From positions 301,612-365,611 of the forward strand of contig KB722749.1 of assembly GCA_000349905.1 (NCBI GenBank): a DNA stretch of 64,000 nt, in the 5' to 3' direction. Positions 1-64,000 of this stretch are shown here, one piece after another; the stretch's first letter is position 1; each line of letters opens with the position of its first letter. A program made the position numbers and the translations under genes. Below the pieces are notes generated by a model. That model did not search any database. It was not told the DNA's origin and saw only the letters and a program-made list of their open reading frames with translations. The stretch is from Volvariella volvacea V23 (taxonomy: Eukaryota > Basidiomycota > Agaricomycetes > Agaricales > Pluteaceae).

Positions 1-332
1 TTGAAGGAGTCGGTTGGAAACCTTGAAGCCTGTAGGCAACCATTAATTCTATTCGTGGAGCGCGCCAACTTGCACACTCGAAATAACCAACTCACCAAGT
101 TGAAGGCATCAGTCCCAAACAGCCTGTCGCCTCTCTTCCACCCAACTGAAGCCTGGATCTTCCTTTTCGAGTCCTTGTTCAACAGTACGTCGAACGGCAC
201 TCCGGGACTCATGACGGACGCTTTGATCCATTCTGCGCCATAGTCGATGGCCAGCACAGCAGCTGACGTTGGCTGTGGGACGAGCGCCAACAACGACAAC
301 GATATCAAGTTGTATACCGTCAGCAACCGCAT
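1..332 (-). CDS. LHS1: ER lumenal Hsp70-family chaperone, LHS1/HYOU1 type (5' part, truncated by window start)
   Basis: Two exons are visible: 332-96 (79 codons) and 29-1, separated by a 66-nt GT-AG intron. Translation starts with a hydrophobic signal peptide (MRLLTVYNLISLSLLALV, ending near SAA). It continues directly into AIDYGAEWIKASVMSPGVP, then LLNKDSKRKIQASVGW, FGTDAFNL and, across the intron, ASRFPTDSF. In ordinary Hsp70/BiP the phosphate-1 loop reads GIDLGTT; the DYGxEWIKA version followed by LNKDSKRK is diagnostic of the Grp170/LHS1 branch. That branch acts in the ER lumen as nucleotide exchange factor and holdase partner of BiP/Kar2 (family knowledge). Only about the first 88 residues are inside the window; the rest of the ATPase domain and the C-terminal region lie to the left. 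The start is the only ATG giving a signal peptide. An ERSE/UPRE-like element lies 235-265 nt upstream. Confidence 0.9.
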   Translation of the reverse strand, partial: MRLLTVYNLISLSLLALVPQPTSAAVLAIDYGAEWIKASVMSPGVPFDVLLNKDSKRKIQASVGWKRGDRLFGTDAFNLVSWLFRVCKLARSTNRINGCLQASRFPTDSF

Positions 333-1306
333 CGTTGGTGCGTGTGATTTGCCGAATTAGACTTGCGTAAACGAGAACCTGAGCAACAAACAAGAGGAAA
401 ATGAAGAGGGATGGGTCCTAAGAGTCTTGAGTGTTGGTATAAGAATCAGAACGGCATCTAAGGTGGAGGGAGGATTTGAGGGGATGGGTTGAAGAGGACA
501 ACTCTGAAATATTTTGAGGCTTTTTTTGGAACTTTAACGAGTTCGGTGTCGTGGCACGCCAAGACGACACGTCGATCCCCACAAGCACGTGACCCAATAT
601 TGCTGCTCGGCTCTCACAACGACCGCACACCCATCGTCCAAGAGCTGCACTGAACATGATTTCAGTATCGCTAGTTGTCGATTGGAACTATAAAGACGCA
701 TTGAACACCAGAAACTGAACATGTGCGAACAAGTAAGAGTGAGAGGAAAGCTCAGCATCAACCCCAGGTCCATCCTGGTCGAATCGGCTAGTGCCACGGC
801 ATCATTCTGCTCAGACCACACGAGATCGGACGAATGTTGAGCGGTGTGCAAATGTCCAAGTGGTTATTGCATGGCTAATCCGCGGAACGCATCAGCTGAC
901 CCAACCAATAAATCCTTAACAATCTCTGCAGAGGAACTCGACCCTTTACCAGAGCGAGAGGTTCCGTGTCCGAGTCTCTTGCATGATACTCACAGGGTCA
1001 GTATCCAGTGAGCACATAAACGCGTGCATAGGTGCAATTTCGTCCCTCTTTAGTTCCCCTCGACGGAGATTAATCCATGAGCCTGCGCGTAATCTGCGAG
1101 TCACAGGTTTCCTACAATTTTTGAAGGTGGCCAAAAGAGTTGGGCACAGAGACACTTCTGGTAGATCTGGTCTATTCATAACGGACAGGGAATCTAACCT
1201 TCGTTGATGGGAAGAGATCCAAACTAGGACACCAGTCGCCCAACACAGTAGAGCAAATATTCTATTCCTTGGGTAGAGCAGGTCTAAGGTATCGTGCGGT
1301 GCGCGC
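333..1306. other. Intergenic: LHS1 promoter and NDUFA6 3' flank
   Basis: About 970 nt. Apart from the ERSE-like cluster near 567-598 I see no supported gene. Short frames at 418-657, 534-851 and 946-1207 show no family resemblance and no coherent splicing. Confidence 0.5.
567..598 (-). promoter_or_regulatory. Putative ER-stress element cluster upstream of LHS1
   Basis: Read toward LHS1 (minus strand), 598-586 is ATTGGGTCACGTG. This is one mismatch from the ERSE-II consensus ATTGGNCCACG and contains a CACGTG E-box. Position 572-567 reads ACGTGT, the core bound by Hac1-type bZIP factors. LHS1/HYOU1 genes are UPR targets in yeast and animals. Function here is inferred from sequence only. Confidence 0.4.
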
Positions 1307-1963
1307 TTATACCACGCCAGTGGCAGCGGGAAGAACTGCGTCCTCGTCTCGCCCTAGAATAAACAAAAAAGAATGAGTCGGATCCCGAAGATACAATATG
1401 AAAGTTAGCAGGTCCCGGCGATGTATGGTTGACAACAGCACAACATCCGACCGGCCAGCCTCACTTCAACCCAAAAACAGGAATCCATTCTCCACTCACC
1501 CTCATAAAACTTCTCTAAAAATGACTTCTGCGGTCTCTCCTTTGACTCCAACAGAATACCCATGATATGATCGTTCTGCTTCCAACAATTCATTGTTTCT
1601 TGATACTCTTGTCTCCCTTTCAACAGTAGCACATCAATGACCTTCGGATCGGTCACGTATCTGTTTTTCTCGAATTTCTGTCTAATTGAGTGGCGGACGA
1701 ATGCCGGGGAAACGTTGAGGGCGTAGAGAGAGACAATTTCAGGTGCCTATCATGGTTCGTGTTTACGTTTATTCAGGCGTCGACAAAGGAGGTTGCAGGA
1801 ATGTGGCAGACGGACTAATTAGGGAAATAAAGGATAAACAAGCAGAGCAGATACGCACAGAGCGATACCAATCCCGATAGAGTTGAACAACTCTTTTGCG
1901 AGCCTCCGTAGAACTAACAGACGCCCTTGTGGCTTGGGCCAGCCGACTTGGAATAGTTGTCAT
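1307..1963 (-). CDS. NDUFA6: NADH:ubiquinone oxidoreductase LYR-motif subunit (NDUFA6/B14)
   Basis: Three exons: 1963-1859, 1746-1500 and 1353-1307. They join in phase to a 132-aa protein, the usual size for NDUFA6. The LYR tripeptide signature appears as QLYRDWYRS near residues 27-35 at the end of exon 1. Exon 2 continues APEIVSLYALNV, then DPKVIDVLLLKGRQEYQE, with a short basic C-terminus ending DEDAVLPAATGVV. NDUFA6 is an accessory subunit on the matrix arm of respiratory complex I. The LYR motif binds the mitochondrial acyl carrier protein (family knowledge). Introns are 112 and 146 nt. The gene is divergent from PDAP1 across a 309-nt shared promoter. Confidence 0.93.
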
Positions 1964-2272
1964 GTTGTTCTACAGTACCACCTCTGAGTTTCCAAAGCGC
2001 AAGAAACTGAAAAGCACTCACATCTTATAAGTTATAGCAAACGAGTTCTTGTTCTCCGGAAATATACGCACAACGTTCCCTCACAGACCGTGGAAACATC
2101 TCACCATAACAAGAAATTACTCGATTTGGCATTTGGCGCAGCCCTGAGCTACGTTTCTGAGCCCAATAAATCGCCGCTATCTTATCCAGCCCTCTGCGCC
2201 AACTAGGCTTAACCACACCCAAATCACCCAGCTTTCTCATAGAACTTCCCAAGTAGAACGCACAAAGACACT
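1964..2272. other. Divergent promoter NDUFA6 / PDAP1
   Basis: 309 nt between the two start codons. No clear TATA box. A minus-strand frame at 2025-2252 fills most of it but resembles nothing and lacks a coherent gene model. Confidence 0.5.
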
Positions 2273-3359
2273 ATGGTTCGCGGAACAGGTGAGCCCACCT
2301 CCTAGATTCCCCAGTGGCGCATTACTCAGTATGAGAGATAGGCAAATTCAAGCAGAAGCGAGGTGGAGGTCGTTCATTTAGGTGAGATCTTCGGAACCAT
2401 TATTCGGGTAGCGCCACACGCCATAAACCTGCGCGCAAAAGAAATGCCAATACTCCAATGTGCTGGACTGTCGGGACAGCCTCACTGCATGTTTCTCTCG
2501 AAAACATGCATCGATGGGCGCCGCTACGACCTCGAATTCCTCTCCAGGACGATGAGATGCTGACATCATTCGCATTTTTATCACAATCAGCCGAGCGATG
2601 GATTCTGATCGTCCAAACCCCCTATCGTACGTCCAATACTCCTACTCTCCCTCAGTAATACTAACTCGCCATACACTCTTCCAACTCTACCATTGAACCT
2701 GCGCAGTTACCGTGGAAATAACGAGGAACTCTCTGAAGAAGACGAAGACGAGTCCGGGTCAGGTTCAGAAGCCGAATCCGATGACGAACAAGCCGGACAA
2801 TCCTCACTGCAAGGCTCATCCTCTGCGCAGCCAGAGCTAAGCCGTACAGAGCGTAAAGCTCTCAAGAAGAAGCAAGGTGATGAGAAAGCCAAGCGTGCCC
2901 GTGGTGCTGGCGATGACCAAGACGAGGAGGACGAAGCGGAAGATCCAATGCTGGTTAACCCGAACCACGTCCAGAAGAAGTTGAATATATCCGACTTGAA
3001 TGCCCCTAGGGAGTTGTCTAGGAGGGAGAGAGAGGAGAAAGAGAAGAAAGAGGCTAAAGAGCGGTATTGGAAGGTACTAATCCCTCCGTCCTCGTCGTAC
3101 TGCTGGCGTGCTGACACGGATTTCCCTGCAGCTGCATGAACAAGGCAAGACAGAACAAGCGAAATCGGATCTCGCGCGTTTGGCTAAAATCCGTGCCGAA
3201 CGTGAAGCTGCTCAAGCCAAGCGTCAAGCAGAAGCAGAAGGTACGTGTCATGTCTTGGAATGCAGACATTGTCCTAATGAACCTAATGAATCTGCAGCCA
3301 AGAAAGCTGAAGTCGACGCAAAGAGAAAGGCGCAACTTAGCAGAACTGGTAAAGCTTAG
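2273..3359 (+). CDS. PDAP1: PDAP1 / PP28-domain phosphoprotein (casein kinase substrate family)
   Basis: Five exons (2273-2288, 2342-2381, 2707-3073, 3132-3240, 3298-3359) join in phase to 197 aa. The N-terminus is MVRGTGKFKQKRGGGRSF, the Gly/Lys/Arg-rich start of the family. A long acidic and Ser-rich stretch follows (SEEDEDESGSGSEAESDDE). The conserved C-terminal block is LNISDLNAPRELSRREREE, then YWKLHEQGKTEQAKSDLARL, ending KAQLSRTGKA. PDAP1 (28-kDa heat- and acid-stable phosphoprotein) is a small, highly charged, CK2-phosphorylated protein. Its molecular role is poorly defined and RNA binding has been reported. The first exon is only 16 nt and intron 2 is unusually long (325 nt), so the residue joined at that intron (Ser) is the least certain point. 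The acidic stretch supplies likely CK2 sites. Confidence 0.88.
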
Positions 3360-3871
3360 CTATCCTTGCAACTCATTGCTACCAGCTCCCTACTTGGTCG
3401 TATTGGAACTCGTGGTATATTGTGCCTGGGTCATGATTATACTGAGCTCATGATGTACAGTTACTTATTCTAGTGTATACCAATGTATTTGGTATTTCCC
3501 AAACCTGAGTTCCTTGCATTTTATTCCCTGAGTGATCAGCTGAAGTGGCTTGAAAGAAGGCAAACCTGATATTCCAACACCACTCAGAGGTATTCGATCA
3601 ACCTCTTTGCTGCCTCTCGACCAGGCTGAGATGTCCACTGAGCATCATTTGTGGGAGTAGCCTAGCAGCAACGAATGTATGCGTCCCCATGGTCAGGTGA
3701 GGGCTCGCAACAAAGGAGCGAGGGACAAGGCAAGCTGTTCCGCAATCTATCCTATAACTGTATCTCAAATTTAGAAACAGCCGCTGGTAATACAAATCTA
3801 CAGAATCTGCCTTCATGTTCAGCTTTTTGCCTTTTCCACACAGACGCCGGAAATGAGAAGTGACCACCAGC
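3360..3871. other. Convergent intergenic region PDAP1 / UBP6
   Basis: 512 nt between two stop codons. No gene, repeat or RNA recognised; presumably the two 3'UTRs and terminators. Confidence 0.6.
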
Positions 3872-6362
3872 TTATGCTAATGGTTTACTCTTGTAAATCA
3901 ACACATAAGCTGAAGAATCCTCTCCTCCTCCATCGAGCGTGGCAAGTTTTTCCTTCGGAAAAATTGACACTTTCTCGTCGTCAAATTTATACCAATCGTC
4001 GTCATCTTCATCTATTTCCATCTTGGGGATATCGGTCGTTGAGTGAACGGTTCCTCCGGGCACTGCAGTTACCGTCGGTGAGGTAGGGGGTGCATTCGAA
4101 GGGGTAGCGGAGGAACTAGAGCTAGATCCAGGCCCCGAGCCAGTGATGTATGTCGAAATACTCGAACTACCGAATGAGGTTACGGGTAGAGCGCCTTTTT
4201 TCGGATGGAAAGCGCTCTTCTTCACGAAGGCAATGTAATGACCTGCGTCTGCTGCTGCTCCTTTATGTGTGATAATCGCTAGAGAAGGGAGTAAAGGAAG
4301 GAAACGATTGAGTATGCGTTCATGCATTGCGGATAGCGAGTCGCATATCAACCACTTACCAACTAGTTCGTATAATCCCGTGACGCTGCACCCTATATCT
4401 TTTCTTAGATCCTCATTTACCAAGCCCTCCAGCTCGGCCAGCTCTTTCTGGCGATAGACAAGCTCGTCTTCGAGCTCCCCTCCTTGGTCAGCGGCAGGGG
4501 CAGAAGCATTTGTCTCCGTTGCGTCCTGCATGTCCACATCACCTGATGTCGCCGAACCGGAAGGTGCTAGCGCTTCAGAAGCTGCTACAGGCGCAGGGGC
4601 AGAAGAGCCAGCAGTAGGTGCCTTAGTCCGTTTTCTAATCTTCCTTCTTTCCGCTCGTTCTTTCTCGATTTCTTTAAGTCGCCTGCTTACGGGTAACATC
4701 TTTTCTTTCAATCCATCTGTTACGATGTCCAACGCATCAAATTCAAGTGGGAATTTAACTTTGCGCTATAGCACAAATAATTATGAATCTCTGTTTAAAC
4801 CGCACGACGGACCGTACACGCACCATGATTTTGGCCTTCTTCTGTATATCTTGTCTCCACGCAAATCGAACCATGTGGATAGTTAGATAACCGGGTAGAC
4901 GAGTCAAACGCGAGGTTTGCGAGTAAAGTGACTGACGCCCCAGAGTCGGTGAAACCTTTTCAACCTTCGTGTCAAGGGCCTACAGTACATTTGATGAGCA
5001 CTTGTCATCCGTCGTGTAATATCTTTCCTTACATTCTGAAGGCCAGTAGCCATATAATTAGTCGTGATAGTGATATTGCTCTCCAACTTGAGAATGTGCT
5101 CGATTTGTACGCTAGGTGGTTCCTCTGGAGCCTCGTCGCAGGTTAACCTAGATCGCGACATTACCAATTCACAGCACTCTGATCATAGGATGACAACGTA
5201 CGTTCTCTGGACCTCGCCCATAAGATATTGATCAACAAACTTTTTGCCCTCGGTGTTCCCCGCACCATTGGGTCCAATCCCTGGTACGTTGCGGAGGGTA
5301 TTGATAACTTGGGTGTAGCACTCTTCTGCATCTACGCAGACTGTTAGTATCAACTCCCAAGCAATAGCGGAGCATCTGAACCTTGTTGAGCATATCCACC
5401 CAAGCCAGGAAGACCAGCACTCCCCTTTCCGCTTCTGTCGCGTTCTGCAAATTGGGGATTGACCTGGAAGAGGTATTAAGATGTGCCAAAGTACAAGTCA
5501 GAATATTCTTTACCTGTCTAAGCGTTTGCAAGAATTGATGGGGTGTGATACTATCAGTTGTGCGGGACATATTCTGGTACAAGTCCCGAAGGGCAGCGGG
5601 AAGAGGTGTGGCGGATTGTAGTGCTTGCCTGGAACGGGTGATCAGGTGTGTGAAGTTATGAGATAAAGCACACGACGCTTACACGGTAAGAGCTACCTGC
5701 AGCTCAGGGATTGCACGTAATGCTTGAATGGTGGAGTTCACGTAGCAAGTATTACCAAGGCTAAAGCATACATCTCTAAGTAGTGCACTTGGAAGTATAA
5801 TGTCAATCGACACTCACTTTCGAAGGCCGACAGGCTTGGCAAGCTGATACAGACGTGAACAATCGACATGAAGACTCGCTCGCTATTCAGGGAAATGACG
5901 TACTGCTTCAGCTAACTCCGCATCGTCCATGTCTGCGCAATGGTGAGCGAGCACAACGCAACGTGCGGCAGGATACGCACCTTCAAGGAAGATGACGGGT
6001 TTAGGAGGCGGCTTGGGTAGTTCACCAGCAGCACCGATCACCATAAAGGTTTGGCCCTTGAGTCCAAGGTTAGGGCACATACTCCAAGTGTGCAGCGACA
6101 CACGTACAGCTTTAGGACCAATCTTCTTCCATGCTGCATCATCCTAGTGTACGATAACTTTGAGCCTCAATGTTTCGACAGAATGCCTGGCATCCGAGCT
6201 GACCTTCAATACGCCACCCTTAACCATGACCTTCATTCGATCAAGAGGTACGCCAGTGACCTGATAGATGGCTTCCTTGAAAACTGTTGGTGGCTGATCG
6301 GGATCCAGGTCGACATCATAAATCTTTCCAGAGTGTTTTATGTGAACTCGAAGGGGAGCCAT
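3872..6362 (-). CDS. UBP6: Proteasome-associated ubiquitin carboxyl-terminal hydrolase UBP6/USP14
   Basis: Thirteen exons rebuilt: 6362-6204, 6143-6108, 6056-5981, 5932-5904, 5843-5818, 5760-5683, 5628-5514, 5463-5382, 5331-5202, 5147-5033, 4979-4824, 4765-4360, 4278-3872. All junctions are in phase and give 604 aa. The N-terminal ubiquitin-like domain (residues 1-~75, MAPLRVHIKHSGKIYDVDL) docks on proteasome subunit Rpn1 in the family. The USP Cys box is PVGLRNLGNTCYVNSTIQAL, catalytic Cys about 114. The His box is GAAADAGHYIAFVKK, His about 483, followed by WYKFDDEKVSIF and ending YKSKPLA. A Ser/Pro/Ala-rich insert between the two boxes and an acidic DEDDDDW segment look disordered. Role: trims ubiquitin chains at the 19S particle and recycles ubiquitin. 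Divergent from the BAP31-like gene over about 213 nt. Confidence 0.95.
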
Positions 6363-6575
6363 TGGGCGTTGATTGCAGGCAGAGGATAAGAAAGTGCTTT
6401 GCAATTTACGATGAGCCTGACGCGTACCCCACCGTGACTGATCTATTTGGTCGTGTTTGGTGTGACGTCAGCTCACAGGCGTGTCAGTCGTCGTGTCGGC
6501 CTGTGGCTGTGGCCAGTCCTTTCGAGATTTAAGCGCAGACACTGCGGTCCTGAATAAAGTCAAGCACCTACCACC

Positions 6576-7498
6576 ATGACGGTTTAGTGAGTCCCGCTCG
6601 TTCCATGCACCGCGCCTGCAAATGACCTTGCATGTCCAGCTATCACCTCACTTTCCTTCTCCTGGCCTCCGAGGTATGTAAAACGCCCTGCACAGGTGCT
6701 CAGAGCCTAATCCTATTGTAGATGGTCACTTTCTGCCTTCTCGTGGCCCCTCTCCCTTCGTCATTCAGGAAGACCATCTTTGGATTCCTTAGAGCAAGCC
6801 CCATCGTTGCCAAAATCGTCTACGTCCTCAAGATCTCATTCATGTCAGTGCCCGCTCACAATCCCCCTCTCGAATACCTACTCACCTCCCACTAGTTTCG
6901 TGGCCATATTATTCATTGATGCGTTACAACGCATGTTCAAGATCACCGCCGAACTCCAACAGGCAAAATCCGCTCACCAGGCACCCGATGCAAGAGTCGA
7001 GGCCAATATCGCCGCTCGGAAATTCTAGTGAGTTCTTTCCCGGTCACCGGTCCTTCTCGCAGAGCTGTGTGCTGACGTGTCCGGGGCGATTTAGCGCTCA
7101 GAGAAATGTCTATCTAACTGGCTTCTGTCTATTCCTCTCACTTGTCCTTGCTCGAACCTTCGCTATCATGATTGACCTGGTGGAGACCAAGGAAAAGTAC
7201 AAGAAGCTCGAGAAGCAGGTGTGTAGCTATACAAACTGCGAGTAATCGCACGGCCTAATGCAGTACATGTCAGACATCAACAAACGAGGAGGTAAAAACT
7301 CTCAAGGAGCAGCTCGCTGCCAAGGACCGCGACTTGGGTGCGTTTCACTTTTTTTGCTCAGCTGCCTGTCCTCATTCCTATCTTGGATATACAGAAACAC
7401 TCAAGAAGCAAGCAAAGCAACTTGGAGATGAATATAACCGACTCGGTGACAAATACAACAAAGCAACAGGCAGCGTGTCCGATAAACGTAAGGATTGA
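6576..7498 (+). CDS. BAP31/Yet-family ER membrane protein
   Basis: Seven exons (6576-6586, 6640-6673, 6722-6843, 6896-7027, 7095-7218, 7274-7337, 7395-7498) join to 196 aa. The start MTVYYHLTFLLLASEMVTF gives TM1 at about residues 5-23. FIFVAILFIDALQRMFK gives TM2, and YLTGFCLFLSLVLARTFAIM gives TM3. The C-terminal cytosolic tail is a coiled coil (TKEKYKKLEKQ, then EVKTLKEQLAAKDRDLETLK). This three-TM plus coiled-coil plan and about 200 residues match Bap31/Yet3. The protein ends DKRKD, with basic residues at -4, -3 and -2, resembling a KKXX-type ER retrieval signal. The family handles ER quality control and export of membrane proteins. For exon 6 the second AG (after CATGTC) was chosen because only that keeps the heptads in frame. 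Confidence 0.9.
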
Positions 7499-7728
7499 TT
7501 GGTTGTCATGAGGTTTTACACAATGGGTTTTCGGCCCTTGTGTTCGTGGACTATCCTTCATCAGTTAATTGCGCTTTCTTAAATTTGGTACTAAGTGTTC
7601 ATCAATATCACCGTCTTTCGTGAAATACAACATGTTAAGCCTATTCAGGATATCAAAACTTCATCGGTACAGTACTATGTGATACAACTCAGTGACAAGA
7701 ATGCAAATTCCAGTTCGAAACAACCATC

Positions 7729-9619
7729 CTACATCTCCCTCCTGCTCCCGAATTCGACTCCTCTCACTTCTTTCCACTCCTCTCTAGTCTTTTTCTCCCT
7801 TTCTAAACCAGCCTCGAAGAGCTGCCGTGCCCTCTCCCATTCCGACCACGGTTCATCTCCTGGTACAATTCGAGCTCTAGCCAGCTGAAATACCCATCTC
7901 TCCAACTTTGCCAGAAACAATAGCACATATAACACCAAGTAAGAGGTAACGGAAACTAATATGCTTGTGTGATCGTCAAGAGGATGACTCGAAGGCACAG
8001 GTATAGGCAATGAAGTCGGAATAGCAGAGACACGTAGTCGTTGACATCCTGAGAACCGCTGGACACAATTGTTAATGCCGATTAGGGGATTGCCAGACTT
8101 TGTGTCCTCTATCGAATCCGACGAAAAAATGCGCAAGAACAGCTCCTCTGATGATACTTGACAAAGTTTCGTTGTATGGTGCCCAAGCAAAAGCATGTGA
8201 GTGGCAGAAGGACAAAGAAACAGCATCGCAAAGAACCCCTGAGAGAGATAAGAAATTTTCAGTGGTGTTCCGATATTCGCAGATACTGGTGGCGAAGTTA
8301 TTGGGAACATCATCATGGGTGCGCTAGGGTCTGGAGAAATTAGGTTTACAGGTACCCCAATTTCCTGAACCCGACGCCGCAGGAAAGCCTCTACCCTCCC
8401 TCTTGCGTATCGTTCAAGTATACCAGCTGGAAGCCACTTGACAGCACCACTAGAACTCCTGCGTTGGCCATCTTCGGGGGAGGGGCGATATACCGGTTTT
8501 AGCTCAGGGCGAATAAAGACGTCCATTCTCTTGATGTAATGTAGTATCCAGGCCTGATACAGAATCCTGACCATTGAAAGCAGAAGTACAAAGGGTGTTC
8601 TGACCAGCGCAAGCAGTAGTGATGACGTAGTAAATGACATCGAAGACACACCACGTAGCAGTGCTATCAGTTTGAGATGTCCAATTTGAGGGCTTGGTGT
8701 CTCATCAGAATCCTCGTCCGCCTCTGTGTGTAAATGGACTCGTATAGAGGGTTTGGGTGGAGAGATCACTGGAGAACGTCGTTGGTTCTCAGAGTAGCTG
8801 GGCGGGTGTGTTGGTGCTCTGATAGAGACCCTGTAAAACCCCGTACGATCGTTGAATGGCGAGACATGGAAATCCCGAGGAAAAGTCCATTGGTGATCAT
8901 AGCTGCTGCAGAGTATATGGGAGATCAGGAGGTGCTAATAACGACGCAGAAGAAAAGTCACCCCATAGATGGCCTATAATCTTCGTCGATGCCTGTCTGC
9001 AGGACATGAACATGAATTTCCCCAAACGTGTTGTGTATCTATGGCAAAAAGTAAGCCTTGCACTTGGCCCAGAGAAATGGGACCTACGCACCTCAAGAAC
9101 AACCAACCACAACTTCTCGTCCCCATACCGATAGACGAAGTATACGGTCAAGGGGTTGATTCCCTCAAACCCCAGAAAACTGGGCATGGTCATAATCCAG
9201 GCGTCCAACAGCCTGGTTCCGTCGCTCAAGTAGCCTCGTTCCTCCAACAGGTCCTCCAATTTACTTGCTATAGTCGGCTGCTTTGCCTTGCCCATGGATC
9301 GAGGGAAAAGATACGGATTCGGTCGTAGACCAGTGATACTCGACCAAAGCCGGTTATAACCAAAGACAAAGCCATGCCCAAGGTCCAATTCGTGGTTTTC
9401 CAATGCTCTCAGGGGTAAGAGCAACGCCAATGTGGGGTATGTAAAGGAGTGCGAAGCTGCAGTTGGCAATAATCGTGTATGTGTGACCTGGTTGAGGAGC
9501 ACATATCCATGTGGTTGGGCGTGAGCCTCCTTCGCGTGCCGTCTGGCTTTCGTTCTGTACAAAAACAAGGAAGCGGCAAGGCAAATGAGAGAAACAGCCA
9601 AGTCCAGAGCGCCAAGCAT
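7729..9619 (-). CDS. DUF1365 family protein
   Basis: Three exons (9619-9092, 9038-8962, 8905-7729) join to 593 aa. The N-terminus MLGALDLAVSLICLAASLF is a membrane anchor or signal. DUF1365 blocks follow: TMPSFLGFEGINPLTVYFVY, then across intron 1 VVLEIHNTFGEIHVHVLQ, then WTFPRDFHVSPFNDRTGFYR, and the C-terminal block CPSATHMLLLGHHTTKL. Another hydrophobic stretch (SILVSVTSYLVLYVLLFL) lies near the C-terminus. In bacteria DUF1365 genes often sit beside cyclopropane-fatty-acid synthase and FAD-oxidoreductase genes, which suggests a lipid link, but the biochemical activity is unknown. I see no such partner here. The segment 8360-8250 could hide a small intron; reading straight through also keeps the frame. 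Confidence 0.85.
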
Positions 9620-9798
9620 ATGATATGGGTCTATGTTGGTGCCAAAAAGGGCAATCTAACGCCCTTGATCAATATGTGCAAATAACACGTCCAAGTCATG
9701 CACTCCGCCCAAAAACGGCAATTTCACCAACCCGACAGAGTCTACACTTACTTCCGCGTCGTTCATCGCACCGGCCTCAAGCCACTCCGCGCTCTGCG

Positions 9799-12096
9799 AT
9801 GGAAAACGTACCGCCTGTGCCAGAAGAAAGCGTGAACGTACCCGAAGCGAACAATATGAGGAGGAGTGTGGCACCACCGACACCGGGACAGCCTCAAACG
9901 ACAGAGGAAATCAGGGCGCAGAGGATGCAGCGTCAGCAGGCGCGTTACAGAGATCGTGGCGGGTAAGTGACTTAATGTATTTTACCTTGATACCTTCAAT
10001 CGAGCGGTAGCTTATCTTAAAGGCTTGTGTTCTTTCCTCTCCTGCGTCCATTACCATGACATGGTTCCGCTGGACATACAGAATATTTATACCAACCATG
10101 CGAAATACTCTGGGGGATATCTTACTAGGAAAGACCAAGCCACTCTCACCAGTCAAATGGATTAACTCTCCTCGGAGAGGAGGCGACGATGCCTTACCAG
10201 AATACCCAAGTACGGGAGCGAAGACCCGAAGGAGAAGTTCAACTCGCAAGAGTACTGGCGCGGCGCCTGCAGAGTCTGCTTCATCTAATCATGCTCAGGC
10301 GCTGACGCCGAGTCCAAAGAAGAATGCGGCACGTGCCAGGGGCGGGAGGAAGAGTGGAGGTGTGTGGACCTGATTGCATCCTTGCACGCAATGGTCTCAT
10401 CGCCGCTCGTAGCAGCTACGAAAGGTCGTAAGTCTAAGGGTAATGTTCAGCCCCCCGACGGTAGGTCCCTCTGTATTACCACAGATAAAATGATGGACAG
10501 TCCGTTTAGAACCTTCAGTTGACCCATCGGTGGAACTACCTGAGATAACTGAAATTACGTCCGCCCCAGATTCTGTTGAAGTTGAACCTTCAGCGTCCAA
10601 AAGTCAGTTGCTGACCTCAGTATACCCTTTGCTTTATAAACTAAATAGGCATCGCAGTGAAGAGCGTTGCAAAGAAAGCCGCCTCAGTAACGCAAACGAA
10701 GAAGTCAACTAAGACTCAGTCTTCAAAGAAGACACCCAAAACTAAATTGCTCATTACTCCTGCCCCCGCCCCTCCGACGGCACTTAATGATGACGACATT
10801 CCTTTTGCTCGGAAATCCGTGTCGGGAGCGAACAATGTCGCCGACTTGGAAGACGAAATTGTTGATGGCCTGACCGAACCAAAGGAAAGGAAAGTGATAG
10901 CTGAAATTGAACAGGAACCTTCCGATGACGAAATTCCCGCCCCCATGATGTCAAGCAAAGCCAAGGGAAAACAAAGGGCCGTGTCAACTCCCCAAAGGAA
11001 GACTCAAGGAACGGGAAGAGGGAAGAAGGGTAAAGGACCAACAAAGAACCAACCTGTAGAGGCCGATCCCGCATCGGAACCCGAACTAGAAGCCAAACGT
11101 AAACCAGCTGCTGCGACGCGACTATCCACGATCCCGGAGAGCGACTCGGAGAACGTTATATCGTCGCCCGTCAGGTCTCCGTCTCCAGCATTGGCCCCAT
11201 TGGCCCCATCCTCACCACTTCCCCCACCTTCGATACTTAGCAGTGTGAAGAAGCGCAAAGCTGATTTTGATCACGAAGCTAGTTCAAAGCGAACAAAACT
11301 CGATACTAAAGAAGACACAAGATCTGCACAAGATGTACCACCGAAGCTACCATCTAAGCGATCCAAAGTATCCCAACCTATTTCAACAATCCCTAACCAC
11401 GCCGAGCTCGACGATATGTCCACCCCCGACGAGGATGTTGCTCCAGAGGATCACGAGTCCCCGGCTAAAGTAAAGAGTTCGAGTGAGAGAAAATCAAAGC
11501 TCAAGAGGACGCGGGAGGAGGACCGAATAGATGAAGAGGGAGAAGAGCCAATCACACGGGGAAAGGCAGCACGTGGTTCCAATAAACGAGCTAAATTGAC
11601 CCAAGAGATATCGGTAGAGAATGAGGACTTGCCTAAAGGCAGGTCCAAGGGCAAAGGTGCCAAAACGGCTGCCATTAAGAAATCCGGAAAGAAGGGCACC
11701 CCAAAGAATAAAGACGTCGAGCAGTGAGTTAAAGTTGCTATTGGTGCTGTGTGGATGTAGAGGTTAACCTACTCACGATATAGTCTTACTACAAAATCTA
11801 GAGGCCTCAAAGAGAATAGCAGTACGAGTAGAACGAAATCTAAATCAGTCTCATCCAAGGTACCTACCACCAAGAAGGTTCGTAACCCTGCTTCACCCTT
11901 TATATGCTGATCTGACTTGGTCTCAAAGCAAAAACCCTCTGCGCAACCGCCACCTACCAAGAAACTTACTAAATCTCGAGCATTCAGACCACCACCACGC
12001 AAGCCTCGAAAGAGCATATTAGAAAGGATTCGATTGCACTACCATAACGTGGACGAAGACGAAAATGAACCAGATCCTCTCGACTGTTTATCATAA
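9799..12096 (+). CDS. Basic, low-complexity, probably nuclear protein of unknown function
   Basis: Seven exons fit in phase: 9799-9962, 10082-10359, 10413-10460, 10501-10602, 10649-11723, 11784-11877, 11929-12096. Product 642 aa. I do not recognise the family. Visible: an N-terminal Arg/Gln helix (EEIRAQRMQRQQARYRDRGG) running across intron 1 into IFIPTMRNTLGDILLGK; a long Lys/Ser/Pro-rich disordered middle with several KKAAK, KTPKTK and KKRK-type nuclear signals and many SP/TP sites; and a conserved-looking C-terminus (RAFRPPPRKPRKSILERIRL, then acidic DEDENEPDPLDCLS). The composition suggests a chromatin or kinetochore-type scaffold; that is inference from composition only. It shares a 179-nt promoter with the DUF1365 gene. 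Confidence 0.7.
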
Positions 12097-12953
12097 TTAT
12101 GCTTTCGCATTTTGTTTCTTTGCTTGCTGTTAAACTCACTGGCAAATTTTCCCTGCTGTTGTTATTTCGTTTTTGTATCCATAGCATGTTCATAGCAAGC
12201 CATCGCAATCGCTGCAGTCTGTTTTCATTTGCCAGTGTGGGACTGGATCGCTCTAGACTCCTTGATTGCAAGTCAAACCCCCAGACACCGGCCCTCATCG
12301 ACATCTCCGTATGTACACGCACCACACTAATCCTCCTCTGCCAAATGTCTTGTGCCTCGAGCAAGTCTGGAGCCAAAGATAGCCTTTTTGTTGGTCATCG
12401 CTGTCATCCTCCGGTCCCCCAGCCCTACTGTTACTCATGCTTTTCGCTCTCTGTCCGCTGTCCATCCTATCTTCGTGCCGTGCACCGCCTATCTTTAATG
12501 CATATGCTCAACAATGAAAAACCAGACCAGACTCGTTATGAACTTTGATGGTCTCGAAGGACCGGAATTATTCTATGAATGGCTATCTATGGGATCTATG
12601 AAAGCCTCAACGGAAGTCCGGAAGCTAGGTCAACCACAGCCCGACCAATAGTGATATGTCAGATAACGATTTGAGGGTGATGCTTACCTAGCCCTTCCGG
12701 TCAGTGTGGTGACAAGTCCAGCGCCTCATCCTTTTCGGGCACCTTTGGCCTAGGGTAGAGTGAGGCATTCATCTAAAAAATTAGTTGCGAATTTACGCCG
12801 TCCGCTTGGTTTAGTACAGCGTCGGCCAAGACCCATTTCAGTTGGGCTTAAATACCCCCCACACCTAATCGTCTGCTCTCCCCATCCACTGCACTCAAAC
12901 CTAACCTCACGTAGAACTCTTCTTCTCCTCTGAGCAGCACACTACTTTTGCTG
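12097..12953. other. Intergenic region upstream of D-lactate dehydrogenase
   Basis: A plus-strand frame of about 150 codons (12099-12548) follows the upstream stop but has no family resemblance and is probably 3'UTR. A TTAAATA-like AT box lies near 12850 in the presumed promoter. Nothing else recognised. Confidence 0.5.
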
Positions 12954-13076
12954 GTAAGTGCCAAGTGTCCTTCGACATCATCAAACATCTAGCTCACTGA
13001 TCGACTGGTCCCGACCCGCAGACTATACAATTCAAACTATAAACTTCCCCCCTGATCGCGCTAATCGCCTATACAG
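12954..13076 (+). other. Predicted 5'UTR intron of the D-lactate dehydrogenase gene
   Basis: A strong donor (CTG|GTAAGTG) at 12954 pairs with an acceptor (CTATACAG) ending at 13076, one base before the ATG. 123 nt. Inferred from splice signals only. Confidence 0.55.
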
Positions 13077-13077
13077 T

Positions 13078-14388
13078 ATGAAGGTTGCAGTATTTGGTAC
13101 GAGAAAGGTGGGAATTTCCATCACGTTTGCTATGCCCCCAAACGCTGATCTCCCCTAATGCAACGGACTCTGTGTTACCCATCACAATTCATCCCGTGAT
13201 ATCACCTCCACTCATCATACTGAAATATGAATTCATTGTGTTCAACGAATATCCTGTCATCAGTACGACCAAAACTCGTTGAACGATGCCAACGTTCCCG
13301 ACCTCGGTATTCACTTCACGTTTATCGAGCCCCGGCTGGACAAGAGGACCGCGCTACTCGCTGACGGCCACGATGCTGTCTGTATCTTCGTCAACGACCA
13401 CTGCGACGCTGAAGTCATCGAACTTCTTGCCCAACGCGGAGTCGTAAGTATCGTCCCTCTTTCTCGAATCCTCACTCAGGCATTCTCCCAGAAATACATC
13501 GCTCTTCGCTGTGCTGGTTTCAACAACGTCGATCTCGCTGCCGCCGCCAAATTTGGTCTCAAAGTCGCCCGCGTCCCTGCCTACTCCCCTGAAGCAGTCG
13601 CCGAATTCGCAGTCGGCATGGTCCTCACCGTTGTCCGCAAATACCACAAGGCCTATAACCGTGTCCGCGAAGGCAACTTCCTTCTCGACGGGCTCCTCGG
13701 ATTCAACCTGTATGGCAAAACTGTTGGCATCATCGGTACTGGCAAAATCGGTTTGCTTACCGGAAAGATCTTGTCGAGAGGGTTCGATTGTAAAGTTGTT
13801 GCATACGACTTGTATCCCAATCCTGCTGCGGGGGAGTATGGGATCCAATACGTGGATAAATTGGAGGACTTGCTGAGCCAGTCAGATATTATATCGTTGC
13901 ATTGCCCCCTGAACGAGAGCACCAACCACATGATTAATGACATCACGCTGGCTCAGATGAAAAAGGGAGTGGTGCTAGTAAATACTTCGAGAGGAGGGTT
14001 AATTGATACAGAAGCTTTAATTAGGTGAGTCCCTTCCTATTACCTTTAAGCGGTACATTTTTTTGACACTATCCTAGAGCCCTCAAGACTGGCCACATTG
14101 GTGCCGTGGGTTTAGATGTATACGAGAAGGAATCTGCATACTTCTTCATCGATTCAAGTGCAAAGATTATTCATGACGATAACTTTGCGCGCTTACTCTC
14201 ATTCTACAACGTCTACATGACGTACGTGGTTCTTTCCCTCCTGGTTATCAACGTTCTGTTGACGTATTCTCATTAGCGGTCATCAAGCTTTCCTCACACG
14301 GGAGGCATTGAGAAATATTGCCGAAACGACCATCGGTAACCTCAAGGACTTTGAAACGACTGGAACCTCCAAGCACATCGTCCAATAA
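13078..14388 (+). CDS. D-lactate dehydrogenase (LdhA-type D-isomer-specific 2-hydroxyacid dehydrogenase)
   Basis: Five exons (13078-13107, 13264-13443, 13492-14024, 14078-14221, 14277-14388) give 332 aa, the normal LdhA length. The NAD-binding Rossmann motif is GKTVGIIGTGKIG. The catalytic Arg lies in VLVNTSRGGLIDTEAL, the Glu in GLDVYEKES and the His in MTGHQAFLT. Substrate-domain blocks are LRCAGFNNVDL and VPAYSPEAVAEFAVGM. It reduces pyruvate to D-lactate, or related 2-keto acids, with NADH in the cytosol. The 48-nt intron at 13444-13491 is a multiple of three and free of stops; family alignment (VKYIALRCAGFNN) shows it should be removed. Bacterial-style LdhA enzymes in fungi are often considered laterally acquired; multiple introns argue for long residence. 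Confidence 0.94.
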
Positions 14389-14853
14389 TGTCTGACCCAT
14401 CTCACGAGCAATTTCAGTGTTGACTTTGTATATACCAAGATCTTACATACCCTAGTCTACATTTCCTTCTGTTCTCTGGGTGCATTGTGCAGATCGGAGT
14501 GGGGTTTCAATACGCAATTCAGGTTAAAGTAATCAAACATAAGCTTGCTAGAATGTAACAATACTACTCGTGCCCTGCTCACCGCCATGCGCGCATCACC
14601 ACATATGCAATCCTAATTGGAAGCCAGGGTGACTGACCAAGTATATTCAGGTCAAATTGCGCCAACTACAGGAAATTGTATGCATATTTAGGTTAAATTG
14701 TTACAGAGAATTAATCAGCCGAGGAAGATAAGTAATCGATGTGGAAGTAATCTGACGAGCCACACCAGAATTTTGACATAAAATCTTCGTCAATCAAAGG
14801 AAAGGGCAAAAGGCAAAAGATGGTCCCAACGCAAGGCTATAGGAAAGAAATAC
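14389..14853. other. Convergent intergenic region D-LDH / RRM gene
   Basis: 465 nt of 3' flanks. Several short imperfect repeats of AGGTTAAA / GGTCAAATTG around 14520-14700. No gene recognised. Confidence 0.5.
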
Positions 14854-15939
14854 TTAGTGATCGTATGGAGGGGTAGCTGCACGGTCGCGCTCCCTATCCC
14901 TACCCCTATCATGTTCACGATCGCGTTCACGGTCTCGCTCGCGCTCGCGATCTCTTTCACGGTCACGATCGCGGTCGTCCTTCTTGTCATCCAAGGGTGG
15001 TGGGGTTCTGGCTCTATCGTCTCTCCTTCTATCCGGGCTGGGACTACGCCTTCTGTCAGGGGTCCTGCTTCTCCTTCTCCTTTCGCGGTCACGGTCCCTG
15101 TCAAGTTCACGGTCTCTATCGCGGTCGTCGCGCTCGGGGCGGCGGCGAGGGCTGCGGGAACGGTCACGGCTGGAACGATGAGGAGGGGATCGCCTGTCGT
15201 AGCGCCAAACAGAGGAAGGTGGGTTCTTCGCCCACTGTAGAACAATGTCAAGGCCCCCTCAGCGCCCACAATGACAAAGTTGACCTACCTGAATGCTCAG
15301 CCGAGAGCCTTCAAAATACCTTCCATGCCTAGCAACAGGGCGGGTGAGCTGGGTCCCATTAGTTGTCAAAGGACCTACATGTCGTAGTAGGCATCTTCGG
15401 CGTCGCGTTGGCTGCGGAACTCCACAAAAGCGTAACTGCGGTGTGCGAGGACATTCGTTGAGCGATCGAGATTCTTTTGAGGGTGAAATCGAATAATATA
15501 TCGCGGCAACAATAGTCTCGACGATGTTCGCGCGGAACGTGTGTCATGTGTAGCATACTGTCGACAGGCGCGCTCTCAAGAAGAAATTGTCGCGTCGAAC
15601 ACAAGGTACAGCAGATGTTGATTGAAACGCAAAAATCACGTTCGACGACTCTCGACGATTCGATTTTTCCATTCGACTTCGACGACGACTACGGGGGGGA
15701 AGGACGCCGAAAATGTTGGAGATAGTCTACTTACGGGTTGGAGCTGGCATGGGGGTTGCGAGGAGCTGGGACATCGCAACGGACTAACGGGCCAAATCTA
15801 GGCAACGATGAAAGCAATAATCATCAATGCACGGTCAGGTTGGAAGAAGAGTGTCAGGGACCTACCGTTCGAATTCGTACGCCAGATCTCTGGCGCGGGT
15901 TGCAGGGTGAAAGCCGCTCACGAAGAGAATGCGAGGCAT
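14854..15939 (-). CDS. RRM protein with RS/RD-rich tail (SR-like splicing factor)
   Basis: Five exons (15939-15866, 15797-15735, 15435-15379, 15328-15289, 15234-14854) join in phase to 204 aa. One RRM occupies residues 1-~75. RNP2 is RILFVSGF at the extreme N-terminus, RNP1 is NPYAFVEF, and the last strand reads YFEGSRLSIQWAKNPPSS. The rest is an Arg-rich tail of SRDRSRSPRRRP, then DRDRELDRDRDRERRRRS and long RE/RD repeats, ending AATPPYDH. The architecture (N-terminal RRM plus RS/RD domain) is that of SR and SR-like pre-mRNA splicing factors in the nucleus; I cannot assign an ortholog. Intron 2 is 299 nt against about 50 nt for its neighbours. The bidirectional promoter toward the PPR gene is about 258 nt. 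Confidence 0.85.
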
Positions 15940-16197
15940 TTTCAGCGGAGAGGGGTTGGACTTGCTCGCCGTTCGGGGTAAAGAGTTGAAACCCAGAATC
16001 CCCCTCAAAAATATCGGTTTGCATTTGTTTGCATTTGGTGGCGCAATCCTCAAATTTCGGCAAAGACCATCCTCGTTCTCCGTTTGTCAACCCACGCGTT
16101 CTTGACCTTGACTCCGGTGAGCTCCTTTGAGCCTTTGACACCACAGCGGACATCATTGACGACGCACTCTTGGCTCAGATGCGTGGCTGCTTGTCGC

Positions 16198-18732
16198 ATG
16201 CGTAATATCTTCATTCGCTTGGCAAGAGCAGTTGCGTCCCTCCGACCATATTCAACTGGTATTCAAGCTCAATTCGGAATTCCTTCCAGACCCATAAAGA
16301 CGTCCAAATATGTCCAACGCTTCCAAGAGAAGTCAAAGGATCCACTGTGGCCTCTATTAGAGCTGTTGCACACACCAGAACGAGATGACGGTCATACGCT
16401 GGCCTCTACTCTCAGCGACCACGGTTTTCAGGCCGAGGAATGCGAACAGTGGCAGGATATTGTTCGTCAACCAGACATTGAAAGCGCCCTGGCAGCTCTG
16501 CGTGCCAAGGGCTATCTATCTAGCACAGACACTGTCAATGGCCCTCCGATACCACCTGTATGGTTGATATTCTACCTAGCTGGTTACAAGGTTCGCACAC
16601 CTCTCCACGCCACCAACTCTCTTCAAGATCTCGTATGGGGTACTATTGAGCATATCCATGAGAGTCGCCGGGCGTCGCTTCTCGTCTTCACCATGCTCCA
16701 TCTGTCCCGCTTCTGTCTGCTTGTTCCCATGAGGCGAACGGTAGACGCCTTTCTTACCACCCCTTTGTCATACCCTACTCTGCAAATCAACTTATTTCTA
16801 CAAGTGCTTGCAGAACATCCCGTACCCTCAATTGAAAATGCAGATCTGGTGGTCAAGATTCTAACAGCCATGGATTCGCGTCGCATCAAGCTGCTCTCAG
16901 CAACCTACGATTCCCTGCTCGACGACCGCTTCGTCACGTTGCAACTGACAAAATACTTGCAGGAGAAGATGACTAGGGAAGGGGTGGTACCTACCGCACA
17001 GCAATTAGAGGCTTACTTGAATGTATTTGCCAAGAATGGCGCTATCCATCACGCTTACAAGTACTATCAGGCTATTCATGCCACAAAAGCGGACAAAATA
17101 GATCATGACGACTCTTGCTCAGGGCCTGAAAACGATTGCGGCGACCCCGACGTGAACGACAAAGAGATGCGGACCCACCGCGCCACAACCCGTCTCCTGG
17201 CTGCCCAGGTCAAGCGTGCTGCGGCTTTTGAATTCCTTCTCAAGCTCACTCGCAACGAACCACCATCTCCACGGGATACGTCAAGAATCACCCCCGCTTC
17301 CTCGATCCCTACAGCTCACACCTCACTTCCTCTCCCTCTACATGAGCGTCACCGCGTCCCAGCTCTGTCTACGCCCCGGATACTCCACAAAAAAACTATC
17401 GACATATACGATTATACTGCAGCTTTAACTGTTGCTGCTCGCGACCCCAGTACAACACCTCACCAGCTAGTCAAGATCTTCAGGCGCTCGCACAAAGGTG
17501 CATTAGGAATCTTGCTCAAACCAACCATCGTGACATATACTGTCTTTTTAAGAGGGCTCTACGCAAGGAAGAGCTTTAAGCTGGCGGAGAAGTATTGGAG
17601 AAAATTGAGAGGGATTGAACGAAGGCAGCGAGGGCACGGTGGTAAGCTCAGGATGGATAGAGAGGCATTGGCCATTGGTCTACAAATCTTGACGAGAACC
17701 GAAAACCCGCATGAGGCCTTCCACACTCTAGAGCTATACACCAGACCTGAACCGCAGGAAGATACCGAGCAACTGCGAGATTATCGACCCATTAAATTGT
17801 CACCCGTCTCAATGAACGACTTTTTCGTATCCCTCAATCGGATTTCACGCCCTGACATCGTCTTTAAACTATGGGATCACATGACCCCGCTATTCAACGT
17901 TGCTCCTGACTCGCGGACTTTCTGCATACTCCTTCAATCCGTTCGTCTGGCTGTGAAGCTAGATGACACCCTCGCTGGAGCCATGGCCCAGCTCGCTCTC
18001 AAGAATCCCTTTCGTAGAGTGCCTAAACCACCAGAAACCAGAGAAGAAAGGATACATGCAATTCAAGAGGTCGTTGGGTCATTCGAAGGGGGTTTGAGGG
18101 TGTATCAGAATGGTATCTGGAACGATCAAACACCCTTTGAAGTGGCGCGGAGAATTTTCTTACAGGTCGTTTGGGGGGTATGTCCACCTAACCAGTTGGA
18201 TGAGCTCTACTCTGTGCTGGAGCTACCACCCGCGAGAGCGATCCGTGAAACAGCTGATGCTGATCCAATGACGAGTCTCGGCATCCCTCATCATTTACTC
18301 AAACCCTTACCAGCCAAGTTTGACCTTCCCCCTGATCTCCTAGATCCGAAGGGGAAACCTTGGTACCCGAACGTCCTTCTCACAGACTCGATATGTTTCA
18401 ACTATCTAATGTTACTTGGCGTTTGCGAGCGAGCTATAGAGATACCTTACGTCTTGGGTTGGATGAAGGTATTGGGTATTGAACCCTCCAGGTCAACGCT
18501 TGCACTTGCATTGGTATTATGGGCCGAAGTCAGCGTGCTACCCCCTCTCATGGAGTCTTGGCAGCAGAGGCAACAAAGGAGTTCTGGCGTGGACCTACCG
18601 GTAGGAGAGTATGAGAAATTAATGGTTTGGATTGGAGACTGGCTTGGCAAGGATAAAATACCAACGGACGATGTGCTGGTCAAGTGGGTTACGATCCTCA
18701 ACAAGATACGGAAAAGAGACGATGAGTTATGA
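16198..18732 (+). CDS. Mitochondrial pentatricopeptide-repeat-like protein
   Basis: A single uninterrupted frame of 844 aa. The first in-frame ATG at 16198 gives MRNIFIRLARAVASLRPYST, a classic Arg-rich, acid-free presequence, so translation upstream of it is probably not used. The body is helical with PPR-like units, for example TAQQLEAYLNVFAKNGAIHH, TIVTYTVFLRGLYARKSFKL and DSRTFCILLQSVRLAV. Fungal PPR proteins of this size (Pet309, Cbp1, Dmr1 classes) stabilise or activate translation of mitochondrial mRNAs; I cannot say which transcript. Absence of introns in 2.5 kb is unusual among its neighbours. It could equally be a diverged helical-repeat protein not formally scored as PPR. Confidence 0.75.
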   Translation: MRNIFIRLARAVASLRPYSTGIQAQFGIPSRPIKTSKYVQRFQEKSKDPLWPLLELLHTPERDDGHTLASTLSDHGFQAEECEQWQDIVRQPDIESALAALRAKGYLSSTDTVNGPPIPPVWLIFYLAGYKVRTPLHATNSLQDLVWGTIEHIHESRRASLLVFTMLHLSRFCLLVPMRRTVDAFLTTPLSYPTLQINLFLQVLAEHPVPSIENADLVVKILTAMDSRRIKLLSATYDSLLDDRFVTLQLTKYLQEKMTREGVVPTAQQLEAYLNVFAKNGAIHHAYKYYQAIHATKADKIDHDDSCSGPENDCGDPDVNDKEMRTHRATTRLLAAQVKRAAAFEFLLKLTRNEPPSPRDTSRITPASSIPTAHTSLPLPLHERHRVPALSTPRILHKKTIDIYDYTAALTVAARDPSTTPHQLVKIFRRSHKGALGILLKPTIVTYTVFLRGLYARKSFKLAEKYWRKLRGIERRQRGHGGKLRMDREALAIGLQILTRTENPHEAFHTLELYTRPEPQEDTEQLRDYRPIKLSPVSMNDFFVSLNRISRPDIVFKLWDHMTPLFNVAPDSRTFCILLQSVRLAVKLDDTLAGAMAQLALKNPFRRVPKPPETREERIHAIQEVVGSFEGGLRVYQNGIWNDQTPFEVARRIFLQVVWGVCPPNQLDELYSVLELPPARAIRETADADPMTSLGIPHHLLKPLPAKFDLPPDLLDPKGKPWYPNVLLTDSICFNYLMLLGVCERAIEIPYVLGWMKVLGIEPSRSTLALALVLWAEVSVLPPLMESWQQRQQRSSGVDLPVGEYEKLMVWIGDWLGKDKIPTDDVLVKWVTILNKIRKRDDEL

Positions 18733-20178
18733 GATAATACCTTACAACTCGACTCGAACGCAACGCAACCGCTGCCATGGGCGATCGATGACGTGTGCCC
18801 CCCGTTTACCTACATCTAGACTCTGCACCTACCTCCTGGCCCCTTCGTCTCATTCATTTATTCGAAGTCAAATATGCAAGCTAAGGGGTTGCGTTGATGA
18901 CGAATGCCTTTTGGAGTTTAGACGTTTACATATAATAGTAGGTTATTTGAACTTGAAGCCTTTGCTTTACGTTTATGTATTCCTATTCTCCGTATTGGAG
19001 TCAGGCTAGCGATATGCGCTAAGTAACTAGTAGACTGGTAGTTTCGCCTCGTGAGTTGTCGTTCGGTCTTATAGTGAGCGCGTGAGATTGAGCAGGCTGA
19101 TTTCTTTCGCGTTGAACACATCGTAATGAAGCCCCAGTAATTAATGTAGTGCACACAGAAGCAGTGCTACATTTGTTACCCTACTAGCTCCGCGAATCAG
19201 TTATGTCTCTAACTCTGCCTTTAAGTCCACTGATTAGGGCATCTCCATTATTCCATTGCTTTCCATAGCGTTCTACTTCTCTCTGCAACGAGAAATCCCC
19301 AAGAGCTTCGGTGCCCTTAATTCCTGCGCAATCGCATGGCTCAAGGTATACTTGGTCTGTGCTGAGCCGATTGTGCGCCTTCCTACCCTTGCTTCTGGAT
19401 GCATACTCCACCGATATTAAAATTATTGTGCATGCGCAGCTTCACCTTGGCCAATGGAATAAAAACTGCATGTCCAGACTCATTGTCGACAGGGACGGGA
19501 TCATATCTGAGCCCCTGACTCTTTTCCTCCCGCCTGTCGCATGAAGGACGTGATTGTGGGCTCTTCCTTCCTATCCCTATTTTCGGCTCCTTCATTTGAC
19601 AGCTTCGTCTTATTCGCCACTCCTTAAGAACCTAACTGCTTCTTTGAATGGGTATTGTCATGGCGGCCCTGGATGGGGACGCATGACGATGCACACAATG
19701 ATACTTTCATTCATGTTGTCGCCCGTGTTGCTTCTTGATTCCTTGTATAGGAAGCCTCGATTCAATCCACCCCTTAGATGTCCACTTCTCTGGGGCCAGT
19801 AAGGGCCAAGTACTTGAGGCAAACCGGTTGGACTGAGTCAATGCAATAGCTTCGAGGTCCGGACGAAATTGCAACAGCGCATGCAGGTCTGTGGGGCGTT
19901 CCCCACGCAGAGAGGTGCGAACGTCGTGCGCGACTCTGAAATCTATTACTTATTGGATTCAGGGATCAGATCTTTCTGGATATCACGATTCGTGCATCGG
20001 GTCACCACGAGGGATGCGCATAAAGGACGACTTCTGCAAGTACAATGCTCGTTCTCGACAAGTCTCACTCAATCACCACGGTATTAATCAATGAGTTGCC
20101 CTTGCGTAGTGTCTGTTGATATCGTCCTATTAAATCACCAACACACCATCTCTAAGGATTCGGCTTCGTTCGTGATTA
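18733..20178. other. Gene-poor stretch downstream of the PPR gene
   Basis: 3' flank of the PPR gene, then sequence with only short overlapping frames (for example 19311-19544, 19869-20094). None shows family resemblance or consistent splicing. No tandem repeat, terminal inverted repeat or tRNA-like box seen. Confidence 0.45.
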
Positions 20179-20566
20179 GCATATCAAGCTCCCCCAGGAA
20201 TCTCGAGCCGAACCGGCAGGGATATCTAGCCTTAACCACGTTTCCATTATAGATGTATTATGCAGTGGGGCGAATGAATTCGGTGTATAGGCTACCATCG
20301 GATTCATCGGAACAGAATTATCGCAACTCTTCTACCTACTAGGCACATCTCTTCAAGACCCGATCGCAGGCTCGGACAGCAGCATAAGCTACGAGCAAAC
20401 CGGAGTTACTCTCACTTCCGCAAATTACCTTGGAGCAGTGACCCAGTTTCTATTGGATTTTGTCAGAAGTAACGGAGCTGAAGCCGGATCCTATGTATCC
20501 GGGCTTACAACCTATACTACAGATCCTCCGATCAGCAAACCCAGAGAGGCAATAGGCACTCATTAG
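20179..20566 (+). pseudogene. Broken protein-coding fragment, family unknown
   Basis: In one reading frame from 20179 the translation reads like a real protein (SSLNHVSIIDVLCSGANEFG, then after a TAG at 20288-20290 ATIGFIGTELSQLFYLLGT, SLQDPIAGSDSSISYEQTG, AVTQFLLDFVRSNGAEAGSY) and ends at a TAG at 20564-20566. About 36 codons precede the internal stop and 91 follow it. Composition and helix/loop character continue across the stop, which looks like a single nonsense change rather than an intron boundary. There is no ATG-initiated start of useful length, and I found no upstream or downstream exons. I do not recognise the family. It may be a gene remnant or the last exon of an unannotated gene with an undetected splice removing the TAG. 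Confidence 0.4.
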
Positions 20567-23500
20567 GAGGGAAATTGAAACGAAGGAGACACCTTAGGCC
20601 CAGGTATGTCATATCCCGACCTGATCCAGTAAGCAATTTATGAAGCTCCGTTAAGAGTTCAATGGACAATGGACAAGAGTATTTGATATAGTATCGTGCC
20701 TTGTTAATTGCATAGTCCTCAGAAAAAACCCGGAGTCACCGTTACTTTTATCAAAAAAAAAGTAGTTTGTCTATCAACTTCCTTCCTCGTACTGCTGAAT
20801 ACTTATTGATGCTGTGTACGTGAAGTTCAAATGAACCTAGACAGCTTTAGTTGTTGGGCGTCCTGTCACTGTTACCTGTAGATGCTTAGGAAGAAGTTCA
20901 TTTGTACATGCAGAAGACAACTCAAGGTAGTCACGACAGTGATCTTCATTCTGTAATTGCGTCATAACTGCCTCCCTCTCACATGGACTTTCTGTTTTAG
21001 GAAATGGACTGTACCCTTAACAATGCATCAAAGGGCGGAAAGCAGTAAGCAGCGGGGATAGGTGCTAGTCAACGGCATTGCGCTTCCAATCTCCATTACA
21101 TTGTCACGGCAGGTTCATGTAATACCAAGCTTAGGCAAAACAAGAAGACTGTCATCATCACAGGTGGCATCTCCTTTCTTCCTACCTCATGACAGAGTAG
21201 GGGAAATAATCATCAGTCCTCCAATATGCTGAAGTTTCTGTGCGTTAGGGCTGCACTTCCGGCCCGACATCCAGCACTATTGACAGTTTGATGAGTTCTT
21301 CGTGCTCCCCGTCTGAGGGAGAAGGATAAACAAAGGAGAGAACTTGTCTTCGTGGTGTGAAGCTCGATTGTGGCCAACGTCCTGGACCATGGTTACGCAG
21401 CTTGCCTTTCTTGGGCTCTTAAAACGAGTCGCCGTCGACTGTCCCAGAGGAGCAGTGTTGTCTATGAACGTGCGGTATGCGATCGTCTAGACTGGGTCCA
21501 ATAAACAAAAGAGGAATATTCGTGACAGGAATCAGGTGCCATCTGCCCTATTGCTGTTCGCGACATAGTAGGTAAATGTGGTAATGTTGCTGTATTAAGT
21601 CATGAGTTGTATGAGCTGTTGCGAGGCAGCAGTGTTACACCACTTCAGTCTGAGCAGCTGATCGGCTGTTACAAAACACGCTTTTCATTTGACACGGTCT
21701 AGTAGGTGCCGGTCGGTACTGATGAGAGAGGGTTAACATGACACGCCATAGGCACCCTAAGATGAGCGCTCCGTCTCAAAGTCACGAGGCATTGATCCCC
21801 TCGGTGCTTGTATATGTTAACAACGAGCTTGCCATCTAATAATTGAGAGTGAAGTTAGTGAAGAGGAGTACTATGCAAGTGTAATCACTACATACCAAAT
21901 CGGGACGGCTACAGCGTGCCCAAATGATCCGTCCTTGGCTTGACCGCATTTGGCACAATCATGGCGCGCCAACACTACTACTGCGATGACGATGTTCTCC
22001 ATTTCTCCGTCATATTGCTCAGATGAAACGTCGGCGACATTCATCACTCACGGTGAGGTCTCTCTGGGCAAGTGGGCTGAAACGTGAAAGTCTAGTACTA
22101 CTAAAAATCGGCCACAACGCGAAGACGAAATACTACCCAGCTTGGAAGCACGGGAACCCAGTACAAATGTCGCTCCCAGTCTATCAGATAGGAGAGTTGA
22201 GTGGATGCCTGGGTGCCAGTATCCTGCTGTGTAATCGCACTTATCGATCACCAGCGGCCCTCAACCGGTTGGTGGTGCTGTTGGCCTCGAATAGTGTAGC
22301 CTCGTGCATTGAGTCTAGAAACCCCGGTGTTGAGCGTAAAACTCTTAAATTGCTACACAGACGTCTTCGAATCATAACCAACCGTATCAAGTAATCGCTT
22401 TACAGAATCGTGCACCCGCAAACCATGCGAAGTACCTGCCAGAATCCCGCGTTATGACTTCACAGAGCTAAATTGCACCCGGCGCTCTGCATCGCTATCG
22501 TGACCTTGTTCCATGGGCTAAAGGCGAGGGCTAGGAATTCAATTTTATAGGAAGTTCCGCTTGACTGACTCATTGCCCAGAATCGCCTCCCGAATTGTTG
22601 ATGCTCGGTGATGATAAGTAGCAGCCCCTTCATAACAAACGCGTCAAAAATTTTATGCTGTAGGTAACGTCATTGCTAGTCGAAACACTAAGGTAATAGA
22701 CAAACGGAACCAACGTAAGGCTTGCTCATTAGCGGCAGAATCCACGTCCACAGCTTGTTCCCGCGGGCGTTGCCCAATTATGTTATTCCATTTCCACGTC
22801 TCCGCTGCGCTGAGACGCCGCGTCTGGGTTGAAGATACGCGCTTACCCTGCAATAGAAGGCCTCATCCTCTTGGTACCGGAGAAGTGTCCTAATTGGGAG
22901 TGGTTCGCATCTCAGCACATGAAGGCAGATTTGGAAGAGTACAGGACCCGCCCACACAACAGCCATCAAGTGCGCAGCATTCCGACTCAGCAGCGTGGCC
23001 TTGAGACACCCCCCGCATAACTGATCTAGTACGACCTTGCATGCATGATGAACCACTTGTGAACGATAACATGCTTCTTAACAACTCGGGTCTCACACCT
23101 TTCTCGTCGCCCTCTAACCCATGCCCTGCAATACATTGGCGTTGGTTTGTATTCCAGTCCCTCCACCGACCCTCCACCTCTCGGGGTGGCTTGATCCTCC
23201 AGGTCCGATTTTTTTTTTCGACGCCCCTTTATTTCTGATTGTAAAGAGAAAAATGGTAAGGTGATTGCCCTTTTTAGCAGGTCGCCGTCAATCCCCACGT
23301 ACGGCTGTCACAGCACCCACGGTTTACTCAATCCACATTGTGGCCACTAGTAGTATTCCAAAACTTGAACCGTGACTACCCTCAATAAAATCACTGCACG
23401 TTGTCCAGTGCCCCTCCAGATACCCCAGTCCGGTAAATCAGCACCTCCTCTTGCTTCCCCGGATTCACTGGCATTGGATTGATCCTATCTACCCTTTGGA

Positions 23501-26500
23501 TTGCCGGTTTTCGCCTTGAAACAGGTCCACCTCGAACCCTCAAAGGTGGCCACTCACCAGGTCGCTCGCCCATTCCTCTCAGTTACAATACCCATCCTGC
23601 CATCCTTCAACCTCAACCTATTGGCATTTCGTTGCCTCCGAACCATTCACGCATAGAAGGCTTGCCGATCTCGAATCACTCTGTTGGTACCAATTCCAAC
23701 CTGTGAGGTCATTGCACGGCTTGCGAGGAATCCGGGAAAGGTCTATTTGCTATTTGGTTCCCCTCCCCTCCTTCTTTCCTCGCATTCCCCTTCATATCCC
23801 CCCTCCCCCCAACTAATTACGGCTTCTCATGCAATTGAAAGGTATAAGATGAGTGCAGGTCAACCACTCGAGGCATTACCTTGCACTTGAGTATTCGTGG
23901 TCTATCTCACTTGCCCTCGACTCTCGACATTGGGGCCCGACCCTTGACCACGGTACCGGTCATTTTCAAGCGTATTGCCCATACATACGACCTTCGCCCT
24001 AAAAGTGCCCGCTGCTCACGCCGCCTACTTTCCAACCGATATCGCCAGTAACGATGCCCCGCCGAAGATCAGCCCAGACTTCCTCCGCCTCTGCATCTTC
24101 TCCACAGGTGACATCCACCTGTGTCTGCCGCCATAAATCCGAAAGTCACTTTCTTGCCCGATGTGGGTGTCCCAATGATCGGCCAACCGACCATCCAATG
24201 CACACCATGGATGACGCTTTTCATCGTGTCTGGTGCTCCGACTGTCTCGGGTTTTGTTCTCAAGACCCCAACTGCTCAAAAGTATTCATAACCACGACCA
24301 AACCATACCACCACATATATCTCTTCTTATTCCGCATCAAACTCGCGGCGATTACCTTCTTGGCTTGTAAGTGTTGCTTTCACATCTTACTTTGTCTTGT
24401 CCCCCGATATTTCGAACTTTTCGTCCTCCCCCGGCCGAGTTTTTTTAGTTGGAGTGGATGACATACCCTCACTTGGCGTATCAGCGGTTTTTTGACGTGG
24501 GATGTCATCAGTTGTCATGGTCATCCACCCTGCCAATTTATTCCCACCCCCTGCTTTCCCCTTTGTTGCACCGCGTTCTCATCTTCTATTCCTGTGCTGA
24601 CCGCCGGCATTAGTCCTATTACAGAGATGGAAGGCATGGCGGCTGCCGTTCCTTGCGAGAACATCTCCCCGAACAGCATAATCAATCAAACACATTAATA
24701 TTGTTCGAGCCTTGAACTCTTGGTCCATGGATTTCAGCGCTCAAACTCATTCTATCGTCCCTCTCAAACTAGGGCCATCATCTTGAGCGATGCTCCTGTT
24801 TTTAATCATGGACATCACACATATTACTTTACAGAAGTGGGACAAATTATTACCACTCCTTCACGCCGCTTTTTCTATCTCTAGCATTTCTTCATTGAAT
24901 TCTTGTTTTATGCACACGTGTATCCATGTCATACCTTTACCCTTTATTCCATCCTGCTCTAGAACTGAGCACGTCTTGATTATTTATATTCTTATGAGCT
25001 GCCTCTTCGGTGTACACTATTATTCCCATGCTATCAGATCGGAGGGGATGGTAATCGTAATCGCATTTGAAAACTTGATACCAAAAGATTTCATAGACGC
25101 ATGCATGTGTTGGTCAGCTTCAAGTTATTGTATAATGACCGAAATGTTAGTCTCACAGCTTCCAAACTATCCAAACCCAACAGCTTTCCGTCATGCCCGT
25201 GAAATCGTGAGATGCTTTCCCGAGTCTTTGGCATCACGTCTTTCAATTCAACAAGCCGTAAGCCTTACAACGTTCTGTCTGCTATACTGATGCTCTGACA
25301 ACATCACATTACTACCTGACGATGCCTGAGCGCATCAAGCCCCGCAGACAACAATTGCGCAGCTGACAGTTCATCTATCCAACCACCCAGGACCCTTGAG
25401 GTGATTGGAATCAGGATAGGCTCTCATAACGGGGTAGCTGGAGCACGGAACCTGCTGTAACATCCGGCATTCAACTTGAGTGTGGCGAAACCCCAAGTTT
25501 GCAGTGCATTCGCCGAGCCTCCATATCCCGGATTGAAGTGATCAATAAACCCGAGGCCATTACCGTAACATGCCATCATATGCTAATATTATTCTTTCAA
25601 ACTCGGTAACTATTTCAAAGTAAACTCAGACGAACTGGTCTAGACGCCTTTTACTCCATCTCTATGCATGCACCGCGCTCTATATGCAGCCGATGCGTCA
25701 TCACCATGCATTCCAATATGAAGCACCAAGCGCTAGGCCGGCAGCCGCGAGTCCAAGTACATAGCAAATGCAAATTTCCAAGCGGCGACCTTCTAAGCGA
25801 ATAGCACAACAGCTTTTCAAACACAGCGTAGTGAATGAACAAGTCGAGCTCCACCGTCCTATTCATGGGGGCCTGGACAATGGCGTGATAACAAAAAAGC
25901 ATATCTATAGTTCAAGGATCTCTCTTATACCCGAAGCACGCATGGCAGTCGAATTATGAAATTTACATACCCCAACAGCGTGGTCAAGGGCTTAGCCAAT
26001 TAAAACGCGATATGGAACCCTTGCTGTACTCAAGTTCGCCGGGTTCAATCAACTGACTGCCAATGGTAGTTCTATGCAAGCCTCATCTTGCATACAAGGG
26101 TCCTCGCGCGCCTGCTGCAGCGTGCTTGGGGCTTTAGCTATAGGCTCTTCCTGCATGTTGTACTCTAGGTTGGGAACATCAATGAATGTATACAAGCCAA
26201 TGGCATGAGTGACTTGCGGTACCCATGAATTGCCGGTGGGATTCAAAGTATAACCGTGTTCATAACGCGAACTTTGACTTAACAATCCTAAGATGGCTTA
26301 TACAGGCTTTCTATCCTGCCGGCACATGTCGCTTCGTTTGAACAGCCTGAAGGCGAGCCATGCTCGGGACTTGGGTGCTTATGCATGCACATGGCAGGTC
26401 GAGGAATCAACAAGCAATACCAGCCCTAGATGAATCACGGTGTCCAGTGTAGTTTTTAGGACACACCGGAGTTCACCAGCATTGGAGGTGTAGTTCCAAA

Positions 26501-26845
26501 GACCGCAGCAATGAAACTTGATACACCCAATATACATTGAGTCATCGCCATCGTCACCACGATTCCACGTTAACAACCTGCAGCACTGCACCTATTCATT
26601 CTCCCAAGAGGATCTTCGTCACATCCAAAGAAGAACGCCTTATGCAGACTAATCAGTCACTCTCGATCATCACCCCTCCCTCATAGACTTCTTCACGCCA
26701 TTTGCCATAGCGAAAATCTAGGATGATCTCGGGGATCATTCTCAACTACACCAAGACAAAGGAGTCCAATACCAACACGTTACGATATAGCTCCCGCTCC
26801 CCACTCCACCCAAACCACGATTCTCTACCCACGTCCGAAAAGCTT
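20567..26845. other. Gene-poor region of about 6.3 kb
   Basis: Only short frames in all six phases. The longest are 24790-25290 (166 codons, hydrophobic and Cys/His/Ser-rich) and 22023-22394 (123 codons); neither resembles a family or has coding-like codon use. 23740-23830 is a pyrimidine-rich tract. 20752-20763 is an A run. No LTR pair, transposase motif or terminal inverted repeat was evident, but old degenerate elements cannot be excluded by eye. Confidence 0.4.
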
Positions 26846-29074
26846 TCATTTCCTCCTGCCAACGCGTGGTTTAGGGAAAGTTGGAGGTGCTGTAAGGAAG
26901 GCTCGTTTGGTTCCTGAAGCACTTAGTGGTAAGCCTAGTCGTATTCGTTCTTTTTCCGTAACAGCTTGTATTTTGCAGCCTGTTGAGAGCGAGTTACATA
27001 TTACGACAAGCCCGTGGTCATCGTGGACAATTTAGAACAAAGGGTATGTTCGATGTTGAAGGTCGAGAACGGTGGTGCGATGCATCGTGTGCGTTGGAAC
27101 GCATATGGTTGCATGGGGGTCCGAACATTCATTTGCAAGGGAGTTAAAGTGACCCAGCAGTCCAGTCAGGTAACCGTGGCCGCGGTTTTCCAAGGCAGTC
27201 GTCAGTGATTGTTTGGCAGAATTCGTGGGGGCGCTCACCAAGGGATCTGAACAACCTGTTGACCCTACAAGACAGAAGGACAAAGAGAGGTTAGTTGTCG
27301 ATCATTCATCACGTAGACAAACGAGCTGTTGCCTATCCCTGTGCCTATCCCTGCATTTGAGACCTGAATTCACAGGCCTGAACAGCAGTTCTTAGGGGCT
27401 ATTTCTGCCAGCATCGATATGCCGTGGGTTTCCACTCAGGTATCCGCAATATAACTCATCGGCCATGGTGGGGTGGATATAATTGCGGTGGAATCGCAAA
27501 CCGATTGGCCGTTTCAATCACGTAAACTTAGAGAAGGGCCAGGGGAAGAGGGACCACGGAATAAGTGAAAAGGTTAATGCTTACTCTGCGGCTGTCATTT
27601 TCAGTTCTTGAGCGAGTATTTCGGTATCTGTAGCGTAATTATCTAGTCTGAGACAGAGTGCAAATATATTCGTGAGGAGCAACGTGTTTTTGGCGGGTGT
27701 GCACTGGTGACTGGAGAATGAATCAGTATTAAGACGGTGAGGAGTAATTCACTCATTGAGAGATGAGTAAAAGAAATTACACGAACTTTGATGAATTACG
27801 GGGTGTTTCTGTGAACCTTGACAAGAAGCTGTCCAATATAACGTCCGGGACACGACTAATTTTTTGTTGGAGTTCGCTCCTTTCTACGGTTTTGTTGAAT
27901 TGAGCGAGGCGTCGGAAAGCTAATAATGCTGAAATATATATAAGAATTTTACTGCATAGGTACAAAAATAAAACCCGATGGTTATCAGTCGACAACGCGG
28001 AAATTTGGGAAATAAGGAGATCCTTACAGCTCCTTTTTCTTTTTATCGCCTTGGTAAATGGCGCTGAGATGATTGTTGCACCACCTTGAATACGAATGCG
28101 GGAGCAACGCCTTCCTCTCATTGTCGCTACTTGCTTGATCATAGGCAGTCGTAGAGATAGCTCTCCATTCCACCTCAGGTATGATAGAGTGAAGCGGGTA
28201 TACATCCGCCGGATCTGTAGCTGACTCTACGAACGGTGGTATTAGTCTGTTCTCGTCAGCAATTGCTTTAGCTTCCTCTAGTGCGATGAATGCAAATCAG
28301 CTCAGCAAAGTTACATCGAAACTATCCTCACAAACCTTGGGTCATGAGTCCCTCAGCACCCTTCTCTATTCCGTCCATAACAAAGTCCACCACTCCCTTC
28401 ATGGCTGTGACATCAACTTTGTTTCGTTCTTGGGCACGAATTGCAGCTTTAGCTTTCTTGGTACCAAAAGTCTCTCCAAGCGTAGTACGTGCCTCTCGAT
28501 ATTGGGGCGCAGTGGGTGCCTCAGATGGTGGTATCGACTTTAACGCCTTGACTGTATGCGTCATGATATATGGTGTCAAGGCCTGAGGGAAGATAGTTAA
28601 AGCTCCCGACCGACGATTGTGTACCGCAACAAGATACCTAAAGCAAAAGCTCCGATCTTAAGTTCCTGTCGTGAGGCATTGACAGTAAACTTACCGACAA
28701 CCTCCCTCCGCGACTCTTTCAGTCTCTGCTGCGTCCGAGGTGAACTCAACGGTATCTGTCTCTCCAACAACAAGAGCAATCCCGTCCTTATCGTCATCCC
28801 TTTCGCTTTTAGATTTTTTATGGGTGTAACACTGGAAGGGTGCAGAGGAGGGCGGATGTACAGCTGGAAAACTGGCTGAATATTACCAGATGTCAGCCTG
28901 ACGAAGCCATTGAGGCATGCGCATAGACTCGCCGAGGATAGGCCCCACTTGTGGTGTTTGTGAGGAAAGGTCGATCGTCACCCTTGTTGACTCTGGACTT
29001 TCTTCGCGCTTTCGCTTTTTCGTGGTCGGGCTCTGGCTTGGAACGACACTTGGATTTTGTTTTTTGAGAGACAT
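26846..29074 (-). CDS. RPA49: RNA polymerase I subunit RPA49 (A49)
   Basis: Eight exons: 29074-28933, 28875-28695, 28637-28336, 28277-28085, 27951-27787, 27710-27585, 27264-27239, 26979-26846. Product 422 aa, matching yeast A49 (415). The N-terminal dimerisation half reads ASFPAVHPPSSAPFQCYTHK, YLVAVHNRRSGALTIF and TLGETFGTKKAKAAIRAQER. The C-terminal tandem winged-helix part reads ILIYISALLAFRRLAQF, then VNRLFRSLGCKIQAVTEKER, ending FLTAPPTFPKPRVGRRK. A49 with A34.5 forms the TFIIF/TFIIE-like module of Pol I in the nucleolus and aids initiation and elongation. Intron 1 starts with GC (CTCG|GCGAGT), supported by the conserved ASFP at the junction. Introns 6 and 7 are long (320 and 259 nt), yet the small exon between them (26 nt) encodes the conserved VNRLFRSLG. 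Confidence 0.93.
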
Positions 29075-29422
29075 TTATGCGGGCAAAACCACGCCACTCG
29101 GGGCTCTGACGGGGGTGGTGGTGATGATGATGAGTGGGGACAAATAGCGATTGAGACCACGCGAGTCGGCGTTGGTCTCAACTTGTCCATGCTCCCCACT
29201 GTCGCCCGCTCCTCTCCTCCCTAATCCTCTCAGTTCCTCTTTCCATACTAATCCAGGTCTTGCTCGTTGCTGGACCATATAACAATAATTTCTGGGTTGT
29301 TTATCTTACAGAAGGGGCAGTCGGGCCATAAATCGCGCAGTTCGAGTCAACGCCTCCACTGCCCGTGCAGCTCAATATCACCGCCTGGAATATATCATAA
29401 ACGGTTCTAATAACCGACGATA
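29075..29422. other. Divergent promoter RPA49 / SET2
   Basis: 348 nt between start codons. No TATA box recognised; a GGTGGTGGTGATGATGATGA microsatellite-like stretch lies around 29113-29133. Confidence 0.5.
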
Positions 29423-32400
29423 ATGTCTGTACAGCCACTACAGTTGAAGCCCGAAGTTGAAGACAGGCCTGGTGCTGAGCCTCTGCCTTGGGACACAAAT
29501 GGTCCTGAGCGACACGCATCTTCCACCACAACTTCTCACAACGTCAAGAAGGAGGCACCCTCGTCTACTCTGAAGCATTCTCTACCATCACCACCGACCT
29601 CAGCAACAATGGATGACCATCCATCCGTGAAATCCGACTCAACGCCTTCCAAACCTCCCTCACCACAGCCAGGCACCGCTCGGTCTGTCAAGCCGAAGGT
29701 GTCCCCAAGTCCAACACCCCCACCCACAGCGACCGCATCCTCCTCTTCTTCAAATTCCAAGTCATCAACACCTCAACCCGGAATGGCCGCCTCATCTTCG
29801 AAAAAGGTCGTAGGTTTCCAACCTCAGCTTATTGGAGATCTGCCCGTGGCCAGAGAGGAAGCGCTCAAATCCTTCAACGAGATTCCGGAAAATAACTACC
29901 AGTACAAAACTTTAGGTCGTTCGAGAGAAGTTTTGGAGAGCATGACGTGTGATTGTACTTATGAGCATGGTTCGTTTCGTTTTGCTCCAATAGCGTAGTT
30001 TTTGCTCGGGCTGTTTCTCGTTTTGGGCCGTGCTGGCGCTGTGTTGCTGGTCTGACTCGATTTTATCACTTCCTCATCATATCCTTTCCTATAGGCGTCA
30101 GTGACCCAGGAGATGCGTGCGGCTCAAGTTCGGATTGTATCAATCGGCTCACGCAGGTAGAGTGCCTACCGGACGATTGTCGGTGTAGAGACCACTGTCA
30201 AAACCAACGGTAAATCTGACTGTTTTGTCACTCTCGATAACTGATACACTCCTTTACTTTCGTTTTTCAACCTCGTACCTTTAGATTTCAACTGAAGCAG
30301 TATGGAGATATTGAAATCGTGCTGACGGAAAAGAAGGGATTCGGTTTGAGGGCGGAAAGTGATATACCACGGTCGGTTTTGCTCCTTTCACTTCGTCAAA
30401 TGACGGCCTAAGTGTTGCTATTGCAGTGATACCTTCATTTACGAGTATGTGGGGGATGTTGTGAACCTAGCCTCGTTCAAGAAACGGATGCGAGCGTATG
30501 CGGAGGAAGGGATTCAACACTTTTACTTCATGATGCTGCAAAAAGACGAGGTACGCATTGTTCATTTCATTGCTTTCTCTCCACCTCCGTTCCACTCATA
30601 CCACGCGTTTGTGGCTCTGTAGTTCATTGATGCAACTAAGAGCGGTGGGATTGGCCGATTCGCAAACCACAGTTGTAACCCCAACTGCTACGTTGCAAAA
30701 TGGACCGTTGGCGATCATGTTCGAATGGGCATCTTTGCGAAGCGGAGCATCAAAAGACACGAGGAGTTGACATTCAATTACAACGTCGATCGATATGGGT
30801 ACGACTTTAACCCACTTGAGCTGCGACGGCGACCTCTAAAGCACTCTCGTGTTCCATGACAGGCATCAAGCACAGACTTGCTATTGTGGTGAACCTAACT
30901 GTGTGGGATTCATTGGTGGCAAGACGCAAACTGATGTGTCTTCTATGGACGATCTCTACTTCGATGGTATGGGCACATGCGGCACTGTCTGCCATCCACG
31001 TCTTTGACCAATCTTCCTCTTACATAGCACTTGGTATTACCGATGAGACCGAGATCATGGAGCTCAAGGGCACGAAGAAGAAGAAAGGCAAAAAGATAGA
31101 TGATCCAGACTTCATGGTGCGTTTGGCCTTCGTTCACAACGTAAAGGTTCCATGGCTCATATCGGTGCTTGAAATCAGCCTCAAATGAAGCCTATAGTCG
31201 AGAAAGACGTACCGAAGATTATCCAAGCAATACGGCAGACTCAGAGTCGAAAGGTTCTGGCCAAGTTGCTTACACGCATCAAGGTGCGTGTTTTTTGTTG
31301 TAATCTGTGAATATGTGCATTTCTCGGAGATTATTGACGTTTTCTCCACGTACTTTATTGCTACCTTGCCATGCCGTGTCTTGCCATTGCGTAGATTACC
31401 GAGGATCAAGCAGCCCTTAGACAGATCATGCGCCTTCGAGGGTATAGCTTGATGACGAACGTATTGGAGGACCACGCATCAGATACCGAGCTTATCATAC
31501 TGGTGAGATCATTTTGTTCCCCTGCCTCCCTTGATAGAACACCTGACTCTATTGATATGTCCGTCATATCCTTGCTATGCCGTCCAACACCTTCATGCCT
31601 GCCACTTAAATAACCTATTCTTTCTCACCAAACTCTAAATACGCTTTTCGACTTGCAGGTTTTGGAGTGTATGTCGACTTGGCCACTTCTCAATCGTAAC
31701 AAAGTGGAAGACTCCAAGGTTCACATCCCAGTACGGCAATGCACGTCGATGGATAACGAAACAGTAAAAAGCCTGTCACAAAAGGTACAGTTCATATTCC
31801 TCGTTCATTACGCGCTACTCTCCCTTTCTCTACTCCGTGTACTCGAACACGAGGAAAATGTGTGCTCATGCCTGCTTTCCCTATCACAGCTTCTGGATCA
31901 CTGGGATACATTACCCATGTATAATCGGATACCAAAGAGAATCATACCGGTGAGCATCCTTGCTGTGCCTGCATACACCATCAAACGACTAATAAATAAT
32001 GATTTTCTCCACACTATTCATATTCTACTATTCTTCACACACCACCTGTTGGGGAATCATTCCGTCGATCAGGAAGAAGAGATTACGCCCGCATCAACAA
32101 TTTCCGTTCCACCCGAAGCGAAGAAAGACCCTTCACCGCGTCCCAACAAACGTTCACGTTTCAACAATAACAGTAACCCCGGGCATTCGTTCAGACCCAT
32201 GGGTACCAAACCAACGATTGTGAATCCATGGTACCACAAACAACAGGAACAGCGAGAGCGTGAAACGCAACAAGCTATATGGGATAATATGCGTCAAGCT
32301 CAGGAGCAAGCGAGGGCGGCTTCTGCTTCTCTCATTCCTTCAAAGGAATCTCTGCAAGCGATTATTGCTGCTGCTACGGCTGCTCAGGCTGAAGCTGCCG

Positions 32401-33299
32401 CCGCGGCCAGTGCTGCCGCTGCTGCGTCCACTGCGCAACAAGAAGAGGCAGCAAAGACAAAGCATCCGTCGTCGTCTTCGAGTGGTGAGAAGAAGAGACA
32501 TAAGAGCTCGTCGTCGAAGAAGCCTCAAACAGAGGAAGAGAAGGAGGCCAACAAGGAAAAGAGATTGCTCAAGCTTGTTGGGGCGGTGGTTGTTAAGTGT
32601 ATGTCGAAATATGCCAAATCCTTGGACCATGATACATTCAAGAAGCATGCCAAGGAGGTATGTGGTGATGTTCTCTCGAAGGGTTTTTTTGCTGATATTC
32701 CTTCGTTGGTGTAGCTGACACACGTGATTGCGGAGAAGGAGAAGAAGTCGATGAGCTACAAGGAAGGCAGACTCGATGCCCTTTCAGATGAAAAAGTGGC
32801 GAAAATCAAGAAATTTTCCAAAGAATACATTGCCAAGATACTACGGAAGATTGAGAAGTCTGGTGGTGGGAGTAGTAGTGCGAGCAGTAGCAAGCGACCA
32901 CCAAAACCACCATCAAGCGTTGAAGGCAATTCGTCGTCAACTCTTTTGGATACACCGAATTCTCTAGGAGGGGACAGCCATGGGAATGCGGAGGAGCAAG
33001 ATCACGATGCGAAGATGATGGACGTGAATTCATTCATTGTGGGCGGCGATTTAGAGGACGCCAATGGTGTAGACATGAATCCGGAAAGTGATACGGAAGG
33101 CGAGACAGACGGTGGAGAGGGTGACAAGGTGATGGACGCAGAGGACTACCACTTCGCCAAGGAGGAACCCAACTCTATAGTAACAGACGAAAAGGTGACG
33201 CTGTCGAGGGACGAGTCCTTCTTAACCCGCATGGACGTGGATTCGCCGACATCGGCCATTCGGCAGCCAACGACAGACCCTAGACGAAGACCTGCATAA
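29423..33299 (+). CDS. SET2: Histone H3 lysine-36 methyltransferase SET2
   Basis: Thirteen exons (29423-29969, 30095-30209, 30285-30371, 30427-30550, 30623-30798, 30863-30966, 31028-31116, 31179-31283, 31395-31502, 31659-31784, 31890-31949, 32073-32657, 32715-33299) give 936 aa. Domain order: disordered Ser/Pro N-terminus to about 145; AWS zinc cluster (TCDCTYEHG, then [19 protein letters not shown]); SET with [29 protein letters not shown] and [13 protein letters not shown]; post-[18 protein letters not shown]; a helical TFIIS-N-like segment; a Gln/Ala-rich linker; and an SRI domain near 704-790 ([37 protein letters not shown]). The SRI domain binds the Ser2/Ser5-phosphorylated Pol II tail, so H3K36 methylation follows elongation. 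The C-terminus is acidic and Ser-rich. Divergent from RPA49. Confidence 0.95.
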
Positions 33300-33692
33300 T
33301 ACATTTTCTTTCTTTGGTTCAGATTGACGTTGCAGTAGGGTGAGTAGGACTAGCTATGGGTTGAGGACACAGAACTCGAAGGATATTACTTGGTTTTGGT
33401 TTCAAGCTTCGTTAATTCAAAATTGAGATAATTTATGAGGCGTTATTCTTGTTCGGCATTCCGGTAGTATACGTAACTCCTTTAGCTTCATGTCGTTTCG
33501 TGCAGCTGTCGTGCTTGCTGTCGTTGGAAATATATTTCACAGCAGTTTTGCTTTCTGGAGGACTTGCATTGCGCTTCGGGGACATCCTCGGTCCGGATTT
33601 CTTACATAAGCAGACATTATGTCACGAGTGTAGCTGCGCGAGCCGCGTTACACCAACCCGGACTATCATCATCCTTTGCCTTAACCTTCTCC
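33300..33692. other. Intergenic region SET2 / RING-CH gene
   Basis: 393 nt, both genes on the plus strand: SET2 3' flank and RING-CH promoter. No recognisable element. Confidence 0.5.
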
Positions 33693-36007
33693 ATGCCTGC
33701 TCCAAATATCGGCGTACCAACCATTGATGATCTGCGGGTATGCTGTGCAAAGTTGAAGCTGTATTCTTGCCTCATGCCAATTTCCAGGTGAGATTGTGCT
33801 ACATTTGCCGTGAGGAGGAATCAGGACTGCAAGGTTCGTCCCCAAGTCCTTTCGCTTGGACAAAGGGATCCTCACTACGTCTTGGTGCACATTCTTGGTT
33901 GCTTACCAGGATCAGGCCCAATAAAAGAATGGACCCACCCTTGCCAATGTACGTTGGTTGCACACGAGGAATGCCTGCTGCAGTGGATCCAAGCTGCGCT
34001 TAACGATCCGGGGAGGGCAAAGAACGCTCTCAAGTGCCCACAATGTGGTGCAAAATACGAGATGCAAAGTGAAAACCCAGAAGTGTTGAAGATTATGTCG
34101 AGCGTTGAACGTTTCGGCCAATCGTTTGGGAAGTTCTGTCTTGTGGCGGGGGCCGTTGGGACTGTGTGTATCGTTGGCACAGGTGAGCCGGGAGTCCTCA
34201 ACGACGTAGCAATATGTTCTGATGGCTCCGAACTGTCTTCGCTTAGGCATTGTCATCGTCCTAACGGGCTATGGCTCGTGGGCCCTGAAGCATCTACTTG
34301 GACAGGAGTAGGTTTCCATTCTGCAGATAATGGGGACACCCCTGTCGTACTCAACACGTATTACATTTTGACAGAATGTTTGATCTAATCATAACAGACA
34401 ACCCAGCAAACTGGAAATGGCCAATGGTGACCAACATCTTCCTTGTCCCTATTTCCCTTATCCTATCCCGTTTCAAATCACGACATCTAATACCGCCGAC
34501 TGGACTACTTGCCTGGCCCCTGGCAACTCCTGTATCACAGCACTGGCGTCTAGACAAGGAACCCCTAATAGACCTATACGCCGCCAGTGATGCGAACAAG
34601 CTCATTGCTTGGCCTCCCCCGCCCTTCGTTTTCACCTTCATATTAATGCCTGCAGTACGATGGGGTTATAGTAAACTCTTCAAAAGGTTGGCTAAGAGAG
34701 TGTTGGGGGAGACTGAAGGCGAAAGGTTCTGGGAGCTTGGAGCCACGACAACAGAAGGCGAGGAGGGGAATGAAAACCAGATCGAACTGCGAATTAACGT
34801 TAATGTTGAAGGTGTAGCAGGTGCAGAGGAGGCCCCACCTGCCGAACAAATAATAGAGGAGAGACAACCTGAACAAGCCCTGCCACAGCAACAGGAGCAA
34901 CAGCCCCAGCAGCCGGACGCCGCGCAACAAGTTAATCAACAAGGGCAACCCGACGCACAACCAACCATGGAAGATATATTACGGCGAAGGGATGAGCTCC
35001 AACAAGCGCTTGCCAGAGCACGAGAACGGAGGCAACAGCGACTGCAGGAACAAGGTCAGCAAGTAGATGGGGACCAACCCCAAGCAGCTGAAGACGATCC
35101 CGACGCTGACCGTGAACAACGGCAAAACCTCATCCAACGCCTAGACCAAGAGGAAGCCGCTCTTCGAAGAGAAGACATAGACCTACGTCGCCAAGAGCGC
35201 CAATTGCTCGAAGAACGGCGAGTCCAGCATGCTCGTCTTCGTCAACAACTTGACCAGTTGCGACAAGATCTAGATGAACTTGAACGCCAACGAAATAATC
35301 GCGACAACAACAATAACAATGGACGCGATGGTAATAGGAGAGGGCTGGCTATCAACGCCATTTCACTAGGAAGAACAGTGGGCGGTGCACTACTAATTCC
35401 GTTGATTGCCAGTACCATGGGTAGACTGCTTCTAGGCCTGTCAAGGAAATCATCTTGGCTACACAAATTCCTGGCTGTCAAACCCCCACTCAAATCACGT
35501 GGAGGTCCATTCTCTGGGATTGGTGCCTTTGTAGGGTTGGGCACGAGCGGTGCTGGACTTGGATTGGGAGGGAAGAAGTATGGAGGGTACCATGGCCAGG
35601 GATTGGAGTTTTGGAAACGCATTGGGATTGCGATCAAGAGGACCTTGCTGACCGTCTACGGTGGAACGAGAACTTGGATAGAGGCAGATCCTGTTTGGTA
35701 AGTGTTTTGATCGTAGACTGTGTATTGTGTATCTCATTTTCTTCATCTAGGTGGCGCAATGCAATCGGGCTAGGATTGTTCGTGGTGGTATGTGCCTCCT
35801 TCGCTTTGTTCTCTTTGTTGCTCATTGAAATTCTACTAGGCTAAGGATGTCCTAACCTTGTGGTACCGCTACCTCTCCAAGAAGGAACAAACCACCAGAC
35901 ATCTAGCAAACAGAAATTTCGAGGGCATTGACATCAAAGAGTTGGACTTGAAGCCCTCGTTCTATATCAGAAACAACCTCCCCGTTCCAGAGTTAACGTC
36001 CCAGTAG
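33693..36007 (+). CDS. Membrane RING-CH (MARCH-type) E3 ubiquitin ligase
   Basis: Seven exons (33693-33737, 33788-33833, 33910-34182, 34247-34307, 34375-35697, 35751-35787, 35840-36007) give 650 aa. The N-terminal C4HC3 RING-CH (residues ~18-75) has CYIC, HPCQC, HEECLLQWI and CPQC as zinc ligands; the His-before-Cys order and the Trp spacing mark RING-CH. Hydrophobic segments follow: FCLVAGAVGTVCIVGTG, IVIVLTGYGSWAL, and others around residue 200-260 (VTNIFLVPISLIL, FVFTFILMPAVRWGY). A long Gln/Glu/Arg-rich coiled-coil or disordered stretch comes next (about 290-450), then a Gly-rich region with two more hydrophobic stretches (VGGALLIPLIASTM, AIGLGLFVV). RING-CH ligases with a MARCH5-like layout sit in mitochondrial, ER or endosomal membranes; compartment here is not determinable. 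No partner gene adjacent. Confidence 0.87.
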
Positions 36008-36619
36008 CCGTTGAATATCGTCGTGTTGTGGAATTTCTTAATCAAGTTCTCGACTAATAGTGACAATATCATATTCGTTGCATATCATCTCGCTTTCGGT
36101 TGTTACTCATTCTACTGGTATTCGATAAATGATAAATATATAACAGCCTATATATAAACTCCGGGTGCTCGAGCGCGATATTTATGCAGTCACAGTGAAA
36201 GGCCTGTATTGTGTTGATACCAGTACTACGCATACAGTCACCCCCTACAGTCGAGTGAGAATACTTCCACAGCACTATTCCCGCGGAATAGCGCTCTGTA
36301 AATATCCGGACTCGATGAAGGTAGGAACCGATAGAAAGCAACAAGACTAATGAGTTGGACATAGTAGTACAAATGCTTTGTCGTTCTACATGGACTAATG
36401 TCATATACCAAACCAAATTAGATCCGACCTCAACAGGGGAAAAAGGAGGTGAAATACACGAGATGGATAAGTCATGGAATTCCACCCCCGCATTTAGGTT
36501 TCAGGAGAAGCGTCAAAGAACGAAACGGCGCTTCTACTGAAATGCAAATGCAAAAGGAAGAAGCCCAGCCAGATTGTCCTCTATTGGAGTAGTTGCGGCT
36601 GTCGTATGTCCCTTTTTGT
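36008..36619. other. Convergent intergenic region RING-CH gene / ankyrin-MYND gene
   Basis: 612 nt, AT-rich around 36100-36160 (ATAAATGATAAATATATAA). No gene recognised; probably the two 3'UTRs. Confidence 0.5.
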
Positions 36620-38070
36620 TCAGAATGGCTGCTCCGCGAGGACTTCGGAAATCTTGACAACCAGTTCATCTTCACTACGCAGCTCTGCAGCAAAATACGC
36701 CTTGGCTCCAGATGGTCCTTTCCTTCTGACTACATCCACAATTCTATCATATGCCAAATGATCGTCTTTTCGTTGGATCGTGCAAACCAGGTCTCTTTTT
36801 TTGGTGTAGACGAGTAAGTCGCCGTGGGCGGCTGCAGACCCTATAGCGGACCAGGGGACTTGGACTTTAATGATGAGGTTTTGACGTGAAGAGGGTTTTG
36901 GGACGTGTGAACCACGATAGTGTGCCGGGGGAGTGGGGTTGGTAGGTATTCCAAGTAAGTTTCTTGTAAAAGCGTGGGTGGGTAGAACGTGTCCGAAAGA
37001 GTTGAAACATGGTTTGAGGGTCACTGTAGTGCTCTGGGTAAAAGGGAGACACTGTGACTTATGCACCGCCCAATGTTTACCTATGGGAGAGGAATATAGT
37101 AAATGATCTAAGCAGAAAGACACTGAGCCTACGTTGACACTCGACGGTACAATATCTTGCAACTCGACACTTTCCACAGTTCTTCAACGTTTTATCCGTA
37201 GCCCCGCAGTTGTCACAGCGTTTCTCAGTTCTAGGGGCCTCCTCTCCCGCCAATTTCTTGATCCATTTCCGAACGGTCGCGGTCACTTGTGGACCTGTGA
37301 ACAAGTAAAACGAGTTTGGACTGTTTTTGTCCGCGTCAGCAATATTGAGATCCGCGCCATGTTCCATCAACAAGTCGATTGCAGAGCAATGTCCAAATTG
37401 ATATATACCCAATAACGGAACTTCACCGTATCGATTCTGGTAATTAGGGTTTGCCCCAGCTTGGAGAAGTATACGGGCCAGATCGAGTCGAAGCACTTTA
37501 TTGCCTGTCGCGTGAAATAGCGCAGTGAATCCTGCAATATCAGGCAAATCGACAGGCATGCCACGATCAATGAGTAGTTGGAGTAGTTCAGGGTGTTTCA
37601 GTGGCTCATTGTTGCCTGAGACCATTGAAACGCGCTGCGCTCCTCCAACAATTAATATAGCGTATCCAAACTTGTAAGCAGTTTCTGTCCCGTCAAGTGG
37701 AGGAGCCTTCCCATTAACTAGTAGCTACATTAGAAATCAAATAATTGATTAAGCCAGGAGGAAGGTATCGTAAGTTCTTTAAGGAGCAAGTTCGCGCAGT
37801 CATTGGGAGTCACTAACCTCCAAAGCGGCATCGAAAGCTCCAAAATAACAGGCACAACCAAAAGGAGACAGCTTCAAAGGGTCGAGATTTGCACTCCCTA
37901 TAAATCCTCGATTAAAGGGTGCCTTGACTTAAATCTAGAAGGTACTCGCCATCACAATAAAGCTCGCGTAATCTCTGACCACCATTGGGGACGCTAATGT
38001 ACCCAGGCTGAGCGAACAGCTCTTTCATTTCTTTTGTGACGACGAGACCGCCATCTGTGCTGAGATCCAT
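36620..38070 (-). CDS. Ankyrin-repeat protein with MYND zinc finger
   Basis: Four exons (38070-37950, 37897-37818, 37724-37133, 37080-36620) give 417 aa. Ankyrin repeats occupy about residues 45-200, for example SPFGCACYFGAFDAAL, LLQLLIDRGMPVDLPDIAGF, ARILLQAGANPNYQNRYGEV and AIDLLMEHGADLNIADADKN. A MYND zinc finger follows at about 225-268 (CDNCGATDKTLKNCGKCRVA, RYCTVECQ and, across intron 3, RKHWAVHKSQC), with all Cys/His ligands present. The C-terminal ~140 residues contain no recognised domain (HGDLLVYTKKRDLVCTIQRK). MYND domains bind proline-rich peptides in transcriptional regulators; many basidiomycetes carry expanded Ank-MYND sets of unknown role. Intron 1 has a GC donor (GATG|GCGAGT); only this joint keeps the ankyrin frame. 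Confidence 0.87.
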
Positions 38071-39522
38071 GTTGTTCTGAAAGATGATGAGGCAAAAAGG
38101 TACAGCACAGCGAGGGTTGCACAGCAATAAAACATGATCGCTTAATTAGGGAGTACGTATGTTGTTTGGCTCAGGTGCTGTTGATAAATACGGACACTGC
38201 CACCGGGACTTTCTGAGCATGATCGAACCGGTGCCCGGATATTTACGTCCTGCCATCACCGCATATGGCAATCTTCTTCCACCTCAAGTGGGCAAGCCTG
38301 GGACTAACAATCGTCCAGGAATGCTTGGAAACAAACCGGACGACTTCAGGATACTAATAGGATGTAGTGTCCCTCGGCTGAAGGAGCCAAGCCCGAGAGC
38401 ACATATAACTAGCGGAGGCATCTCGTCAGGCTGCTTCCAACTTAAATCTATATTCAAAGGGACAACGCCGACCTGATTCGTTTCGTTCAAGTTGATGCCA
38501 GCTACTATCATTTGATGCGATGGGACGCTTGGGGAATGTCAACAAGAAGAGATGCGCAGTTTCTGCTTTACTGTAACTCCTCAAAGATTTAGAGGACTCC
38601 AATCTGATAAAAACCTGAAGGTCAGGTTTCCTGTGCACAATTTGTGCTGAATTCACTCATGCGGTTATTTTTCCCGGGAACAATCAATATCCAGAACAGA
38701 TAGATAATTATATGCTCAGGACTTTCAAAACTCAGCCACAAAACTGCGGTTTACAGTGCTTCCTTTCAAAGCCCCTTGAGCTCCTATCAAATACTGGTAG
38801 CACTGAGTCAATCAAATGTCACTCATTCCGTAGTCTTCAAGCTACCCGATCAATCCAATGACATTTGCAGGAGCGCCAAGCACTGAGGCTGCAATACGTT
38901 TGTTTGTGTCGCTAGCCTCCTAGTCCAGGGCACTCAAGTTTATAGAGCCCTACATAGCTTGCGAATCTAGGCGCACGACCAAGGTTATAGTCTTTTTGTT
39001 CAGAGCTATCTCATTGTTGGATAGGAACACCCAAGCAGTACCTAAGCTCCGCCGGGCCGGTCCGTGCAGATACCCCACGTGTGTAGAAGATCTGTTTACT
39101 GCCTCCGGAAAACTCAGATTCTACCAGCATCCGCCCACTCACTGCTGGGTATTCTGATACCAAGTTCACGATAACTGACGCCCAGCCTATGGTCCACGGA
39201 CTGAATTTACACTGCTTTCAAAGCATCAGACAGCGCCATGCATGCCAAGCAAATGGAGGAAGCATATGACGCTGGCACAACTCGGGTGGTACAGCGCTAT
39301 GATCCTCACCATCAAAAAATCAGGCACCACAAGATGCTGCGGAGTAGTGCTGGACCCTCAATGCACGTATAAATTCACCGAGATTAGATCCTTTCCAGAA
39401 GTATAAACCTTACATCCCACTCTTCTATTTATTCTTGCACGACACTCAAGTTACGACCGGCTACGCTTTTTGGTTCCCTCACGCAAAGCATCCACCTTCC
39501 TCCCGTCGACATCCCCACCACA
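38071..39522. other. Intergenic region of about 1.45 kb
   Basis: Upstream flanks of the Ank-MYND gene (left) and of the four-TM gene (right). A plus-strand frame of 105 codons at 38159-38476 is not protein-like. A TATAAA lies at 39368-39373. Nothing else recognised. Confidence 0.5.
39368..39373 (+). promoter_or_regulatory. TATA box of the four-TM protein gene
   Basis: TATAAA about 150 nt upstream of the start codon at 39523, followed by a pyrimidine-rich stretch typical of fungal transcription starts. Confidence 0.5.
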
Positions 39523-40128
39523 ATGTTCGTTGCTGAATGTCACTCCTGCTCTCGGTCCATACTATCTAGCATCCACAACGGAGCCGTAATTTCGCGCCTC
39601 CTACTCATGTCCCTAATATGCACCTGGCTCACCGTCCCAGCCCTCGTCATCGTGGGCATTTTACCATACTCCCACTTCTCCGCTTGGGTCATCGTCGCAG
39701 CGGAATGCTTCAACACAATACACGCCACGGTTTACATGTCCATCGTATCCGTCAAACATCGTAGTATCAAACGGAGACTGGACGCTGAGGACGTTGATCC
39801 CGAGAAACACAACCACAACGGATACGAGCCGGCGTACCTGTCGCTCTTCACAATCCACCATCTCATCGTTGCCTATATAGACGCCTTGTTATGGACTGCG
39901 GCTCTCGCCACCTCCCTTACCGCCTACCCCGATGAAATAAGCAAACTCGATTATGAATATAACCCAGGATATTTCAGGGAGCCGAACGAGGAGAGACTTA
40001 CTCTCCTCGTGTATTTGCACCTCTTCTTGCTCGTCGGTGCAGGATTATCATGGGCCGCCGCAATCCTTGCTACAGTAGTGAAAAGGAGAAGGGATGTATC
40101 AGGATCGATCGCGTCCAGTGCTGCTTAG
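39523..40128 (+). CDS. Four-transmembrane protein of unknown function (MARVEL-like topology)
   Basis: Intronless frame of 201 aa. Four hydrophobic helices are visible: residues ~22-46 (SRLLLMSLICTWLTVPALVI), ~52-76 (SAWVIVAAECFNTIHATVYM), ~107-130 (IHHLIVAYIDALLWTAALAT) and ~163-188 (LLVYLHLFLLVGAGLSWAAA). A charged cytosolic-type loop lies between TM2 and TM3 (KHRSIKRRLDAEDVDPEKHN) and a short basic C-terminus at the end. The spacing (two hairpins, short tails) resembles fungal MARVEL-domain proteins; I cannot confirm the family. It has its own TATA box and is convergent with the hydrolase gene. Confidence 0.75.
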   Translation: MFVAECHSCSRSILSSIHNGAVISRLLLMSLICTWLTVPALVIVGILPYSHFSAWVIVAAECFNTIHATVYMSIVSVKHRSIKRRLDAEDVDPEKHNHNGYEPAYLSLFTIHHLIVAYIDALLWTAALATSLTAYPDEISKLDYEYNPGYFREPNEERLTLLVYLHLFLLVGAGLSWAAAILATVVKRRRDVSGSIASSAA

Positions 40129-40419
40129 TGAGGTATGTTCTGTCGTAAAATCTTTATCAAATCTGTCGAGCTGATTCCTAATGTCAAGCACTCTACACAG
40201 CTATTCTATGACTCCACGATCTTTTTTCATCACTTCATGATATTTACGAAGTTCTCATCTGGACATTGCCAACACTAATAATGTGTCTTATCGCATCTAT
40301 TTGTTACCACACGCCTTCAAACCATAATAAGATTAAAATTTATTATTATTATAATAAGTGAAGAAAATATAGCGGGACTATTATTCAGTAAAGTAAGTAC
40401 TTAGACGCCTTCCAAATTA
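40129..40419. other. Short convergent intergenic region
   Basis: 291 nt between the stop codons of the four-TM gene and the hydrolase gene. AT-rich core at 40327-40360 (TTATTATTATTATAATAAG-like), plausible polyadenylation region for both genes. Confidence 0.5.
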
Positions 40420-43400
40420 TCACAGCACCGTCTTCAACCACTTCTGGATAACAGCAAACGTTATCTCCGCTCCATAATGCAAATTAACCCCATGCCCGGT
40501 ATGAGGCGGGATGTACGTATCAAACCTTTTCACATTTGGGAACAAAGACCTCGTCCCAGCGACCAAGTTGGGTGCATTGTTCAGGTTCGTGTGCTGGAAA
40601 CAATTGCCACCGCAGAAGATGCTACCAAGACGGGAACAGAGAAACGTGACGCAGATTAGCAGAATGATGGACGGGCTTTGCAAGGAGTGTACGTACAAGT
40701 CTTTGTCGCCAGTGACGACAAGAAGTGGTTTTTGATAAGCTGGCGCCGGTTCGAGTAATGGTAGTGTAAGAATTTCTCCGATAGTTACGGTCTGTCTCGT
40801 TTTATCCGCGTCCAGTAAGACCTCTGTATTTTACGAAGGTCAGATTAGAAAGGACAGTGGGGGAGGATTAGGAATGCCTCATACCAAAATCATAGTATGG
40901 GAAGTTGAAGAATGTCGTTTGATCGTTGACAAGTCCTCCCGTAACGAGGTACGATCGTGGCAGTGGGCCTAATTGGCGGTTGAATCAAAAAATCCCCTCA
41001 GCGCAAGTCCGGTACTCACCAAATCTTTTTGGTAGCCTCTCAGACGCAATCCTCAGTCCCCATCCGGTCAGCGTGGCAGGGAGACCACCTCCGTACGAAG
41101 TGAAGCCGGTCAACACCATGGCATCGAATAGATTGCCATACTCCGTGGCTAATCCGACGAGTTGAGAGCTAGGAGTCGCATCCTCAAAACCAGCACAATG
41201 AGGTTGGAGATGGGCGCATATAACTTACCTTCCGAATGAGTGCCCCACCCCAATGACTGTGTCAAACTTGTACTTCTTGTGACTATGGAGGTACTTCAAG
41301 AGTTCCGCAGCGACCTCGACTTCAATTCCTCTTTGGACGTCCGCAATACCATTAATAGGTTTATCAGATCGGCCAACACCTATACAAAGAAAGAGGTTAG
41401 CTATGGTCTAAACTCAAACCATCACCCAGATACGCACCCAATCTATCAAAGGTGAAAACAGCATGACCAGCTCTGATCGCAGTTTCCAAATAATTATACG
41501 GTGAGCCTCTCCCACCAAAGCTCCAATAATTCTGGTCAAAATTTATTCTATGCATCACAATAAGCGGAGCGCCATTCTCAGTAAGATCAGAAACGTACCC
41601 ATGGATAGTAAACTCCAAAATGCCTCCTTTACCATCCGATTTATTGTTCTTGTTATCTCCATCGTCCTCAACCTCGCCCACGAAGCCTTTAGGCACACAC
41701 AATCTCGTCCAAATGGCATACTCCCTCCCACCATCCTTCGTCCTACTCTCCCCATCCACGACGTGCCTCTTATCCTTACTGCTCACTTTTTCACTCTCCT
41801 CCTCCCTCTCCTTCTCGTGCTTCTCATCTGGCAAAACAAAATGATTGGAACTCAACCCACCAGCACTGGCAGCCTTCGTAATTAAAGCCGTAACTTCCTC
41901 CTGTGATCTCGGACCATTCTCCTGAAACCTCTTCCCAACAACCCGACTAAAATCAATCGTCCGCTTCTTCAACGCCTCAGGTGAAAGCTTGACATGCACG
42001 TATCGCTTTTCGCATATATATGAAAGCCTTGCTTCTCCAGGTTCAGGGTGCGAATCGCGGTGCTGAGGGACAAATGGGATTGATGAATGACCGCGGACGG
42101 GGATGTTCGTTAGACGTGGAGAAGTTGCAGGACCAGCTCCAGTTCCTGGAGGTGCAGCCGCGGAAGATATGACTGCACCCGTACCCGGTCCCGCACCAGC
42201 ACCAGGACCAGGACCGCCAGCAGCCGCCAACCCAGCAGCGATACTGCCCATACTATGAAAAGTGCTTGTCGTCTGCCCAAACCTAGTCGCGGTTATATTC
42301 CCACTTTTCACAGTTTCGGTTTCGTCAACAGTCTGAGAGACGGTGTATCCGGTACCGGATTTATCACGGTCGATTTTGATAGCAGAATTCGTATTTGTCT
42401 TTTCATAGTCCCCGCGCTGTTTCCCGGACCTTGATGACGCCGAATCTTGGTGGCCTGCTTGGTCGTTTTTCGAGCTAGACTTTGAGGTATCCTTTGAATC
42501 CTTATCCTTATCCGAGGAAGAACCAGCAGAACCAGAATTAGGGTGTGTGCCACCATAGTAGTCATCAGGCATGTCATGAGTATAATCGATCTTCTTGCCA
42601 CTAGAACTACCTGTAAGGACTGCGCTAGCCGAAGACTTCACTTCCGACGTCGCATTAAACCTTGTGGAGTTGTTGCTGGAAACTGATACCGACGAGTCCG
42701 AAGTAGAATCAATAGTCCCAGAAGCAGTGTACTGATATGACGGTTTCTGTGGTGAACTCGGCCTGGTAGAATTTTGCGGTCTCGCTGAAGGACTAGAGCC
42801 AGAACCAGAACCAGAGGAATAAGCAGCATGCGCAGCATAATTGAGTGTTTGATTCGACGTCTTGGAAATTTGAGCAGAAGTAGACGAAGTATTCTCAGCA
42901 ACAAACGAGTCGGAAATATTAGCCGTAGTCGTAACTTGTCCTTGAACCCGCGGTTGTTCCTGTTGACCAGGCTGTCCAGATCCAGGCTGTCCAGGGGTGC
43001 CGACAAAACTCGTTCTCTCCAGCCCAAACATCCTATTCGCAGCAACCTTTTGGCTTTGGGTTGCATTAAAGCTTGTAGAATTTGAACTTGATTTGTTAAT
43101 ATCCAGATGCGCTGTCGCATTGCCTTCAAAAAAACTGCCATTCGGGCGAGGTCTTGTCCGTGGTTCTCCTGCAACCGGAAGCTGAGTTCCATTCACAGCA
43201 GCAGCTTTGAGATTAACGTCGTATCTCATAGTAGTTGTTTTTGTGCTCGTCTTTGTCGTATTCATAACAGTCGTCGTTGAGCTCGAAGTCGATATCTTGC
43301 CTTCAGCAGTCAATTTTGCTCCTTTGGCTTGACCAGGTTTGCCTTGGGCTGTCGTATTCTTGCCTTGCCCTGGTTTGTCAACACCCACGACCGAAGCCTG

Positions 43401-44644
43401 ACCACCATAAGTTAGAGTGGCATTACTCGCCCTTGAAGCGTTTGTAGACTGAGATTCCAACTGCGATTGTTCCTCGTGCTGCTCTTGATGCATATCGGCT
43501 TGTGCGTGAGCTTGAACTTGACCTTCAGTTCCATTTCGACCTCGTCCACCTGAATTTGAATCAGCAGCACCAGCGTATTTCCCATCAATCTTGGCATCGA
43601 TCTTGGTTGTCTTTGAAGTAAAAACCGAGCTTGATTTCGAGCTTGAAGAGTTGGACTGAGAGTAGAAGTTTTCAGCATATCCGACATGACCATACCGTCC
43701 AGTTCTGTAATCATACGGAATACCACTTCCATGAGAGTGTCCATTGGCCGAAGGTGCTCCAGGAGTAACAGGGGGAGTGGGAGTCGCAGTCGAAGCTGGA
43801 GAACTGGGGTCTTCTTCGTCCTCGCAATCCTCGTCGTCATCTCCTTCCGAAGTTTGGGGTCTATCTCCTGGCGTACTAGGTTTTGCATTGCCTTGGGGTT
43901 GATTCTCAATAGGCTTGTCCTTGATAGGTGCAGGCCCTTGGCCAATTCCGTTCGCTGGAATATCGTAATCCGCATCGTGGGTATAGTCGATAGGCTTTGT
44001 GTTCTTGTCACCCTTCACAACGTCTTTATTCTTCTCGTGTTCTTTCTTGTCGTCCTGCTTGTCCTGGGGTTTCTGCTTCTGCAAGCCTTTTTTGTCCTGA
44101 CTATCGCCCTTACTGTTCCTCCCTTTGTCCTCCTTGCCATCGTCTTTCTTGCCATCCTTCTCCTTGTCTTTCTTTTCGTCGCTCTTTTTGTCCTTCTCCT
44201 CCCCAGGCCCGTACCCTTTATACGGCACTCCATACCCATACCTCATATTCCTATCGACAGGGGCATCTCCAGGAACAACATTCCCCGTCGGCTTGGGGTC
44301 GTCCAAAACTCTATACACACCCCGCTCTCCGGTGAACAACTTGTCGTTGTCCGCCTGAGGACCTGCTTGGATCGGGGCATTTCCAATGGGCGTATTCGTG
44401 CTTAAAGGTGGACCAACAACGCCAGTGCCAGTACCAGTGGGTGTCGAGATAGGGGCGGGGTTGTTGGCGTAGGTAGGATTGGGGTCATATGCGGCCCTAG
44501 TCCAATAAGGATTGGCTAGAGTGGACGTTGCAACATTATCAAGGGCGCTCTTCGAAGACCTATTTTCCAACTGAGGGCGCACTTGTCCATTCTTCTTCTC
44601 ACCCCCGTCGATCTGTGCATCGGCCTGTCCTTCTCCCTGTCCTG

Positions 44645-44675
<31 letters not shown>

Positions 44676-45245
44676 ATCACCCTCCCCATCATCATTTCCC
44701 CCACCCTCTTCGTTCCTATCACCCCCAGTAACAACACCCACCAACGCCCCAGCAACATCGTTAATCACCCCTGCACCTCCAGCTCTTTTACCAACCCCCC
44801 TCCTCTGCCTACGCGTACCCCGAAGCTGATCATTGAGCAAAACAGGTCCGGGTCCAAAGATCCCTCCAAACGGACCATATCCAAACCCGGGTCTTCTAGG
44901 GACATCGGTAGCAAAGTCCTTGCTTAGAGGACGATACGCATTCCCCGTCTTTGTCTTCACTTTAGGTACAGAGACGAATCCGTATGTGTATCCACTCCGA
45001 GGGCTCGCCGGTGGTGCCGACGACCTGGAAGTAAGATGCGGGCGAGGCTGGGGTGCCGAATGACCGCGAGATGACTGAGAGGGATGATGGGAGTTGGAGT
45101 GAAGAGGCGTAGGAACAGCAGCTGCAACGACGGACTGCATCTGCACGTCCGCCCAGTCCAAGACGGAGACGAAGATAGCCAGCATCACGACCTTCATCCA
45201 CGGTAGCTTGCTGGTCGTCGTCTTTCTTGTGGTCTTCGTATTCAT
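40420..45245 (-). CDS. Secreted or membrane-anchored alpha/beta hydrolase with a giant low-complexity N-terminal region
   Basis: Six exons: 45245-41438, 41379-41229, 41168-41020, 40968-40885, 40823-40697, 40621-40420. Product 1,506 aa. I start at the ATG at 45245 because it precedes a signal-anchor (WMKVVMLAIFVSVLDW); the frame is open further upstream but without a signal. Residues ~60-1,130 are disordered: an Asp run, Lys/Asp/Glu-rich KDKEKDGKKDDGKEDKG, Ser/Thr/Asn-rich tracts with many N-glycosylation sequons, and the hexapeptide IDYTHD twice. The C-terminal ~380 residues form the enzyme. Nucleophile elbow GHSFGS (Ser ~1317), acid in LLVVTGDKDF, His in PHTGHGVNLHY, preceded by HRINFDQNYWSFGG. 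Substrate is unknown; related fungal hydrolases of this class are annotated as lipase-like. Convergent with the four-TM gene. Confidence 0.85.
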
Positions 45246-46208
45246 CTTGGTGGCTTGAACTTGTATTGGTTTTAGTTCAAGGTGGGCTCGAAGCTCGCGG
45301 TTTGAGGGTGTTCGTAGGGCGTAGGCGTATCGATATAGATTCGAGCTAGCAAAAGTCAAATGATTAAGCTCCACTTCCAAACCACAACACACGCGTACAC
45401 TCACTTTCGAAATCCAGAATTTCAATCCACAAGAACAGATAAATCCGCGTCAAACGATCAACGTTCCGCGAAGGCGAGGCAAGAATAGGGAGGCGTTCGC
45501 AAGATAGTCCACTAGTAGCAAGAGTAGTAGCGCGAGAGTGAGTATCAACCCACTCCCCTCCCATCCCTCGTCCTATATAACACTCCCAAGCGGCTGACCC
45601 AAACGCCAACGCTAGCACAATCAATGTGGCTGGAGTCGACCACCATATCGCGGTAGTCCCGGACCATTAGCCCGATTCCAGTTCTATTCCCAGCTGGCGG
45701 GCGGCTGGTACGTGAATGTCAGCCGATAGACCATTAGCCCAGTTTGTGATGAGACCTTGGGCGGTCGGTCGGTTGGATTAACTGGGTGGCTTGCCGCTTG
45801 CAAACTTCAAGTAAGTGGCGAACCCTGACGCGCGTGTTGGCCCTGAGAGGGTCGGTGGCTTGCATCACGTTATCCGAGCCACTGACGCGCGGCCCGGACT
45901 ATGCTATCCATCGTACACTCACACAGCGCAAGAGCAGCAAACATGCAACTATCATTGCTATGAAGATATACAGGTATTTGAAAATGTGGCATAGGAGAGA
46001 TTGCGACATCTATTCGTACAACCCCAAGGAAACTGGGAAAATAGGAGACCCTACTAGAAATACAACCTCATCCGAGGTCTTCACACCACCAACGCCGCCC
46101 TTATCGTCCTTCAAAATGTTAGTTCACGACAATACCATCAAACCACATAATTTCACCCAGTTCAGAGCGGGTGTGCATTTATTCAATCATGACCTTCCTC
46201 ACTATCCG
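45246..46208. other. Promoter region of the hydrolase and 3' flank of the LEA-like gene
   Basis: About 960 nt. An 11-nt direct repeat GACCATTAGCC occurs at about 45662 and 45731. A plus-strand frame of 155 codons (45786-46253) overlaps the neighbouring coding region and is not protein-like. Nothing else recognised. Confidence 0.45.
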
Positions 46209-47887
46209 TCAGAATTTCTGTTTCTTCGTCTCGTTCGGATCGTCACCTTTTAATTTAGAGAACTCGCCCTTGATCTTGCCAAAGAGCCCCTTCTTCTCGT
46301 CAGCGCCTTGAGTTGCAGCAGCGGGATGAGTGCCGCCTGCCGTGGTGCCTCCTGTTGCGGCAGTTTCAGAGCCTTGGGTCTCCTGGGCGGCTTCTTCTCC
46401 CTCTTGTTTGGGTAAAGGATGGAGCTGAGCGGGATGGTAGGTATCAGGATAGGGTTTTGAGAGATCGTGACGGTAATCCGAAGAGCTATCGGCAGAGGTA
46501 GAGGTAGCCATGGCGGCAGCTGGGGCTGTGGCAGTAGTGGCCGCTGCTTTGGTGCTAATGTCGCTGATGGGCTCTGGTTGAGAGGTAGGCACTAGGTTGA
46601 CGAGGTCAGATTGAGCTGATCTGCCGTAGGTTGCGGAGAGGGGTGCATGAGTTGTCGTGGGATGAGACTGACCATGGCGAGTTCCTTGTTGGACGAGAGG
46701 AGACGACGCGGGTGTCTGTGGCTAGAATACAAAATGTCAGCCCCTGGAGGGGAGAGTGCAGCGGCCGCTAGATACCTGAGGAGTATCTCTCAATTCGGGA
46801 AAATCTTGAGGACCTGGTGATGGGGAAACGTTAACTATACGTATTGAGGGTCAATAATGCCGGTGGAGACGGCAGGCTCACTTACTTGAATCATATCCAC
46901 GCTCTGTGATGATGCTAGCGCGTGATAAAGACTCACTGTCACTGGCAGCCACTGAGGAAGACGGTGCAGCACTTTCAGCCCCTTGCTTGACTTCGTGACG
47001 GAGCCCCGACGTCGGCTTGTCCTCTGCATCATCAGTCAGTATCCAGACTTTTTGCTTAATAGCCTTGACGTACGGCGTGCTTGCTCAGCCAGAAGCCCTA
47101 GAATACGGGTGTCACTCATTGTTCAAATGCTCGAGCAATCACTCACTCTGATCGACTTTAGCAGCAGCAGCTTCCTGTGCGCGTTCTTCAGGAAGCTTGG
47201 CCACGCCCTCTTCGTTAGGGGTGCCGGGTAACGAACCAACACCACCAACAGGGCCTTTCTTCTTGGCCGCCTTTGCTTCTTGGGCTCTCTCTTCTGGTAA
47301 TTTGGCTACACCTTCTTCGTTGGGTGTGCCAGGTAAGGAGCCAACACCGCCGACAGGCCCATGATGAGGCTTGTGAGCGCGCTCTTCATGCTTCGCCTGG
47401 GCCATGCGCTGCTCCAGCTCGGTAGGGTGCCACTCGTGGTGTTCCTTGTGGTGACGGTGATGCTCCCCTTCTTTGTGGGGATGTTCGCCAGCTGCAATAG
47501 AAACATAAGCAAGCGGATGGCATTGAGAAGCCTCTGCGTACGAATGTAGGCTGCGACAGATTCCGGAAGGACCTTCTTCGCAACTTGTTCGGCGCCGGCG
47601 ATGACATTGCTAATTTCTTCTCTTGCAGTTTGCAAATAGCCTTGAGAGTGCTCTTTTGTCGCCTGCGAGCGCTGCTGGACACCGCTGGCAGCCTGCTTGG
47701 TGTGCTCGGAGGCGGATGCCGCCTGTGCAGACACGGCAGAGCGGGCTGCCTGGGTGGTCTCGTGCGCCTTTTGTTCTGCGTGCGCCATGGCGGCTCGGGG
47801 TTGAGACTGCGCTCCAGAAGTAGAATACTGCGGTGGGTTAGTCGTTTGCGCAGCGTCTGTCCGCAGCACACACACCTGAGAGGACAT
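46209..47887 (-). CDS. LEA-like stress protein with duplicated PVGGVGSLPG motif
   Basis: Seven exons fit in phase (47887-47876, 47827-47542, 47491-47147, 47097-47074, 47023-46886, 46834-46776, 46721-46209), 458 aa; the 24-nt fourth exon is optional (450 aa without it). The N-terminal part is an Ala/Gln/Ser-rich amphipathic helix (AHAEQKAHETTQAARSAVSA) like LEA group 3 proteins. A His-rich patch follows (HHRHHKEHHEWHP), then a 29-residue motif duplicated exactly (GPVGGVGSLPGTPNEEGVAK, then LPEERAQEA). The C-terminus is Ala/Thr-rich and ends GLFGKIKGEFSKLKGDDP with a basic tail. Highly hydrophilic with few aromatic residues, which suggests a desiccation/heat-protective or membrane-stabilising role; this is inference from composition. 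Three CCCCT-type stress elements lie in its promoter. Confidence 0.8.
47169..47360 (-). repeat. Two tandem copies of an 87-nt coding repeat
   Basis: Copies at 47360-47274 and 47255-47169, separated by 18 nt encoding KAAKKK. They encode an identical 29-residue motif beginning GPVGGVGSLPG; the DNA differs at synonymous positions, so the duplication is not recent or is under selection. Confidence 0.85.
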
Positions 47888-48388
47888 GTTGTGCGAGTAA
47901 GAATGAGACTCGGCTGGGCTCTGCGGGGCTGGTTATAAGCATGTCTCGGATTATGTGACATACGGTATGATGCAAGCGGGATGGCGCGGAATGCTAGGGG
48001 CTATTTCCCGATGGAGATGGTCCGAGAATAGCGCCTCCTCGACGCGCCTCGACGCGTCGCACGTGCAGGGACCACAGCGGGTGACCCTGGCGGGCCCTGG
48101 GAGCCAGATATGACGTCGGACGGGCTCTGGCGCCAAGGCCGTGGCGGAGGGGCTGAGGCGCTGGTTGGCAGGCGAAAATGATGTGCGCGTCAGTGGCTGT
48201 TCGATTGCCCTCTGCGTGATAGCCTGAGCCCGCACCGGACTTAACTCGACTGGCGCTCGTCCCCGTCGCCCCTCGCCCCAGCCACGCTCCTGTCCTTCTC
48301 TTGCCTCCGCCCTTGATCCTGTGCATGAACTTACGTCTTCTCTTGTCCTTTCTTCTGACCACGACCTCGACCACGACCGATATCCGTT
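47888..48388. promoter_or_regulatory. Divergent promoter of LEA-like and Ser-rich genes with STRE-like motifs
   Basis: 501 nt, GC-rich. STRE cores (AGGGG/CCCCT) occur at about 47997-48001, 48148-48152 and 48269-48273. STRE is the Msn2/4-type general stress element in ascomycete yeasts; its use in basidiomycetes is less certain. Confidence 0.35.
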
Positions 48389-51300
48389 ATGACCATCCTC
48401 ACCGCCCTGCGCCCTCGCCAAGATCCCTCGCTGCCAGTAGATCCCTCCATTCCGCTCCCGTCCATCCCCATTCCAACCGGTACAAATGATGTAAGTTCAC
48501 CTCATCGTGTGCCGCTAATTGCTCTCCAACTTTATCTTATGGGCGTCTCCATAGGGCACCCCAGGCGGCGATGCGCCCACCGATACGGGCACCCCAGAGC
48601 CCTCGGGTTCTCCATCGCCCGGTCCGACGCAGAGCTCAGAGACGCCTTCTGTAACAGAGCCCCCACCGTCGTCGACACAGTAAGTCGTCTTCTCATCAAT
48701 TAACATCGGAGCTTTTACAGAGATAACATGGTGGTTCAAGTTCTAGCTCTGCACCTCCGAGCAGCTCCTCGGAACCCCCACCCTCATCGTCCAGCTCGAG
48801 TGAAAGCAGTTCTAGTTCCTCGTCGTCTTCAACGTCCTCGTCATCCTCATCAACATCCTCGTCCACATCCTCGTCCATATCCTCGTCCACATCCTCATCA
48901 ACATCATCCAGTTCGTCCTCTTCGTCGTCTTCCTCCACCTCCAGTTCCTCATCCGAATCCTCCACGTCGACCTCTTCATCTTCGACCACCTCAGCATCAT
49001 CATCATCCTCATCACCCACCAGCTCTTCCGAAACAACAACAGAACCGCCGACATCAACGCCCGAATTCACCTCTTCCCCGGCTTTATCGGCAAAAACCAC
49101 AGCATTTACAACAATCGTTACAACTCAAGATGGCCAAGTCCTCACTGTACGTGTTTCTCCTCTGTCCCTCCCCACTCGCCTTCTATCTCGGCATCTGGGG
49201 GCCGCACCACCCAATTCCTCGACATGACTCCGTCCATGACATGCAAGGCACCTGTCAGATGACGGAATGATATCATAAACACCCTTTAGGGCATCGTTCA
49301 CCGTCTCCAACGTGAGGGCGATGCCTACTCGTCCCCAATCTATACAACTATTCCCCATTTGCACACGGGCGTCCTACTAACCCTTCCCCCGCATGTCCAG
49401 TTCACCTCGCCGCTCCCAACCTCGCTCTCGACAAACCAGCCGTCCACAAACTCGTCCCAGCGCACGGCCATAATCGCCGGAGCAACTTCTGCCGTTCTCT
49501 TTCTGGTCCTCCTGATTCTCGCCGGACTGTTTCTGTTCAAGCGCCGAAAGCTCCAGAGAAGAAGCCTGCTAGATGCCATCAGAGACGCGAGGAAGAGGGA
49601 GCATAAGGGGCTATTAGATGGCGAAGGATTTGACGATGACGACCACAATCACGGCAGAGGTGGTGATGGGCCCGGACCATCGACCATGTCCTCCTCAAGG
49701 AGTACAGCGCTCATGCGAAGTCTGGGTGGTGGTAGTGGTAGCTCGCGAGGCGGCAGTGTCGGAGGAGAAAGTTTATTGATGCGCGGATATAGCCCGTTGA
49801 ACACTAATCTGGCGACAAACAACAATGTCGGAACGACATCTTCCTATGCTTCGTCTTCCTCGTATCCCTTGACGCGTCTCCCTCTGCTCAACAATGGGAG
49901 TCCGAACAACGATAACGAGGATGACAACTTGGATCCGACCAGTCCACAGTATAGACTGCGGTCCAGGAGTGATCCCGCGATCGCCCCGTTGCACCCTCAC
50001 ACTAGATCGGATTCAGGACAGCTGAGTATACCAGGGCAATCTGCTAGCGCAGACAATAGCCCTACAGCACCTCTCGGTGTACCGCAGTACCCCTACTCTC
50101 CACATCTCTTCCGAGCGCGTACATCCGAATCTGGGTCGATATTCCTGGAAAACGGGGTATGGCCACCCCCCAAAGAGATACAAAATCAAGCTTCTCAGTC
50201 GGCTGTTGCTAGTGGGTCGGCTCAATCAGCTCAACCACAGTCGCCATCAACACCGATTTTCGTGGACCCGTTCGTGGGGAAGCTGAAGCAGCTGCAGCAG
50301 GAGAGGGAGAAAGATCTGGAGAGCATCGTCGACGAAGTTATGGGCCCCTCTCCCACGCTGGCGTCTCGTGCTCCTGGAAACAGCTCAGCCGTCTCGCTGA
50401 CGCACGCTCGGACAGAGTCCAACTCGGGCTCGATGAGAGACGGAAGCGTGGTCGAGAGCGAGATCCAAGCCCGGAAGATGAGGCTCATGGTCATGAACCC
50501 CAGCAGGACTCGGTCCGAAGAGAGCTCGATCTCACCCAGCAGCGCTGTATCCCCCGGTGCGGCTTCTGGTGTCGTAAGTCCCGAATCTCTCGTCTCGCCC
50601 TCTACTTCAGATAAACCGACAACAAATATTGTTGCTGTTACAAGTCCTACGCCAATTGAACCGACTGCTGCTGTGAACGCTCCAAACGTGCCTTTTGTGC
50701 CGCCTGTTGCACGGACCCATGCACGAAAGGGCTCGGGGTCGTCAATTAGGAGCATGAATCTAGTTGGTACCGCACCTGCTACGTCTCCACCTACTATTCC
50801 TCTACCACCCATTCCTATCGCTGCTGCTAATAACTCTAGTTCAGCATTACCTACTGATACACAGTCAGAAAAAGTATTACCAGATCTCCCTCCAGCTACA
50901 ATCCCCACCCCTGCTCCTATCTCTACTACATTTACCCCTGCCCCAAATCCATCCTCTACTACTACGTCTCCTTCTCCCCCTATCCCCTCCGTTACTAGCA
51001 CTGACACCCCCTCTCCCTCTCCCAAGACTTCCCGCACCTGGTCCCTCCCACATCCCAGCAAAAAGGCCTTCTCCGGTCGAAAAGGCATCCCAGGACTATC
51101 CATCCTTCCCTCCATATTCCGCTCCTCGACCTCGCCTCCGTCAACAACCTCAACATCGCCACCGGCGATGGTGGGGCTTTCAACGGTCGCCTCGGCCGTG
51201 ACGCCAGCACCGCCGCCGTCAGCTGTAACCTCGGGTTCACCACGAAAATCGCCGACGCTGGGAAAGAACAAGCATGTAGCATTCGATGCGTCGTCCAGTG

Positions 51301-52715
51301 CGAGTGCGAATGCAAACGCACCGCCGATTCTGACGTCCTCGCTGTCATCCTCTCCACCTAGAGCTAGCGCTGCGGGCGGTGTCCTCTCGTCCTCGCCACC
51401 GCGAGACGGAAGTGTGCTGTCAAGTTCGCTGTATTATCGCGGGCCGCCTGCATCGAGCAGTGCGGTTTACAATGCTCTGCCACCTGGTGCAGCTGCTCCT
51501 GTGCCTATAGGCGCCGCCGCCGCCATTAGTGGAAATGGTAGCGGTCCTGGGGAGGTGGTGTCCCCGGTGACGTATAACACGGTAAAGTCTAATACGCCGA
51601 GCGTGGTTGAGGATTCGGGATCGAGACCGAGGAGTGTGTGGTTGGGTCTTGGATCGGATGGGAATCGAGTCGAGAGCGGCCATGGCCAGAGCAGCAGCAC
51701 TGCACCAGGCACAGCAGCTCCAGCTGCAACAACGACATCGGCAGCGAAGACGGCAGCGACGAAGAAGAACACTACGACGCCGTATGGGCTGCCGGCATCT
51801 ATCCCTGTGTCTGGGGATGTCGTGGTCGTCCAGGGGTCTTGGACTCAAAGCGGGAATGGAGGCAGTACACCGCAGGGCCCTCATTCGAATGCTGGTGCGA
51901 AGAACAAGTCGTCCTCAGGTCCTCAAACGATTATAACCGAATTCCCACCTCCATATACCGAGGCCTTCCGCCGACCTCCACTCTCTCAACAACAGCAACA
52001 ACAACCGCAACGAACCGCTCAGCCACCCAACACCAACACCAACACTACCAACGCTCAGAGCAACCCCAATCCAACCCCCAACTCCGACACTCGCCACGGC
52101 GAGTACCACGACGACCACTTCTACCCCGACCTCCGTCCCGCCAAAGAGCACCACCAGTTCCCCTACACTGCGCGCCTCCCCATCGGCGCCGCCATTCCCG
52201 TGAACCCCAGCCCATTGGGCAGGAACGTCTCATACGCGGCGAGCAGTACCGTCAGCGGCGGAACGCTGAGCCGGAGCGGGACGATTGGGTTGAGTCAACT
52301 CGGGGAGTCGTCGTCGGCGAGGAATAGCAGGGTTTTCAGCGAGGCGGAGAGTAGTGCTATGGCTGATGAGTGGATTCCGGTTTCGAAGTGGTCTGAGAGC
52401 GGGGAGGATGTTGTGGGTGGGAGTGCGAATGCGAATCTGAGCATGATGCGGGAGGGGTATTTGAGGCCGATTGAGGAGGGCGATGGAAGAGGACTGCATT
52501 TTGGAGGCGCTGATCAGGTGGATTTGGGGATGGATTTGGATGTGCCTGCGGTTGGTGGTAGTGGCGGTGAGAGGAGAGCAAGCTTTGGGAGTACGAGTGG
52601 GAGTAGTACGAGTGGACAGACGGAGGGGAAGAGAGAGTCGAAGCTTTGGTTGGAGAGAAAACCACATCCTCCGAGTCCTACTACTCCAACTGGATCGCCC
52701 AGGATGAATGTATAG
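48389..52715 (+). CDS. Ser/Thr-rich single-pass membrane protein with long disordered cytoplasmic tail
   Basis: Four exons (48389-48490, 48555-48679, 48741-49146, 49290-52715) give 1,352 aa. The outer part is almost pure Ser/Thr/Pro/Glu (residues ~60-200), likely heavily O-mannosylated. One TM helix (AIIAGATSAVLFLVLLILAG) is followed by a stop-transfer FKRRKLQRR near residue 280. The remaining ~1,000 residues are Ser/Pro/Asn-rich and disordered. The layout resembles Wsc/Mid2-type wall-stress sensors, but there is no WSC or other recognised domain, and no N-terminal signal peptide in this frame. The segment 49290-49400 just before the TM is the weakest part of the model: it is open but not convincingly protein-like, and an extra intron ending at 49402 may exist. 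Confidence 0.65.
48853..48900 (+). repeat. 12-bp coding minisatellite (about four units)
   Basis: Imperfect units of ACATCCTCGTCC in tandem, embedded in a longer TCN-rich tract (about 48790-49000) that encodes the Ser-rich ectodomain. Likely length-variable between strains. Confidence 0.8.
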
Positions 52716-53319
52716 GTCGATGCCTAGATGTTAGAAGGAACGCGGGAGAAAACTCAAAAAAATCTAAGTCTGAACGGCAGACGGAATGAACACGGTCGTT
52801 GATCGTGGTCAACTTGGTTTTATACACGTACACATTTGGACTTGCAGTTTTCTTTGCATCGCATCATTAATTCCTGGCCCTCTATTAGGATATGCACAAC
52901 CCTCATTCCGTTCTCTTTATCCTCATCGGGACATCTACGCTCTTGCTTTCTGGTTCTCGTATTATACTGTATATAGACGTTACTCTCATTTTCGTTCGTA
53001 CTAGTGGTTACCCCCATGCTTCCGCCCAGCTTTTTTACATATCGCCCATCACTCCGCATTGTGCATATATCGCTCGCTATTTGGACTATCTATCTACCTA
53101 CCCAAACTACCTGCGTTTTTTGTTCGTATGATGACGCATCGTTGGTCGTGTACCAATGTTGGTTGCGGTATATAATATCTGTTGATTATGTGGAGATTTC
53201 AAGAACCATCCTATTAGGCCCACTCGTTGTAGCTAACAGATGGGTCTGCGTGGATCGATAGCCCATAGTCATATTAAGCGATACCGTGGTAGAGCACTCA
53301 TCTCTAAAGTACAGTATAC
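52716..53319. other. Convergent intergenic region
   Basis: 604 nt between the Ser-rich gene stop and the GGCT-like gene stop. Pyrimidine- and AT-rich; no supported gene. Confidence 0.5.
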
Positions 53320-53790
53320 TTATAGTGATGATATGTCGGCATTATCTTCAATTCCGTCATCAGTCATCAAATCCAGCCACGACTGCAAGTGCTCCTTCAC
53401 AAATACCTCAAGTTCCCAGGATGAGTCCGGCAATATCAAGTCCATGTGCCTGTCTCTCCAGAGATATGTATCGGCGTTCACTATCTCACCGCTGTCAGTC
53501 ACAGCATCAACCTCCACAACTTCGTAGCTGTCTTCACCCTCAATCTCGTCCAGCATTTCACGTTGGGGGTCCGAGGGCCACGCAGTTATTGCGGACGGCG
53601 CGACGAGCAAAGCCGGATATTTTGGCGGGTTGGACGAGACGGTCCATTTCTGCGACGTTGTCGTCATAGCCCAAGCGAGAAGTGGCATGGCGCGGAGGGT
53701 TCCGTATGAGAACAATGGACGAGGTTCGATCCTCTGCGGCCACTTAGCATCGTCTTATACACAGGCTTTTAAGCGACGCACCTGTTTCAT
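53320..53790 (-). CDS. Gamma-glutamylcyclotransferase-like (AIG2/GGCT family) protein
   Basis: Two exons (53790-53782, 53733-53320), 140 aa. Exon 1 encodes only MKQ; the acceptor CCGCAG leads into RIEPRPLFSYGTLRAMPLLA. The FxYGTLR motif is the substrate-binding loop of the family, and LDEIEGEDSYEVVEVDAV matches the conserved LDxxEGxxY block. The C-terminal WELEVFVKEHLQSWL is typical of fungal AIG2-like proteins. The length (about 140-180 in the family) fits. GGCT/AIG2-like enzymes release 5-oxoproline from gamma-glutamyl amines or peptides; which substrate is used here is unknown. The catalytic Glu is expected in the YPALLVAPSAITAW to LDEIEG interval but cannot be fixed by eye. Confidence 0.75.
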
Positions 53791-54003
53791 TGTGGAGAAT
53801 TTCTAGGATGTGGATTTAGGAACAAAGACTACATTCGAGATGCAACAGCAGTTCCTGGATTGTGGTTTAGGAGGCGTTCAGGGGTGAGATCTGAGACTGC
53901 TTGGTTAAGATTGAAGTCCCAACAAGCACAAATAGACAACCGAGATAAAGCTGTGCTTGTAAACGGTATACAGGTGTGTGGTATCCTAACCTGAAGCCAG
54001 TAG

Positions 54004-54171
54004 CTAGCTTGTGGCGTCTGATATACCACGCGCCTCTTCGTTCTCTGCAACAAGAGTGGTTGCCACTCGGGCACGCATTTGCCTCGTGCAATGGCTGTCA
54101 CCGTACCCATGTTGAGAATCAAATTATCCAACTTTGCTGTGAGCTTTTGTATTTTTTCCCGAGACCCCATT
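54004..54171 (-). CDS. Possible 34-aa small protein (two-exon)
   Basis: ATG at 54171, exon 1 54171-54108, a 63-nt GT-AG intron, exon 2 54044-54004. The product begins MGSREKIQKLTAKLDNLILN and ends EEARGISDATS. The exon 1 peptide is amphipathic and a TATA-like TATATAGG lies about 90 nt upstream on this strand. No family recognised. It may instead be a 5' leader exon of the GGCT-like gene just downstream. Confidence 0.25.
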
Positions 54172-54257
54172 GAAGAGGATGAGGTGCTCTCCACACATCA
54201 GCACACCGCCTTCGGGCTGTCAAGCTCTAAAGTGCCTCCAATTGTCTACAATTTTCC

Positions 54258-54264
54258 TATATAA
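54258..54264 (+). promoter_or_regulatory. TATA box of the Ser/Pro-rich protein gene
   Basis: TATATAA 86 nt upstream of the ATG at 54350, in a pyrimidine-rich context; near-palindromic, so it could serve both strands. Confidence 0.5.
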
Positions 54265-54349
54265 CCACGATACAATCTAGGGCATAAAATCGACCTCTTG
54301 CATTTCACTTTGTTGTGCTCAACGTATACGCCTCGCAACCTATCTCGAC

Positions 54350-55228
54350 ATGGGTACATTTTCTTCGAGTAAGTGTCTGTGGCTGCTTAATTTCATACGT
54401 ACAATCTAAGCTTCACCCTTTGTAGTACCTTCGTTTGTCAAGCAGCGGAACAAGGAAGCATCTCAAAGTCTTCAAGTACCAGGTGCTAGCACCTCCAATG
54501 GTCCAACCACATATGGACACATCTATTCGCCACAAACGATGCCTCAGAATCCTCTTACCTCCTCGCCTTACCTCCTGCTCCCAAACCCATTATGGGGGCT
54601 TGAAATGCCCAAACACGGTAGCCTGAGCGCTAACTGCAGGGGAACACTTCAACCTACGGGTCGATATTCCTACAAAGTGGAACTAAGCTATCAACCCTCT
54701 TCACCTCCCAGCTGCTCTCGCTGTCAGCGCTCTTTGAGCTGTTCAAAGGAGGATGGAGAGGAGAGGTATTCGTGCTCGTCGAAGAGACATTCAAGCAGAA
54801 AAGCAAGAAGGGCTCGATCCTATTCGCCCAATCCTCCACCTCTTACTGTTAGCACGGTTAAAACACCACGGTATTACCCTCTACCATCTGTTGAGACCAT
54901 TGAAAGTTGCAGCGACGCCTCCTCGGACAGCTCGCACGAGTTGCCACCTATATACCACCCACCTGCATTTCGGATCCCCTCACCTCTACCTTCTAGCAGC
55001 TATCCAAGTCATTACTGTACTCCACCTCCCGCTGTCAGTGTCATTGGATCTTCGACTGTGTCTGCTGTGTCCGCCCCACCAAATTCGTCTTATCAGCCTC
55101 ACAACCCATTAATAGCTCGTGAACAATATAGTCATGGCAGCAGCAACAGCAACTCCCTGCTTTCATCCATTAACTTGCATTCATCTGGACCAAAGTCTTC
55201 CCACAGACCAAGCAGGAGGGGACAATGA
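54350..55228 (+). CDS. Ser/Pro/Tyr-rich protein of unknown function
   Basis: Two exons (54350-54368, 54426-55228), 273 aa. Exon 1 encodes MGTFSS; the Gly at position 2 with Ser nearby makes N-myristoylation conceivable (MGxxxS). The middle has a basic, Ser-rich cluster (RHSSRKARRARSYSPNPPP), a Cys-containing segment (SCSRCQRSLSCSK) and repeated Tyr-Pro-Pro patches (YHPPAFRIPSPLPSSSYPS). No domain recognised; disordered by composition. Typical of lineage-specific Agaricomycete proteins. Splice phase is unambiguous and a TATA box is present, so I believe the gene is real. Confidence 0.6.
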
Positions 55229-56211
55229 GTAGGGTGATAATTCCAATTACTGGTAGCGAAATGGAGCAGCGAAAGTGTACACGTCTAATATATCGAATTG
55301 ATCTCTTTGATTGCAACACGTAACACGCTATGAGGGGAGATGAGTAGTCATTGTGGCCTGCCATCCTACAGAAGCACGACAGCTTGCCGCAGTTTGCTGC
55401 CTTCAAGTTGAGGTTTATCCCCAGTGAATGATTAACGCAAGGTCTGTGTGTACATCCAGCCAAGATTACATATGCACCTCCACGAAGTTCTGGGAGATTC
55501 CAGGAGGCTTCCATGTCCGACCACATGGTCCTCATGGCTTTCCAGCTAACGATGCATATGCGTGTTTTCGATGAGCAAAGCTATATACTTCCGCAGGTTG
55601 GATGGGGGTTCTACTTTTGCGACGTTCTTGGGATTGCATGTATGGCCCAAGCTCGGAGGAGTCCGCAAATAATTCTGCGAGTGGGTAACCCATGCGAGGA
55701 TATGGCAGCATGAGGCCTGCCAAAAAGACAGGGATCCTGTCTCGCAGCCGCCAGGAGGCCATAAAAATCGGACTTTTCAACTGCATCAGGCATCTTGTTC
55801 TGCCGAACAGGAAGGCCATACAAACGATGCGTTTTTTTTTTTGGAGTCAGAACGCTAAGCGCTTACTACCTCTCCAACAGCCCGGCGCAACGAGGTCGGC
55901 CAGCCGTCATAGGAGGTAGTAAACGGTGGCAAGAACCTCACGTTCAGTGGCCATGAGCATAGGGTGGTCGACAGGGAGGACGGGAACTGAAGCTCATTAC
56001 TTGGAATTGGTGGGGTAATATAAAGACGCGTTGCGATTGGCTGGGCGCGCAGGACACGTGACAGTAAGGCTGTCTGCGCCATCGTCGACCCTGAGGCCAT
56101 TGTTGCCTCGTGTGGGTGCGCCGATTGGTAGAATGAAGCTTGCCAGATCCACAGCTTCTTGTCTTTATACCGCAACTACTCTGATATCCAGCTTCCAGGC
56201 TGTGAGGAAGG
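55229..56211. other. Intergenic region upstream of the RBR gene
   Basis: About 980 nt. Several overlapping frames (55170-55535, 55532-55819, 55855-56228) but none consistent with a gene. A T run at 55831-55841. Around 56030-56060 a CACGTG (GGACACGTGACAG) lies in the presumed RBR promoter. Confidence 0.45.
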
Positions 56212-59200
56212 ATGAGTTGGTTCACCACCTTCTTCCCCGCTCCTAAGCCCCAGGACTCCCATCCTCAGCCTCCATCGAGGACTCTCAGTCGGGCTGGGAG
56301 TACAAGGGAGACCAGCGGGGCCCAAGTTCGTGCACCCACCGCGCAACCTCACGCGTCTACCTCTCAGCCGGTCGATATACCCAAAGCTGTTGAAGTTGTC
56401 GAACCAGAACCAACCCCAAGCACCATCCAGGACCCCAAAACAAAGGCGCTTCTCGACGATGGCGGTATCAATGCTTCGACAACTCCTATTCTCATAGAAC
56501 GAAAGGCCGCCCACTCGCCTGAAGATGGATCTGACGCATCAGACGCAGAATCCGAAGCGTCTACTGCACAAGGTGGTGGTGCCCACACAAACCCATTCGC
56601 CCGACCCACTCCTGACTTTCCCAAGCGAAGTGACTCTTCCGACTTGGATCCGTTCCTCCCTCCCGAGACCCCTTTGGACACAGAGCATCCTTTGGGTCCT
56701 GAGGATCCGCATTCGGATCCAGAGGAGATAGGGGACGAGGGTCAGATGGATTACTCCGCCCTACTTCGAGATGTTGCTTTGGGGAGAGAAGTTGTCGTAT
56801 CTCACCCTGGTTCCAGCCAATATACCCAAGGGATGAGTGTCTCCGCGTGCGGATTGGCTGCGCTGAACTGCGTACGCGTAATTCTTGGGAAGGAGCGAGA
56901 TTATGGAATTACCGGCGAAGACCTACTGCGCTGTATGATGCTTCCGGAAACAATCGAGGTAACGTCTCGTGTCTTTTCGCTCATCGTCATTAGGTTCAAT
57001 CATGCGTCTTTGTGTATAGGATATTGTTACAATCTGTCAAATGTGGACAAGCCAAGCCCACCTAGATGTGGATGATATTCACCAAATGCCATTATTCGAA
57101 GAATCCCTTAGTCTACACTTGACGCATTTCGGGCGTCCGAGTGCGCTAGAGTTTAGCAGATTACTCTCGTAGGTCACATCCTTCTTTACACCACTTGATT
57201 TGACCACCACTTCGCACAGGGACATGCAAGAAATCGCAAGTTCCGCAGCACTTGTCATCACCCGTCCTCCCGAAATCCTCGCCTGCTTCAAGATATCCGT
57301 CCTCGTCTGTGACGTATTCGTCACATTCGACTCCCATCCTCGACCGTTGCACCCCTATGGTGCTGGATTCGTGTTCAGCACGTCTTTGGAAGCAACTGCT
57401 CAGCGTCTTGCAGCCCTTCTTGGTGTTGACGGAGAGATACTGAATGACCCCGACATGGATTGGCAAGCCCAACTGCTCGGCAACTTTTCTGGTCACCTTT
57501 TCACCATCAGCGACGAGCATCGCATCAAGACTCTGGAAGCAGCGAAGGCTAAACTCCTCGAGATGGGCATATCAGCGCTCCAGTTAAAGACAGAAATTTC
57601 TGATCTCAAGACACAAATCAATGACCTGAACCAAACAAGAGCACATCTGGAGGGGCGAGTCGAGACGAGAGATCGTATGCTAGGCGATCTCCGCATTCGG
57701 CTTGACTCTGTTGCGGAAGAAAGGGACTACTTGAACAACATGATACAAAACGGATGGACAGATAATAACGGCGACAGAGAGAACCAAACAGCCATCATTG
57801 AATCTCTTCAGGCGGAAAATGAACGGCTGCAGAAGGATTTGGACAATAAGGCGCAGGAGGGCAACCGTCTCGAATCTGCCAAAGTCGCCTCTCTGCAGGA
57901 GGAGGTCGACCGTTTGAAGAGACAATTGCAAGAACAAAGCGAACAAATTCAGGATCAAGCTAAAGAGTACGAGATGCTGACATCCAAGTTGCAGGAGTTG
58001 GCAAGCCCTCCTCCCCAGCCAAACCTGTCCACTCCCATCGACTATCCACCACTTCCAGCACCAATGAATGTCGATCCACCGTTAGAACGTCAATCTCCCA
58101 CCTTGAATGACCACGACGAACAGCCGCCTGCTTCAAGTCAAAGCGTCAGACTTCCTCCTCCAGAACCCTCGCCACGCTCAGATGCCAAAGGAAAAGGTCG
58201 AGTGGTACCCGCACCAATCCCCAGATGGGGCAATTTCGATGCTCAAGAGTCGAATTCGATTCCTCCATTCACATCCAAGTCACTATATGCCACCAGACGT
58301 CCCGTCGACCCTCTTGCTCCATCGTTGACCGTAGACGACAGCGGATGGTGGAATTATTCACAGGCTGCCAATCCTCCCGCAGCAAGCGCCATCACGTACC
58401 CACCCCAACCATCATGGCCGGCTTCACCACCCAAACGAGAGTCACCGACGCCCACCCAGACTGATTGGTTCACCGGTATGGGCAAATCCGCCTCTCCTCC
58501 CGAATCTCGGACGGACAGCACGATTTCGAAATCGCCCCCCAAGGAAAGGAGGATTCGCGTAGAGCCCAAGCCAGCGCCGGCCCAGCTCCCCTCCCCTCCC
58601 GCCAGACGTGTCGTCAAATCAGCCTCGATTGCGCATTCAGCGCCTTCGTTCTCCATCTACCCCGACGCCTCAGAAGCCCCGAATCCGAGACGATTCCGTG
58701 TGGGCAAGGACTCGGACGGCGTTGGTGCACCCTCGGGCTCGGGCTCCTCGTCCAAGAAACGAGAGGGCGTTCATATCCCGCCAATGCCTCGTGCTATACC
58801 CCCTCTCCCCAAGTACCCACGCCCTTCACCTGCTATCCATCGGGCTGCCCGTTCTCCACCGCCCCGGGCGTTCACTTCTCCTGCGTTTGGCTTCCATTCC
58901 CCTACAGGGCATCAAGAGGCCGATCTCGACAGAGACCGAGCGCTCGCAGAACAGCTCCAGCGCCAGTGGAACGTCGAGGATCCCGAGACGGCGAGGGAGA
59001 TTGAACGTGTGCTGAGAGAGGACTTTGATGCGGACGAAGATGACTGGGTCGCGAGGCGGATGAGGAGGGGGAGAGAGCCCAGTCCGGTCAGGATACCGCA
59101 GTTCCCGGTGATTGAACAAGAGTTTACGCCGATTATACCCCCAGAACTATCCTACCAGGACTCGTTCGGAGGCGGCGCAGGCGCTGGGCCGAGTAACAAT

Positions 59201-60552
59201 AAGAGCGGCAAAGGAAGGGACAGTGACAGTGATCTGTGGAGGAGCCAAACGCTCCCGACGGGCAGTAGTAGTAAACGCGTGCCGGTACCTTCCAGTCAAT
59301 CGGTGGATCTGTGGGATCCCGATGCGCTTGCTAGCAGTGCTACTGAGCCATCTCAGCCGTCGTATACGAAAACCAGGAACCAGCGGCGAGTGTACGACTG
59401 GATGGAAAACCTAGCAAAGAACCAGGCGCGGGAACTCCAGAGCGTCGCCTCTGCCGAGCGCGGTCCTTCACCAGCTCCCGGCAGTAGCAGCCAACGGACA
59501 TGGGTGGCAGATGAAGAGGGGGAGAGCAGGGCGCTGGCCGAAAGCTTGAAACAGACGACCTTTGACTGTGGCGTCTGCTTGGAGACGCTACCGGTGGAGG
59601 ATGTGGCGTATATGGAGGGTTGTGATCATTCCTTCTGTCGGGATTGTATGAGGGGATATGTGACTAGTAAGATCAAGGAGAGGAGGTTTCCTATTTATTG
59701 TCCGGTCTGCGTCGCGGATAAAAATTCTTCTCAACATGGGGGTAGGCCGTCACTAACAGTTCATATCGGCATCACCTCATTTTTGTCTTTCTACTTTTGC
59801 AGTTGCCGACGATGTACTTGTTCAACTTGTTGGAATAGAAGAACAGGACTACGAGATCTACGTCGAACTGCAACTTGTTCAGTTCTCTGTGATCGTACAC
59901 TGTCGACGGTACGCCATAAACTCGTCCGTCCTCCTCAATTTCTCATTGGCTAATACCAACTCCCAGCTGTCGACGATCAGCGTTTGTAGATCGTGAAGAG
60001 CACCAGGAGGAGACGGTCATCTTCTGTCCTCTTCCGGATTGTAGCTACCGATGGTGCAGAGTGTGTGATCAAGAAGTCGCGCGCCATATCATGAGCACTG
60101 CTCATTCTTGTGATGGCTCGACAGAGCTGAATGCGTTGATGAGGGAGCAAGGGTGGAAGCGTTGTCCAGGCAAGTCCCACCCCTTATTCCACCCCTTGTC
60201 TGGTCTTCGAGGTGTATAGTGCCTTTGACTAATCCTGGCTTTATAGGATGTGATGTCCCCGTTCAGAAGAATGGTGGTTGTAACCATATGACGGTAAGAT
60301 CCGGTAACCTGAGTCTTTCCACCTGCATTCTCACTTTTTCATCTCTAGTGCGTCGCCCCTGGATGCAATGCGTGAGTCTAATTCTTGCTCTTATATACTG
60401 TCTGTGAGCTAAATCTGGTTATGAACGACAGTCACTTCTGCTATACCTGTGGTACATTGATCTGTCGGGGAGGAACACGGAGGGAAATCGACAACGCCCT
60501 TCAACGACATTATGCCCAGAACTGCACTCTTTTCCAAGTACCAGCAGAGTAA
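56212..60552 (+). CDS. RBR E3 ubiquitin ligase with N-terminal papain-like (putative deubiquitinase) domain
   Basis: Eight exons (56212-56958, 57020-57168, 57220-59741, 59803-59908, 59967-60169, 60247-60293, 60349-60371, 60432-60552) give 1,305 aa. Residues 1-~190 are disordered. Residues ~195-400 look like a papain-fold peptidase: Gln206 and Cys213 in QGMSVSACGLAALNCV, and Asp336/His338 in FVTFDSHPRPLHPYGAGF. A coiled coil spans ~408-560 (LQLKTEISDLKTQINDLNQT). A Pro/Ser-rich linker follows. RING1 is CGVCLETLPVEDVAYMEGCD with HSFCRDCM and CPVC; the IBR contains CPLPDCSYRWCRVCDQEV; RING2 is RCPGCDVPVQKNGGCNHMTC, holding the expected catalytic Cys, then HFCYTCGTLICRGG. RBR ligases pass ubiquitin through a RING2 thioester. 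Intron 5 is GC-AG (CCAG|GCAAGT). The fusion of a protease-like domain to an RBR module is the notable point. Confidence 0.9.
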
Positions 60553-60861
60553 CGACCTCGTTGACCTCTCCTTCCTCCCACTCGACACGATTCCAACGAC
60601 ACAGTAACGTTCAGTGAGATTCCCCCACCCTACCGTTTCTATAACCCCACTCGCTTCCTTACCATTTCCCCAAATTTTTGTGCTGATTTTTGATGTATTA
60701 TGCTTAAAATCGTCCATCCAATGTACTATCATACTTATTTGAACATTTCACACTTTTTCATGCCATCCGAATAATTACATAGGTCAGCGGATCAAAATAC
60801 ACTGGCATAAAGCTAAACAAAATCGGTACTATGCCGAGAGGCGGTGAGCTTGATACAAGTC
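60553..60861. other. Convergent intergenic region RBR gene / MRD1
   Basis: 309 nt of 3' flanks; no feature recognised. Confidence 0.6.
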
Positions 60862-63777
60862 CTACTCATAGGGTTCATTATCGTCACCCTCCTTATCCCT
60901 CCCCATATCAATCTTCCTCTTCTTCCACGGCAAGGCCTTACCATCGCCAAACCCAACGCCCGCCTTCTTCCTCAACTCCTCCACGTCCTGTTCACCCTCC
61001 TGAGCCCACTCCAAGACCAAGTGCCTCCCAAGCAAATGGGTATGACGCAGCGTAGCATAAGCATTCTCTGCTTCTTGTCTGGAAATGAACTCGAGAAACG
61101 CGAAACCCCTGGTACGGGAATCGAATTTTTTGGGCAGACGGACCGATTTGAGGTGGCCATGTGCACTGCAAACAAGATGAGATGAACATATGAAGCAAAA
61201 CGACAATTCCCAGAAGAAATGAAACATACCCAAATAGCTCACGAAGATCCTTCTTAGTAGCTTCAAACGGCACATTCTTCACAATCACCTTCGCACTCTT
61301 CGCGCCTCCACCACCAGCACCACCAGCACCTTTCTTATCCTCCTCTGTTCCTCTGCCAGCAAACTTGACGTGAAGCGCATGCCCGTCCAACACAAACCCT
61401 TGCATAGACTTCAAAGCCTTCTTCGCGCCCTCCACATCCTTGAACCCAACAAACCCATACCCCATGCTCAACCTCTGCCCATCCGGCCGTTTGGGATCAG
61501 GTTTCGTCTGTATCCGTGCAAACGAGAAAGAAGGCAACGCGTGGAATATTTGCGCAAACCGCTCTTGGCTTGTGGCAAACGAGAGGTTTTTGACGAATAG
61601 GGTTGTACCACCGTTGATGGAGGGTTCTTCTTCGTCAGCCGCGGTAGCACCTTCTCCGATCTCTTGTTCTAGGATTTTGATGGGTTTGGCGGAATATTGA
61701 ACGGGTGCGGAGGGTGTGGATGGTTTTGCTGAAGCGTCGCCTGAGAATATACCCAGGGGCCCTTTCTCGAGATAGATGATTGAATTCCCAAGTCGTCGAT
61801 AAGCAACGGCCTTGAACGCTTTGGCAGCCTCATCAGGTTTGTCGAATTCCACGACTGCAATTGTTCCAGCTGGTGGAACAAGAACCCTACTCAACTCCCC
61901 ATGCACGGCGAACATCTCTCGAATCTGGGCTGCAGTAGTTCCATAGGGTATATTCTTGACTAGGATTGTAGTATCTGAACGCGCCTTGGATGCGAAAGAT
62001 GACAATAGAACGCCTTCAGACTCCAGATACGCCTTTGTTTCTTGGATAATATGCGTCTCTGCTAGAGCCAACTTTACTGCTGCGCTGCTTCCAGATTCGG
62101 GGTTGAGAATGTCCGATTTAGGGATGTTCATACGATCCGCAATGGATGAAGCTACAGCATCCGCCTGCAATCGAGTGAGCCCAGAAATTGTATATTGGAT
62201 TTGCAACGACATACATTCATGTACAACATGCTCCAGTTGAATTCCTTAGTTGCCGCTGATTTCCTCTTGGCCTGTCTCTCCTCCTTCAAAGTCTTCTTCC
62301 GCCCTTCACCCTCCTCGACCTGGATATTACCCCGGCGGTCTACCGCCGCTATGATGTGCAGCAGGCGACCTTGAAAAGATTTCTTATCAAGGGCTTCGTA
62401 TGCAGCCACTGCATCGTCGGCCTTCGCGAATGTTACATAGGCAAGCCCTTTCGGCTGCTTGGTCGTATTATCCAAAGGTATATGCACCTATAGATGTAGA
62501 GGTGGTTAGCACATCACATTGGTCAATACAAGGAAGAAGAGCGAAAATTTCAGAAAATTTCTACTATCGATTATCCCAAGAGATCACCATGAATAATAGT
62601 CTGATGTCCCTATACTGGTTTTTGCATCTTGCAGGAGGGGATATGGCCACAGAATGAAAGCCTAGCTTACCTAGGAGAAAGGGGGATTAGTAAATGCATG
62701 CAAACTGGTCATGGGATGGTTGGGAGGCTCAGATAAATTTCTACTATCGATTTCCCAAGAACTCAGCATTCTCTAAGAGTCTGATGTCCCTATACAGGTT
62801 TGTCGTCCTCGCCCCCAGTCCGACCAATATACAAAAACGGGTTGGAGAGCGTCCTCACCTGAATTAATTCCCCATACGTCTGAAATAGCTCTGTCAGATC
62901 CTCCGTTGTGCAAGAGAACGCCAAGTTCCGTAGGAATAGCCTAGCTGTCTGTCGAATTGTCTCTTTCGTCGGGTCCTTGGGCGGTTCTGGTTCAGCGACT
63001 TCCTGAAGGAAAGGTGAGAAAGACGAGTAAGAACCCCGGATTCAGCTTACCTCTGCAGGCCTCTCATCTACATCCATCTCGTCATCTGACTGCTCAAAGG
63101 CTTTGTCCTCTGCTTCAACCTTACTTGACATGTGCCGTTTCATCCACTCCATATCTGAAAGCCCCTCCATAGAGGGTTCAGGTACTTCCTCGAGCGCTTG
63201 TTCAGGCTCAGGTGCTGCAGGTGGAGGTGGAGCATTGACGTGTTTAGCTTGGACGACAGGCTGGTCATCGTTCGCCCATGAGGGACCGTTCTTGTTACGA
63301 GGCTGCATGACTTCCATGAAGCGGTCGAGTTGAGATGCCTTCTTTGGTTTTTCGCTTTCCACTGCGTCGGCCTTTGCTTTTAGGGTGGACTTCTGCGTCA
63401 TCGACGCATCTTCATGCGGCGATGGACCCAACCGTGGTCGTTTATTCGGTCTGGGAGTTGGAGCATCCTTAGCACCCTACAACAATGGTTTCGACACACG
63501 ACTCACAAATCCAGAAACAAGGTCGACGTACATCTACGACAGTAACACTGATTCTTGCAGAATCAATGAAAGTCTTGTCGAAAAATTCCCGTGCAGCAGC
63601 AGCCTGCTGCTCCGTCTTGTATCCTACAAACCCAAATCGACGAGACGTCCCATCTCGTTTGAATGCAACTTTACAATCGGTTAGAACACCGCCCGGTCCG
63701 CGTTTCTGCTCGAAGTGTTCCCTCAGCCGTTCAGGAGTGACATACGGTGGTAGATTTTTGATGAGAAGCCTCGACAT
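60862..63777 (-). CDS. MRD1: MRD1/RBM19 multi-RRM pre-rRNA processing factor
   Basis: Six exons (63777-63532, 63476-63051, 63002-62859, 62487-62215, 62164-61230, 61165-60862) give 775 aa. Five RRMs are visible in order. RRM1: RLLIKNLPPYVTPERLREHF. RRM2: ARLFLRNLAFSCTTEDLTEL, then KGLAYVTFAKADDAVAAYEA. RRM3: TTILVKNIPYGTTAAQIREM. RRM4: TTLFVKNLSFATSQERFAQI, then MGYGFVGFKDVEGAKKAL. RRM5: AKVIVKNVPFEATKKDLREL, then RGFAFLEFISRQEAENAYAT. The linker block SMLYMNADAVASSIADRMNI is a hallmark of MRD1. The protein binds pre-rRNA and drives 18S processing and small-subunit assembly in the nucleolus. Intron 3 (62858-62488, 371 nt) is a tandem intron duplication, described separately. Confidence 0.94.
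62554..62623 (-). repeat. Intron repeat copy 2 (distal half of MRD1 intron 3)
   Basis: On the coding strand begins CCAGTATAGGGACATCAGAC and ends TCGATAGTAGAAATTTTCTG. Matches the other copy at 62733-62804 at both ends, with a diverged centre. Lies in the second of two back-to-back intron units. Confidence 0.85.
62733..62804 (-). repeat. Intron repeat copy 1 (proximal half of MRD1 intron 3)
   Basis: On the coding strand begins CCTGTATAGGGACATCAGAC and ends CGATAGTAGAAATTTATCTG. Lies in the first intron unit, at nearly the same distance from its donor (54 nt) and acceptor (62 nt) as copy 2 in its own unit (47 and 66 nt). Confidence 0.85.
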
Positions 63778-63916
63778 GGAGGGAAAGGGTGAGTTCTATG
63801 CAAAAGCGTATTAGTTCGTCATCTAGGAAGTGGTGGCGAAGAAACAGACTTGCAGAAAGTAAAAAGATTGGCAAAAATTTCTGTCCTCTGTGCGATTGCG
63901 GGTTTGAAGCTCCGAC

Positions 63917-64000
63917 ATGGAGATCGCCGAGGAGTTATCTCATACAGGAGGGCACGACGAACTCGTCCAACGATGGCCACTCCCAAATCTGTTTTCTCAG
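63917..64000 (+). CDS. Possible start of a gene divergent from MRD1 (cut by window end)
   Basis: Two candidate starts in good context: ATG at 63917 (frame MEIAEELSHTGGHDEL) and ATG at 63972 (frame MATPKSVFS, A at -3 and G at +4). Both stay open to the window end. The spacing to the MRD1 start (140-195 nt) is typical of divergent pairs here. Too short to identify. Confidence 0.3.
   Translation, partial: MEIAEELSHTGGHDELVQRWPLPNLFSQ

Follow-up and report, generated by a model that had tools for sequence, protein, structure and literature searches.

A VTD-RBR protein of Volvariella volvacea joining a predicted deubiquitinase and a predicted ubiquitin ligase, and its partly unfused, partly dead gene family

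Could a single polypeptide both attach and remove ubiquitin? The question is raised by a gene located in a stretch of 64,000 nucleotides of contig KB722749.1 from Volvariella volvacea V23 (hereafter the window), in which a preliminary description had seen an RBR E3 ligase fused to a papain-like, possibly deubiquitinating (DUB), domain. In its spliced reading, the whole gene (56212..60552, + strand) encodes 1305 amino acids, from an ATG at 56212 to a stop codon ending at 60552; the span given earlier (56800..60552) thus had the right end but began too late. The coding exons (56212-56958, 57020-57168, 57220-59741, 59803-59908, 59967-60169, 60247-60293, 60349-60371 and 60432-60552, all on the + strand) are separated by seven introns of 51–77 bases, of which six are GT-AG and the fifth is GC-AG (60170-60246, + strand, within the RING2-coding part), its GC donor at 60170 being found in both the spliced reading and the spliced profile alignment. 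The stretch QGMSVSACGLAALNCV is encoded in exon 1 and FVTFDSHPRP in exon 3, both as first described, and the numbering of Cys213 and His338 is correct in the spliced protein, as is the presence of a complete RING1-IBR-RING2 downstream, which is assembled once the seven short introns are removed. A splice-aware profile alignment gave identical introns for the viral tegument-like deubiquitinase (VTD) part and for the RBR part; the first profile included the window's own protein, and with a profile devoid of it the two VTD introns have the same position and phase in the window and six paralogs (7/7).

Asp336-x-His338, RING1 and, between them, the coiled coil and the linker are all encoded by exon 3, in an open frame of 926 codons; the longest frame among 500 first-order Markov copies of this 4.35 kb region has 344. 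It follows that the VTD and RBR halves share one reading frame. That two adjacent genes were merged into one reading, as an artefact of the gene model, is almost certainly wrong, both because this frame spans from the VTD to RING1 and because the annotated proteins of many species show the identical domain order. Beyond the gene, open frames with RRM-like stretches occupy positions 60862-62245 of the window on the - strand; we take these to resemble MRD1.

The VTD deubiquitinase domain (residues about 178-400; 56743..57523, + strand, exons 1-3) was delimited from homolog searches, ortholog models and structure matches. Its predicted catalytic residues are Cys213 (56848..56850) and Asp336-x-His338 (57329..57337), both on the + strand. 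When residues are counted over the proteins covering each alignment column (window and database relatives, a set that does not contain the dead V. volvacea copies), Cys is found in 99/99, Asp in 155/155 and His in 154/155, the exception being a Leu in P0086, so that the conservation of Cys213 and His338 in orthologs is borne out and the Cys plus Asp-x-His triad of the VTD family is complete in the window protein. The conserved Gln, in contrast, is not the one first proposed (Gln206 of QGMS, Gln in 13/100) but Gln203 of SQY (56818..56820, + strand), present in 98/100 and probably the oxyanion Gln. A Pro-Phe loop and a helix alpha9 after the His are described as the marks of the K6-specific VTD subgroup (Erven et al. 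2022, PMC9741609). Among the relatives covering each column, P273 is kept in 107/109, F275 in 108/109 and W380 in 153/153, and these residues, together with helices 214-218 and 220-230 in the model of the ortholog P0005, appear to lie at roughly the spacings given for Wc-VTD1.

A PDB sequence search with the VTD gave no match to any solved VTD, and Pfam has no family for this domain (PF04843, Herpes_teg_N, appears at E 0.24 in only one of eight domains), hence VTD membership rests on the fold, the motif and the paper of Erven et al. Ortholog models share 14-16% identity with 8adc/8adb, and for a VTD-only ortholog model the Foldseek E-value puts AvrPphB first; proteases of the YopT/AvrPphB type differ in having the canonical papain arrangement of the active site and in acting on targets other than ubiquitin (PMC9741609). 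MINDY is absent from the structure matches listed, which is uninformative either way, and the full P0005 model leaves the placement of the VTD against the RBR undefined (pTM 0.48). Altogether, the VTD-type fold of the ortholog models and the full triad uphold the papain-like domain, and its deubiquitinating role is to be expected from homology: by analogy with two tested fungal VTDs, this half should cleave K6-linked ubiquitin chains by means of Cys213, His338 and Asp336.

The VTD is followed by a coiled coil (residues about 405-563; 57536..58012, + strand; approximate limits, set by eye), which corresponds to a long helix after the VTD in both ortholog models and has a weak coil-type Pfam match over residues 418-550, below its cut-off. 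Next comes a Pro/Ser-rich linker (58013..59560, + strand), probably disordered to judge from its sequence and from the P0005 equivalent, largely of pLDDT <50. The RBR half consists of RING1 (residues 1082-1129; 59567..59710; Pfam PF00097, 22.5 vs a cut-off of 21), in which C1082 and C1085 are Cys in 121/121, an IBR region (exons 4-5; 59803..60162) identified by eye from its zinc-ligand spacing, and RING2 (residues 1241-1272, exons 5-8; 60163..60450; Pfam PF22191, 29.4 vs a cut-off of 27), all on the + strand. The RING2 catalytic Cys1259 (CNHMTC; 60349..60351, + strand) is Cys in 83/87 relatives and missing in four, in one of them through a gap. No Pfam IBR model exceeded its cut-off for the middle part and other RING/IBR models stayed below theirs; an ARIH1 match spans RING1-IBR-RING2 (E 1.5e-6), and in structure comparison the ligase half of the P0005 model resembles RBR ligases. 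The protein thus has the RING1-IBR-RING2 order with zinc ligands and the RING2 catalytic Cys of an RBR E3 ligase, and the near-invariance of the residues concerned across relatives indicates that both active sites, VTD and RBR, are kept.

Three protein searches retrieved 20, 102 and 45 proteins (the second and third having scored the 7996 and 8000 candidates sharing most words), i.e., 158 distinct proteins, or 159 with that of the window. VTD and RBR occur together in 123 of these, the VTD only in 36 and the RBR only in none, counts that are not frequencies, since many of the 36 are short fragments and the queries favour the VTD. The VTD is N-terminal of an RBR in every fused protein (123/123). 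Among the matches listed, the closest relative is from Pluteus cervinus (59% over the VTD); the species names are presumably all of Agaricomycetes, many rows being nameless and Volvariella alone having been looked up. Repeated RING, RBR or VTD units are seen in P0014, P0016 and P0019 (e.g., five RING1 motifs in one annotated protein for P0014, extra VTD pieces behind RING2 for P0019), and are either true repeats or merged gene models.

The VTD-RBR fusion had been described from mushroom-forming fungi in 2022, as architecture and as activity, and the main question of the preliminary description is therefore answered by Erven et al. (2022; PMC9741609), who named the Agaricomycete VTD subfamily and reported K6-specific DUB activity, on K6-diubiquitin only, for two fungal VTDs, Si-VTD and Sl-VTD. 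According to the same source, the fungal and protist VTD subfamily has a conserved active site and is represented by 'a single protein' in most genomes, no other truly K6-specific eukaryotic DUB is known, and K6 chains are poorly understood. The window protein is like the Agaricomycete proteins in organism class, VTD-RBR fusion and active-site motif, whereas Volvariella differs in having several copies, some unfused or dead, the two being compared by description. Waddlia chondrophila Wc-VTD1 and Simkania SnVTD are also K6-specific VTDs but, unlike the window protein, are bacterial, with no RBR mentioned in the available text; the viral and transposon VTD type prefers K48/K63/K11 and has a ubiquitin-contacting beta-hairpin missing from Wc-VTD1 (PMC9741609). 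The herpesvirus large tegument protein DUB (M48, 2j7q) is viral and has no RBR, again unlike the window protein.

In the Volvariella genome itself, we found at least eight VTD loci (named after their contigs): C14 (the window), C8, C22a, C12a, C24, C3, C22b and C12b. The triad is present in the first five, while catalytic residues are lost in three (C3:974395-975156; C22:484634-485375; C12:701706-702117): C3 and C22b have neither the Cys nor a complete Asp-x-His (C3 keeping the Asp, not the His), and C12b is a fragment without Asp-x-His. Both VTD introns remain at conserved places in C3 and C22b, and these two dead copies cluster (99/92), though C22b has a very long branch and an unsure placement. 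Such paralogs, along with the inactive VTDs known from insects (PMC9741609), would agree with the window's papain-like domain being a dead ubiquitin-binding module; we consider this very improbable, as the window copy has the full triad, near-invariant in relatives, and two fungal VTDs are active enzymes (PMC9741609).

The RBR of this family occurs at ten loci (C14, C8, C24, C12 and six in a row at C28), all of which keep the RING2 Cys in spliced readings (10/10). The six genes at C28 (C28:201007-212865), each with the RING2 Cys and an in-frame Met 60-196 residues before RING1, form a tandem array of RBR ligases without VTD: the genome search found none ahead of the first ligase, nor elsewhere on C28. 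All six group in a single clade (100/99), whose neighbours are C8 and a Pluteus copy, on a branch that is not firm (87/85). The fused copies are C14 and C8. The C8 and C24 VTDs are letter-identical to stretches of P0003 and P0018 (Volvariella volvacea WC 439), as befits a genome of V. volvacea (Agaricales, Pluteaceae), and P0003, which matches C8, has both VTD and RBR. At C24, the two domains share a strand but are 3.2 kb from each other, the gap containing stop codons and a further open frame; as the annotated protein P0018 also lacks an RBR, a fusion there is doubtful. At C12, an RBR gene (-) and a VTD gene (+) stand head to head on opposite strands (C12:696450-700111), as if an inversion had split a fused gene. 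Finally, the C22a and C3 VTDs each continue into a long open frame, and the stretches scanned downstream of them (4.4 to 11 kb) yielded no RBR. Multiplication of the family is not unique to Volvariella, given that other species also have several matches, e.g., Irpex rosettiformis, with four proteins among the matches listed.

DUB and ligase functions are united in one polypeptide in ubiquitin-editing enzymes of the A20 type too, with an OTU DUB and zinc fingers there and VTD and RBR here. For the VTD-RBR protein (N-terminal VTD, coiled coil, flexible linker, RBR), we regard as somewhat probable that the DUB edits the K6 chains of the ligase. In the RBR half, an E2 docked on RING1 would hand its ubiquitin over to Cys1259 of RING2, which would carry it as a thioester until it is passed to a target, perhaps one held via the coiled coil. 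The DUB may strip K6 chains both from the ligase and from the proteins it targets, which would restrict the net product to mono-ubiquitin or non-K6 chains; such an edit would be linkage-selective and would take place in cis or between partners joined by their coiled coils. What stands of the proposal that one polypeptide attaches and removes ubiquitin is that both domains, with conserved active sites, belong to one protein; the activities and the self-editing we infer, namely an active RBR, a coiled coil that binds targets or partners, and a DUB that limits the K6 chains on the products of the ligase. Alternatively, the DUB may have no other role than to keep the ligase from being auto-ubiquitinated with K6 chains and turned over. 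RBR ligases commonly auto-ubiquitinate, yet the six VTD-free ligases at C28 retain their RING2 Cys, and we find this role unlikely.

It is also possible, if doubtful, that both enzymes work on different things, the VTD drawing the protein to K6-marked targets or clearing the K6 chains of another ligase, and the RBR adding a different signal. Such a chain exchange would fit the separation of VTD and RBR in the genome (no RBR found near C22 and C3, C12 divergent, C28 RBR-only) and the report that fungal VTDs cleave di-ubiquitin and are mostly inactive on mono-ubiquitin substrates (PMC9741609), but the fused form is common among relatives (123 of 159), a count biased by fragments and by which queries were chosen. 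As for the editing of K6 chains by the DUB, the available text of Erven et al. (2022; PMC9741609) neither tests nor discusses an edit between VTD and RBR, and in the literature available on VTD-RBR proteins we found no report of what they do as ligases (activity, kind of chain formed, targets) or of editing. In view of the unfused paralogs, cis linkage would seem dispensable: with six ligases devoid of a VTD and several VTDs devoid of a ligase, the two domains would not need to act in cis.

The less expected part is the multi-copy, partly dead, partly unfused Volvariella family, and the remaining interest lies in these unfused and dead members and in the editing idea. Tentatively, the published one-gene design may have been duplicated and dismantled in Volvariella and, if expressed, could form a ligase-DUB network in which fused copies that edit, ligases without a DUB and dead VTDs (the last as K6-chain readers or decoys) modulate each other, perhaps via coiled coils that they share. 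A K6-directed eraser beside a ligase would offer a direct handle on K6 chain function in fungi, and the unfused paralogs allow asking whether the eraser must share a chain with the writer.
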